From positions 1 through 27,351 of the IMG/VR virus record IMGVR_UViG_3300030118_004968: 27,351 nt of DNA; one strand, given 5' to 3'. The notes beneath the pieces are model-generated. The model was not told where the DNA came from. It did not search any database and saw only the letters and a list, made by a program, of their open reading frames with translations. The DNA comes from a virus. Positions within the stretch are counted from its first letter, which is position 1; the number at the start of each line of letters is the position of its first letter. Positions 1 to 27,351 of the stretch are shown in pieces. A program made the position numbers and the translations under genes.

Positions 1-3000
1 CTCCAAACAATCCACCCCCTCCAAACATTAATCCAGACACAATAGCTAACCCAAGAGATCTTAATAATCCACCACTTGAGCTACGTTGAGCAGCGGCTTG
101 TTCTCTTTTTTGTTTATCAAATTGTAACTTTTGAACAAATAATCCAAAAGCTTCAGACTTGGCTTCTTGAGTTCTCCTGAATGCTGGACTCATAGATCTG
201 CCTAGATTAGTCATCATTAAACTCTCTGGAGCTAAAGCAACAGCTGCCATACCACCCCCACCAACTAATTTATCAAAAGATGGAGATGTGCCGCTTTGAG
301 TTGCAAAACTTAGCAGATTAGATTTGCCAGATATTGTGCCTTGTCCATAACTTCCTGGTATAAACATTCCTCCATTAGCAAATCTTGGGACAGCACCTTG
401 GTTTAGAGCATTCATAAATCCAGCTCCGTATTTGTTAACAGAACTTTTCCGCATGACAAACTCTCCACCAGTTAGTAAAGCTGGAACATCATCTCTAGTT
501 CCAGAACCTCCTGATATCATTCCACCGCTATTAGCTCCAATCAAACCTCCAATAAACTTCATGATACCACTGCCTCCACCGCCGCCACCTAAACCTCCAA
601 ATAAACCTCCACCGCCCACGATGCTGTCAACACCCTGCTGCATGTAAGATCTAGCCATCATTCTAAAGAAATCTGAGGCAGCAGATCTTAAAACATCTCC
701 TAAACTTTTGCCTTGAATAACAGCGTCGAGTAAACCATCGATTATTGTATCAGAAAAATTTTCAGCGCCATCAATTAAAGTGTCTCTAATTAATTTTGCT
801 TGATTAATTTCTAAAAGATCCGCTTCAGTTTTAGCTCTTGTTATTTTATTCAAAAAGTTTACTTGATCAGCGGCTCTTATTCTATCAAACGCTCCAGCAG
901 CTGTTGCTGCTTCTAATTGAGGCTCACCACTCCTTAATTTTTCAGCCGCTGAAATTCTTGCTTTAAGTAAAGCATTACCTGTAGATAGCTCATCATTTAA
1001 TTTTGTATTTGCATTTTTTGAAGCTAAATCTATTTCAAGCCCTTTCTGTTGTTTTTGTATTTTATCAGCTATGACAGTTAATTGGTTCTTTTGAAGATCA
1101 CTCAAGTTAGCGGTAGTAATAAAACTCTGCATAGCCGCCTGTTTACCTTCCATTGTCGCAATGTCAGCAAACTTAATTCCCATTAAATTGTCAACGGCTC
1201 TTCTAAAAGGAGAATTTGGATCATCTAATGTAGTGGTATCTATATCTTCAGTTTTTGTTATGACATCTGCAATTCCATCTATAAAATTACTAACAGCCTT
1301 TTCTTCGAAATTAAATCTATTTAAAGCTGTGGTAGCACCTGCTCTTTGACCTGGAAATAATAAACCAGCCCCACCTCTGGCTGCCAACATTTCTTCTGGA
1401 GAAATTGTGCCAGCTTGTTGTATAAGCCTATTTTGTGCAGTTCTTGACAAGAAACCTTTCGCTATTTCTATTGGCGATCTATCGATATCTCCTGCTGCGC
1501 CCGCATTAGTTTTTAAGCTTTCTAAAAACCCACCACTAAATCTTTGAATAGCTCTTGTAGGATCAAGCCCTATTTTGTCAGCTTTCAAAAGCACTGGGTC
1601 AATTTCTTTAAAAGGGTTGAATATATCTGCTCTTCTTGGACCTCTTAATTTTCCTCTACCCTCAGTATCACCAAACTGCTCCATCAATAACCTTTTTTGT
1701 TGGTCTGTTAAATCTTTTAAAGATTCAAAAAATGCAGAGGCTTTGCCCATCATTTTACCAGTGCCGTCAGATATCTCAGCAAGATTGTCTTTAGTAAACC
1801 TCGCAAAATCTTGTTGAAACTCACCACCAAATTCAGCATCGACAATTGTTTCTGAAAATTTACTTATATTGTCTGAAAATAATTTAATGATAGCCTGTTC
1901 ATTAAATCCTTGCGCTCTTAAATTTACAAATTGCTGTCGCGCCGTTCCTTCATCTAACGCCCCAAGACTAACGCTCGCTCCTGGATTTTGTTTACGCAGT
2001 TCTTCAATAAGTCTTTTTGGAAAATCTTCAGCCTCTTTAGTTAAACCAAGTTTTTGTACTTCAGATAAATCTTCTAATGTAAAAGCGGCCTTCTTTGCAG
2101 CATCAGTTAATTTAGCCATAGCTAAAGCATTAGCATCTGTTTTCCCAGTCGCATCATCTATTACTCCTTTAAAAAATTGAAACGCTCCAACACCAGCTCC
2201 AACTGCTATACCTAAAATACCTAATCCTTTAGTTGCTTTACCTAGACCTCTAACAAATTTACTTTCAGCGCCAGAAAAACTATCTCCAAATTGAGTCAAA
2301 GCGCTTCCTGCCAAAGCTCCAGTGGTTGCCGTAGATAAACCAGTTGACAAACGATTCACAAATCTACCAATACCACTTTCAGCATCTGAAGTTGCGCCTA
2401 CTAAAAGACTCATCCCCATTTGAACTGCAAAAATAGTGCCGAGCATATCGCGGTTAGCTTTTGCGACTTCTTTAGCGCTATCCTCTAAAGGTTTAAATTT
2501 GTCTGGAGTTGCAAAATTAGGAATAGCCCCAGTAGGCTCATCTCTAGTATTAGTAACAGCAAGACCCATTGGGTTTCTTGAGTTTCTTAGTGAGCCTTTT
2601 TGATTTATTCTTATCTGGTTTATAGGAAGACCAGCGGCAGCTTCTCTGCCTATCGCATTTTCTAAATCACTTGCGTAATTAGGTATATAACCACTAGCCG
2701 ATCTCATGCCACCATGTTTAATAGCCTGACGAGCAAATGTTCCTTTTGCTGCAAAGCTTGACTTGTAATCTCCAACACCGTATCTAGCAAATGGTCCAGT
2801 AAATATAGTGTCAAAAGCTGGTCTATTTTTAGGGCTAAATCTAATATCTAAAGTGCCTCTGCCCTCACCTTTTACCCCTCCTATGACTGCATTAGTAATA
2901 GATTCAAATAAAGCTCCTTTTAAAGCTTCTAATGCTCCAGGTCCACCCTCATCTCGTATTAAATTTTCTATATTCGCTGAAGTTATAGGTGGTGGCGGGT

Positions 3001-5356
3001 TTGTTTTTATATCAGGATGAACTCTTGAAACAACCCTATTAGCTGCCGCCGCTAACTCGCTATCCAGCTGATTCTCTAGGTCAGTAAATTTGCTATACTT
3101 ACCCATTTTCTTTTTATCTGCACCTATAGAAAATTGTGTGCCTTTAAAAATATTAAAACCCATGAAGGGATCTTTAAATGTATGAGTAAAAGGTTTTGGA
3201 ATGCCGCTGCCTCTCATAGTTAAAAGGGCAATGCCCTTTTTATCAGCATCAAATACTTTTCCACCAGATTTCATTGCTATTAGCTTATCTCTAGCAGCTA
3301 TAATATCCTTATCTGGTCCTTTGTAATTTAAAGTATCTCTAACTTTATCAGTTTTAGGGTCATTACCTTTAAAGAAAACGCTACGCTTTACTTCCCTATT
3401 ATTAATATCTGTGAAGTCTCTCGAACTTAAAAATTGACCCTTAATAGCAAAGTTAGGAATATATCCTCCAGCTGCTCCGACTGGCCTAGCCCCAGGAGGC
3501 AGACCCATAGAGGCAGCCATGTTCTGATTAAATATAGCAGAACCCCCACCAAAATTAGGAACAATAAATTCACTTGTATTGGCAACCATTGTGCCACGCT
3601 GACCGCCACCAAAATTAAAATTAGGTATGGCTACAGGTCTAGCTGAACGAGGAGCGCCGCCAACACCGCGATTTATATCGGCTTGCTCTGATCCGAATGC
3701 TGATCCTCCTGCAAAATTAGGAATGTAACCTCCAGCACCCCTTCCGCGTCTTGTGCCAGCCATAACTCCAGGTGTTACACGGCTAGCTATAGTCTGCATT
3801 CTTTGCATTACAGCTAACTGTTCGTTAAGAGCTGTAGTAAAGAATTTAGTTTGAGCCGCCTTTTTTTGCTCTGTTGAAAGCTGTGAGTTTTCTATAGCTA
3901 AAATCTGTTTTTGTATTCCAGAATTATTTAGTAAAGTTGCGGCTATCTGACCTTGCAAAGTTGCTTGTTCTTTTGCAGCTCTATTTAAACCAAAGAAAGT
4001 CTTTAAAGAGCCAGTTCCAAACTTAACAAGATCAAGAGTTAGTTTTCCAATGACAGCGGCAAAAATAGCTAATCCAGGTCCAGATATTACATTACCTATA
4101 CCTTTTACTAAACCTTTAGCTATATCACTTCCAGTTTCTTCATCTAGTAATCCTCTTAAATTTTCAACTAAGGTATTAAAAAATCCTAAAACATTTTGTA
4201 AACCCTCAGTAACTCCTATTTTACCTAAAGTTTCAAAAAGCTGCTCTACGTTTACTCTAGCTTCATTTATAGCAGCTGATAAAGTTTCATTTAAAGCTGC
4301 GTTACGCTCGTAAGCGGCTGTTGTCGCGTTGGCCGAGATCTGTGTTATTTTTATAGCTTTTGATGTTTCATCATTGTAGTCCTCTAAAAGAGATATAAAT
4401 GGAGCGACTTGGAATTTACCAACTAAGTTCTCAGCTATCTGTAGTCTTCTTGCGTCAGGAAAATTTTCTAAAACCCCCGCTAAATTTTGTATAATTTGAG
4501 TTGCAGATAATATGTCGCCAGAGGCGTTAGTTACTTGGACACCAAGCTCCTGCATTGTTTTTAACTTTTCAAGACTTTGTATTCTTGTAAAAATTGTTTT
4601 GAATGAGTTACCTATAACTGATCCACCCCTAGAGGTTTTTTCTTGAACCGCACTAACAATACCAACAAGTTCATCAAACGATACCCCTGCCTGTCCAGCA
4701 ACAGCACCAGCTCTTTTAAAAGCTTCAGCTAAGTCTCTCTCTGATACCGCTGCACTTTTAGCAGCCTCTGAAAATTTATTAACTACCTCGGTACTTGTAA
4801 TCCCTGCACTTTTAAAACCATTTATTGCTGAAGTAAGTCCAGCCACGGCATCCGCAGAACTCTGCCCAGACAGTCTACTTAAAATCAAAGAATCATTTAG
4901 TCGTTTAAGAACTTCTTCAGCTGCTAAACCTTGACGACTTAATTCTAATGCAGCGGTAGCAACAGTTTCAAAAGACTGCTCAGTGTTTCTAGCGACATCA
5001 AAAATCTCTTTTTTAAATTTACTTAGCTCTCCAGTTGATGCGCCCAAGATAGCATTTATGCTAGCCATCTGCTTTTCAACTTGAATTGTTGTTACAACCA
5101 AGTCTTTGAAGCTATTTGTGACACTTCTTAAAACTCCAACAGAAGCGCCGAAAGCCAAGACACGAGCGTTAGCAGCTTCCATTGACTTGGTAAATTCATC
5201 AGCTTTACCTGTGATTCTACCTAGCGGCTGAGATAATGCCTCTACGCTTCTAGCGCTTGTGCCTATATTAATTTTAAGATTTCTTCCCGCTTTCTTTGCG
5301 GCAATTTCTGCGCTTTTTTCTAATCCTACAAATTCTGCTGGTATTTTTGCTGCCAT
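1..5356 (-). CDS. Tail tape measure protein (TP901-like), partial, with embedded nuclease-like insert
   Basis: The frame is open from the ATG at 5354-5356 to the left edge, giving at least 1785 residues with no stop, so the C-terminus lies outside the window. The N-terminal ~350 residues read as the conserved TP901-type tape measure core: an Ala/Ser-rich helical region with motifs such as ARNTEQSFETVATAA and GQAGVSFDELVGIVSAVQEKT. Hydrophobic helices follow (around residues 450 and 1050), and a Gly-rich tail contains GGEFVMRKSSVNKYG. Tape measure proteins set tail length and exit through the tube at DNA ejection. Six IPNF[A/Y/G/N]-type motifs lie at about 2511-2532, 2673-2692, 3447-3466, 3548-3565, 3607-3636 and 3711-3733. 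Between two of them is a PD-(D/E)XK-like signature (E818, D837, DYK 863-865). An AAAGG stretch 11 nt before the ATG is a possible ribosome site. It follows the two chaperone-like genes, the usual order. The family call is firm; the insert's function is inferred. Confidence 0.93.
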   Translation of the reverse strand, partial: MAAKIPAEFVGLEKSAEIAAKKAGRNLKINIGTSARSVEALSQPLGRITGKADEFTKSMEAANARVLAFGASVGVLRSVTNSFKDLVVTTIQVEKQMASINAILGASTGELSKFKKEIFDVARNTEQSFETVATAALELSRQGLAAEEVLKRLNDSLILSRLSGQSSADAVAGLTSAINGFKSAGITSTEVVNKFSEAAKSAAVSERDLAEAFKRAGAVAGQAGVSFDELVGIVSAVQEKTSRGGSVIGNSFKTIFTRIQSLEKLKTMQELGVQVTNASGDILSATQIIQNLAGVLENFPDARRLQIAENLVGKFQVAPFISLLEDYNDETSKAIKITQISANATTAAYERNAALNETLSAAINEARVNVEQLFETLGKIGVTEGLQNVLGFFNTLVENLRGLLDEETGSDIAKGLVKGIGNVISGPGLAIFAAVIGKLTLDLVKFGTGSLKTFFGLNRAAKEQATLQGQIAATLLNNSGIQKQILAIENSQLSTEQKKAAQTKFFTTALNEQLAVMQRMQTIASRVTPGVMAGTRRGRGAGGYIPNFAGGSAFGSEQADINRGVGGAPRSARPVAIPNFNFGGGQRGTMVANTSEFIVPNFGGGSAIFNQNMAASMGLPPGARPVGAAGGYIPNFAIKGQFLSSRDFTDINNREVKRSVFFKGNDPKTDKVRDTLNYKGPDKDIIAARDKLIAMKSGGKVFDADKKGIALLTMRGSGIPKPFTHTFKDPFMGFNIFKGTQFSIGADKKKMGKYSKFTDLENQLDSELAAAANRVVSRVHPDIKTNPPPPITSANIENLIRDEGGPGALEALKGALFESITNAVIGGVKGEGRGTLDIRFSPKNRPAFDTIFTGPFARYGVGDYKSSFAAKGTFARQAIKHGGMRSASGYIPNYASDLENAIGREAAAGLPINQIRINQKGSLRNSRNPMGLAVTNTRDEPTGAIPNFATPDKFKPLEDSAKEVAKANRDMLGTIFAVQMGMSLLVGATSDAESGIGRFVNRLSTGLSTATTGALAGSALTQFGDSFSGAESKFVRGLGKATKGLGILGIAVGAGVGAFQFFKGVIDDATGKTDANALAMAKLTDAAKKAAFTLEDLSEVQKLGLTKEAEDFPKRLIEELRKQNPGASVSLGALDEGTARQQFVNLRAQGFNEQAIIKLFSDNISKFSETIVDAEFGGEFQQDFARFTKDNLAEISDGTGKMMGKASAFFESLKDLTDQQKRLLMEQFGDTEGRGKLRGPRRADIFNPFKEIDPVLLKADKIGLDPTRAIQRFSGGFLESLKTNAGAAGDIDRSPIEIAKGFLSRTAQNRLIQQAGTISPEEMLAARGGAGLLFPGQRAGATTALNRFNFEEKAVSNFIDGIADVITKTEDIDTTTLDDPNSPFRRAVDNLMGIKFADIATMEGKQAAMQSFITTANLSDLQKNQLTVIADKIQKQQKGLEIDLASKNANTKLNDELSTGNALLKARISAAEKLRSGEPQLEAATAAGAFDRIRAADQVNFLNKITRAKTEADLLEINQAKLIRDTLIDGAENFSDTIIDGLLDAVIQGKSLGDVLRSAASDFFRMMARSYMQQGVDSIVGGGGLFGGLGGGGGGSGIMKFIGGLIGANSGGMISGGSGTRDDVPALLTGGEFVMRKSSVNKYGAGFMNALNQGAVPRFANGGMFIPGSYGQGTISGKSNLLSFATQSGTSPSFDKLVGGGGMAAVALAPESLMMTNLGRSMSPAFRRTQEAKSEAFGLFVQKLQFDKQKREQAAAQRSSSGGLLRSLGLAIVSGLMFGGGGLFG

Positions 5357-5380
5357 ATGTCCGTAAACCTTTATGTTTAA

Positions 5381-5398
5381 TTACACAAAGATTTACAC
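5381..5398 (-). promoter_or_regulatory. Two tandem GTGTAA motifs before the tape measure gene
   Basis: On the minus strand GTGTAA occurs at 5398-5393, where it includes the stop codon of the upstream gene, and again at 5386-5381, 24 nt before the tape measure ATG. The same hexamer lies just upstream of several other gene starts, so it is a candidate late promoter element. Here the leader is long enough to hold a ribosome site. Confidence 0.35.
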
Positions 5399-6376
5399 AT
5401 CATGTCCAGCTAATCGCATCATTTGTTGCATATCTAATGTACCACCATGTTTTTTTAACTCGTCTGACATTGAAATAGTTTTAGCATTTCCTTCAAGAGC
5501 TTCCATATCTTCTTTAGTCGCTCCAAATACAGCTGACGAATCAGCTTCATGATTTATTCCCCCTGAATTTTTGTTTTTGTTCATCTGAGCATCACTAAAA
5601 GATAAAAGTTTTTCAGGATCATCTTTTATATTTTCTGGTATGTCTGGCACATTTTGAAAAATATTGAAAAACATTCTTCCATAAACCGCTACTTTGAGTT
5701 GATATATAGTAAGATTAATAACAGGCTTGCCATAGAACTGAGCTATATTTTCACATGATGATAAATACATACTAAAGAAAGGTCTTAAAACAGCCTGTTG
5801 AATTACTGAATCAGAAAACTTCTCTCCAACATCTTGTTGTATCTTGGCTATATCCGCGACCTCCCAAGTTTCTAACTCAGCAAATTGATCATCTGAGTAT
5901 AAATAGTTTTTTAAATTAGAATCAGAAAACAATAAACATCTCAATAACTCATCGCCGCTTCTTACTTGTGCATAATCTTCGGCGGTTTTACCAATAACTT
6001 CTTTTCTTTTTATTACAAGATTTGTAAGTTCAAGCCTTCTTTTTTTTAAATCTTTTTGTATAGCCTCTTTTTGAGATGGTAAAAAAATAGCTTTTACAGT
6101 TGATTTTAAATTTTCTACTTCTTTTTCTAAAGAGGCTATCTTAGCATCATCATCAGCAGTCCATACCTCATCTTTTGTGACAGCTGCTATTCTATCAGCT
6201 TCTGTTTCTAAGCCTCTATCTAATGCTAGCTTTTTATATTTTTCATAATATTTATGAAGATATCTTTGATCACGGATACTTATGTGTTTTAGATATGTAT
6301 CTTGATTATCTATTTTACATTCAGTATACCCATCAAAAGCCTCGCCTATTAAAGAGATGTAGAATTCCTCATTCAA
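5393..6376 (-). CDS. Probable tail assembly chaperone-like protein (second of pair)
   Basis: A 327-residue soluble protein. Its N-terminal third is tyrosine/lysine-rich and helical (HKYYEKYKKLALDRGLE). A long coiled-coil segment lies at about residues 75-130, followed by a compact region containing EVADIAKIQQDVGEKF, and it ends in a charged tail. I recognise no enzymatic motif. Its place directly upstream of the tape measure gene, and its overlap with the preceding gene, match the two tail-assembly chaperone genes of long-tailed phages, which hold the tape measure protein during tail-tube polymerisation. The first in-frame start is TTG at 6376-6374, overlapping the TGA of the gene before it. 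AAAAAGG about 6-8 nt upstream is a plausible ribosome site, so translational coupling is likely. It is longer than typical lambda GT-type chaperones, and the role is inferred mainly from position. Confidence 0.55.
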   Translation of the reverse strand: MNEEFYISLIGEAFDGYTECKIDNQDTYLKHISIRDQRYLHKYYEKYKKLALDRGLETEADRIAAVTKDEVWTADDDAKIASLEKEVENLKSTVKAIFLPSQKEAIQKDLKKRRLELTNLVIKRKEVIGKTAEDYAQVRSGDELLRCLLFSDSNLKNYLYSDDQFAELETWEVADIAKIQQDVGEKFSDSVIQQAVLRPFFSMYLSSCENIAQFYGKPVINLTIYQLKVAVYGRMFFNIFQNVPDIPENIKDDPEKLLSFSDAQMNKNKNSGGINHEADSSAVFGATKEDMEALEGNAKTISMSDELKKHGGTLDMQQMMRLAGHDV

Positions 6377-7128
6377 AGTTCACCTTTTTCCATTTGCTCA
6401 ATTAAGTTATTAAACTCTTCAGGTTTTGAAGCCTGATTAAAGAACCAGAAAGCTAAAATTGTTGTAACTTTTTTTACTATTTCTTGATAAAACTCGTCAC
6501 TATTATCTTCTTTATCATAATAATCTTTTGTCTTTTCTTCAAAAGTATCCCCTTTAAAATAAGGAACAGGAGCCTCGTCTGACTCACCTTGTATGTGCGT
6601 TAACATTAAAGTATACCACAACAAAAGTTTGTTTTGAGCTTTTGTATCGGCAGTATGATCAAACAAAGAGTGCATATTAGATTCTAACTCCACAAGCTTT
6701 TTCTTTGATTCAGCTAGATCATCTTTAATCTTTTCTAATTTTTCTTTTTGGCTATCCGTCGGCTTATCAATAGAATCCATCCTGACGTACTCATTTTGCA
6801 AAGTTAACAGCTTCCTGTAAATTTCACCGTAGTCTCTACTTTCATCATCGGTATACATCCCACCAGTATCGCTATATTTTTTAAAAAGCATAGCTCTTGT
6901 AAGAATACCTTTTTTGACGCACTTACTCATTTCTACTGAATATTCCAATTCAGCCTCTTCAAGCTCTCTCCTTGAGGGTCTCTTTAATCTAATTGCATAA
7001 GGTATTTTTTCTTTTACCTTTTTGATTTTTTTAATGATGTCTCCAGTTTTTTTATCTTTTCTAGAGGTTTCTTTTTCTACTTCCTCCTCTCTTTCGAGGG
7101 GAAATGAATATAATTCTTTAAATTCCAT
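6373..7128 (-). CDS. Probable tail assembly chaperone-like protein (first of pair)
   Basis: A 251-residue, highly charged, mostly helical protein. The N-terminal Lys/Glu stretch leads to a conserved-looking segment, IPYAIRLKRPSRRELEEAELEY, at about residues 43-64. Its central part is a predicted coiled coil (residues ~125-150) and the C-terminus (LAFWFFNQASKPEEFNNLIEQ) is amphipathic. I associate the RLKRPSRRELEEAE segment with proteins encoded just before tape measure genes in marine phages, but from memory only. The start at 7128 has AAGGA about 12-16 nt upstream and a second purine run, AAAAAGG, immediately before the ATG. Its stop overlaps the TTG start of the next gene, so the two are probably translationally coupled and cotranscribed with the tape measure. 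Function is assigned by position and should be read as likely tail-assembly chaperone, not proven. Confidence 0.55.
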   Translation of the reverse strand: MEFKELYSFPLEREEEVEKETSRKDKKTGDIIKKIKKVKEKIPYAIRLKRPSRRELEEAELEYSVEMSKCVKKGILTRAMLFKKYSDTGGMYTDDESRDYGEIYRKLLTLQNEYVRMDSIDKPTDSQKEKLEKIKDDLAESKKKLVELESNMHSLFDHTADTKAQNKLLLWYTLMLTHIQGESDEAPVPYFKGDTFEEKTKDYYDKEDNSDEFYQEIVKKVTTILAFWFFNQASKPEEFNNLIEQMEKGEL

Positions 7129-7139
7129 GGCCTTTTTCC

Positions 7140-7427
7140 TTATTTAAATATAAAAGTAACAGTATAATTATCTAGCTTTGAGTCTAAATTTCTAATCGAT
7201 TCGTTGCCAAAATCTAAAATTCTTTTTCTAATCCAACAAACTTTGTCATCTGTAAAATGATCTGCGGCCCTCAAAACTGGATGGTATTCTTCAGGTATTT
7301 CGTTGTATAGTTTTTCATAGTGGAAATCATGATCCTTTTTCATGTCTTCAACCATTATTAACATTAACTTAAATAATGATGATATTTCAGATGAAGAATC
7401 TTTAGATAACTTTTTTTTAGCGTTCAT
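7140..7427 (-). CDS. Small protein of unknown function
   Basis: A 95-residue protein I do not recognise. It has a basic N-terminus (MNAKKKLSKD), a helical, Met-rich stretch at about residues 15-40 and a His/Asp/Glu-rich middle (KKDHDFHYEKLYNEIPEEYHP). It ends in a short beta-like tail (NYTVTFIFK). No signal peptide or clear membrane helix is seen. It is the first gene of the leftmost minus-strand unit: 45 nt separate its ATG from the divergent plus-strand neck gene, and 11 nt separate its stop from the first chaperone-like gene. That makes it a likely member of the tail operon, possibly a small tail-assembly factor. A -10-like TAGTAT lies 6 nt before the ATG, so this mRNA may be leaderless or nearly so. 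Confidence 0.65.
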   Translation of the reverse strand: MNAKKKLSKDSSSEISSLFKLMLIMVEDMKKDHDFHYEKLYNEIPEEYHPVLRAADHFTDDKVCWIRKRILDFGNESIRNLDSKLDNYTVTFIFK

Positions 7428-7472
7428 GGCAGAATACTATCTTATTATATAAATAAAAGTGTAAAAATCTAC
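7428..7472. promoter_or_regulatory. Divergent promoter gap between the tail operon and the inverted neck block
   Basis: These 45 nt separate two divergent start codons and must hold signals for both. On the plus strand GTGTAA at 7459-7464 lies 8 nt before the ATG at 7473, and a TATAAATA octamer, identical to the T4 late-promoter consensus, sits at 7448-7455. On the minus strand TAGTAT lies 6 nt before the ATG at 7427. There is no Shine-Dalgarno sequence on the plus side. Confidence 0.55.
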
Positions 7473-7943
7473 ATGGCTGGGTTTTTATCTGAGAATCAAA
7501 TAAATAAAATTAATAGTTTGGCAGACACGCTTCACACGACATTTGCTCAAACTATCACGGTGTATAAAAATGCTAAAAAAACATTAATAGCATCAACCAC
7601 CTCTTGGAACTCTTTGTATAGAAGAACAAATACAGGATCTAATAGCTCTGTTGAATACTCTACTGTAACTGACACCTTTGACGCTAGAATTTACTATGTT
7701 GATTTAGAAAAAGAGTATTTAGCTGATGAGGCTGGGACTGGGCAAGTTGGAACACAAAATAAAGTCATCTTGCCCGATGGCAGTGTAAAAATGGTTGTAA
7801 AACAAGCTGCATACGATTTTATAAGAGAAGCTAGAAGAGTTGAGTTTGATGGTAGAAAGTTTGCGATAAAGAGTGACGGAGTGCCTAGAGGATTAACAAG
7901 CAATAGATTTTTTACTTTTTTGCTTACTCCGATTGATGAATAA
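7473..7943 (+). CDS. Probable neck / head-tail connector protein
   Basis: A 156-residue protein. The N-terminal half is helical and Thr/Ser-rich (INKINSLADTLHTTFAQTI). The C-terminal half is beta-rich, with a loop-rich centre (VGTQNKVILPDGSVKMVVK) and a basic end (REARRVEFDGRKFAIKSDG). I see no catalytic motif. It opens a four-gene plus-strand block ending in a tail-tube protein, and the order small protein, basic protein, beta-rich protein, tube protein fits a neck/tail-completion module. The start follows a GTGTAA motif by 8 nt with no ribosome site, so a leaderless or near-leaderless message is predicted. Only 2 nt separate its stop from the next start, implying coupling. The structural role is inferred from context. 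Confidence 0.5.
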   Translation: MAGFLSENQINKINSLADTLHTTFAQTITVYKNAKKTLIASTTSWNSLYRRTNTGSNSSVEYSTVTDTFDARIYYVDLEKEYLADEAGTGQVGTQNKVILPDGSVKMVVKQAAYDFIREARRVEFDGRKFAIKSDGVPRGLTSNRFFTFLLTPIDE

Positions 7944-7945
7944 TT

Positions 7946-8527
7946 ATGATTGATAGGGAAGTACAGAATGCTATAAAAAATCAAGTACCTAGAGTGGGTA
8001 AATCTATTTTAAAAAAGGAGATAAATACCAAATTTAAAAAGATTAAAAAAGAAATGATAACAGAGTTTTTAACTCTGCCTGTGACACAAGAGCTTCTAGG
8101 TGGTCCTGATGCCCCAAACATAAGTGGCACATTAAATGGATTTACAAGTTTATTTGCTTTTATTGGATTTGATGCTGGTGATCAGCCAATAGCCCCAATA
8201 TTAAATGCTCTAGAAAGAACTGAATTATTATATTTAAGAGAGCTAAAAGATGGCAAAAAAGTTGGAGGAGAATTCAATGTAACTTTGCCGACGGCGCAGC
8301 AAATATTCTCAATTACGCCGATGCCTTGGGCTACTGGCAGAAGTTGGGCGCAAGGCATAGAAACAGGAATCTCTGGACTAGGCTTTCTTTTAAGAAAAAA
8401 AGGTAAGGGTAGATCGGGCGCTGCACTACAAAGTCGTGTAAAAGTAAGAGGAGGTAGGTTTAAAAATACCGCTTATATATCATCATTTATAAAGAAATAT
8501 GAAAGAAGATTTCAAAATTTAAAATGA
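7946..8527 (+). CDS. Probable neck / tail-completion protein
   Basis: A 193-residue basic protein. A Lys-rich helical N-terminus (KNQVPRVGKSILKKEINTKFKK) leads to a region with LTLPVTQELLGGPDAPNISG. It then has a Gly-rich segment with paired tryptophans (ITPMPWATGRSWAQGIETG) and a strongly basic C-terminus (RKKGKGRSGAALQSRVKVRG). The basic ends would suit contact with DNA or with a negatively charged connector surface. It starts 2 nt after the preceding stop, and its TGA overlaps the next ATG in an ATGA junction, so the block is translated as a coupled series. I do not recognise a named family with certainty. Neck or tail-terminator protein is the best fit from position between the connector-like gene and the tube gene. 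Confidence 0.45.
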   Translation: MIDREVQNAIKNQVPRVGKSILKKEINTKFKKIKKEMITEFLTLPVTQELLGGPDAPNISGTLNGFTSLFAFIGFDAGDQPIAPILNALERTELLYLRELKDGKKVGGEFNVTLPTAQQIFSITPMPWATGRSWAQGIETGISGLGFLLRKKGKGRSGAALQSRVKVRGGRFKNTAYISSFIKKYERRFQNLK

Positions 8528-9372
8528 AAGCACAATTCCAACATAATTTAACAACATCATTTTTTCTTTGGTTTGATAACTTTTTGTTAACCAAGGGAGA
8601 AGCCTTCAGTAATAAAACAGGTAGTCTTTTTTATTATGCAGATGATAGGCTAGATTCTAATTATAAAGCTTACGGTAGTGCATATAAACAGTGGGTTACA
8701 GACTCTTCAATTACAGGAGCTAATATCCCATCTGGTGTTTTTGTGGGCGGCGCTTTTTCAGGTAGAAATGATGGAGTTGTTTTAGATTTTGATAACGGGA
8801 GGTCTTTGCTTTCAGGAGCTAGTACTGATTTAACTGTAACTGGTGAATTTGCAGTCAAAGATTTCAATGTATACATTACTAATGATACAGAAGAAGATTT
8901 AGTAATAGAAAACAAATATGTCGTAAATTCAAGATTACCATCTCCAACAGAGGATGCAATAGCTCCTTATGATGATGTTGTGCCAGCTGTTTTTATATCT
9001 ACCGCAACAATGGAGAACAGACCTTATGCTTTTGGCGGTATGCAAGAAACTCAGTGCTCAGTAAAAGCAGTTATTTTAGCTGAGGACACATATCAACTTG
9101 ATGGCATTTTATCTATTTTTGCAGACTCAAGAGATGAAAACATTACAGAGCTACCAATGAGTGGATACCCAATAACAGAATTAGGTGATTTAAAAGGCGG
9201 CACTTATAATTATACTGGATTCATAGATTCATATTCTATTGACCAAGGTTTTTATGTAAATTCAGTAAGAACATCAAAATTAACCGATAGAGATAGAAAA
9301 TCATTAGCCCATGAACTATATGTAGGGTTTATAGATTTTGAAATACATCAGCATAGATTCCGATTTAACTAA
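8524..9372 (+). CDS. Conserved phage structural protein, probable neck/tail component
   Basis: A 282-residue, beta-rich, aromatic-rich protein beginning with a hydrophobic stretch, TTSFFLWFDNFLLTKGEAF. Other notable segments are YKQWVTDSSITGANIPSGVF, EFAVKDFNVYITNDTEEDLV and the C-terminal RKSLAHELYVGFIDFEIHQH. I recall similar sequences as hypothetical structural proteins in marine phage neck modules, but no experimental function comes to mind. It overlaps the preceding gene by 4 nt (ATGA), so expression is probably coupled. A 48-nt gap then separates it from the tail-tube gene. The absence of enzymatic motifs and its place between neck and tube genes favour a structural role. Confidence 0.5.
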   Translation: MKAQFQHNLTTSFFLWFDNFLLTKGEAFSNKTGSLFYYADDRLDSNYKAYGSAYKQWVTDSSITGANIPSGVFVGGAFSGRNDGVVLDFDNGRSLLSGASTDLTVTGEFAVKDFNVYITNDTEEDLVIENKYVVNSRLPSPTEDAIAPYDDVVPAVFISTATMENRPYAFGGMQETQCSVKAVILAEDTYQLDGILSIFADSRDENITELPMSGYPITELGDLKGGTYNYTGFIDSYSIDQGFYVNSVRTSKLTDRDRKSLAHELYVGFIDFEIHQHRFRFN

Positions 9373-9420
9373 TTTCATATTTTTCAACTAAAACTGTAAA
9401 CAAAGTAAAGAATTTTTATT

Positions 9421-10527
9421 ATGGCCAGAAACAGAGTAATTTATCAATCAGAAGCTTTGTATGTTAGTGAAGACGCATCATCTAGCGTAGCTAGCAAACA
9501 TGAGCAATTAGAAAAAGTTCAAAGCGCTAATTTGAGCTACACAATCAACAGGCAAGACATTAACCAATTTGGTGAGCTTGCTAGAATTGATTCAGTTATA
9601 ATGGACCCACCGACTGTTAGTACAGATTTTAGTTACTACTTAGCCGATGGATTTAATGAAAGAGCATTAGGTTTTTATGTTCAAACAGGAAGTGGAGGAG
9701 AAGGTGGAGTTAACAGCGATGCTGGACAATTCGCTTCAGGCCACATGATCTCTAGCTCTGGAAAGAATGTTTACTTAGTTACTGGTCCAGAAGGTCAAGA
9801 TATGGTTGGGCGCTCAATCGCTGATAGCACCGATACTGCAATCGGTGTCGGAAATTGCTATGTCAGCGATTACACTGTTGATTTAGCAGTTGGTTCTATT
9901 CCTACAGTTTCTGTAAGTTTAGAGGGCGCTAACGTGCGTGGAGATACTACTGCTGGTGGTATCGCATTGCCCTCAGTTGATCAAGAAGATGGGTCAGCAG
10001 TGGAGCGCTCTACAACTTTAGATGTTCCAGTAACAGGCCGCAGTGATGTTAATGCCTTGCGTCCAGGTGATATTACATTTTCATTAGGTAGTTTCCAAGA
10101 CGAAACTCTTTTCGACTTAACTGGTGTTAGTGGAATACATATTCAAAGTGCTTCTATAAACATACCACTCTCAAGAACTCCATTACAGAGATTAGGAAGC
10201 AGATTTCCATACGCTAGAGAAGTTGATTTCCCAGTTAATGTAACCATGAATATTTCAGCTCTTGTAAACGAGGCTGATGATTTTCAACTTGCGACTCAAT
10301 TAACACAAGCTCAGAATAACGCTAGTATTACTATAAAAAATAAAGCTGGCAACAACGCTGTAATTTACACATTAAAAGGCGCTAAAGTAGATAGTGAGTC
10401 TGTATCAAGCTCAATTGGAAGCAACAAAACTGTTGATATTACAATGTCTGCTCAGATTGGTGGAACTAATGATACTTCAGCTGGATTGTTTATGAGCGGT
10501 AAAAATGGTGATGAAGTATTCGCATAA
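9421..10527 (+). CDS. Probable major tail tube protein
   Basis: A 368-residue, beta-rich protein with the alternating strand and loop pattern of tail-tube proteins. It has an N-terminal domain (LSYTINRQDINQFGELARID, then CYVSDYTVDLAVGSIPTVSV) and a second domain with SRTPLQRLGSRFPYAREVDF. The C-terminal strands include VDSESVSSSIGSNKTVDITM. The N-terminal feature of a short loop followed by FGELARI and a DPPTVSTDFSYYL strand matches tube folds that stack in rings. It is the last gene of the inverted plus-strand block and is followed by a strong hairpin terminator, typical for an abundant structural product. No strong ribosome site is visible: upstream bases include a GTAAAG-like purine run and CTGTAA 21 nt before the ATG. 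The minus-strand gene at 23110-23955 appears to share its two-domain layout. Confidence 0.65.
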   Translation: MARNRVIYQSEALYVSEDASSSVASKHEQLEKVQSANLSYTINRQDINQFGELARIDSVIMDPPTVSTDFSYYLADGFNERALGFYVQTGSGGEGGVNSDAGQFASGHMISSSGKNVYLVTGPEGQDMVGRSIADSTDTAIGVGNCYVSDYTVDLAVGSIPTVSVSLEGANVRGDTTAGGIALPSVDQEDGSAVERSTTLDVPVTGRSDVNALRPGDITFSLGSFQDETLFDLTGVSGIHIQSASINIPLSRTPLQRLGSRFPYAREVDFPVNVTMNISALVNEADDFQLATQLTQAQNNASITIKNKAGNNAVIYTLKGAKVDSESVSSSIGSNKTVDITMSAQIGGTNDTSAGLFMSGKNGDEVFA

Positions 10528-10560
10528 GAATACTATTATTATCAAACAATAATAAAATTT

Positions 10561-10588
10561 AAAAACCCCGTGAAAGCGGGGTTTTTTT
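10561..10588. terminator. Bidirectional rho-independent terminator
   Basis: ACCCCG and CGGGGT form a perfect stem around a TGAAAG loop. A run of seven T follows on the plus strand and a T-run also follows on the minus strand. It lies between two converging genes (stops at 10527 and 10587), so it can end transcription of both the neck/tube block and the minus-strand head unit. Confidence 0.93.
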
Positions 10589-11066
10589 ATGGATAAAATA
10601 ATCTACCACTTCCATCAACCCCGTGCAGCTGTCTAGGCTGAGCTTGATAGATATTATATTGTGCTGATAAGCGCTCGACATTAGCGATAGAATCCTTTGC
10701 AAGTCCTCTATAGACCTTTGACACCTCATTACGGTTAACAAACGTTACAGAGCTTTCTCCGTCCTTTAAAGCTAAAATATTATCGCCGCTAACGGAGGAG
10801 TCGGTTATTCCGCGTAAAGCGTTTCTAGATTGTTTTGTATAATAATTGTAAAGATAAAGCTCCTTTAGAATTCCTTGAGCTTCAATATCCATGAAGCCAT
10901 ATGTTCCACTGGCTTGTGATCCACTAAAGTCTGTATAGATGTAAGTGTTTAATTTACCTAAGTTTTCAAATAACCAACCGCTAACTGAAGCGACAGTGGC
11001 TATGCCAGTATCGTTATCAAACTCTGTTTCTACTATACCTGAAGCTAAATTACCTAAGACGCTCAT
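10587..11066 (-). CDS. Probable head-tail connector / head completion protein
   Basis: A 159-residue protein. The N-terminal half contains VSGWLFENLGKLNTYIYTDF. A helical middle reads EAQGILKELYLYNYYTKQSR, and the C-terminal helix bears NEVSKVYRGLAKDSIANVER and YNIYQAQPRQL. Small helical proteins encoded two genes after the major capsid gene are commonly connector or adaptor subunits that bind the portal, and this is the basis for the call. Its stop overlaps the T-run of the bidirectional terminator at 10561-10588, so it ends the head unit. GTGTAATA lies 6 nt before its ATG and there is no ribosome site, implying a separate late promoter and a leaderless message. That could compensate for the terminator placed after the capsid gene. 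Confidence 0.45.
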   Translation of the reverse strand: MSVLGNLASGIVETEFDNDTGIATVASVSGWLFENLGKLNTYIYTDFSGSQASGTYGFMDIEAQGILKELYLYNYYTKQSRNALRGITDSSVSGDNILALKDGESSVTFVNRNEVSKVYRGLAKDSIANVERLSAQYNIYQAQPRQLHGVDGSGRLFYP

Positions 11067-11072
11067 GTAAGT

Positions 11073-11080
11073 TATTACAC
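11073..11080 (-). promoter_or_regulatory. GTGTAATA motif before the connector-like gene
   Basis: On the minus strand GTGTAATA is followed by only 6 nt and then the ATG at 11066. With a late-promoter-like initiation distance the transcript would start at the start codon. Confidence 0.45.
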
Positions 11081-11082
11081 TA

Positions 11083-11517
11083 TTAATCTGTCTTTAACCA
11101 ATCAAGAACTTGTTTATGTTTAGGATCTTTTGGGTCTAATTTAATTGATGGTTCTGGGACAGGGGCGGTGAATATGTTACCTTTATTTTGAAATTTATGA
11201 AATTCTTTTTTAATATTTTCAATTAGTAGAGGTCTATCATAAAAAGGATTAATTCCAACTTTCATTGCAAAACTATGCAAATCAGCATTATTCATCTTTT
11301 TTATCTTTTTATTTAATTCGTTTATATCATGAGTGCCAAAAAAATTAGTTTGCCCTGTACCAAAAGCTACCTCAACTTGTTTTAGCACTTCTTGATAACG
11401 TGCAGTACTGGTTTCTCCAGCTTTTCTAAGACGCTCTAGTTCTTCAAGCAAACCTTCTTTTTCAGGTACTTCTTGACCTGTAGTGACCTCTTCATATGGT
11501 GTTTCTTCTTCGCTCAT
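11083..11517 (-). CDS. Small acidic protein with SAP/Rho-N-like C-terminal motif
   Basis: A 144-residue protein. The first 35 residues are strongly acidic (MSEEETPYEEVTTGQEVPEK). A short helical segment follows, then a Lys-rich stretch, ELNKKIKKMNNADLHSFAMK. The segment ADLHSFAMKVGINPFYDRPLLIENIKKEF (split here as ADLHSFAMKVGI plus RPLLIENIKKEF) has the helix-turn-helix pattern of SAP, LEM or Rho-N-type nucleic-acid-binding motifs, where a leucine-rich helix and a glycine turn precede a basic helix. It is encoded directly after the major capsid gene and its terminator and before the connector candidate. Small proteins in this position are often head-associated, so a virion or packaging role is plausible, but this is inference. 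Its own promoter-like sequence precedes the ATG. Confidence 0.55.
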   Translation of the reverse strand: MSEEETPYEEVTTGQEVPEKEGLLEELERLRKAGETSTARYQEVLKQVEVAFGTGQTNFFGTHDINELNKKIKKMNNADLHSFAMKVGINPFYDRPLLIENIKKEFHKFQNKGNIFTAPVPEPSIKLDPKDPKHKQVLDWLKTD

Positions 11518-11525
11518 ACAATATT

Positions 11526-11533
11526 ATATACAC
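11526..11533 (-). promoter_or_regulatory. GTGTATAT variant plus TATAAT before the SAP-like gene
   Basis: On the minus strand GTGTAT is at 11533-11528 and overlaps a TATAAT hexamer that ends 5 nt before the ATG at 11517. The site could be read either as a variant of the GTGTAA late motif or as a sigma-70 -10 box. In both readings the message would be leaderless or nearly so. Confidence 0.4.
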
Positions 11534-11554
11534 TTAATAAATAATTTAAATAAA

Positions 11555-11584
11555 AAAAGGCCACCCCTTTCGAGGTGACCTTTT
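11555..11584 (-). terminator. Terminator after the major capsid gene
   Basis: AAAAGGCCACC and GGTGACCTTTT pair over 11 positions with one mismatch, and a T-run follows on the minus strand. It sits 25 nt past the capsid stop. It would stop most capsid transcripts, so the two genes beyond it need read-through or their own promoters. Confidence 0.85.
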
Positions 11585-11608
11585 AATATGAGTAATAAGT
11601 TAAGACTA

Positions 11609-12748
11609 TTAAGGTCCAACAATCTTACCTACAAGAACTCTATTGTCAAGGACAACTCTGCCCTCTTCCATAGATCCGAAGTATCCGATCTTGTTTTGGC
11701 GTATGCTGTACTGATCGTCAGCAATAAGATTGAACTCTGCTCCACTGTCATCATCAACAGCGACTGCACGAATAAGTGCGTCTCTTGAGCGGTCAACACC
11801 AAGTACAAAGTCGTCATCGGCTGTATCGAACTGCATGCCTACTGATGATCCATCTGGATTGTAATAAGTGGTTGAACCAGCAGCTACATCGAAAAGAGTG
11901 TTAAACTTTTGGTTTGTTCCAAGCTCATTGATCTCCATAATTCCAAGACCGTAAAACTCAGGAGTACCTGCGTTACGGAAAATATCCATACGAAGCTCAT
12001 CAGGGGCTGCAAGACCGTCTGTAGCGCCTGGGGCTGAGTCATTTGCATTCGCAGAGTTGATTGGATTATAAGCTATTGAGCGAATATCCTGAACAATCTC
12101 TGGTGAGCAGATAAGGTCAGTTAAGCCCTTTGTACGACTTGTTGGTGTGCCACCGATGAATGAAGTATTGATTCTCTTAGCAAGAGTAAGTAGATCATTC
12201 ATGTCGGCAAGTGTGAACTTGCCAGCAACTCGGTTAGTCTGAACGTGTGGTTTTGAATTTGTAGTAGCACCTGCTACAGCTGTCATAAGCAAAGTAGCGG
12301 AAGTGGTTTCCTGCTTAATTAAGATCTCCTGAGCAACACGAGTGAAAGTCTTGCTTACTACGTCCATGCGGCTTTTAGCAGCATAACGGCGATCAAAACT
12401 TACAGCACTGTCAAGGCTATAAGTAGCAAGTTTCAACTCAGATGCGGTTGGAAGAACTTGTGAAGTTGGCAAACCTCCAGCGTGGCTTTGGCTATATACC
12501 TGAACATAATCCTCATCGGAAATGTTGTAGTAAAGGTCCAAAGGAATGCTTGGATTATCATCAGCGTTAAACTGAAGTGACTGGAACAGATTGCTTACAG
12601 TTGGAGCTTGGTTAAGAACCTCAGCTAAAACTGGTCCGATAAACTCGGCAAGAGCAACCTGAGCCTCATATGCAATAGTTTTATTGCGGGAGGCCATAGC
12701 TTTAATAAGCTCGACCTGCTCTGGTGTACGTTTTAAAGTAATTTTCAT
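11609..12748 (-). CDS. Major capsid protein (HK97-fold type)
   Basis: A 379-residue protein of the size and composition of HK97-fold capsid proteins. The N-terminal helix contains RTPEQVELIKAMASRNKTIA, followed by AEFIGPVLAEVLNQAPTVSN. A beta-rich centre contains VSFDRRYAAKSRMDVVSKTF, a spine-helix-like stretch. The A-domain-like section has SPEIVQDIRSIAYNPI, and the C-terminus has RNKIGYFGS-like and VLDNRVLVGKIVGP strands (exact residues IRQNKIGYFGSMEEG). It lies downstream of portal, protease/scaffold and decoration genes, the canonical order. It has a canonical Shine-Dalgarno, AAGGAG at 12767-12762, 13 nt from the ATG, and a terminator downstream, which fits abundant expression. Its base composition is visibly less AT-rich than neighbouring tail genes. 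I see no N-terminal delta domain. Scaffolding is instead supplied by the upstream gene. Confidence 0.9.
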   Translation of the reverse strand: MKITLKRTPEQVELIKAMASRNKTIAYEAQVALAEFIGPVLAEVLNQAPTVSNLFQSLQFNADDNPSIPLDLYYNISDEDYVQVYSQSHAGGLPTSQVLPTASELKLATYSLDSAVSFDRRYAAKSRMDVVSKTFTRVAQEILIKQETTSATLLMTAVAGATTNSKPHVQTNRVAGKFTLADMNDLLTLAKRINTSFIGGTPTSRTKGLTDLICSPEIVQDIRSIAYNPINSANANDSAPGATDGLAAPDELRMDIFRNAGTPEFYGLGIMEINELGTNQKFNTLFDVAAGSTTYYNPDGSSVGMQFDTADDDFVLGVDRSRDALIRAVAVDDDSGAEFNLIADDQYSIRQNKIGYFGSMEEGRVVLDNRVLVGKIVGP

Positions 12749-12776
12749 TTTAAAATTTTATCTCCTTGGTTAAAAT

Positions 12777-13409
12777 TTACTGACAATCGAATTTTACAAC
12801 TAAGAACTCACCAGCAAACTGATCAGTTGTTGGTCCTTGACTTGTACGTGATCCAGTTCCTATGACAGTTCCGAATGCGTTAGCATTACTTGGATGTGTT
12901 CCAGTTATTTTACCTACATTGTTTGTTGAAATTCTGATTCCAGAACCAACAGGATAAAGTGAAGCAGTTCCATCAAACGCTGCTGCGGCTAATGTAAAGA
13001 TTCCTTTTGTGGCAACAGGTACAGACTGACCAGGTAAAACAGCCTGAAGCTCAGTCTGCTTAGTTGGATTGTAAAGTAGTTTTTCGCCATTTTCGTCATT
13101 TTTAGCAGTCTGATTAAGAGTTATTCCAAGTGGAAACTCTCCAGATGATGCGCCTGTGACTTTAAGATTGACTTCAGGGTACATAGCTGTTGTACCTAAG
13201 AACGGGTAGCTGGTCTCGCCCAAATAAGAATTTGTTTGATACTCAACAGGCTCTTTATTGAAGTCACCATTAGAGACCTTCACGAAAACGCCAGCATCGC
13301 CGCCGCCTGTTCCAGTCGTGCTGTCGAGAACCGCATCATTTTCAAGTGCGTACATGTTCACGACATCATTGTCAGAGTATTGTCTGAAAGGTAGAATTCG
13401 TAATCCCAT
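12777..13409 (-). CDS. Probable capsid decoration protein
   Basis: A 210-residue protein beginning MGLRILPFRQYSDNDVVNMY. It is rich in Gly, Thr and Asn, with beta-strand patterns (GVFVKVSNGDFNKEPVEYQ; FPLGITLNQTAKNDENGEKL; LQAVLPGQSVPVATKGIFTL). I recall similar proteins encoded directly upstream of the major capsid gene in marine phages and thought to decorate or stabilise the head. That association is from memory and position, not from a named domain I can prove. It is 28 nt from the capsid start and 32 nt from the protease/scaffold stop, so it is cotranscribed with both. A TAAAAT lies 5 nt before the ATG on the minus strand, and no ribosome site is visible. Confidence 0.55.
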   Translation of the reverse strand: MGLRILPFRQYSDNDVVNMYALENDAVLDSTTGTGGGDAGVFVKVSNGDFNKEPVEYQTNSYLGETSYPFLGTTAMYPEVNLKVTGASSGEFPLGITLNQTAKNDENGEKLLYNPTKQTELQAVLPGQSVPVATKGIFTLAAAAFDGTASLYPVGSGIRISTNNVGKITGTHPSNANAFGTVIGTGSRTSQGPTTDQFAGEFLVVKFDCQ

Positions 13410-13441
13410 GATGTATTTTAGTTAAATTAAAGTTTAGTTAG

Positions 13442-14110
13442 TTAAGAAATTTCAATATTTTCACGCTTGAAAGCATCCTTAAATCTTTCAGTTAAAGATT
13501 TGTTTTGAGATGCGACCGCTTCGTTTGCGTTAGGAATCTCAGAGTCGGTCACTTCAGCTTCGTCGAAAACTTTTTCAACTTCAACCTCCTCAGAGGCATT
13601 TGAAACTCTTTTAGCGACCTCTTCATCAATACGCTTTTGGATTTCCTCTTGAATTGAGGCTTGTGCCTCTTTATTCTTGTGTCTCCAAAGAACTTCTAGC
13701 TTTGAAGCAAAAGCAGTAAATTCTGCGTCCTCGCCAAGATCTTTAAGCTCGTTAGCTAAAAATTCACGATCCTCATCATCAAGGTCGTAAGAATCATCAA
13801 TAGAATCCATTCTTTCATTGAATCTAGCTATAGCTTCTTCAGCTTTTTTCTCATTTTCAAAAACAGAAATGCGCTCATTTGCTTCTCCTAGTTTCTGCTC
13901 AAGATCAGCCACCGAGGTTTTTAGATCCTCGTACTCTTTAGCGATTAATTCTTTTTGTTTCTTGGCTTCTTCAATATCTGCACGATACTTTTCATCCCGC
14001 TCTTTAATAGCATTAGAGAAAGTGTCAGTCATTGAAGCGACAGCTTCCTTAGAGAATTTTTTCTCATTTAGAAGCTCTTTAAGTTCTGAAATAGTTTTTT
14101 CGATTTCCAT
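13442..14110 (-). CDS. Possible nested scaffold protein from an internal start
   Basis: Within the protease-scaffold gene, ATG at 14110-14108 (residue 274, MEIEKTISELKELLNEKK) lies at the junction between the protease domain and the coiled coil. On the minus strand it is preceded by AAAAGGA, with AAGGA at 14125-14121 and 10 nt to the ATG. Initiation here would give a 222-residue scaffold without the protease, the same arrangement as lambda Nu3 inside C. The ribosome site is an observation and the nested product an inference. The spacing is slightly long, and most other gene starts in the window lack such a site, which makes this one stand out. Confidence 0.5.
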   Translation of the reverse strand: MEIEKTISELKELLNEKKFSKEAVASMTDTFSNAIKERDEKYRADIEEAKKQKELIAKEYEDLKTSVADLEQKLGEANERISVFENEKKAEEAIARFNERMDSIDDSYDLDDEDREFLANELKDLGEDAEFTAFASKLEVLWRHKNKEAQASIQEEIQKRIDEEVAKRVSNASEEVEVEKVFDEAEVTDSEIPNANEAVASQNKSLTERFKDAFKRENIEIS

Positions 14111-14929
14111 AGCGTTAATATCCTTTTCGTTGTTTACATTTAAATTTAAATTTTGTGAAATTTTATCACGTTTATCATTTATAAAAATTTTCTCTGTATC
14201 AGGTTTATCTGAGTACAAACCTTTTACATTTGCTGCTGGGTTCATAGTGTAGGCAATACCTAAAGGGTATATTTTACCAGTTATCAGCCTATATATATTT
14301 TCTCCTTTATCTGTTTTTCCAGTGCCACCATAACTCCTTAAAAATCCTTTCATTTCTGCTATTTTTTCAGGGTCTGAGATTATTTTTGCATCCTCAAGAT
14401 TATCGCTACCCACGGCTAAAACAAAATTACTGAACCCGACTTCCCAGCTTGCAGAAACTTTTTGATATGCTGGATCGTCTGGGTCTAAGGATTTTTGTAC
14501 AAGATTAGTAAAATCTTTATTTACTGATTTATAAATGACAGCCCCTAAAGCTATATTAAAAGGATTTTTTTTATTTTTTATATCCTCAGCGTTTAAAATT
14601 TTATTAGTTTTAATATCACTAAATCCAGCATCTACAATATGCCCGACTATTTTTTGTTTATTGTGCTCAATATTTGTTGGCTTATGGATAAAATTTGGCG
14701 TGTGCTCAATCGCAGTTGTAGTTGACATTCCATCGCCGTTTCTGTTGAATTTATTTACAACAGCCGCATTAAAGGCCACTCCCAGTAAATCAACATTGCT
14801 TTTATAGTCTATATTTTTAGGGACTAATGGCGCTAGATTACTTAATGAAGCCTCAGATATAAGAGAAGCTTTGCTTATTTTGCAAACTGAGATTGGGCAT
14901 TCAAAAGTTGTTTTATATTTGTAATCCAT
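13442..14929 (-). CDS. Prohead protease fused to scaffolding domain
   Basis: A 495-residue protein with two parts. Residues ~1-235 look like a herpesvirus-assemblin/T4 gp21-type prohead protease. A His-containing segment, NIEHNKQKIVGHIVDAGF, has H89 and H97 as candidate catalytic residues, with H82 nearby. The candidate nucleophile region is KVSASWEVGF (S159, S161). Residues ~275-495 are almost entirely charged coiled coil (for example ERDEKYRADIEEAKKQKEL), as expected of an internal scaffold. The fusion resembles lambda C/Nu3 and other protease-scaffold genes, in which the protease clears the scaffold after procapsid assembly. Its ATG overlaps the portal stop by one base (TAATG), so it is translationally coupled to portal. 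An internal ATG at residue 274 may make the scaffold alone. Confidence 0.85.
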   Translation of the reverse strand: MDYKYKTTFECPISVCKISKASLISEASLSNLAPLVPKNIDYKSNVDLLGVAFNAAVVNKFNRNGDGMSTTTAIEHTPNFIHKPTNIEHNKQKIVGHIVDAGFSDIKTNKILNAEDIKNKKNPFNIALGAVIYKSVNKDFTNLVQKSLDPDDPAYQKVSASWEVGFSNFVLAVGSDNLEDAKIISDPEKIAEMKGFLRSYGGTGKTDKGENIYRLITGKIYPLGIAYTMNPAANVKGLYSDKPDTEKIFINDKRDKISQNLNLNVNNEKDINAMEIEKTISELKELLNEKKFSKEAVASMTDTFSNAIKERDEKYRADIEEAKKQKELIAKEYEDLKTSVADLEQKLGEANERISVFENEKKAEEAIARFNERMDSIDDSYDLDDEDREFLANELKDLGEDAEFTAFASKLEVLWRHKNKEAQASIQEEIQKRIDEEVAKRVSNASEEVEVEKVFDEAEVTDSEIPNANEAVASQNKSLTERFKDAFKRENIEIS

Positions 14930-16899
14930 TAAGATTCTTTAGTGCTATGGTATAAAATTGCCGATGGATACAACTCAAGATTATGCTTTGCAGATATTGA
15001 TAAAACCTCTGACAAAGTTTCTAGATTTTCTATCTCATCAAGATTGTTTACACAGAAATCAAAGCGTTCGGCCCAAGATTCTTCATTTTCAGAGCATACT
15101 ATAGATTCACAGAGATCAGTTAAGACATTTCCCATAGATTCAGAAATCTCACCTTTTTCACTTTTAGTAACAAGTTTATCTCTAGAATCATTTATAAAAT
15201 TATCTATTTTGTACAATGTTGATTGTATATTTGCTCTAGAATATGTGGATCTTGAAACGGGTATATCGACTGTACCTTCGGGTCTACCCACCTCATTCGA
15301 GGTTTTTGCTTTTGGAGCGTCAGATTCTATCATTGGTACACCTCCGACTAAAGGATTGTAAAAACCTCCTTTTCTTTCTTGGATAAATGTTTCTTGAGCT
15401 GGAGCAATATTTTCTGCATCAGGAAACTTACCATTATGGAACATTTCCATTCCTTGTTGCGGAGTGAGTATTCCAAGCTCCATTAATCGAGTAGAAACTC
15501 TCATCAATTGAGTTTCATCCCTCATATCTATATCCTTCATTTTAACTTGCGGATAAGATCTAAAACCAAGCTCTGATGATATTCTTTTTATTTCTCTTTG
15601 TAAGAAATCATTTAAAAATCCATTTCTAGACTCTTTTAATCTATCAATAAATATTTGTGCTTTAACTTGAGTGGAGTTGTATTTTTCTTCGCCTACAACT
15701 ATATTTTGCAGCCCTTGTTTAATATCTTCATTAAGAATTTTATATTTATCTGGCCCCAAAACTCTATTAAGTTCTGGTATTATAAATTCTGCTTTTGTTG
15801 TATAATCAGAAACTAAAACCCTACCAACACTTTCATTTTTAAATAGGTTTTGCATCGCAGCCAGATTGTTAGCATTTACCCCGCCTTTATCTGGATCAGC
15901 ACCCATGGTGATAAGCAAGATTACATTTTCTACAGTTCTTGTAATCGCTTGGTCCATTTTTTTCAGTTCCATTTTAGCATTTATATCATCTAAAACTGGA
16001 AACCCAAATGGAACAGCAAAAGGCTCATAGTCTTGTTTTTTGTAAAATGAGTACGACAGCTTTTCTCCATCAAGCTTCATTTTAACGCCAGTAGTGGTAT
16101 AGCCACCCTCTTTAATTAGTTTTTGCGTATACTCATCAAAACTATCAAACAAAGCTTTTTCTTCATCTGTTTGTGGATCTCTAAGTCTAGCTAATTCATA
16201 TTCAGACAAAATTTTCTCATATGCGTTTCTTGAGAATGTTGATGACCTCTTAGTTGTTATGTCATAAGGATTTAGCAAAATATACCTTAAAGGTATTCTA
16301 TTGACCGCAGGATTAATTGATCCTACCTGATTTATAATTTTTGCGTAATCATCTGCCTGAAACCTTCCATCCATTCTGTATAAGAAAACATTTCCACTAC
16401 GGTAGTACTCTCTAAAATACTGATCTTTGATACTTATTAAATTTATTCTTTTGAACCACTCTTCAAAGAATTGTCTGCTTTTTCTAGAGCCGCCCTCTAG
16501 ATAAACATCTGTATTTGTAAACTCAGACATTATATCAATCGCGTTTCTAAAAACAGCTACGTTTGCATAAGCCTTTTGACAAAGCTCTATGGCATCGCGC
16601 ACATTAACCCCATCAGAGGCATATTCGTATGGAAGCATGCCTACTGCTATACTAGAGTATCTATTCCTAAGATTTACAAAAGCAGATCTATTTTGTCTAC
16701 TGCCACTAAAAGCACTAGAGCTAGCAGACTGCCTCCTAGCTTCAGCTATTTCTTTGAAAGACGCATCAGATGTGTAAAATGGCTCACCTAGTAAATCAGG
16801 CTGCACTTTACCATTTTCACCTATAGGCACATAGGTTTTTCTTTCTTTATTAAATTTATTCCAGTATTCTGAGCGTTTGGTATATTTTCTCTTGGCCAT
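14929..16899 (-). CDS. Portal protein
   Basis: A 656-residue protein with a basic N-terminus (MAKRKYTKRSEYWNKFNKER). The region around residues 85-180 (GMLPYEYASDGVNVRDAIEL, then AVFRNAIDIMSEFTNTDVYL, then FREYYRSGNVFLYRMDGRF) matches the wing and clip entry of large myovirus-like portals. A central segment (ITRTVENVILLITMGADPDK) is followed by an INEDIKQGLQNIVVGEEKYN-like stem/crown portion (exact residues NEDIKQGLQNIVVG). The dodecameric portal is the vertex through which DNA is packaged and ejected. Size and position between TerL and the prohead protease support the call. GTGTAA lies 14 nt before the ATG with no ribosome site. The last ~150 residues are less conserved-looking and acidic. 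Confidence 0.88.
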   Translation of the reverse strand: MAKRKYTKRSEYWNKFNKERKTYVPIGENGKVQPDLLGEPFYTSDASFKEIAEARRQSASSSAFSGSRQNRSAFVNLRNRYSSIAVGMLPYEYASDGVNVRDAIELCQKAYANVAVFRNAIDIMSEFTNTDVYLEGGSRKSRQFFEEWFKRINLISIKDQYFREYYRSGNVFLYRMDGRFQADDYAKIINQVGSINPAVNRIPLRYILLNPYDITTKRSSTFSRNAYEKILSEYELARLRDPQTDEEKALFDSFDEYTQKLIKEGGYTTTGVKMKLDGEKLSYSFYKKQDYEPFAVPFGFPVLDDINAKMELKKMDQAITRTVENVILLITMGADPDKGGVNANNLAAMQNLFKNESVGRVLVSDYTTKAEFIIPELNRVLGPDKYKILNEDIKQGLQNIVVGEEKYNSTQVKAQIFIDRLKESRNGFLNDFLQREIKRISSELGFRSYPQVKMKDIDMRDETQLMRVSTRLMELGILTPQQGMEMFHNGKFPDAENIAPAQETFIQERKGGFYNPLVGGVPMIESDAPKAKTSNEVGRPEGTVDIPVSRSTYSRANIQSTLYKIDNFINDSRDKLVTKSEKGEISESMGNVLTDLCESIVCSENEESWAERFDFCVNNLDEIENLETLSEVLSISAKHNLELYPSAILYHSTKES

Positions 16900-16911
16900 A
16901 ACAATATTTTG

Positions 16912-16919
16912 TTTTACAC
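16912..16919 (-). promoter_or_regulatory. GTGTAAAA motif before the portal gene
   Basis: AAGTGTAAAA on the minus strand ends 12 nt before the ATG at 16899, in the 47-nt gap between the TerL stop and the portal start. It is one of the recurrent candidate late promoter motifs. Confidence 0.45.
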
Positions 16920-16946
16920 TTAAAGTTAACTTTGGACTTTTAAAAG

Positions 16947-18812
16947 TTAAGAAATAAACATTGGTGTAAATGTAGCTTGGTTATTATTTTGATTGAAATC
17001 TTGCATATCATAATATATGTTCATCATCCAGTTGCCTAAAACTAAAGCTGAGTAAGAGTCTTTCCTAGCTTTATCAGCGCCTTTTTGCTTTCTGAGTGTT
17101 GGAGGTAAATCAAAACTTTGAGTGCCTTGGCTAGAAGTTGTTATCTGAACAAGAGCGCATTGTACTTTAATTAAATCCATCATATCCTTTTGATGCTCTA
17201 CAAAATCAATCATTCTAGCTCCCTTACCTCCTTTTTGATTGGGGTCATTTCTAATAAATTTTAATTCTTCAATCGGCACTCTAGACTTTCTTTGATTGTT
17301 ATAATCATCATTCATAGCCGCCCCAGCAAAAAATATTCTCTTATGGTCAAAAGCAGACTGCAAAGATTCATTAGCTAACCTTATCCAAGCAGAGGTGGGC
17401 TTTCGTAAAAACACAAAGTTTTTTTGTGATTTATTGTATTGGTTTTTTAACCTTCTTAAATTTTTATCATAATCTTTTGTATTATCTAAATCACCCTCTA
17501 TAACACCAAGTTTTAAATTTTTACTTTTAAATATTTCACTTTCATTGCATGAGTTAACAAATTGCACACCGCCATTGTAGTCACCAACCACAGCGCTAAT
17601 ATTAAAATGGGTCAGTATGTAAGCCATATATTTAATATGTGTTTTTAGACTTGACCCAGATAAAGCATAACTATGAACCACCGTGCCTTTTCTAGTATCT
17701 AAATTCATTTTTATAAGCAACATGGCAAAATCGTCTGAGCTTTCACTCTCTGACCAAGATGGGTCAAAAGCTAATATATATTCATCCTTGGGATTGCCTA
17801 TGACTTCAACAGATTGCCCTTCTCCATCAGGTATCGTACATGCAGCCATTTTACTTACTTTAAAGTATCCAGAACTATCATCTGTAAATATCGCGCCAAA
17901 CTCTCTTTGGAATTGAGACTCACTCATTGTAGTCTTTGATTGATTGATTAAGTTTTGATCGTAAAGTTGGGCAGGAGCACAATCATAACTAAAATGCATT
18001 ATTGTTCTATGCGCTCCATCTTGTTTGTTTTCATTTAATATTAAGTTCTCATATTGCTGATAAAGTTTGTACAGATACTCGAATTTGTAAGATGCAGATG
18101 AAAGACCTATAATTTTGTTGTTTGGCCACTTCTTTCTTTCGTGTTCTTCCATTTTGCCCTGCTCAATCATCGCTGTCTCAAGATCATATATCTCTTGCCT
18201 TTCTGTAGGATTCTCAACCACAGATAAGAATGGCATTATAACCTCATTGTAAATTTTTTCTGGCATCAACAATAACTCATCAATAATTATCCTTTGAAAT
18301 CTATAACCTCTTAACTTTTCACCATCACCTAAAGGTAAAGCCCTTATACTGCTAGAACCTATCTCCATTATCCACTCATCATTCATCTTTGAGGTTCTAG
18401 TTATACATTGAGCAAAGAATGTGGCTTTTGGGCTTTTCGATATATCTTCGATCTTTTTAAAAATCATTTTTGACTGCCTAAATGATTTAGACAGTATACC
18501 TATCTGAACACCTTGATGTAGAATAGCGTCTAACAAAGCGAAAATGGCCGTAGAGAAGCTTTTGGACATTCCTCGGCTCCATATGCCCAAAAAGTAATCG
18601 GACTCCATCATGGCCTTTATAGCCATATGTTGAAATGGAAAAAGTTTTACACCAGTAAATAAATCTGTCGCAAAAGATGGATTCTCTCTTAAAAATTTAT
18701 AAAGAAGTATCTTTGATTCAGTCTCATCCAAAAATCCCTCTTTTTCGATTATTTGTTGGTTGATATCTGCGTAAGGTCTGTTTAGTTTTTGTTTTCCTGT
18801 TTGCCAAGCCAT
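16947..18812 (-). CDS. Terminase large subunit (packaging ATPase and nuclease)
   Basis: A 621-residue protein with the classical layout. The ATPase carries a Walker A-type motif, WSRGMSKSFS, at residues 78-87. Walker B is RIIIDE at 174-179, with the catalytic glutamate adjacent to the aspartate, and a coupling motif GLSSA lies at 236-240. The C-terminal RNase H-like nuclease has YILAFDPSWS with D350 and AVVGDYNGG with D411 as metal-binding candidates. It drives ATP-dependent DNA translocation through the portal and cuts concatemers. Its size and order fit the T4 gp17-like group. The start lies 88 nt inside the upstream zinc-finger/ERCC4 nuclease gene, an unusually long overlap in another frame. 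No ribosome site was evident, so coupling to that gene is likely. Confidence 0.95.
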   Translation of the reverse strand: MAWQTGKQKLNRPYADINQQIIEKEGFLDETESKILLYKFLRENPSFATDLFTGVKLFPFQHMAIKAMMESDYFLGIWSRGMSKSFSTAIFALLDAILHQGVQIGILSKSFRQSKMIFKKIEDISKSPKATFFAQCITRTSKMNDEWIMEIGSSSIRALPLGDGEKLRGYRFQRIIIDELLLMPEKIYNEVIMPFLSVVENPTERQEIYDLETAMIEQGKMEEHERKKWPNNKIIGLSSASYKFEYLYKLYQQYENLILNENKQDGAHRTIMHFSYDCAPAQLYDQNLINQSKTTMSESQFQREFGAIFTDDSSGYFKVSKMAACTIPDGEGQSVEVIGNPKDEYILAFDPSWSESESSDDFAMLLIKMNLDTRKGTVVHSYALSGSSLKTHIKYMAYILTHFNISAVVGDYNGGVQFVNSCNESEIFKSKNLKLGVIEGDLDNTKDYDKNLRRLKNQYNKSQKNFVFLRKPTSAWIRLANESLQSAFDHKRIFFAGAAMNDDYNNQRKSRVPIEELKFIRNDPNQKGGKGARMIDFVEHQKDMMDLIKVQCALVQITTSSQGTQSFDLPPTLRKQKGADKARKDSYSALVLGNWMMNIYYDMQDFNQNNNQATFTPMFIS

Positions 18813-19728
18813 TTTGTTTTAATTCGTTACTCCAAAAATATTCTAAGTCTACACCCCAAAGCTTTTTGCCTAATATTAATATTTTAGGAATCAATAATAT
18901 ACTTTTATCTCTGGACCCACTAAATACAAACTGACAGGAGTCTGAGTGCTCAGCTTGTATGTTACGCATTTTATGAAACACATAATCTAATTTAAATTTT
19001 TTGTAAGACTTATTATTTTCGGCTTCCATGTCGTCAAAGGCTGTTTCAATGACTACAAATAAATAACAACCTAAAGATTTACATCTTTCTATCTCATTTA
19101 AAAATCTTTCATGCCCGCTTGTGACTGTAGCACAGAAATCTTGAAAAGATTTTCTATCTACAAAGGTATAATCAAAATCATCTCCCATGACAGCATAATC
19201 GCCAACATCAAGTTTTAAAAATTCTTGGTTTTTAAATGACAAAGGATTTTGTTCTCTAGTATCTATAAAAACTTTTGTATCTGAGTAATCTTTATCAAAA
19301 TTTTTAGGAAGCCCATTTGATAACATTGGCAACATTTTAATTTTTTTACATGCGTCATTGTATGAACCAAAAATTTTCTTACAAATGTCTATATCTGGTA
19401 TATCCCCACTTTTTAAATATGTAGATGGTGGAATCTTTGAAAGTTTTTTATTTTTTAATTTTTTTTGAAAAGAAGTTACTATATAATCTTTTACTTCTTT
19501 TTTTGGTGCTGTTTCGCACCAAAGTCTCATGTTATCGGCGCTAATAAAATCTTTTGAAAAATATTGTGAATAATTTTTATAAGGTATTAGCTCGCCAGTA
19601 AACCTGTCTTTTTTTGCAAAGTGTTTGACGTAGTAATCGCCGACAAACATGTCGTGTTTTTTTAAGTGTGCGTGTAAACTACGCAAAGCCTTAAAATTCT
19701 GACCACATTCTCTACAGTTAAATGACAT
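18724..19728 (-). CDS. C2H2 zinc-finger / ERCC4-type (XPF-family) nuclease
   Basis: A 334-residue protein. The N-terminus holds a classical C2H2 finger, C5-x2-C8-x12-H21-x3-H25 (CRECGQNFKALRSLHAHLKK plus H25). The middle (residues ~100-135, CKKIFGSYNDACKKI) resembles a small helical DNA-binding unit seen in phage homing-type nucleases. The ERCC4 nuclease signature follows: IDTREQNP at 155-162, GDY at 176-178 and DRKS at 191-194, where the family usually has ERK. HERFLNEIERCKSLG and a hydrophobic strand, YLFVVIE, complete it. XPF-family enzymes cut branched or forked DNA. The gene overlaps the small-terminase candidate by 11 nt and TerL by 89 nt, which ties it to packaging or to resolving branched concatemers before packaging. 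That role is inferred. Confidence 0.8.
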   Translation of the reverse strand: MSFNCRECGQNFKALRSLHAHLKKHDMFVGDYYVKHFAKKDRFTGELIPYKNYSQYFSKDFISADNMRLWCETAPKKEVKDYIVTSFQKKLKNKKLSKIPPSTYLKSGDIPDIDICKKIFGSYNDACKKIKMLPMLSNGLPKNFDKDYSDTKVFIDTREQNPLSFKNQEFLKLDVGDYAVMGDDFDYTFVDRKSFQDFCATVTSGHERFLNEIERCKSLGCYLFVVIETAFDDMEAENNKSYKKFKLDYVFHKMRNIQAEHSDSCQFVFSGSRDKSILLIPKILILGKKLWGVDLEYFWSNELKQNGLANRKTKTKQTLRRYQPTNNRKRGIFG

Positions 19729-20773
19729 CTTCTGGTCCTATTCCTAAAATTCTAGCTTTCCACTCAGCCATACCCTCTAAGCGTTGAGATTCTTCCTTAA
19801 CAGCTAATTTTTGCATCTCTGCAATTCTTATCATGTTTTTGCGCTCTTCTTCCTCTTGGAAGAGTTGCACTATCGAAAGAAATGATGCATTTTCTTTCTG
19901 AGACTTTTTCATTCGCTCGGCACGGTCACCCTGAAGCTTTTTAGTTAGGTTTTCTATCCTAGTCTCGCATTGATGATATTCTTGTGATTTTGCTTTGATT
20001 ATCTCAGCTAACCTAACGCTCATATCTGTTTGATCATCAGCTACGTCAAACATATCGTTAAGTTTATTCAAGTGACTGCTTATAACCTCAAGGTTGATAA
20101 CTTCCTTGCATGCGTTGAGATATAAATTTATCTCATCCGCAGTTAGGTCTGGCTTATCCCAAGTCAGTCTAACAAATTCATGCTCAAAAAGAACTCTATC
20201 TGATTCATTTAAATAATTATTAATTATTTTTAAAAAACGCGAGTTGTTCAAATTGACCCCTAACTTTTCAATACAAATTTGCGTTTGCCTGTTAATCTTA
20301 GAGTCATCTAAGCCTAGACCAGTGGCATCATTGATTTTTTTGATGATTCTACTCGTAGACTTCGGTGCAATGTATGAATGCAGCGCACCACTGTCTTGTG
20401 ATGGCATTATGTCGGGATTTATCTCTCTAATGTATGCTAATACTGTCCTTTGCTCATTTGATAGCGGCTTGACTTGCCTATCGGCAAATATTATTTTTGC
20501 TATTTCAAGCGATGACAAGCCTTGTTCGGCTTGCTCAAGTATAAAATCCTTTTGTTGTTGTGTTAGTTCTATCGCTTCGACTTGCTCACGACCCGTTGTT
20601 TTGTAATCAATGCAATTCTCAACTAAATACTTCCTGACAGCGCGGCCCTGTTTAGATCTGCCATCTAAAGTGTCATCTTGAAAACATTGCTTAGTCAAAT
20701 CAATTAAGTTTTTGATTTTAGTAGCATTTTCGTCTATAAACTTTTTTTGCTCTTCAGATAGTTCCATCATCAA
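19718..20773 (-). CDS. Probable terminase small subunit-like HTH protein
   Basis: A 351-residue protein. The N-terminal region includes GRSKQGRAVRKYLVENCIDY. A helix-turn-helix-like segment, ILEQAEQGLSSLEIAKIIFAD, lies at about residues 77-97. A second domain carries GALHSYIAPKSTSRIIKKIN, and a conserved-looking stretch includes ESDRVLFEHEFVRLTWDKPD. A long Glu/Lys coiled coil forms the C-terminal ~100 residues. An HTH plus oligomerising coiled coil encoded just ahead of the nuclease and TerL fits a small terminase, which selects DNA for packaging. I recall similar proteins beside TerL in marine phages, but the small-terminase label is an inference. The start lies within the end of the sigma gene (20-nt overlap). 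If MMM is read, several start codons are possible. Confidence 0.55.
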   Translation of the reverse strand: MMMELSEEQKKFIDENATKIKNLIDLTKQCFQDDTLDGRSKQGRAVRKYLVENCIDYKTTGREQVEAIELTQQQKDFILEQAEQGLSSLEIAKIIFADRQVKPLSNEQRTVLAYIREINPDIMPSQDSGALHSYIAPKSTSRIIKKINDATGLGLDDSKINRQTQICIEKLGVNLNNSRFLKIINNYLNESDRVLFEHEFVRLTWDKPDLTADEINLYLNACKEVINLEVISSHLNKLNDMFDVADDQTDMSVRLAEIIKAKSQEYHQCETRIENLTKKLQGDRAERMKKSQKENASFLSIVQLFQEEEERKNMIRIAEMQKLAVKEESQRLEGMAEWKARILGIGPEDVI

Positions 20774-21428
20774 TAATATCGTTTTCTCTTAGTAAATCTA
20801 TGGCCGTTTGTAAAAACTTCTTTTTTAAGTTTTTAACTTGCCTATAACCTAACTTATTTTTTTGTGCGGATATTTTATATCCCATGTACTTTGCTACATC
20901 TTGTTCAGTTTTCTTTTCAAAGTATAGCATCCTATAAGCCTTGTAATGAATCGCGCTTAACTTTTTCTTCATTAACTTATCAAGTTTAGTTAATGAGTTT
21001 TTAAAATCAAAATTATCATACTTTTTGTTTTGTATTTCTTTGGAGTAATCCTCAACCGATAGAGGTATTTTAAGTTGTAGGCCAATTTTTTTTGACTTCT
21101 CCCATTTACAGCAAACTTCACACCTTAAAGGGTTGTGATTTGGCAAGTGTGTAGATTTACAAGGATTAGTATAATTACCATAATGATTCCTTAGTAAGTT
21201 TCTTATCTGGTTTGATATGATCCTACCAATCCAAGGCTCAAGTGGGCGTGACTGATCCCACATATGCCACTTCTTAGCTATATGACTTTTTATGATTTGC
21301 TCTACATCATCGAAGTCAAACCATTTTATCGCACTTAACCTCCATTTATACTTCTGTTTTTGAATGGCTTGATCAATTATGTCTGAGCAATCCTCATATG
21401 TCTTTTTCTGATCGGGATCGTTTTTCAT
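20754..21428 (-). CDS. Sigma-70-like phage transcription factor with Cys/His insert
   Basis: A 224-residue protein. Residues ~35-85 (KWFDFDDVEQIIKSHIAKKW, then PLEPWIGRIISNQIRNLLRN) look like sigma region 2, the core-binding and -10-recognition part. Residues ~160-210 (HYKAYRMLYFEKKTEQDVAK, then GYRQVKNLKKKFLQTAI) look like a region 4-type helix-turn-helix. Between them lies an insert, C90-x3-H94-x8-C103-x2-C106, that could bind zinc, which is unusual for sigma factors. Phages with T4 gp55-like sigmas use them to switch host polymerase to late genes. The nearby zinc-ribbon gene, overlapping by 35 nt, may encode a partner. Its predicted promoter would be the recurrent GTGTAA motif, though a link is not shown. 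The sigma call is fairly confident; the late role is inferred. Confidence 0.75.
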   Translation of the reverse strand: MKNDPDQKKTYEDCSDIIDQAIQKQKYKWRLSAIKWFDFDDVEQIIKSHIAKKWHMWDQSRPLEPWIGRIISNQIRNLLRNHYGNYTNPCKSTHLPNHNPLRCEVCCKWEKSKKIGLQLKIPLSVEDYSKEIQNKKYDNFDFKNSLTKLDKLMKKKLSAIHYKAYRMLYFEKKTEQDVAKYMGYKISAQKNKLGYRQVKNLKKKFLQTAIDLLRENDIIDDGTI

Positions 21429-21753
21429 TCACAAATTCATCAACAGACTTAGAACGTGGTTTTCTACCGCGTTCATTTGGTGGTTCTCCTGCTAATGAAC
21501 CTATGGTGTGAGTTTTGTAATCCTCCATTGAGTACTCTACTTGAATTTTAGAAATATTAGGTATTGAATCAGATAAAGTTTCATCATTTTGCAAATCATA
21601 ATGAATACTATCATCAATCTCTTCTCTACTAGGCTTACTAAAAGTAGAGGCTAAACTCATATTTAATTGTTGACCGCACTTGGAACAAAAATTAGGTTTA
21701 AGATTTGCGTACTGTATTTTAAATCCACAAGTATGACAGAAAAGATGGCTCAT
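21394..21753 (-). CDS. Small zinc-ribbon protein
   Basis: A 119-residue protein with an N-terminal treble-Cys zinc ribbon, C6-x2-C9 and C22-x2-C25 (FCHTCGFKIQYANLKPNFCS plus K-C). The rest is a disordered, acidic then basic tail with RGRKPRSKSVDEFVNEKRSR. Zinc ribbons of this size often bind nucleic acid or RNA polymerase. The 35-nt overlap with the sigma gene downstream points to a functional pair, for example a coactivator of the phage sigma, analogous in position only to T4 gp33. No enzymatic motif is present. TATTAT on the minus strand ends 7 nt before the ATG, and no ribosome site is seen, so a leaderless message is plausible. Confidence 0.7.
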   Translation of the reverse strand: MSHLFCHTCGFKIQYANLKPNFCSKCGQQLNMSLASTFSKPSREEIDDSIHYDLQNDETLSDSIPNISKIQVEYSMEDYKTHTIGSLAGEPPNERGRKPRSKSVDEFVNEKRSRSEKDI

Positions 21754-21809
21754 AAGCTGTATAATATATAATTAAAATTTACTTTTTTTCTATTTTTATT
21801 ATATTTAAG

Positions 21810-21876
21810 TAACAAGATCATTGTCTCAATTTATAAAAAGCTGATGGCCGCTGTCGCTTAGACGGTTGCCTTGTTA
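21810..21876. ncRNA. Structured intergenic element between PhoH and zinc-ribbon genes
   Basis: TAACAAG (21810-21816) and CTTGTTA (21870-21876) form a perfect 7-bp outer inverted repeat. Inside, 21846-21855 and 21861-21870 pair in a long hairpin (loop GCTTA, one mismatch, two wobbles). On the minus strand, downstream of PhoH, the hairpin is followed within about ten bases by a T5 run, so a weak terminator is one reading. A structured RNA or a protein-binding site is another. It is not a recognisable tRNA. Confidence 0.4.
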
Positions 21877-21889
21877 TATAATAATACAA

Positions 21890-22609
21890 TTATTTTTTAT
21901 GTTTTTCTATCTTAGATACAATATATTTTAAAATTTTACTTCTAACTATATCCCTGTTGTTAAATTTAAATGAAGTTATCCCTTGCTCTTTAGATTCTTC
22001 ACAATTAAACAAATCAAACATTTCCTTGAACCCGCTTCTGCCGTTTATGTCGCTCTGCATGAAATCGCCGCATATAATTAATTTTGTATTCTCACCTATT
22101 CTAGTAATCAGAGTAGTTAATTCTTTAAATGTAAAGTTTTGAGCCTCATCTGCCACAATGAGCTTATTGTTCCAGTTAGCTCCTCTTAAAAAGTTAATTG
22201 GCACTGCGGATATGCGTTCTATTTTTTTCATGTAGGCTGTATCGCCTTCATGTACCATTTCATCCAACTTATCGTAAAGCGGCATCAAAAACGGATTGAA
22301 CTTATCTGATATATCTCCAGGCAAACTACCTAATCCTTTGTCGGCGCTTTCAGCGATACTTCTTATGTATATTAAATCTTTACTAAAATCTTTAGCCATG
22401 ATCTGTAAACAGCCATAAACTGACATGTAAGTCTTACTAGATCCCGCTGGCCCTGAAACAAAAATAATTTTCATCTCAGGATCTAAGACTGCCTCTAGCA
22501 ATAACTGCTGTTTGTTGGAAAAGTTAAACTTCCTTTGTTTGAAGTTTATAGAGTGTATTTGAGAGCTAAAATCAAATGGTGAAGATTGATTCGATTTTTT
22601 TCGGGGCAT
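21890..22609 (-). CDS. phoH: PhoH-family ATPase
   Basis: A 239-residue protein with clear PhoH-family motifs: Walker A GPAGSSKT at residues 53-60, a Walker B-like strand LIVADEAQN at 150-158 and GDFMQSD at 181-187. It also has the conserved LPGD (SLPGDISDKF, ~95-104). PhoH proteins are cytoplasmic P-loop ATPases related to helicase domains, common in marine phages, with no settled phage function (RNA metabolism and phosphate response are both proposed). It sits in the late-looking unit between a small basic protein and the zinc-ribbon/sigma pair. GTGTAA lies 9 nt before the ATG, with a TATAAT two bases from the ATG, and no ribosome site was seen. The N-terminal ~30 residues are basic and low-complexity. 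Confidence 0.92.
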   Translation of the reverse strand: MPRKKSNQSSPFDFSSQIHSINFKQRKFNFSNKQQLLLEAVLDPEMKIIFVSGPAGSSKTYMSVYGCLQIMAKDFSKDLIYIRSIAESADKGLGSLPGDISDKFNPFLMPLYDKLDEMVHEGDTAYMKKIERISAVPINFLRGANWNNKLIVADEAQNFTFKELTTLITRIGENTKLIICGDFMQSDINGRSGFKEMFDLFNCEESKEQGITSFKFNNRDIVRSKILKYIVSKIEKHKK

Positions 22610-22616
22610 TTATTAT

Positions 22617-22624
22617 ATTTACAC
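22617..22624 (-). promoter_or_regulatory. GTGTAAAT motif before phoH
   Basis: GGTGTAAAT on the minus strand overlaps a TATAAT and ends 7 nt before the phoH ATG at 22609. It lies in the 15-nt gap after the basic-protein gene and is a candidate late promoter. Confidence 0.4.
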
Positions 22625-23113
22625 CTATTTGTTGCGCTCTTTAGTCCTTTTCTTTAATTTTTCTAGATAAGCTTTATATATTTTATTCGCGGCCAAGAGT
22701 TTTTTCTTTTTCTCAGGATCTTTAGCATTTTTAGCTGCAAACCTAGACCTTTGCTCCATAGCCATGGTAGCTTGCACTTTATGCTTATGTGGTCTTCTTG
22801 CTCTCTCAATAATCGCAACACTTTTGCTAGCAGTCTCAGCATCTTTGAATCCAAGCCCTTTTATAGTACCTTTTGGGTCTTCATCTGTATACAAATCAGA
22901 ATGTTCAGACTTTGGCCTCTTAGTGCCATCTTTTCTTTTTTCGGGGGTTCTTTTTTCATCTGCTTTTGTTTTGTATGCTCCACCTCGCTCTTGTCTTTTA
23001 CAATACTGTTTTTGACTAAAACCTTTGGGGTTATCGCAATCGATCTTACGCTTGCGCTTCATACTCCACTTAGCTTTTATTTCTTCGCTAAAATCTAATT
23101 CCCAGTCCATCAT
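22625..23113 (-). CDS. Basic protein of unknown function
   Basis: A 162-residue, very Lys/Arg-rich protein. The segment KWSMKRKRKIDCDNPKGFSQ with a following YCKRQERGG carries two conserved-looking cysteines. Residues ~82-125 (GTIKGLGFKDAETASKSVAI, then IERARRPHKHKVQATMAMEQ) form a module I associate with many marine viral proteins of unknown function. No catalytic residues are evident. A nucleic-acid-binding role is suggested only by charge. The start is coupled to the tube-like gene through an ATGA overlap, and phoH follows 15 nt after its stop. It is therefore expressed with structural genes, possibly a virion-associated DNA-binding protein. Confidence 0.55.
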   Translation of the reverse strand: MMDWELDFSEEIKAKWSMKRKRKIDCDNPKGFSQKQYCKRQERGGAYKTKADEKRTPEKRKDGTKRPKSEHSDLYTDEDPKGTIKGLGFKDAETASKSVAIIERARRPHKHKVQATMAMEQRSRFAAKNAKDPEKKKKLLAANKIYKAYLEKLKKRTKERNK

Positions 23114-23955
23114 AAATCTATTTGTTTTATTGTTGCTCTTGTATTTACAGTGTCATTACCTGCTATGCTGTAACTTTCAGTAGTTACTCTAGAACCAATG
23201 GCCATAGTTACACTTGGTAGGTTTGTGCTCAATCCATCCCCATCTATGTTGTTCAATGTTAAAACCACATTAGAACTCATAGAATTACCACTAAAATCAA
23301 TCAAAGAATTTAAACCAGTCGATTCTATGCTCATTTCAGATTCAACAGAATCAAGTAACATAGAACTAGCATTGACCGCGCCCAAATTATAAACAGGAGT
23401 TCTATTGAAACTCTTTCTATAATTAATTGTATATTGAACATTCCCTACAGCTTGATCAGCATTCGACAAACTACAAGTATACCCATAAACAATATCATCA
23501 GAATCAAAAGGAATATCACCACCCCCATATGGAGTAGCGTCTCCAGTAACATTACCGCCAGTAAGCGGAGCAAGAGAAACAAAATTAGCTTCCATTGTAA
23601 CTGGCGCGAAAGTATCAACCGATAAACTGAAATCAGTTAAATAGCACTTTTCATAAATATTACCCCCAATCTGTATAGGGAAAAACGCATCCTGATTACT
23701 AGACTTAGCAAAAGCAAAGGCATTGTCAGCAAAAGGGTCCAATATAGACTTCATCCTTATGGAAACTTCACGCGGGCCAGTTGTTTTAAATTGATCCGTT
23801 GATGTTACATCCTGCCCCAAAAACCTTTTGCCAACTAATTGGGTGGCAAAATCTACACTCGCGTCCAAAGCTGGCACATAAGCAGTATTCTCTGTTATGG
23901 TTGTAGCGTTCGCCGCGCCCACATAAACAGGAACTTCACTATATAATAAACTCAT
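23110..23955 (-). CDS. Probable second tail-tube-like protein
   Basis: A 281-residue beta-rich protein. Its pattern parallels the tube protein at 9421-10527: KCYLTDFSLSVDTFAPVTME corresponds to CYVSDYTVDLAVGSIPTVSV, and RKSFNRTPVYNLGAVNASSM matches the SRTPLQRLGSRFPYAREVDF region. Both end in a beta strand with an S-I-A-G-N or S-I-G-S-N turn followed by TVN or TVD. It has no cysteine cluster and no enzymatic motif. It may be a tail-terminator, a tube-tip protein, a decorating or minor tube subunit, or the tube protein of a second assembly. It starts 9 nt after a GTGTAA motif and its stop overlaps the next gene. It lies far from the other tail genes. The homology is my reading by eye. Confidence 0.5.
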   Translation of the reverse strand: MSLLYSEVPVYVGAANATTITENTAYVPALDASVDFATQLVGKRFLGQDVTSTDQFKTTGPREVSIRMKSILDPFADNAFAFAKSSNQDAFFPIQIGGNIYEKCYLTDFSLSVDTFAPVTMEANFVSLAPLTGGNVTGDATPYGGGDIPFDSDDIVYGYTCSLSNADQAVGNVQYTINYRKSFNRTPVYNLGAVNASSMLLDSVESEMSIESTGLNSLIDFSGNSMSSNVVLTLNNIDGDGLSTNLPSVTMAIGSRVTTESYSIAGNDTVNTRATIKQIDL

Positions 23956-23962
23956 CCCAGTT

Positions 23963-23970
23963 TATTACAC
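23963..23970 (-). promoter_or_regulatory. GTGTAATA motif before the tail-tube-like gene
   Basis: AGTGTAATA on the minus strand, 7 nt before the ATG at 23955, directly after the stop of the small membrane protein gene. It is a candidate late promoter predicted to give a leaderless or near-leaderless transcript. GGG immediately before the ATG is too close for a ribosome site. Confidence 0.45.
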
Positions 23971-23973
23971 TGA

Positions 23974-24135
23974 TTATTCATTACCAACTACTATAAGACC
24001 AAAATTAGCAGTAGCATATGATATCCAGATTATACCCCAACCATATTCTTTTTTTAAAAAATAAGCAGTCGCAACAAATGTATACATAATCCCAGCTACC
24101 AGTGGGACATACTTTGTGATTAAATCAAGCGGCAT
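23974..24135 (-). CDS. Small two-helix membrane protein
   Basis: A 53-residue protein. The N-terminal amphipathic stretch MPLDLITKYV leads into a hydrophobic helix (PLVAGIMYTFVATAYFL). A short charged turn, KKEYGWG, precedes a second hydrophobic helix (IIWISYATANFGLIVVG). The layout resembles small phage membrane proteins, including class II-type holins, but no lysis gene is seen beside it, so holin is only one possibility. TATAAT on the minus strand ends 5 nt before the ATG, giving a predicted leaderless message with a weak -35. The gene ends 4 nt before the GTGTAATA of the tube-like gene. I recall similar two-helix proteins in T4-like marine phages without a known role. Confidence 0.65.
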   Translation of the reverse strand: MPLDLITKYVPLVAGIMYTFVATAYFLKKEYGWGIIWISYATANFGLIVVGNE

Positions 24136-24185
24136 ACCAAATTATACGTGCCGATTATTTTTTTTAAACAATAAAAATTAAATTG

Positions 24186-24217
24186 CCCCCGATTTATATT
24201 TTTTTACAAAACGGGGG
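24186..24217 (-). terminator. Possible terminator between two small minus-strand genes
   Basis: CCCCCG and CGGGGG form a 6-bp perfect stem with a 20-nt AT-rich loop, directly after the stop codon of the 24218-24484 gene. A T-rich stretch follows on the minus strand. The loop is long and the T-tract is interrupted, so strength is uncertain. Confidence 0.5.
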
Positions 24218-24484
24218 TTATATCAATTTATTCATTAATAAACATATAAGTCTTGTAACAGGATAAAAATCATTAAACAAATCAATAAACCACACAAAAA
24301 ATCTATATCTATAAAAACTCTCCTTCGCGATATAGTAATCTGCGTTCACCCGCTTCCATATTTGATAATGCGGCCCTTCCGCGTAAATTAAAAACTTTGC
24401 CACTCCGTCAACATAGTAACGCTCAAACCGAACTTTGTTTCGGCGCATTCTGATTTCCTTAATTAATTTTTTGTTTTTGTGCAT
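24218..24484 (-). CDS. Small basic protein with hydrophobic C-terminus, unknown
   Basis: An 88-residue protein from the ATG at 24484 (MHKNKKLIKEIRMRRNKVRF). GTG at 24490 would add two residues. The N-terminal half is strongly basic and the C-terminal half is aromatic and hydrophobic (FFVWFIDLFNDFYPVTRLI), so it may attach to the membrane by an amphipathic helix. I do not recognise it. It is the most upstream minus-strand gene visible, ending at the CCCCCG/CGGGGG hairpin. It shares a 230-nt divergent gap with the plus-strand cassette. GTGTAAAA lies 10 nt before the ATG and overlaps a perfect inverted repeat, so this start may be subject to regulation. Confidence 0.55.
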   Translation of the reverse strand: MHKNKKLIKEIRMRRNKVRFERYYVDGVAKFLIYAEGPHYQIWKRVNADYYIAKESFYRYRFFVWFIDLFNDFYPVTRLICLLMNKLI

Positions 24485-24487
24485 TGG

Positions 24488-24506
24488 CACAGTGTTTTAC
24501 ACTGTG
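24488..24506. promoter_or_regulatory. Perfect inverted repeat at the start of the 24218-24484 gene
   Basis: CACAGTGT (24488-24495), TTT loop, ACACTGTG (24499-24506) is a perfect 8-bp inverted repeat. It contains the GTGTAA motif (24502-24497) and lies immediately before the ATG at 24484. It could be an operator for a dimeric repressor or an RNA hairpin over the start. Confidence 0.45.
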
Positions 24507-24681
24507 TTCAGTCCACGCTACCATGAAAAATATTCATGCGGTGAACGTGATTTAGAAATTGAAATCGGACACCCCCCGCGACTTGCTACGTATATCTTGT
24601 CAAGTTTTTTCTAGAAATAGGGTAGGGTCTTTGTCAAGCAAAATATTAAGAAAAAAAAATAAAAAAAAATGTAAAAAAAGC
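24507..24681. other. Divergent intergenic region before the small-gene cassette
   Basis: Together with the inverted repeat this makes about 230 nt without a gene. It holds TTGACA-type hexamers on the minus strand near 24600 and 24634 without a convincing -10. A C6-containing stretch, ACACCCCCCGCG, lies at about 24569-24580. Next to the first cassette promoter is a long A-run (24651-24680). I see no other feature. Confidence 0.4.
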
Positions 24682-24710
24682 TTTACTTTTATGTGATTCT
24701 GTGGTATACT
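24682..24710 (+). promoter_or_regulatory. Leaderless-type sigma-70 promoter P1
   Basis: -35 TTTACT, 17 nt, -10 TATACT at 24705-24710, preceded by TCTGTG. The ATG at 24717 is 6 nt after the -10, so the predicted start of transcription is the start codon itself. It is the first of seven promoters of the same design. Confidence 0.75.
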
Positions 24711-24716
24711 TACAGC

Positions 24717-24947
24717 ATGAAAAATAAAGAATTAATAAATCGTTTAGGTAATGGAGTTGAGTTCACCGCGCGTGGTGAGTGGTTTGTCGTGGTAGATACA
24801 GACTTCGAAAATGGGTTCGTGTGGGGTATGGATCAAGACGGAGGCGAGCAGGAGATCGCCATCGACTCCATCGATGACATAAGCGAGAGCTTAGCTGACA
24901 TGGTTAGCCGTGACTGGTCTCCAATGCTCAACAAGTTGAGCTTGTAA
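24717..24947 (+). CDS. Small acidic protein, possibly SH3-like, unknown
   Basis: A 76-residue acidic protein (MKNKELINRLGNGVEFTARG). It alternates strands and turns (GEWFVVVDTDFENGFVW, then GGEQEIAIDSIDDISES), suggesting a small beta-barrel. The ATG at 24717 is chosen over an earlier GTG at 24693, because the earlier codon lies inside the promoter spacer. GC is higher than in the phage head genes. No ribosome site exists; the message should start at the ATG. It resembles the next gene (VEF...GE.F.VVDT against VTF...N.EFVDTG, both followed by a G/C-V and I/L-D...ES ending), so the two may be paralogues. The role is unknown. Small acidic early proteins of phages often inhibit host enzymes, which is only a possibility here. 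Confidence 0.75.
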   Translation: MKNKELINRLGNGVEFTARGEWFVVVDTDFENGFVWGMDQDGGEQEIAIDSIDDISESLADMVSRDWSPMLNKLSL

Positions 24948-24964
24948 AAAAAAGAAAAAAGATC

Positions 24965-24993
24965 TTGCGTTTAACTTGAATCTGTGATATAGT
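24965..24993 (+). promoter_or_regulatory. Leaderless-type sigma-70 promoter P2
   Basis: -35 TTGCGT, 17 nt, -10 TATAGT at 24988-24993, preceded by ATCTGTGA. The ATG follows after 6 nt. Confidence 0.75.
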
Positions 24994-24999
24994 AGAGAC

Positions 25000-25179
25000 A
25001 TGAAAATAACTGATATAGATATAGATGACAAAGTAACTTTTAAGCATGGCGATAACCTGGAGTTCGTTGACACTGGCGTTGTGTTTCACAAAGAGGATGA
25101 CTGCGTACACGTTGAGGTCAAAGAGTTAGATGAAGTTTTCGAGGTGATCGAGTCCGAGATCCTCGAAGCTTGGTTCTAA
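25000..25179 (+). CDS. Small acidic protein (59 aa), unknown
   Basis: A 59-residue protein that starts MKITDIDIDDKVTFKHGDNL and ends IESEILEAWF. It has about 18 Asp/Glu against 5 Lys and no Arg, so it is strongly acidic. The strand-turn pattern VTFKHGDNLEFVDTGVVF followed by VHVEVKELDEV suggests a small beta-rich domain like its upstream neighbour. Its ATG is 6 nt after the TATAGT of P2, with no ribosome site, and its stop is followed by an A-rich stretch carrying P3. A DNA-mimic or enzyme-inhibitor role would suit its charge, but that is speculation. I do not recognise a family. Confidence 0.75.
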   Translation: MKITDIDIDDKVTFKHGDNLEFVDTGVVFHKEDDCVHVEVKELDEVFEVIESEILEAWF

Positions 25180-25197
25180 AAAAAATAAAATAAATAC

Positions 25198-25226
25198 TTG
25201 CGTTAAATAAAAATCTGTGTTATAGT
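25198..25226 (+). promoter_or_regulatory. Leaderless-type sigma-70 promoter P3
   Basis: -35 TTGCGT, 17 nt, -10 TATAGT at 25221-25226, preceded by ATCTGTGT. The ATG follows after 6 nt. The -35, -10 and TCTGTG block are nearly identical to P2, suggesting recent duplication. Confidence 0.78.
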
Positions 25227-25232
25227 TAAAAC

Positions 25233-25445
25233 ATGAAAAACAATCACGAGCAAATAATCGAACTAATGAAAATCGCCGACCAACTCCGCGCGGAGGTCAT
25301 CGGCGCATCAGGTCAAGCTCAGGCTATGGCTATGGATCTAAACATCAGCAACGACACTGCGGAAAACTTCAAGCGCCTCGAAGCTAGACTTGACAAAGCG
25401 CTCGCAGATCACAGCGAGAAAACAGATAAAATAATCTTCGGCTAA
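25233..25445 (+). CDS. Small helical protein, unknown
   Basis: A 70-residue, mainly helical acidic protein (MKNNHEQIIELMKIADQLRA) with an Ala/Met-rich middle (IGASGQAQAMAMDLNISN) and an amphipathic C-terminal helix (LEARLDKALADHSEKTDKI). No known motif. It may form a coiled-coil oligomer. It is transcribed from P3 without a leader and is followed 7 nt after its stop by the next gene, so the two form a bicistron. Its codons are visibly GC-richer than those of the structural genes. Confidence 0.72.
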   Translation: MKNNHEQIIELMKIADQLRAEVIGASGQAQAMAMDLNISNDTAENFKRLEARLDKALADHSEKTDKIIFG

Positions 25446-25452
25446 GTCTAAC

Positions 25453-25611
25453 ATGACACCAAACGAACGAATGAAAACATGGCGCTCGCTAAGAGCGCCC
25501 AAACCACCTTGGGAAACTTTTAAGATTCTTCTAAGATCTGAAGGAACCGCCGACGGCGCACAAAAAAAATGGAAAAAAATACTTGACAAAAAAAGTAAAA
25601 AAAATACTTGA
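25453..25611 (+). CDS. Small basic protein (52 aa), unknown
   Basis: A 52-residue protein, MTPNERMKTWRSLRAPKPPW followed by ETFKILLRSE and ending in a Lys-rich tail (KKWKKILDKKSKKNT). It begins 7 nt after the stop of the preceding gene, in the context TCTAACATGAC. The second gene of the other bicistron (26716) starts in the same context. Proline and tryptophan in the middle and basic ends suggest nucleic-acid or membrane contact, but no family is recognised. The last 30 nt of the coding region contain two TTGACA hexamers 25 nt apart, one of which is the -35 of a possible promoter just beyond. The reading frame is short, so coding status is less certain. Confidence 0.55.
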   Translation: MTPNERMKTWRSLRAPKPPWETFKILLRSEGTADGAQKKWKKILDKKSKKNT

Positions 25612-25636
25612 CAGGTCGGCGAGAGTGTGCTAAAAA
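25608..25636 (+). promoter_or_regulatory. Promoter-like sequence ahead of repeat R1
   Basis: TTGACA (25608-25613), 17 nt with GTGTGC at its end, then TAAAAA (25631-25636). The predicted start is about 25643, the first base of hairpin A in R1. The -35 matches the consensus and the -10 is poor. If active it would make a small structured RNA with no coding frame. Confidence 0.35.
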
Positions 25637-25726
25637 AACCTTCGTAAGTCGTTGACACTCAACGAGTTACGCGGCGCGGGCCGCCCTTTCTGCGTAAGTC
25701 GTTGACGCTTAACGACTTACTAAAGT
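25637..25726. repeat. Triple-hairpin element, copy R1
   Basis: Hairpin A (25643-25671, one G-G mismatch), a 21-nt GC-rich spacer (25672-25692) with a hairpin, and hairpin B (25693-25720). The spacer hairpin is GCGGC/GCCGC with loop GCGG (25671-25684). The element has AACCT on its 5' side and a TAAAGT-type tail. It occupies most of the 212-nt gap between the 52-aa gene and the 49-aa gene. Confidence 0.85.
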
Positions 25727-25789
25727 AGTCAAAAGGCGGTTATCGGGCATTATACAAAAAAAATAATCGAAAAAAAATAAACTTTTTAC

Positions 25790-25818
25790 TTGCTTTTTTT
25801 CTGTAGCTGTGTTATATT
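25790..25818 (+). promoter_or_regulatory. Leaderless-type sigma-70 promoter P4
   Basis: -35 TTGCTT, 17 nt, -10 TATATT at 25813-25818, preceded by GCTGTGT. The ATG follows after 5 nt. Confidence 0.75.
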
Positions 25819-25823
25819 CAGAT

Positions 25824-25973
25824 ATGAAAAATAAGTTTGCCACCAGAGAAAAAATCAGAGTTATCGGAGAATTTTGCCAGTGGGTCGAAAAATCTGACCA
25901 GTTAAGTCGCAGAGAAAAATCAAAAATAATTCTTGACAAAATGAGAGAATTGAGTCAGCTGATAGAAAAATAA
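25824..25973 (+). CDS. Small helical protein (49 aa), unknown
   Basis: A 49-residue basic protein, MKNKFATREKIRVIGEFCQW then VEKSDQLSRREKSKIILDKM, ending RELSQLIEK. It reads as two or three amphipathic helices without membrane segments, and no family is recognised. The ATG is 5 nt after the P4 -10, so a leaderless message is expected. Its stop at 25971-25973 sits 3 nt before the flank of repeat R2. A small DNA-binding or adaptor protein is conceivable from its Lys/Arg content. Support for coding is the promoter, the ATG-AAA-AAT start shared with its neighbours, and the open frame. Confidence 0.65.
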   Translation: MKNKFATREKIRVIGEFCQWVEKSDQLSRREKSKIILDKMRELSQLIEK

Positions 25974-25975
25974 AT

Positions 25976-26066
25976 AACCTTACGTAACTCGTTGACAGCC
26001 AACGAGTTACGCGGATGCGCCCGCCGCGGCGGCGTAAGTCGTTGATACTCAACGACTTACGTAAGT
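25976..26066. repeat. Triple-hairpin element, copy R2
   Basis: Hairpin A (25983-26011) is perfect (GTAACTCGTTG/CAACGAGTTAC). The 21-nt spacer (26012-26032) contains the perfect palindrome CCGCCGCGGCGG (26021-26032). Hairpin B (26033-26061) is perfect (GTAAGTCGTTGA/TCAACGACTTAC, loop TAC). The 3' end runs into a further palindrome, ACTTACGTAAGT, and a CGTAAG-TT-CTTACG stem (26060-26073). Confidence 0.9.
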
Positions 26067-26073
26067 TCTTACG

Positions 26074-26161
26074 CAAGGCTATGTGTCAAGTACTATTTAC
26101 TATTAATCTATTTACTATTTAACTCACGACCTGCGATCTACAAAAAAATAAATAAAATTGT
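26074..26161. other. Intergenic A/T-rich stretch after R2
   Basis: This is the rest of the 223-nt gap between genes. It contains a direct repeat of CTATTTACTATT (about 26091-26123). A short open frame starting at 26081 has no other support. It is otherwise featureless up to promoter P5. Confidence 0.4.
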
Positions 26162-26190
26162 TTGACTATCTTTTTAATCTGTGCTATACT
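26162..26190 (+). promoter_or_regulatory. Leaderless-type sigma-70 promoter P5
   Basis: -35 TTGACT, 17 nt, -10 TATACT at 26185-26190, preceded by ATCTGTGC. The ATG follows after 6 nt. Confidence 0.78.
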
Positions 26191-26196
26191 CTGGGT

Positions 26197-26424
26197 ATGA
26201 AAAATTCACTTACTACTTCAGACATCAGAGATCTTACTAACGAGGGAACCGAGTTCGGCGTGGACAATCGCGCGATCAACGAACTCCTACACGACGCGCA
26301 GGAGCGCGAGGAGTTCGAGGCGTGGCTCGACAGTCGCATGGATGATGCCCGTGCTCACATGGATGCGAAATGGGCAGAGCAGGAGGAGCCTGATCTTCGC
26401 CTCGATGCGCTCACCGAGGGGTGA
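26197..26424 (+). CDS. Small acidic protein (75 aa), unknown
   Basis: A 75-residue protein, MKNSLTTSDIRDLTNEGTEF then GVDNRAINELLHDAQEREEF. The second half is a long charged helix (EAWLDSRMDDARAHMDAKWA) ending EPDLRLDALTEG. It is rich in Asp, Glu and Arg. Codons are GC-rich, in clear contrast to the head and tail genes, a sign of different origin or selection. The ATG at 26197 is chosen rather than a TTG at 26158, since the earlier codon precedes the promoter's -35. It is transcribed from P5 without a leader. No homologue is recognised. Confidence 0.75.
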   Translation: MKNSLTTSDIRDLTNEGTEFGVDNRAINELLHDAQEREEFEAWLDSRMDDARAHMDAKWAEQEEPDLRLDALTEG

Positions 26425-26437
26425 GCAAAAATAAAAC

Positions 26438-26466
26438 TTTACTTAACTAAAAAATTATACTATACT
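26438..26466 (+). promoter_or_regulatory. Leaderless-type sigma-70 promoter P6
   Basis: -35 TTTACT, 17 nt, -10 TATACT at 26461-26466. The ATG follows after 5 nt. Unlike P1-P5 it lacks the TCTGTG block and has ATTATAC instead. Confidence 0.75.
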
Positions 26467-26471
26467 TAATC

Positions 26472-26714
26472 ATGAAAAAAATATTAAACAAATTCATTCA
26501 CTGGTACTTGGTCGCTTGCTTAGCAAGTCTAATCGCTACCCTCCTAATAATGATACTCGCAATCTCATTCGGCTCTGGGGATTCTCTTAGAGATAGTATA
26601 AGAGGTTGGAATGGCGACTCAGTCATGTTCATAATGTTCGGGCTTCCGTTAGTGTGGGGCTTCATACTAACGTGTTTTGATTGGGCAGTAGATAAACTAA
26701 ACTCAAAAATCTAA
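26472..26714 (+). CDS. Small two-helix membrane protein
   Basis: An 80-residue protein. The basic N-terminus MKKILNKFIHW precedes a hydrophobic helix (YLVACLASLIATLLIMILAI). A short soluble loop (SGDSLRDSIRGWNGDSV) follows, then a second hydrophobic helix (MFIMFGLPLVWGFILTCF), and the tail is charged (DWAVDKLNSKI). The layout is an inner-membrane hairpin, with both ends probably in the cytoplasm given the positive N- and C-termini. Its role is unknown. Superinfection exclusion or host membrane modification are usual for such early membrane proteins, and holin is another option. The stop is one base before the next ATG, so the two genes form a bicistron transcribed from P6. Confidence 0.75.
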   Translation: MKKILNKFIHWYLVACLASLIATLLIMILAISFGSGDSLRDSIRGWNGDSVMFIMFGLPLVWGFILTCFDWAVDKLNSKI

Positions 26715-26715
26715 C

Positions 26716-26961
26716 ATGACTAAATTCGAAAAACTAAACGAGGCGATTCAAAACATGAACAAAAAAAACTTAGCTCCAATGGTAGACAGGGAAGAAAAAA
26801 TCCAAAATCAAAACAGAAGTAATCTTTTAAGAATGTTAGGAGATATAAAGTTCGAACTTCACTTCTTGCATAATGATATGCGATTTAAATGGAATAAAAA
26901 AGAGATAGTTCAAAAGCTCGAAGACCTTGAAGAGCTAGTAGCAAAGAAAAGATTTTTTTAG
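26716..26961 (+). CDS. Small helical protein (81 aa), unknown
   Basis: An 81-residue, Lys/Glu/Asn-rich helical protein, MTKFEKLNEAIQNMNKKNLA, with a long coiled-coil-like region and a His/Phe patch (GDIKFELHFLHNDMRFKW). It ends EDLEELVAKKRFF. It begins one base after the stop of the membrane protein, in the TCTAACATGAC context seen also at 25453, so it is probably translated by coupling. No family is recognised. Cotranscription with a membrane protein suggests a cytoplasmic partner. It ends the last complete unit before repeat R3. Confidence 0.7.
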   Translation: MTKFEKLNEAIQNMNKKNLAPMVDREEKIQNQNRSNLLRMLGDIKFELHFLHNDMRFKWNKKEIVQKLEDLEELVAKKRFF

Positions 26962-27024
26962 TAGAGTTAGGTATTGCGTCGGTGGGGTTTACTTGATTTT
27001 CCTCTCTGGTCATTTTCATAGCCT

Positions 27025-27049
27025 GTCAGGTAAGCGCATAAAACCTGAC
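27025..27049. repeat. Hairpin overlapping the 5' flank of R3
   Basis: GTCAGGT (27025-27031) and ACCTGAC (27043-27049) are perfect 7-bp inverted arms around an 11-nt loop. The right arm overlaps the AACCT flank and first base of hairpin A in R3. Folding of this hairpin and of hairpin A would be mutually affected. Confidence 0.5.
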
Positions 27050-27132
27050 GTAACTCCCTCATAATGAAGGAGTTACGCGGGCGGGGCCGCCCGCGGCCCG
27101 TAAGTCGTTGATACTCAACGACTTACATAAGT
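27042..27132. repeat. Triple-hairpin element, copy R3
   Basis: Hairpin A (27049-27077) has CTCC/GGAG where R2 has CTCG/CGAG. The 21-nt spacer (27078-27098) holds CGGGCG-GGGC-CGCCCG (27078-27093). Hairpin B (27099-27126) has stem and loop identical to R2. The element fills most of the 248-nt gap before the last gene. Confidence 0.9.
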
Positions 27133-27174
27133 TAATACGTAATTGAATTTTTATTCTTTTTTATTAATTTATAT

Positions 27175-27203
27175 TTGCTATTTGTCTATTTATAGTTTAT
27201 AGT
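27175..27203 (+). promoter_or_regulatory. Leaderless-type sigma-70 promoter P7
   Basis: -35 TTGCTA, 17 nt, -10 TATAGT at 27198-27203. The ATG follows after 6 nt. An overlapping TATAGT at 27191-27196 is a second possible -10. Confidence 0.65.
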
Positions 27204-27209
27204 TCAATC

Positions 27210-27351
27210 ATGAACAATAGAATTGATGAAATAATGGCGCATTTAAATAGTGCATCTGTAGACGGCGGTTTCTGCCTCTTTGTTGAAAATGGTGAAATCG
27301 TTGCTAAAGATCTTCTTCATAATCCTGATGAACTCAATGATCAACTTGAGT
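27210..27351 (+). CDS. Partial small gene at right edge, unknown
   Basis: The frame is open from the ATG at 27210 to the right edge (47 codons), with no stop reached. It begins MNNRIDEIMAHLNSASVDGG and continues FCLFVENGEIVAKDLLHNPD. A mixed helix and strand pattern is visible, with no signal peptide or motif I recognise. The start is 6 nt after the TATAGT of P7, the same geometry as its neighbours, so the message is predicted to be leaderless. The C-terminus lies outside the window. Confidence 0.65.
   Translation, partial: MNNRIDEIMAHLNSASVDGGFCLFVENGEIVAKDLLHNPDELNDQLE

Follow-up and report, generated by a model that had tools for sequence, protein, structure and literature searches.

The window analyzed here, a stretch of 27,351 nt that corresponds to an IMG/VR virus record with terminase and PhoH genes, contains three elements of the same design, all in place among small genes (Table 1). 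Each element consists of two palindromes, A and B, which are 29 nt long with GTAA...TTAC cores of 27 nt. In all three, the intervening GC-rich spacer is 21 nt long and the start of B lies 50 bp from the start of A. Sequences matching GTAASTCGTTGA with at most 2 mismatches occur 15 times in the window compared to 2.85 expected, a count reached in 0 of 100 shuffles. The coordinates, this geometry and the shuffle test bear out an earlier note on this DNA, which had described elements at these positions with a fixed plan and spacing under selection; the sequence common to the arms of A and B is likewise confirmed. As for the flanks given in that note, AACCT is found at all three elements and the TAAGT-type tail at two, with element 1 carrying TAAAGT. 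In hairpin A of element 1, arm position 5/23 is mismatched, with G facing G (GTAAG/GAGTTAC). The elements encompass neither a tRNA nor any Rfam 15 family at the gathering score.

Table 1. Coordinates of the elements and associated features in the window and in related contigs
Feature	Sequence	Position	Strand	Remarks
Element 1	Window	25643..25721	.	Palindrome A 25644-25670, GC-rich spacer 25672-25692, palindrome B 25694-25720; begins 32 nt past ORF 25453-25611
Element 2	Window	25983..26061	.	Palindrome A 25984-26010, spacer 26012-26032, palindrome B 26034-26060; begins 10 nt past the stop codon of ORF 25824-25973
Element 3	Window	27049..27127	.	Palindrome A 27050-27076 with divergent half-sites, spacer 27078-27098, palindrome B 27100-27126; begins 88 nt past ORF 26716-26961
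TTGACA	Window	25608..25613	+	Aimed into element 1, 36 bp off the GTAA edge
Weak -10 box, TAAAAA	Window	25631-25636		Accompanies the TTGACA aimed into element 1
TTGACA	Window	26084..26089	-	Aimed into element 2 from the right, 29 bp off the edge
Small ORF, 49 aa	Window	25824..25973	+	Leaderless-type promoter, TTGCTT-N17-TATATT, 5 nt before the ATG; ends 10 nt before element 2
Small ORF, 75 aa	Window	26197..26424	+	Leaderless-type promoter, TTGACT-N17-TATACT, 6 nt before the ATG; after element 2
Small ORF	Window	27210..27351	+	After element 3; runs off the window
Sigma-like protein	Window	20754-21428	-	With homologues; by-eye sequence reading
Sigma-like protein	G001	38013-38486	-	By-eye sequence reading
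tRNA-Met gene	L120	13391-13466		Ends at the element's first base
tRNA-Met gene	L109	5786-5861		Ends at the element's first base
tRNA-Met gene	L042	3971-4046		Ends at the element's first base
tRNA-Met gene	L074	977-1051		Ends at the element's first base

The exact pattern retrieved four further viral contigs, and a relaxed pattern retrieved 104 stretches in IMG/VR together with one contig of a Verrucomicrobiales metagenome-assembled genome. Altogether, 317 distinct elements were extracted from about 100 uncultivated viral contigs, 251 of which remained after the removal of near-duplicates. Among the 317 elements, the core-to-core spacer is 23 nt in 247, 24 nt in 34 and 25 nt in 16, and any one phage mostly keeps to a single length (25 in G022, 23 in G005, mostly 24 in G026). 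The spacers are 88% GC in genomes of 35-44% GC, and their sequences are phage-specific. Within 1.06 Mb of element-bearing contigs, 248 of the 273 palindromes are paired at 46-56 bp and 87 are paired at exactly 50 bp, compared to 0 matches in shuffled sequence. Additional palindromes located 34-35 or 60 bp from a pair form three-dyad arrays in L038, L130 (G026) and L145 (G003). The INPHARED phage collection yielded no DNA match to the element, and literature searches produced no relevant description of it. The elements form a large family of phage DNA sites that had not been listed before.

The phages that carry them are a siphovirus-like lineage. Their contigs have in common terminase, portal-type, PhoH and sigma-like proteins, with replication genes present in the larger contigs; except for terminase and PhoH, these names reflect our reading of the sequences. 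Seven large contigs share 17 protein families, mostly replication, nucleotide and structural ones together with a sigma-like protein, none of which stands out as a candidate for a protein that binds the element. Judging by eye, the lineage apparently encodes two sigma-factor-like proteins, one adjoining the terminase region and the other present in all seven large contigs. One contig segment (L140, G003:1-20000) harbors 17 tRNA genes at 7768-14933, along with a tmRNA gene that encodes a tag peptide of its own.

The elements are intergenic and cluster in a single small-gene region per phage that spans about 2-14 kb in the mapped contigs. The placement after small transcription units given in the earlier note is supported. 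The distance past the stop codon is often 0-20 nt (the peak) or 80-130 nt, and the next start lies 60-130 nt further on. The two variants of the outer half-site are distributed unevenly, GTAACTC tending toward the preceding stop codon (52:12) and GTAAGTC toward the following start (60:25). Some elements directly adjoin tRNA-Met genes, the 3' end of which is the first base of the element. In the window, 6 of the 8 small plus-strand genes between 24682 and 27210 are preceded by a sigma70-like TTnnnn-N17-TATANT promoter. At these six genes, only 5-6 nt separate the end of the -10 box from the ATG and a Shine-Dalgarno-like motif is lacking, so they look leaderless. Given this placement and the leaderless-looking single-gene units, the element can be construed as a boundary between short, self-contained units.

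The conserved unit of the family is a 12-bp half-site, GTAASTCNYTGA, which reads GTAASTC-N-YTGA and is present four times per element, once in each arm. In the pooled half-sites, TAA and T10 are essentially invariant, position 5 is exclusively G or C (0.36/0.64), and position 9 is exclusively T or C. The restriction at position 5 and the near-invariance of TAA and T10 are expected from groove recognition, in which base pairs of duplex DNA are read. Exact TTGACA boxes aim into the elements family-wide and only rarely point outward. Their distances from the element are phased by about 10 bp, falling near 7-9, 17-19, 27-29 and 35-38 bp. At 38 bp, the TTGACA is followed by a -10 box; at the shorter distances, no -10 box was seen by eye, so part of the TTGACA signal may reflect a second protein contact. 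We considered the G/C type of the outer half-site as the determinant of the side that bears the inward TTGACA and found no relation at 38 bp.

The earlier note held that bases change while pairing is kept, and took such compensatory change as the mark of a folded RNA or a DNA cruciform. Within the window, the change from CTCG/CGAG to CTCC/GGAG is indeed present; in sets of 60 to about 250 relatives, the arms are nearly independent. Because the copies were collected by sequence, the collection would lack any relative in which conserved positions carry compensated changes, so that covariation can be fairly judged only at the free positions 5, 8, 9, 11 and 12. Arm position 5/23 is mostly G-G or C-C (GG72 CG51 CC23 GC21; mutual information z 0.3), and at position 9/19 (TA103 CA39 TG21 CG6) the mutual information is at background. 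Re-dealing the arms between elements did not lower the pairing (pooled z 0.8 and 1.4), and of 60 sequences, 26 lack the pair at columns 6/24 and 25 lack the one at columns 9/21. A weak residual consists in 83.5% paired cells compared to 82.4% in shuffles (7/500). RNAalifold, applied to 60 sequences, returned 0 consensus pairs. At least one mismatch is present in 86% of 502 stems, with 14% being mismatch-free. We reject RNA covariation, given the near-independence of the arms and the lack of RNAalifold pairs. The same fate befalls two ancillary proposals. The alternative long A-B hairpin, which is the minimum-energy fold of element 1 in place of three hairpins, pairs less than expected by chance in the family (z about -5). 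The spacer, described as folding by itself, is palindromic as DNA (12.1 vs 8.8 matches), but its fold as RNA (z only -0.25) speaks against an independently selected RNA hairpin. The earlier observation was, then, correct on the existence and layout of the elements and wrong on covariation.

Inverted half-sites with independently varying degenerate positions are the signature of a predicted homodimeric DNA-binding protein. Protein binding to duplex DNA would account for the pattern better than a folded RNA or a cruciform. A homodimer, or a pair of dimers, on the duplex is suggested by the independence of the half-site positions, the separation of the dyads by about five helical turns, and the stiff, GC-rich spacer. 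An RNA element appears unlikely to us, even though several features speak for it. It could be a structure belonging to the preceding gene (3'-end, termination or processing), or else a small RNA that starts at the inward TTGACA promoter and ends at a T-run. The three window elements have strong folding z-scores (-5.3, -5.9 and -7.5), the sites lie directly past stop codons and tRNA genes, A-run/T-run flanks are present, and hairpin A of both element 2 and element 3 has a terminator-like minus-strand match. A TTGACA-N16/17-TAtaGa promoter about 38 bp off the edge would start transcription near the edge, and on the sense strand of the preceding gene G-U pairs exceed A-C mismatches (142 vs 98), a weak RNA-type signal. 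However, the stem positions that vary freely do not covary, most stems are mismatched, no consensus structure emerges, and position 5 is confined to G or C and yet is unpaired. Moreover, the sense side lacks a T-run, and the inward promoter is unrecognizable in many elements, 217 of the 317 having no TTGACA at 34-42 bp.

Single palindromes with the same motif are scattered on the chromosomes of a few Verrucomicrobiota (about 45 in G260, 20 in G078, 10 in G329, and 1 in G351); reversed-pattern controls in Verrucomicrobiota genomes gave 0 matches. The amplification is patchy: of 60 genomes in the G078 family a single one is affected, and in the order of G260 it is mostly G260 itself. By a crude ORF call, 37 of 54 chromosomal sites are intergenic, whereas some fall within long ORFs; many of the sites overlap a stop codon or lie shortly after one. 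The G/C mismatch at position 5 recurs in the chromosomal palindromes, and no coherent regulon was seen among the adjacent genes. These sequence matches suggest that phage and host have a recognizing protein in common, or else that the site passed from one to the other, and they hint at Verrucomicrobiota as the hosts of these phages. The phage-specific spacer suggests a phage factor, whereas the chromosomal palindromes suggest a host factor. Two other repeats were noticed in the vicinity. A second palindrome, TACAGCATTnnnAATGCTGTA, lies beside chromosomal palindromes at L178, L185, L186, L192, L234 and L236 (G078, G329); its variable center is repeated in inverted orientation about 100 bp away, after TTGAC, in some loci, an unexplained composite repeat. 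A ATGTTCCAYRTGGAACAT-type palindrome, which resembles a parS site, adjoins the GTAASTC palindrome in two host loci that precede an argS-like gene (L179, L184), and a similar palindrome adjoins a phage element (L037, near 10265).

Comparison of the flanks identified 196 pairs of elements that are homologous on both sides and 463 that are homologous on one side only. In a non-redundant set of 81 one-sided pairs, homology is lost within the element in 45 cases, before it is reached in 25 and beyond it in 11. The 45 internal endings are spread over A (14), the spacer (19) and B (12), with no preferred crossover position. For example, the right flank of element 2 matches L070 with 87% identity along 293 bp, after which the spacer and the A side differ. 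Thus, the possibility of a mobile shuffling site, raised in the earlier note, gains from the finding that homology between phages often ends within the element. Neither tyrosine (PF00589) nor serine (PF00239) recombinases were detected in 19 element-bearing contigs of up to 148 kb, all of them linear and possibly incomplete. Given that no recombinase was found and the crossovers are scattered, homologous recombination at a shared repeat fits these observations. Conservation of neighbors is 0.32 +- 0.05 at element gaps and 0.43 +- 0.08 and 0.30 +- 0.04 at other gaps in the region; because it is not clearly lower at element gaps, we do not claim that the elements drive exchange, and they may not be preferred exchange points.

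Two further explanations invoke mobility. Passive spread of a palindromic repeat, REP- or MITE-like, through the phages and some Verrucomicrobiota genomes would explain the patchy amplification of single palindromes on chromosomes and the presence of some of these inside long ORFs. We consider this quite improbable, given that the phage copies are nearly always paired at a fixed spacing, are not near-identical, and vary at the degenerate rather than the conserved positions, and that the Y1 transposase (PF01797) is absent from 8 phage contigs, G078 and G329. A site-specific recombination site of the attC-, res- or dif-like kind, which would move gene cassettes, is the least probable option, with a very small chance of being correct. 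The cassette-like genes with elements past their stop codons, the switch of homology within the element and the 12-bp half-sites in pairs are all compatible with such a site. The lack of recombinases in the 19 contigs and the scatter of crossovers over the whole element speak against an integrase or resolvase site; the dyads, furthermore, are odd-length with a variable center.

With moderate confidence, we favor the interpretation of the element as a composite duplex-DNA boundary site between leaderless units that doubles as a point of cassette exchange. The four 12-bp half-sites make up two 27-bp dyads with centers 50 bp, or about five helical turns, apart, and a rigid, GC-rich, phage-specific spacer between them. 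Most likely, a homodimeric protein would occupy the element as a dimer of dimers. In the accessory region of these phages, whose hosts are probably Verrucomicrobiota, the site would separate leaderless transcription units of one gene each and, once bound, would mark the unit boundary by a transcription stop or a road-block combined with insulation. Because the element is repeated, it could serve as the shared sequence for cassette exchange, for which homologous recombination is the putative route. The sites, their spacing and placement, the independence of the arms and the loss of homology at the element are computed results; the protein and its oligomeric state, the boundary effect, the route of recombination and the host are inferred from them. 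A more specific scenario is possible although we hold it only tentatively: recombinase-free phage cassettes might rest on the doubling, at a fixed helical phase, of a palindrome that some Verrucomicrobiota chromosomes carry singly, with the dimer of dimers insulating each leaderless one-gene unit and homologous recombination at the repeated site trading these units between phages. If the favored interpretation is true, it would represent a widespread, undescribed way in which marine, freshwater and other environmental phages organize and swap accessory genes, possibly anti-host ones, and the motif could be used to find and type this phage lineage and to point to its hosts. More generally, three copies can mimic RNA covariation, for which four independently varying protein half-sites are a simpler cause.

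Several known systems resemble the elements in part. Like integron attC sites, the elements are imperfect inverted repeats past a cassette gene, with two pairs of half-sites around a variable center; unlike attC, they come with no integrase (PF00589, 19 contigs) and no fixed crossover, and the genes of the element region are in both orientations and have their own promoters. As regards the res/six sites of serine resolvases, no serine recombinase (PF00239) was detected in the same 19 contigs. With REP/BIME repeats, the elements share short, dispersed, intergenic palindromes that are often paired, as well as single copies on chromosomes; unlike these repeats, they have sequence-specific half-sites, independent arms and locked 50-bp pairing. 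A RAYT (Y1_Tnp) gene was found in none of the 8 phage contigs, G078 and G329; some Y1_Tnp genes are present in G260, G351 and G027.

The stoperators of cluster A mycobacteriophages (L5, D29), for which recombination between copies has been reported (PMC5712189), are similar in comprising tens of dispersed, mostly intergenic binding-site copies per phage, although binding is only predicted here, and in the link of site orientation to transcription. A stoperator, however, is one asymmetric site of 13 bp (GGTGGc/aTGTCAAG) for the repressor of a temperate phage, whereas the elements combine four half-sites into two dyads at a fixed spacing within one region; the stoperator-like TGTCAAG/CTTGACA recurs in element flanks only. 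No integrase (PF00589 or PF00239) was found in the 19 linear, possibly incomplete contigs. The loose analogy with PeSL cassettes drawn in the earlier note is apt with respect to a plastic small-gene region and the exchange of modules at the element. These cassettes of T4-type phages (Arbiol et al. 2010) reportedly lie between the small genes of a hyperplastic region, where they combine a promoter with a palindrome and are linked to module shuffling. Modules are exchanged at the elements as well, yet exchange is common at other gaps too, and compared to the promoter and stem-loop of PeSLs, an inward promoter accompanies only a subset of the elements. Unlike in PeSLs, it is not the pairing of the stems that is conserved in the elements but two spaced, sequence-specific dyads.
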